Program-made: the position numbers and the translations under genes
Shown here: positions 1-10,314 of the stretch, piece by piece
Position numbering within the stretch: the stretch's first letter is position 1
Layout: each line of letters starts with the position of its first letter
Notes under the pieces: generated by a model
Told to the model about the DNA's origin: nothing
Database searches by the model: none
Seen by the model: the letters and a program-made list of their open reading frames with translations, nothing else
Source of the DNA: Mycobacterium sp.
Lineage (GTDB): Bacteria > Actinomycetota > Actinomycetes > Mycobacteriales > Mycobacteriaceae
Direction: 5' to 3'
Length of the DNA stretch: 10,314 nucleotides
Assembly (NCBI GenBank): GCA_018882545.1
Contig: VERS01000024.1
Location: forward strand, 1-10,314

Positions 1-1
1 G

Positions 2-316
2 ATCTACACCGAGGGCATCGGAGTCGAGGCCACCGTCTTCGCGTCGTTCACCGCACTGCTGGTGTTCCTGCCCGCGATCTTCGGCACCGGCATCGGACGC
101 TGGCTGGTGGACCGCACACGGCCGGCCGCGCCGCGGCAGCGGATGCCCGGTGGGCTCGGCGAGCGGCAGGACGTGTTCGCCGCGGTGCACGCCGAGGAAG
201 ACCCGGGCGAGGAGTACGCGGTGTCACGCCGGGAGTTGGACTGGCGGCAGGAGGCCCGGGAGTCGGTGCGGGTCCAGCACGAGGAAGCCGAACGGCGCCT
301 GCACGACCGCGAGTGA
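2..316 (+). CDS. C-terminal part of a conserved membrane protein (Rv2536-like), 5' end outside the window
   Basis: This is the last 104 residues of a plus-strand gene that enters from the left edge and stops at TGA 314-316. Residues 10-31 of the fragment are hydrophobic (A-T-V-F-A-S-F through F-G-T-G-I-G) and form a probable last transmembrane helix. It is followed by R-W-L-V-D-R-T-R, a positive patch suggesting the tail faces the cytosol. The remaining 70 or so residues are strongly charged and end in an Arg/Glu-rich, probably helical stretch (RRELDWRQEARESVRV, then EEAERRL). No catalytic motif is visible, so no function is proposed. Its position, converging on aroQ, matches the conserved transmembrane protein Rv2536 of M. 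tuberculosis; that assignment rests on synteny and general character. It is the only gene here not on the minus strand. Confidence 0.7.
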   Translation: MYTEGIGVEATVFASFTALLVFLPAIFGTGIGRWLVDRTRPAAPRQRMPGGLGERQDVFAAVHAEEDPGEEYAVSRRELDWRQEARESVRVQHEEAERRLHDRE

Positions 317-317
317 C

Positions 318-2487
<2,170 letters not shown>

Positions 2488-2491
2488 CCCG

Positions 2492-3700
2492 CTATCCCGA
2501 CAGCCGCATCGGATCGGGCCGGCCCTCGCGGCCGCCGACTTCACGCAGATAGCCGTCGATGTTGCGGCGGGTCTCGGTCAGCGAGTCTCCGCCGAATTTC
2601 TCCAGGGCCGCCCGTGCCAGCACCAGCGCCACCATGGCCTCCACCACAACACCGGCGGCCGGCACCGCGCACACATCGGAACGCTGGTGGATTGCGTGGG
2701 CCTGCTCACCGGTGGCCAGGTCGACGGTGGACAGTGCCCGCGGCACGGTGGAGATCGGCTTCATCGCGGCACGCACGCGCAGCGGTTGGCCGTTGGTCAT
2801 CCCACCCTCCAGCCCGCCGGCCCGGTTGGTGGAGCGCAGCACGCCGTCGGGGCCGGGGAACATCTCGTCGTGCGCAGCACTGCCGCGCCGGCGGGCGGTT
2901 TCGAACCCGTCGCCGATCTCCACACCCTTGATGGCCTGCACCCCCATCACGGCGCCGGCCAGTTGACTGTCCAGCCGGCTGTCCCCGCTGGTGAAGGAGC
3001 CCAACCCGACCGGTAGTCCGTGGGCGACGACCTCGACGACACCGCCGAGGGTGTCGCCGTCCTTTTTGGCCTCTTCGATCTGGGCGATCATTGACGTTTG
3101 CGCGGCGGTGTCGAATGCGCGCACCGGGCTGTCGTCGATACCGGGCAGGTCAGCCGGGGTGGGTGGCGGACCGTCGTAGGGGTCGGAGGCGCCGATGGAG
3201 ATGACGTGCGAAAGGACCTCCACGCCCAGCGCCTCGGCCAGAAACGCCCGTGCGACGGCGGCGGCCGCGACCCGGGCGGCCGTCTCCCGGGCGCTGGCGC
3301 GTTCGAGCACCGGCCGCGCATCATCGAAGCCGTATTTGAGCATGCCCGCGTAGTCGGCGTGGCCCGGACGCGGCCGAGTCAGCGGGGCGTTGCGCGCCAC
3401 GTCGAGTTCGGCGGCATCGACCGGATCGGCGGCCATGACCGTCTCCCACTTGGGCCACTCGGTGTTACCGATCTCGATGGCGATCGGGCCGCCCAGGGTG
3501 ACGCCGTGGCGCAGCCCGGCCAGCACCGTCACCTCGTCCTGTTCGAACTTCATCCGGGCGCCGCGGCCGTAGCCCAGGCGCCGGCGCGCCAGTTGAGCAG
3601 CGATGTCGGCGGAGGTGACGTGCACCCCGGCGACCATGCCCTCGACAAGCGCGATCAAAGCCCTGCCGTGGGACTCCCCGGCGGTGGTCCATCGCAACAC
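2492..3700 (-). CDS. aroC: Chorismate synthase
   Basis: This enzyme eliminates phosphate from EPSP to give chorismate, the final shikimate-pathway step and branch point for aromatic amino acids, folate, menaquinone and mycobactin precursors. It needs reduced FMN as a catalyst. The 402 residues match M. tuberculosis Rv2540c (annotated there as aroF, about 401 residues). Conserved elements are AGESHGRAL at the N-terminus with His11, [12 protein letters not shown] (39-50), [12 protein letters not shown] with His114, [12 protein letters not shown] (133-144), [18 protein letters not shown] (298-314) and [11 protein letters not shown] with Asp342. The start is GTG 3700, giving [12 protein letters not shown]; a GGAA lies about nine bases upstream. 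The prepilin peptidase gene ends 22 bp upstream and aroK begins four bases downstream. Confidence 0.96.
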
Positions 3701-3722
3701 CCTGACATCTTCCCACGTCCGC

Positions 3723-4160
3723 TCAAAGCACCTGCAACGCCGCCGCGGCCAGACTGGCCGCGATCATCGAGGGTCCGTGCGCAATGACCTCGCCGCGGCC
3801 CCGCAGTAGGCTCGCCACCCCGACCACCGCGGTCAGCAGCGGTGCCCCCAGCGCGGCCAGCAGCCAGACATCGGGGCCCAGGGCGCCGGTGAGCGCTCCC
3901 AACCCCACCGCCAGCTTCACATCGCCGCCGCCTAGGCCGTGTCGGTCGGCGCAGTGGATCACCAGATACAGCCCTCCGAGCAGACAGCCACCGAACAGAG
4001 CCGGCAGGCCGCGACCGAACCCGGCCGCGGCACCCAGGATCACCAGCGCGCCGGGCAGGGTCAGCACATTGGGCAGCCGGTGTCGGCGCAGGTCGCTGAC
4101 CGCCAGCGCCGCCGCCCAGATCACCAACGCCGACACGGCGACCGCGACGCTGACTCCCAC
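3723..4160 (-). CDS. Small A24-family prepilin peptidase (no methyltransferase domain)
   Basis: This is an integral membrane aspartyl protease of the type IV prepilin/TadV class. It is about 145 residues long from the proposed GTG 4160 and lacks the N-terminal methyltransferase domain of full-length PilD. The two catalytic aspartates are seen as Asp23 in [10 protein letters not shown], directly after the first membrane helix, and Asp80 in [16 protein letters not shown]. Several hydrophobic segments fill the rest (about 36-47, 52-69, 83-92, 94-110 and the last 15 residues). The likely M. tuberculosis counterpart is Rv2551c (about 139 residues). Such enzymes normally cleave class III (Flp) pilin signal peptides, but no pilin or assembly gene is in the window. 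The start is uncertain: GTG 4160, 11 bp after the aroE stop, and GTG 4136 are both possible. The frame stays open to 4322 inside aroE, but that extension has no membrane or family features. Confidence 0.85.
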
Positions 4161-4171
4161 AGCGGGGCAGG

Positions 4172-4969
4172 CTAATCCAGCGCGGCCGCCATCTGCTCTC
4201 GCGGCGCCGGTCGGCCTGTGAATTGTTCGACCTGACTGAATGCTTGGTGCAACAGCATCTGCAGGCCTCCGATCACCTCGCCGCCGGATTCGGCGACTGC
4301 CCGGGCCAGCGGGGTCGGCCACGGGTCGTAGATCGCGTCCAGCAGCAGCGGGGTCCCGGCCAACGTCCCGGCGAGCCCGGCGGCCGCGTCGGCCGGGAGG
4401 GTGCTGACCACGACGTCGGCCCGTCGTGCTGCAGCACTCAGTTCCGGATCGGTGATGTCGCAGAAGTCGGTCGCCATGCCCACCCGGGTGCCGAGGTCGA
4501 GCAGGCGGGCGGCTTTGTCCCGGCTGCGGGCCACCACGGTGATCGCCGTGACGCCCAACCCGGCCAGTGCCACCACGGCCGCCGGCGCGGTGCCGCCCGA
4601 GCCCAGCAGGATGGCACGATTCAGTTCGCGGCCGCCCAGCGCACCGGTCACCCCGTCGATATCGGTGTTGTCCGCTCGCCAGCCCGCCGCGGTGCGCACC
4701 AGGGTGTTGGCCGAACCGACCAGTTCAGCCCGTTCGGTGCGTTCGTCGGCGAACTGCAGGGCGGCGAATTTGCCCGGCATGGTGACCGATAACCCGACCC
4801 ATTCAGGTCCCAAACCGCTTACTAGAGAGGGTAATTCGTCGGCGGTACATTCGATCCGCTGGTAGGTCCAGTCCTCGAGTCCCAGCGCCCGGTAGGCCGC
4901 AAGGTGCAGTTGCGGGGATCTGGAATGCGCGACCGGCGAGCCGAGTACAGCCGCCCTATGCGCGTTCAT
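4172..4969 (-). CDS. aroE: Shikimate dehydrogenase
   Basis: AroE reduces 3-dehydroshikimate to shikimate with NADPH (step 4 of the pathway). The 265 residues compare with about 269 in M. tuberculosis Rv2552c. The substrate domain shows SPVAHSRSPQLH (11-22), the catalytic Lys67 in VTMPGK, Asn88 in GSANTL and the catalytic Asp103 in ADNTDIDG. The cofactor domain shows a glycine-rich GSGGTAPA (123-130) and VVARSRDKA, whose arginines suit the NADPH 2'-phosphate. GLQMLLHQ near the C-terminus (235-242) holds the conserved Gln. I chose ATG 4969 because it would form an ATGA overlap with the mltG stop if the adjacent repeats were removed; GTG 4972, one codon earlier, is equally possible. No good ribosome-binding site precedes either. 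The tandem repeats end immediately upstream. Codons around residues 46-55 are unusual for the window. Confidence 0.95.
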   Translation of the reverse strand: MNAHRAAVLGSPVAHSRSPQLHLAAYRALGLEDWTYQRIECTADELPSLVSGLGPEWVGLSVTMPGKFAALQFADERTERAELVGSANTLVRTAAGWRADNTDIDGVTGALGGRELNRAILLGSGGTAPAAVVALAGLGVTAITVVARSRDKAARLLDLGTRVGMATDFCDITDPELSAAARRADVVVSTLPADAAAGLAGTLAGTPLLLDAIYDPWPTPLARAVAESGGEVIGGLQMLLHQAFSQVEQFTGRPAPREQMAAALD

Positions 4970-4975
4970 CACCGT

Positions 4976-5086
4976 TCATCGCCCGGGCCCCATTGGGCTC
5001 TTCACTGCGTTCATCGCCCGGGACTTGATTGGGCTCTTCACTGCGTTCATCGCCCGGGACTTGATTGGGCTCTTCACTGCGTTCAT
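4976..5086 (-). CDS. Repeat-encoded small ORF 2 (36 residues), speculative
   Basis: Beginning at the ATGA overlap with the first small ORF, this frame crosses three repeat units. The 36-bp B units are exactly 12 codons, so they stay in frame and encode MNAVKSPIKSRA twice. The following 35-bp A unit encodes MNAVKSPMGPGR and then stops at TGA 4978-4976. The stop lies three bases before GTG 4972 and six bases before ATG 4969, in the same frame as aroE. A third overlapping frame (MNGDERA, 4979-4956) starts at the same ATGA and ends inside aroE. The arrangement suits termination and re-initiation onto aroE. Nothing shows that the peptide itself has a role. Confidence 0.25.
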   Translation of the reverse strand: MNAVKSPIKSRAMNAVKSPIKSRAMNAVKSPMGPGR

Positions 5087-5121
5087 CGCCCGGGCCCCAT
5101 TGGGCTCTTCACTGCGTTCAT
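5083..5121 (-). CDS. Repeat-encoded small ORF 1 (12 residues), speculative
   Basis: An ATG overlaps the mltG stop (ATGA at 5121-5118) and opens a 12-codon frame, MNAVKSPMGPGR, ending in a TGA that again overlaps the next ATG. It lies entirely in repeat unit 4. There is no sign of a separate function; if translated, it would mainly carry ribosomes from mltG towards aroE. There is no homology or ribosome-binding-site evidence, so it is listed for its arrangement only. Confidence 0.25.
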   Translation of the reverse strand: MNAVKSPMGPGR

Positions 5122-6389
5122 CGCCCGGAGTTGAGGAAGCCGCTCTCCAAGGCCTTGTCGCGGTTGGCCAGGTGCTCCTGGTAGTCGCTGGTGAACAGCG
5201 TCGTTCCCTGAGCGTCGATCGTCACGAAGTACAGCCAGTCGCCCTCGTCGGGACGTTCAGCGGCGGCCAGTGCGTCTTCCCCGGGCGAGCAGATCGGGGT
5301 GGCCGGCAGACCGGGCATGGCGTAGGTGTTCCAGGGGGTTTCCTTGGCCCGGTCCTCATCGGTGGTGGCCACCTCCTGGCGGTCCAGCGGATAGTTGACC
5401 GTGGAGTCGAACTCCAACCGGTCATAGTCGCTGGCCAGCCGGTTGTAGATGACCCGGGCCACCTTGGCGAAGTCCACCGGCTGAGCCTCCTTCTGCACCA
5501 GCGAACCGACGATGAGCACCTCGTAGGGCGAGATGTTCAGCGTCGTCGCGGCATCGAGGATGCCGCCCTTGACGTAACGGTCGGCGCTGTCGCCGACCAG
5601 CTTGGACAAGATTTCCTTCGGTGACGCCGACGGGTTGATGTTCCAGGTGCCCGGAGCGATCAGACCCTCGAGTCGGCGGTGGCTCTGGCCTTGGGTGCCG
5701 GCACCCTTGACCGCCCACTCCGGCACGTTGAGGGACTCCAGGGTGCCCTCCTCGGCGGCAGCCTGGAGATCCGCAGCCGACAAGCACTTCTCGGTGCCGT
5801 TGAGATTCGCACAGCTTGCGTTGGCGATCAGGGTGAAAATACCCGGGTTGACGGTGCCCGAACCCACTGCCGTGATGTCGTCGAGTTGCTTGCCCTCGGG
5901 GATGACCAGCTTGCCGACCCGCGATTTGGGGTCGGTCAACATCTGCACGGCCGTCGCGGCCGGAATCTGGGTACGCAGTTTGTAGTACCCCGGCTGGATC
6001 GCAGCCAGTTCGGCGTTACCCGAGGCCGCGCCGATAAACATATTGACGTCGCCGATGACGTCCTTGTTGACGAGGTCCTGGGCGATCACCGATCCGGAAT
6101 CGCCCGGTTTGACCTCGATGATGATGTCTTCCTTGCCCCCGCCGGTGTAGTCCTTGAGCAGCTCCGGCCCTCCGAACAGCCTCGGACCCAGCAACCAGAC
6201 TCCGACTGCGAGGGCTGCCAGCACACCGAGCACGGCCAGGATCTTGCCGCGGCCGCCGCCGGTTTGGGCGGCACGGCGACCCGACGAGCCGACTGCCCGC
6301 GGCTCGACGCGGTCGGGCCCACCGGCCATCCCGGGATTCTTCGCGGGCTTCTTCTCGGGCCGCTCAGGTTTCTTCTCGGGCACTGTCAC
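5118..6389 (-). CDS. mltG: Endolytic murein transglycosylase (YceG family)
   Basis: MltG is a single-pass membrane enzyme that cuts nascent glycan strands outside the membrane and so limits strand length. The 423-residue protein starts with a Lys/Pro-rich cytosolic segment (about 1-48), then a transmembrane helix (about 49-68, ILAVLGVLAALAVGVWLLG). A small LysM-like region follows (about 88-155, with I-I-I-E-V-K-P-G-D-S), then the catalytic YceG domain to the end. The catalytic glutamate, matched to Glu218 of E. coli MltG, is Glu301 in SLVQKEAQ. Conserved features after it are VIYNRL (313-318), LEFDSTVNY (325-333), the PWNTY and GLPATPICSPG stretch (352-370) and WLYFV (385-389). Two cysteines, 193 and 202, could form an exported disulfide. 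The start is GTG 6389, six bases after the ruvX stop, with GGAAAGAG upstream; GTG 6383 is an alternative. The likely counterpart is Rv2553c. Its stop overlaps the repeat array. Confidence 0.93.
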   Translation of the reverse strand: MTVPEKKPERPEKKPAKNPGMAGGPDRVEPRAVGSSGRRAAQTGGGRGKILAVLGVLAALAVGVWLLGPRLFGGPELLKDYTGGGKEDIIIEVKPGDSGSVIAQDLVNKDVIGDVNMFIGAASGNAELAAIQPGYYKLRTQIPAATAVQMLTDPKSRVGKLVIPEGKQLDDITAVGSGTVNPGIFTLIANASCANLNGTEKCLSAADLQAAAEEGTLESLNVPEWAVKGAGTQGQSHRRLEGLIAPGTWNINPSASPKEILSKLVGDSADRYVKGGILDAATTLNISPYEVLIVGSLVQKEAQPVDFAKVARVIYNRLASDYDRLEFDSTVNYPLDRQEVATTDEDRAKETPWNTYAMPGLPATPICSPGEDALAAAERPDEGDWLYFVTIDAQGTTLFTSDYQEHLANRDKALESGFLNSGR

Positions 6390-6395
6390 TCTCTG

Positions 6396-6884
6396 TCACT
6401 CTTTCCGAGTCGTTGCCGCATTGCGGCGTTGGTCAAGCCAGCCTTGCAGGATTGCCACGGCGGCGGCCTGGTCGATCTTCCCCCGCTGTTCTTTCGCCCG
6501 CAGCCCCGCCTCGCGGAGGGAGCGGGCCGCGCTGACAGTCGTCAGTCGCTCGTCGGTCAGCCGCACCGGCACCGGCTCGATCCGTCCGGCCAGAGCCTCG
6601 GCGACACCCACCGCGTCATCAGCCGACGATCCGACTCGGTTTGCCAGCGTACGGGGCAGTCCCACCACCACCTCGACCACGTCGTTTTCGCCGACCAGGG
6701 TCGCCAGTCGACGCAGGTGCGCACCGCGGCGATCACGGCGCACGGTCTCCACGGGTGTGGCCAGGATGCCGTCGGGGTCGCTGACGGCGACCCCGATCCG
6801 GACGGTGCCGACGTCGATGCCCAGCCGACGACCCCGGCCCGGGTCGTCGGCGCCCGGACGATCAGGCCTGCGTTGGGACACCAT
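6396..6884 (-). CDS. ruvX: RuvX/YqgF-family RNase H-fold nuclease (Holliday junction resolvase-like)
   Basis: This cytosolic RNase H-fold protein belongs to the YqgF/RuvX family, linked to pre-16S rRNA end processing in several bacteria and to Holliday-junction cleavage for the mycobacterial member (Rv2554c, about 170 residues). From ATG 6884 it has 162 residues. The acidic active-site residues are Asp24 in [15 protein letters not shown], Glu112 in TDERLTT and Asp138 in [22 protein letters not shown] (72-77) is the other family mark. ATG 6884 gives [11 protein letters not shown], which lines up with the M. tuberculosis start, and GGTGG sits five bases upstream. A TTG at 6899 overlapping the alaS stop (TTGA) and a GTG at 6893 are in frame and would add three to five residues. 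It lies tightly between alaS and mltG. Which of the two activities matters in this organism cannot be read from the sequence. Confidence 0.93.
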
Positions 6885-6895
6885 CGCTGCCACCG

Positions 6896-9616
6896 TCAAC
6901 TTCGGCCCAGTTCCGCCCGCACAGCAGCCAGTCCGGCGCTGATTCCGGCCGGGTCTCTGCCTGAACCCTGCGCCAGGTCGGCTTTGCCGCCGCCCCGTCC
7001 GCCGACCGCGGCGGCAAGCGCGCCAACCAGGTCGTTGGCCCGCACACCGGCCTCCTGAGCGGCGTCGTTAGCGGCCACCACAAACGGCACCGAGGGGCCA
7101 TCGCCACCGTCGGTTCCCTCGGCGACCAGCACCACCACCCCCGGGTCGGAGCCGAACCGGGCGCGGATGTCGCCGACCAGGGAACGCAGGTCCCCCGCGG
7201 TCATTCCCGCCGGCATCTGCTGGGCCACGAGGCGCACCTTACCCACCGATTCCGCGGTGGCGGCGGCATTGCCGGCCGAAGCGCGCGCCGAGGAGAGTCG
7301 GACCCGCCCCAACTCCTTCTCGGCGGCCTTGAGTCGCTCGAGCAGGGTGGCGACCCGGGCGGGAACCTCCTCGGAGGGCACCTTCAGCGCGGAGGCCAGT
7401 CCCGCCATCAGGGCGCGCTCCCGGGCCAGATGGCGAAACGAGTCCAGACCCACGTAGGCCTCCACCCGACGGACCCCCGACCCCACCGAGGACTCCCCGA
7501 GAATGGTGATCGGGCCGATCTGTGCGGAGTTGCGGACATGGGTACCACCGCAGAGTTCCAACGAGAACGGGCCGCCGATCTCCACGACCCTGACCTGCTC
7601 GGGGTAATGCTCGCCGAAGAGTGCCATCGCGCCCATCGCCTTGGCCTTCTCCAACTCGGTCGTGAAGGTGTTCACCGGATGGTCGGCCTGGACCGCCTCG
7701 TTGGCGACCTCCTCGATCTGGCTGCGCTGGCCGTCAGTCAGGCCGCCCTGCCAATTGAAGTCGAATCGCAGGTATCCCGGCCGATTCAGCGAACCGGCCT
7801 GAACAGCGTTGGGGCCCAGAACTTCCCGCAAGGCCGCATGCACCAGGTGAGTCCCCGTGTGACCCTGGGTGGCGCCATGGCGCCAGCCCGGATCCACCGA
7901 CGCCACCACAGTGTCACCTTCGACGAACTCGCCGGACTCGACGTTGACCCGATGCACCCACAGGGTCTTGCCGACCTTTTGGACGTCGGTGACGGCGGCT
8001 TTGGCCGCCTCGCCGGCGCCGGTGCCGGCGATCCAACCGACGTCGGCGATCTGGCCGCCGGACTCGGCATACAACGGGGTGCGGTCCAGCACCAGTTCGA
8101 CCCGCTCGGGCGGAACGGTCCGGGACTGCGTCCGAGGATGGTGGCCCACCACCGGGACCCGTTTGCCGTCGACGAAGATGCCGAGAATGCGTGCCTGGGA
8201 GGCGAGTTCGGCGAAACCGGTGAATTCGGTGGGGCCCGCGTCGACCAGCTCGCGGAACGCCGAGAGGTCGGCGTGGGCATGTTTGCGGGAAGCGGCGTCG
8301 GCCTTGGCCCGGCGGCGCTGCTCGGCCATCAGCTCGCGAAAACCCAACTCGTCGACCGAGAGGCCAGCCTCTGCGGCCATCTCCAGGGTGAGTTCGATGG
8401 GGAATCCGTAGGTGTCGTGAAGGGTGAACGCATCGGATCCGCCGAGCACGGTGTTCCCGGCCGACCGGGTGGCGGCGGCGGCCTCCTCGAAGAGCCTGGA
8501 TCCCGAGGCCAGCGTCCGGTTGAAGGCAGTCTCCTCGGCGACGGCGATCCGGTTGATCCGATCGAAATCGGCGACCAGCTCCGGGTAAGACGGTCCCATC
8601 GCGTCGCAAACGGTCTGCATCAGTTCACTGACGATAGGGCGCTCAATACCGAGAAGCTTTGCGGCACGGATTATTCGGCGCAACAGGCGCCGCAGAACGT
8701 AGCCACGGCCCTCGTTGGACGGGGTGACACCGTCGCCGATGATGATGGCCGCTGTGCGGGAGTGGTCGGCGATGACCCGGTACCGGACGTCATCATCATG
8801 GTTGCCTGCGCCGTAACCGCGGGGCGCGTACTGGGCGACCTTGTCGAGCACCGGCCGCATCAGGTCGGTCTCGTAGACGTTGTCCACTCCCTGCAGCAGG
8901 CAGGCGATGCGCTCCACGCCCATGCCGGTGTCGATGTTTTGGCGCGGCAGCGGGCCGAGGATCTCGAAGTCCTCTTTTCCGGTGCCCTCGCCGCGCTCGT
9001 TCTGCATGAACACGAGATTCCAGATTTCGATGTAGCGGTCCTCGTTGGCCTCCGGGCCGCCCTCGACGCCGTAATCCGGGCCGCGGTCGTAGTAAATCTC
9101 CGAGCAGGGCCCGCACGGGCCCGGAATACCCATTGACCAGTAGTTGTCGGCCATTCCCCGGCGTTGGATCCGGTCAAGCGGCAGCCCGGCGACCTCCTGC
9201 CACAAGCGCACGGCCTCGTCGTCGTCATAGAAGACCGTGGCCCAGAGCCTGTCCGGGTCGAACCCGTAGCCACCTTCGGCGACCGATTTGGTCAACAGGG
9301 CCCAGGCCAATTCGATGGCCCGGCGCTTGAAGTAATCCCCGAACGAGAAGTTCCCCGCCATCTGAAAGAAAGTGTTGTGGCGGGTCGTGATGCCCACCTC
9401 GTCGATGTCGGGTGTGCGGATGCACTTTTGGATGCTGACAGCGGTTGCATACGGCGGTGTGCGCTGACCCAGGAAGAACGGGACGAACTGCACCATCCCG
9501 GCGTTGACGAACAGCAGGTTGGGGTCCTCGAGGATCACTGATGCGCTGGGCACCGCTGTATGACCTGCGTCGACGAAGTGATCCAGGAATCGCTTCCTGA
9601 TCTCGTAGGTCTGCAC
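6896..9616 (-). CDS. alaS: Alanyl-tRNA synthetase
   Basis: AlaS charges tRNA-Ala and corrects mischarged Ser- and Gly-tRNA-Ala. It has 906 residues, against about 904 in M. tuberculosis Rv2555c. The class II catalytic core includes [15 protein letters not shown] (36-50), the [18 protein letters not shown] motif (67-84), [12 protein letters not shown] (87-98) and motif 3, [10 protein letters not shown] (228-237). The editing domain carries the zinc-site HTGTH (His586 and His590) and CGGTH (Cys689 and His693). The C-Ala domain ends with [15 protein letters not shown] (872-886). The start is GTG 9616, giving [14 protein letters not shown] as in homologues; AAGGA lies 11 bases upstream, which is rather far. 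The frame stays open upstream to 9913 inside rarA, but that part has no family features. The 43-bp gap to rarA is too short for a T-box leader. All domains are intact. Confidence 0.97.
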
Positions 9617-9659
9617 GGGCGGGCTTGTCCTTGCGGTTGGGAGCGTCGACGGCCCTACA
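9617..9659 (-). other. Short rarA-alaS intergenic spacer
   Basis: These 43 bases separate the rarA stop from the alaS start. They hold the AAGGA that probably serves as the alaS ribosome-binding site. A TAATGT at 9662-9657 could pass for a -10 box, but no matching -35 is apparent, so I do not call a promoter. No hairpin followed by a T run is seen. Confidence 0.4.
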
Positions 9660-10313
9660 TTACCGGGGAGTCGCGGCACCGCCGCCGCCATGGTTCCCAC
9701 GCGGTGGCCGCTTGCGCCGGATGATCGCGCGCAGCCGGTCCAGCCTGCCGGCGATCTCTCGTTCGGCACCACGCGAGGTGGGCCGGTAGTAGTCGGTCCC
9801 AAGTAGCTCATCGGGCGGATACTGTTGCGCCACAACGCCGTCGGGGTCGTCATGTGGATACCGGTAGCCCAGCGCATGACCGAGTCGGGCCGCTCCCGAG
9901 TAGTGCCCGTCACGCAGATGGGCCGGGACCAGACCGGCCTTGCCGGCGCGGATGTCCGCGACGGCGGCGCTCAGGGCGGCGGTGACGGCATTGGACTTCG
10001 GCGCGGTCGCCAGGTGCACGGTGGCATGCGCCAGGGTCAACTGGGCTTCTGGCATCCCGATCAGTGCGACGGTCTGGGCGGCCGCAACCGCGACCGGCAA
10101 CGCGGTCGGGTCGGCCATCCCGATGTCCTCGCTGGCCAGGATCATCAGGCGGCGGGCCACGAATCGGGGATCCTCCCCTGCCACCAGCATCCGCGCCAGA
10201 TAGTGCAGCGCGGCGTCGACGTCGGATCCGCGGATCGACTTGATGAACGCGCTGACGACGTCGTAGTGCTGGTCCCCGTCGCGGTCGTACCGCACCGCGG
10301 CGCGGTCCAGGGA
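9660..10313 (-). CDS. rarA: C-terminal part of the RarA/MgsA-type AAA+ ATPase (5' end outside the window)
   Basis: This is the last 217 residues of a minus-strand gene cut by the right edge. The family (RarA/MgsA, eukaryotic WRNIP1) is a clamp-loader-like AAA+ ATPase acting at stalled replication forks and interacting with single-strand-binding protein. The window holds only the helical and tetramerisation part, not the Walker motifs. It is recognised from [75 protein letters not shown] and [12 protein letters not shown]. These match M. tuberculosis Rv2559c and the family generally. It ends [18 protein letters not shown], a basic and glycine-rich tail a little longer than I recall for Rv2559c. 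The stop TAA (9662-9660) lies 43 bp before alaS, so co-transcription is likely. Confidence 0.92.
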
Positions 10314-10314
10314 C

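Follow-up and report, generated by a model that had tools for sequence, protein, structure and literature searches.

A probable mobile-looking, MIRU-related short element, tandemly expanded at the mltG–aroE junction of a Mycobacterium genome

Between the genes mltG and aroE of a Mycobacterium sp. (assembly GCA_018882545.1, contig VERS01000024.1), four short direct repeats lie exactly where one reading frame stops and the next one starts. What are these repeats, and how did they come to lie at such a place? The window, i.e., the whole stretch of 10,314 nucleotides that was analyzed, carries on its minus strand, in this order, alaS, ruvX, mltG, the array, aroE, a type IV prepilin peptidase-like gene, aroC, aroK, aroB and aroQ. 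These genes were identified by Pfam, and the symbols follow common usage for the matched Pfam names. Repeats known at such positions in mycobacteria are the mycobacterial interspersed repetitive units (MIRUs). They are described as units of 40–100 bp (PMC2734929) that overlap the start and stop codons of their neighbors and couple their translation at −4 nt (PMC12548453). It is argued below that the array is probably a tandemly expanded, short and mobile-looking element of mycobacteria that is related to MIRUs.

On the minus strand, the interval between mltG and aroE is occupied by four tandem units (4980–5121), starting at 5121, 5086, 5050 and 5014. Unit 1 (5087–5121) and unit 4 (4980–5014) are 35 bp long and alike, while unit 2 (5051–5086) and unit 3 (5015–5050) are 36 bp long and share a variant ending, CAAGTCCCGGGCG. 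TRF reports 4.4 copies with a period of 36 and 93% matches over 4973–5128, at a score of 256, whereas no other array in the window scores above 47. Upstream of the array, mltG (minus strand, 5118–6389) encodes a YceG-like lytic transglycosylase (MltG/YceG PF02618, 1.5e-65), with a stop frame that is open for 425 codons upstream. Its last codon is CGA and its stop, TGA at 5120–5118, is the TGA of the ATGA with which unit 1 begins. The last seven bases of mltG ahead of this ATGA, CCGGGCG (minus strand, 5122–5128), are repeated exactly at unit ends, in the manner of a target duplication. Unit 1 contains an ORF of 12 codons that ends in a TGA, with a 4-nt overlap between this stop and the ATG of unit 2. 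Units 2, 3 and 4 are in frame with one another and form an ORF of 36 codons that stops at TGA 4978–4976. Past unit 4, the minus-strand sequence ATGAACG (4973–4979) is either a partial fifth unit or the original junction. It is followed by aroE (minus strand, 4172–4972; shikimate dehydrogenase, AroE PF08501, 3.7e-20), for which the candidate starts are GTG 4972 or ATG 4969, 3 or 6 nt past the final stop of the chain of short ORFs. These coordinates, the TRF result and the Pfam matches on both flanks bear out the sequence-only reading insofar as it placed a four-unit tandem array exactly at the mltG/aroE stop and start. The same reading had put the two genes 152 bp apart and had expected an exact ATGA overlap after deletion of the array. 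The distance is correct up to ATG 4969, but four whole units span 142 bp, and once these were removed the TGA of mltG would precede the GTG by 3 nt or the ATG by 6 nt. The exact overlap is one possible ancestral state, but not a forced one.

Other copies had been expected in the same genome. None was found beyond the four units with a degenerate core pattern allowing up to three mismatches, in an assembly (G000) of 3.28 Mb that is 84% complete and divided over 755 contigs. A DNA search with the whole array gave matches in three of 61 relatives, the window genome included. The exact 17-base core of the unit, ATGARCGNAGNGAAGAG, is present in 46 of 396 genomes of the genus, at one to three loci per genome, and in none with a reversed control pattern. 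The proposed new family is in this respect not lineage-specific, as it is not confined to one lineage. A longer pattern, run against named genomes, yielded 29 stretches, with matches in M. hodleri (Mycolicibacterium) strains S5.20 and DSM 44183, in Mycolicibacterium sp. CH28, in the Mycobacterium sp. strains URHB0044 and IS-1742, in mycobacterial or actinobacterial MAGs and in scattered others. Thirteen stretches come, by their titles, from outside the Actinobacteria; one of these (L097) falls on a stop/start overlap that involves an ORF of 150 codons or more, and at L078 the ORF has 108 codons. In the MAG of an uncultured actinobacterium (L100, outside the site set used below), a 35-bp unit with a 7-bp flanking repeat, CGGGGCG, can be seen by eye before the next ATGAACG.

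To describe the placement of the copies, a set of 62 sites was compiled, consisting of 61 sites with the exact core and one variant (G013); two lie at contig ends, and 60 were used. At 43 of these 60 sites, the TGA of the unit serves, in a −4 overlap, as the stop of an upstream sense ORF with 150 codons or more, and in 41 of these 43 the last codon is CGA. Two of the 43 may owe their place to chance: L113, at a gene start that we take to be MsrA-like, and L138, where the open frame may be fortuitous, the upstream gene ending a few nt earlier. Four further sites have a 1-nt overlap (TGATGA). At the other 13, the upstream ORF ends 7–58 nt earlier, without a −4 or −1 overlap; in six of them (L116, L121, L122, L127, L135 and L142) the gap holds, by eye, a degenerate unit or a unit-like stretch. 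That other copies would also lie at stop/start junctions is thus true of most sites, but not of these 13. Several junctions recur, as identified by HMM on one example each: mltG–aroE, hisF–hisI, bagA–bagB, a TldD/PmbA pair, hrcA–dnaJ, thiG–lipase, sulfite reductase–PAPS reductase and, in addition, a TIGR03084 gene at its 3′ end. At the four sites of the latter kind, no downstream gene to be coupled is obvious by eye. Tandem spacings below 60 bp (n = 24) all fall between 33 and 38 bp, i.e., 35 bp eight times, 36 and 38 bp six times each, and 34 and 33 bp twice each.

The arrangement of the ORFs suggests that the units possibly pass the ribosome from one gene to the next. This relay was followed as a chain from the first ATG, at the 46 of 62 sites with a recognizable next gene. 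A rule demanding exactly −4 at every step was too strict, and each restart was allowed at −4 to +8 nt. The chain reaches the next gene at 43 of the 46 sites, compared to 32.0 expected from dinucleotide shuffles of the junctions (P = 6e-7). Because this control is weak for single short units, for which the null rises up to 1.00, the excess rests mainly on the multi-unit and long sites; the relay is intact at 14 of 15 multi-unit sites, compared to 8.5 expected. The three misses are all three hrcA–dnaJ sites, where dnaJ seems, by eye, to have a ribosome site of its own. The form of the chain depends on the unit length modulo 3, as a remainder of 2 gives separate mini-cistrons, a remainder of 0 gives fusion and a remainder of 1 gives reading through two units (L137). 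Translational coupling is stated to work best from −4 to +3 nt (PMC12548453). The placement and coupling geometry are MIRU-like, as had been supposed. Single or tandem short repeats lie between co-directional mycobacterial genes, with the −4 nt overlap and a coupled internal ORF. The many copies per genome that mark MIRUs were not found, G000, which is incomplete, having a single locus.

As an alternative, the units might encode a functional N-terminal extension or a functional small peptide. In G180 (36-bp units) and in the pncA-like gene of G183 (33-bp units) they are indeed in frame with the next gene. However, unit length is not constant modulo 3 from one site to the next, and the array of the window is out of frame with aroE, which argues that no peptide is kept; this explanation is extremely improbable. 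For AroE itself, an N-terminal extension was rejected on account of the frame, while it is true in G180. Another function might be regulatory, with a promoter, terminator or structured RNA tuning aroE by copy number. There are precedents, as senX3–regX3 MIRUs are reported to drive regX3 (PMC4213456) and, in M. tuberculosis, a correlation between repeat number and fpg mRNA is reported (PMC2734929). Yet the RNA of the array folds no better than shuffled sequences (z +1.2), 182 of 200 of which are equally or more stable, and there is no match to a sigma-70-like promoter or a terminator in 4900–5250, in a scan that covers mycobacterial promoters poorly. Regulation of this kind is unlikely.

The history of the array can be approached by comparing filled and empty junctions. 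For mltG–aroE, 65 loci were collected, six of which were added for carrying the pattern; 58 are fully readable. The AroE motif is missing from four, the junctions of which were nevertheless retrieved, one being cut by a contig end, and the MltG motif from three. Empty sites in relatives had been predicted, some with a plain ATGA overlap, and such overlaps occur in G032, G011 (L017), G005 (L181) and G078 (L167). In the sister genome G003, which is empty as well, mltG ends in CGA-TGA and a GTG follows 1 nt later. A putative insertion point can be seen in close relatives, where empty sites read CGC-TAG and filled sites CG|ATGA...CG|C-TAG. The empty site of G077 reads GCACGC-TAG-TCATGAAAGCC, and the second unit of the filled G316 ends in GCACGC-TAG-TCATGAAAGCC, with the same flank; likewise, the empty site of G067 reads GGCACGC-TAG-TGG, and the unit of the filled G004 is followed by GGCACGC-TAG-TGA. 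Since an ATGA is absent from this point in the empty forms of G077 and G067, it seems to come with the element, which suggests that CGC-TAG becomes CGA-TGA with the protein end unchanged. The earlier idea of an insertion at a pre-existing ATGA has to be revised accordingly: the ATGA is better seen as borne by the element than as its required target.

A similar comparison is possible at a pncA-like gene, whose identity scores below the NCBIfam cut-off. In M. hodleri S5.20, three in-frame 33-bp units replace the start codon of this gene (L249), just after a GATACT box resembling a leaderless promoter, and DSM 44183 has a plain start (L253). Ten such loci were found, three of them without the motif; one of the seven readable loci is filled and six have no units.

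For a tree of MltG C-termini, 62 of the 65 mltG–aroE loci were entered and two were dropped as too short, leaving 60 rows. Rows count as empty if a GAAGAG-type element is lacking within 70 nt; among them are a few with other inserts, such as G071. The seven short-element rows, five of which were added for carrying the element, need seven changes, and the four extended rows need four. Empty rows stand beside most element rows, and the labels are no more clustered than shuffled labels. The clade of the window copy has four members, of which the other three are empty. A separate gain is the simplest reading of the window copy; repeated loss may be the explanation instead. At single sites, gain and loss are indistinguishable.

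Insertion might also be random, without a preferred target, and copies might survive only at stop/start junctions. The copies seen would then be those that keep both genes, and some copies do lie at gene starts or past a last gene. On the other hand, the same CG precedes the ATGA in a −4 overlap at 41 of 60 sites, and a small number of junctions is occupied repeatedly in separate clades, as the MltG tree shows for mltG–aroE. Survival without target preference is a serious possibility, short of an even chance.

Whether the proposed element spread by insertion can be judged from the bases on either side of it. The bases before the first ATGA recur at the unit end over at least 6 bp, exactly, at 17 of 60 sites, including the 7 bp of the window, compared to 3.3% of pairs that combine two different junction clusters. 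Matches average 4.23 bp versus 3.06 (sd 0.13), a value reached in none of 5000 permutations, with sites at the same junction in related species not being independent in this test. When the junction clusters are taken one by one, the mean match lies above its null in 14 of 23, so that some of the junctions carry the signal. All 17 clear matches measure 6–9 bp, and body and repeat add up to 35 or 38 bp in 15 of them. Units of 35 and 38 bp leave a remainder of 2 modulo 3, which would return an 8-bp repeat to the reading frame of the old gene end. In M. hodleri S5.20 (G183), two loci unrelated to each other share an identical 24-nt body but differ in their 8-bp repeats, CCCGGGCG and AGCGGGTG.

Longer kin of about 52–56 bp, repeat included, also exist. 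Thirty loci were read at the TIGR03084 gene end, and in four genomes a longer relative (ATGAGCGC...GAAGAG...) is present there. Every one of the four duplicates 10 bp of the target in which it lies (GCCCCGGTCG twice, GCGCCGGTCG and GCGACGGTCG), whereas matches across different targets reach only 6–7 bp. A fifth longer relative at this gene end (G022, L264) has a 13-bp repeat by eye. In L264, L281, L287, L289 and L290, all at the 3′ end of TIGR03084, target repeats of 10–13 bp are followed by another ATGAG or TGAGCG, about where the stretch that was read ends. For the extended mltG–aroE copies, the flanking repeat is 13 bp in G069 and 7 bp in G006; the match of G026 lies inside a hairpin and is uninformative, and the 4 bp of G013 count as none. 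At senX3–regX3 of G183, G035 and G224 (L185, L189 and L200), the first ~20 bases of regX3 are present twice, on either side of a short GGAAGGCACG-type segment, which looks like a further insertion with a long target repeat.

Arrays may also arise without any mobile element, when slippage copies a piece of the junction into a local minisatellite. Local expansion is clear in our material, units being identical in G183 and G224 and near-identical in G180. At mltG–aroE of G071 (L024), the point at which the element is found in relatives is taken up by a 16-bp unit, ATGAAGACTCCGCGCG, present three times and consisting almost wholly of the gene's own end. Local slippage cannot, however, account for one body at numerous junctions that are unrelated, or for its two occurrences within a single genome, and it is very unlikely as the full explanation. 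The array resembles mycobacterial VNTR or minisatellite loci in its head-to-tail, near-identical copies, but the short units stem from a dispersed element and not from local sequence.

Among the closest known systems are the canonical MIRUs, the class of the 53/77-bp repeats of senX3–regX3. Like these, the short units are tandem units in sense orientation, with an ATGA overlap at both ends, a short ORF of their own and coupling of the neighbors. A canonical reference was read at senX3–regX3 of a 4.5-Mb genome (L214), with four copies 53 bp apart; the underlying search gave 30 gpm1 loci, 28 of which have the regX3 marker. With up to two mismatches, the canonical core is present in 62 of 118 genomes of the genus, reaching tens per genome, and with up to three mismatches it has three matches in the window genome. 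One of its contigs (C528, 2195–2274; L247) holds two tandem 53-bp canonical MIRUs between rpsN and rpsH, genes named by eye, and a third copy lies on C217. The core is also found at senX3–regX3 of a 6.3-Mb genome (L215), contrary to the statement that MIRUs between these genes exist solely in M. leprae and the M. tuberculosis complex (PMC4213456).

The window array might be nothing but such a canonical MIRU, shortened. It has the same placement and the same −4 ATGA chain, and the short unit at hisF–hisI aligns with the canonical 3′ half, core GAGCGCAGCGATGAGGAGGA, at scores of 31 and 30 (0 of 400 shuffles as good) and, with a third canonical unit, at a score of 20 (27 of 400), all picked from 15 comparisons. 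At a TldD/PmbA-type junction, seemingly the same one at which other genomes hold the short unit, a canonical MIRU can be seen by eye (L240), so that both kinds seem to be present there. In contrast, the window units match the canonical core GATGCAGAGCGNAGCGATGAGNAGGAG weakly or not at all, 29–363 of 400 shuffles being as good in six comparisons. Short units measure 33–38 bp instead of 53 or 77 bp, are flanked at some of the sites by ~8-bp target repeats and occupy one to three loci per genome. Most canonical copies read end in GAGGAGGAGYGGCGC a few bases before the next start, with GAGGAG ~6–9 nt ahead of it; this motif, and any AGGAG just before the next start, is absent from the window units. 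Canonical copies in turn lack a clear flanking repeat. In a similar test on 31 loci of 53-bp MIRUs, the mean match is 2.77 versus 2.47 (199 of 3000 permutations), and the two matches of at least 6 bp both lie beside another copy. The assertion that the unit is not a canonical MIRU therefore stands, on length as well as on sequence, and simple shortening is rather unlikely. Kinship of the short units with MIRUs is nevertheless likely, judging by intermediates such as the hisF–hisI units.

In other respects the short element recalls MITEs and small non-autonomous insertion elements, with direct target repeats of ~8 bp, empty sites and one body at unrelated places. Target-site duplication is clear only in the minority of sites given above. 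Unlike MITEs, the element has a body of just 27–30 bp and a sense orientation at gene ends, and no terminal inverted repeats were seen. In 5052–5135 of the window, the search for these gave nothing beyond GC palindromes and pairings between the GCCCGGG unit ends, and no mobility gene or transposase was recognized by Pfam among the 10 window proteins scanned. We know of no parent transposon and no mobility gene for this element.

The anatomy of the array, the genus-wide placement, the empty sites, the flanking repeats at part of the sites and the open relay, all read directly from the sequences, can be brought together as follows. A unit of the proposed element would comprise a body of ~27–30 bp, beginning with ATGARCGNAGNGAAGAG, and ~8 bp copied from the landing site. 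By means of a staggered cut, it would insert at a point two bases inside the last codon of the upstream gene (CG|N-stop). The ATGA of the body would provide a new stop in place, changing CGN-stop into CGA-TGA, which is still arginine followed by a stop, and the duplicated 8 bp would restore the old gene end and its stop ahead of the next gene. In the window, a ribosome ending mltG would restart on the overlapping ATG, read the 12-codon peptide and stop at the next ATGA. It would then read the 36 codons of units 2–4, stop, and restart on aroE 3–6 nt further on. As the stop/start is carried along and the gene end is duplicated, both proteins and their coupling would be left nearly unchanged by insertion and by tandem growth, and the units are presumably tolerated rather than useful. 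Against this proposal, 43 of 60 sites have no clear repeat of at least 6 bp and 9 of 23 clusters do not exceed the null; decay or expansion of inner copies would have to explain these sites. A 27-bp body without terminal inverted repeats would, moreover, be odd for a transposon.

A broader generalization is offered more tentatively, as an idea that is about as easily doubted as believed. The short units could represent a distinct class of tiny mobile elements that insert by a staggered cut in the last codon, duplicate 8–10 bp, carry their own stop and start and are harmless to their neighbors. The class would consist of the body of ~27–30 bp and of longer, hairpin-bearing kin, with canonical MIRUs as larger descendants or cousins in which the duplication is no longer visible. 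A mycobacterial class of 33–38 bp with target duplications was not found described in the titles and abstract openings searched.

For the question of how MIRUs spread, a related shorter class with visible target duplications, pairs of filled and empty sites in close relatives and two recent-looking copies in one strain provides a testable model of insertion. It would illustrate how an insertion does next to no harm when it brings along a stop and start and duplicates the old one. In addition, the arrays form a natural series of mini-cistron chains for studies of translation re-initiation in mycobacteria.
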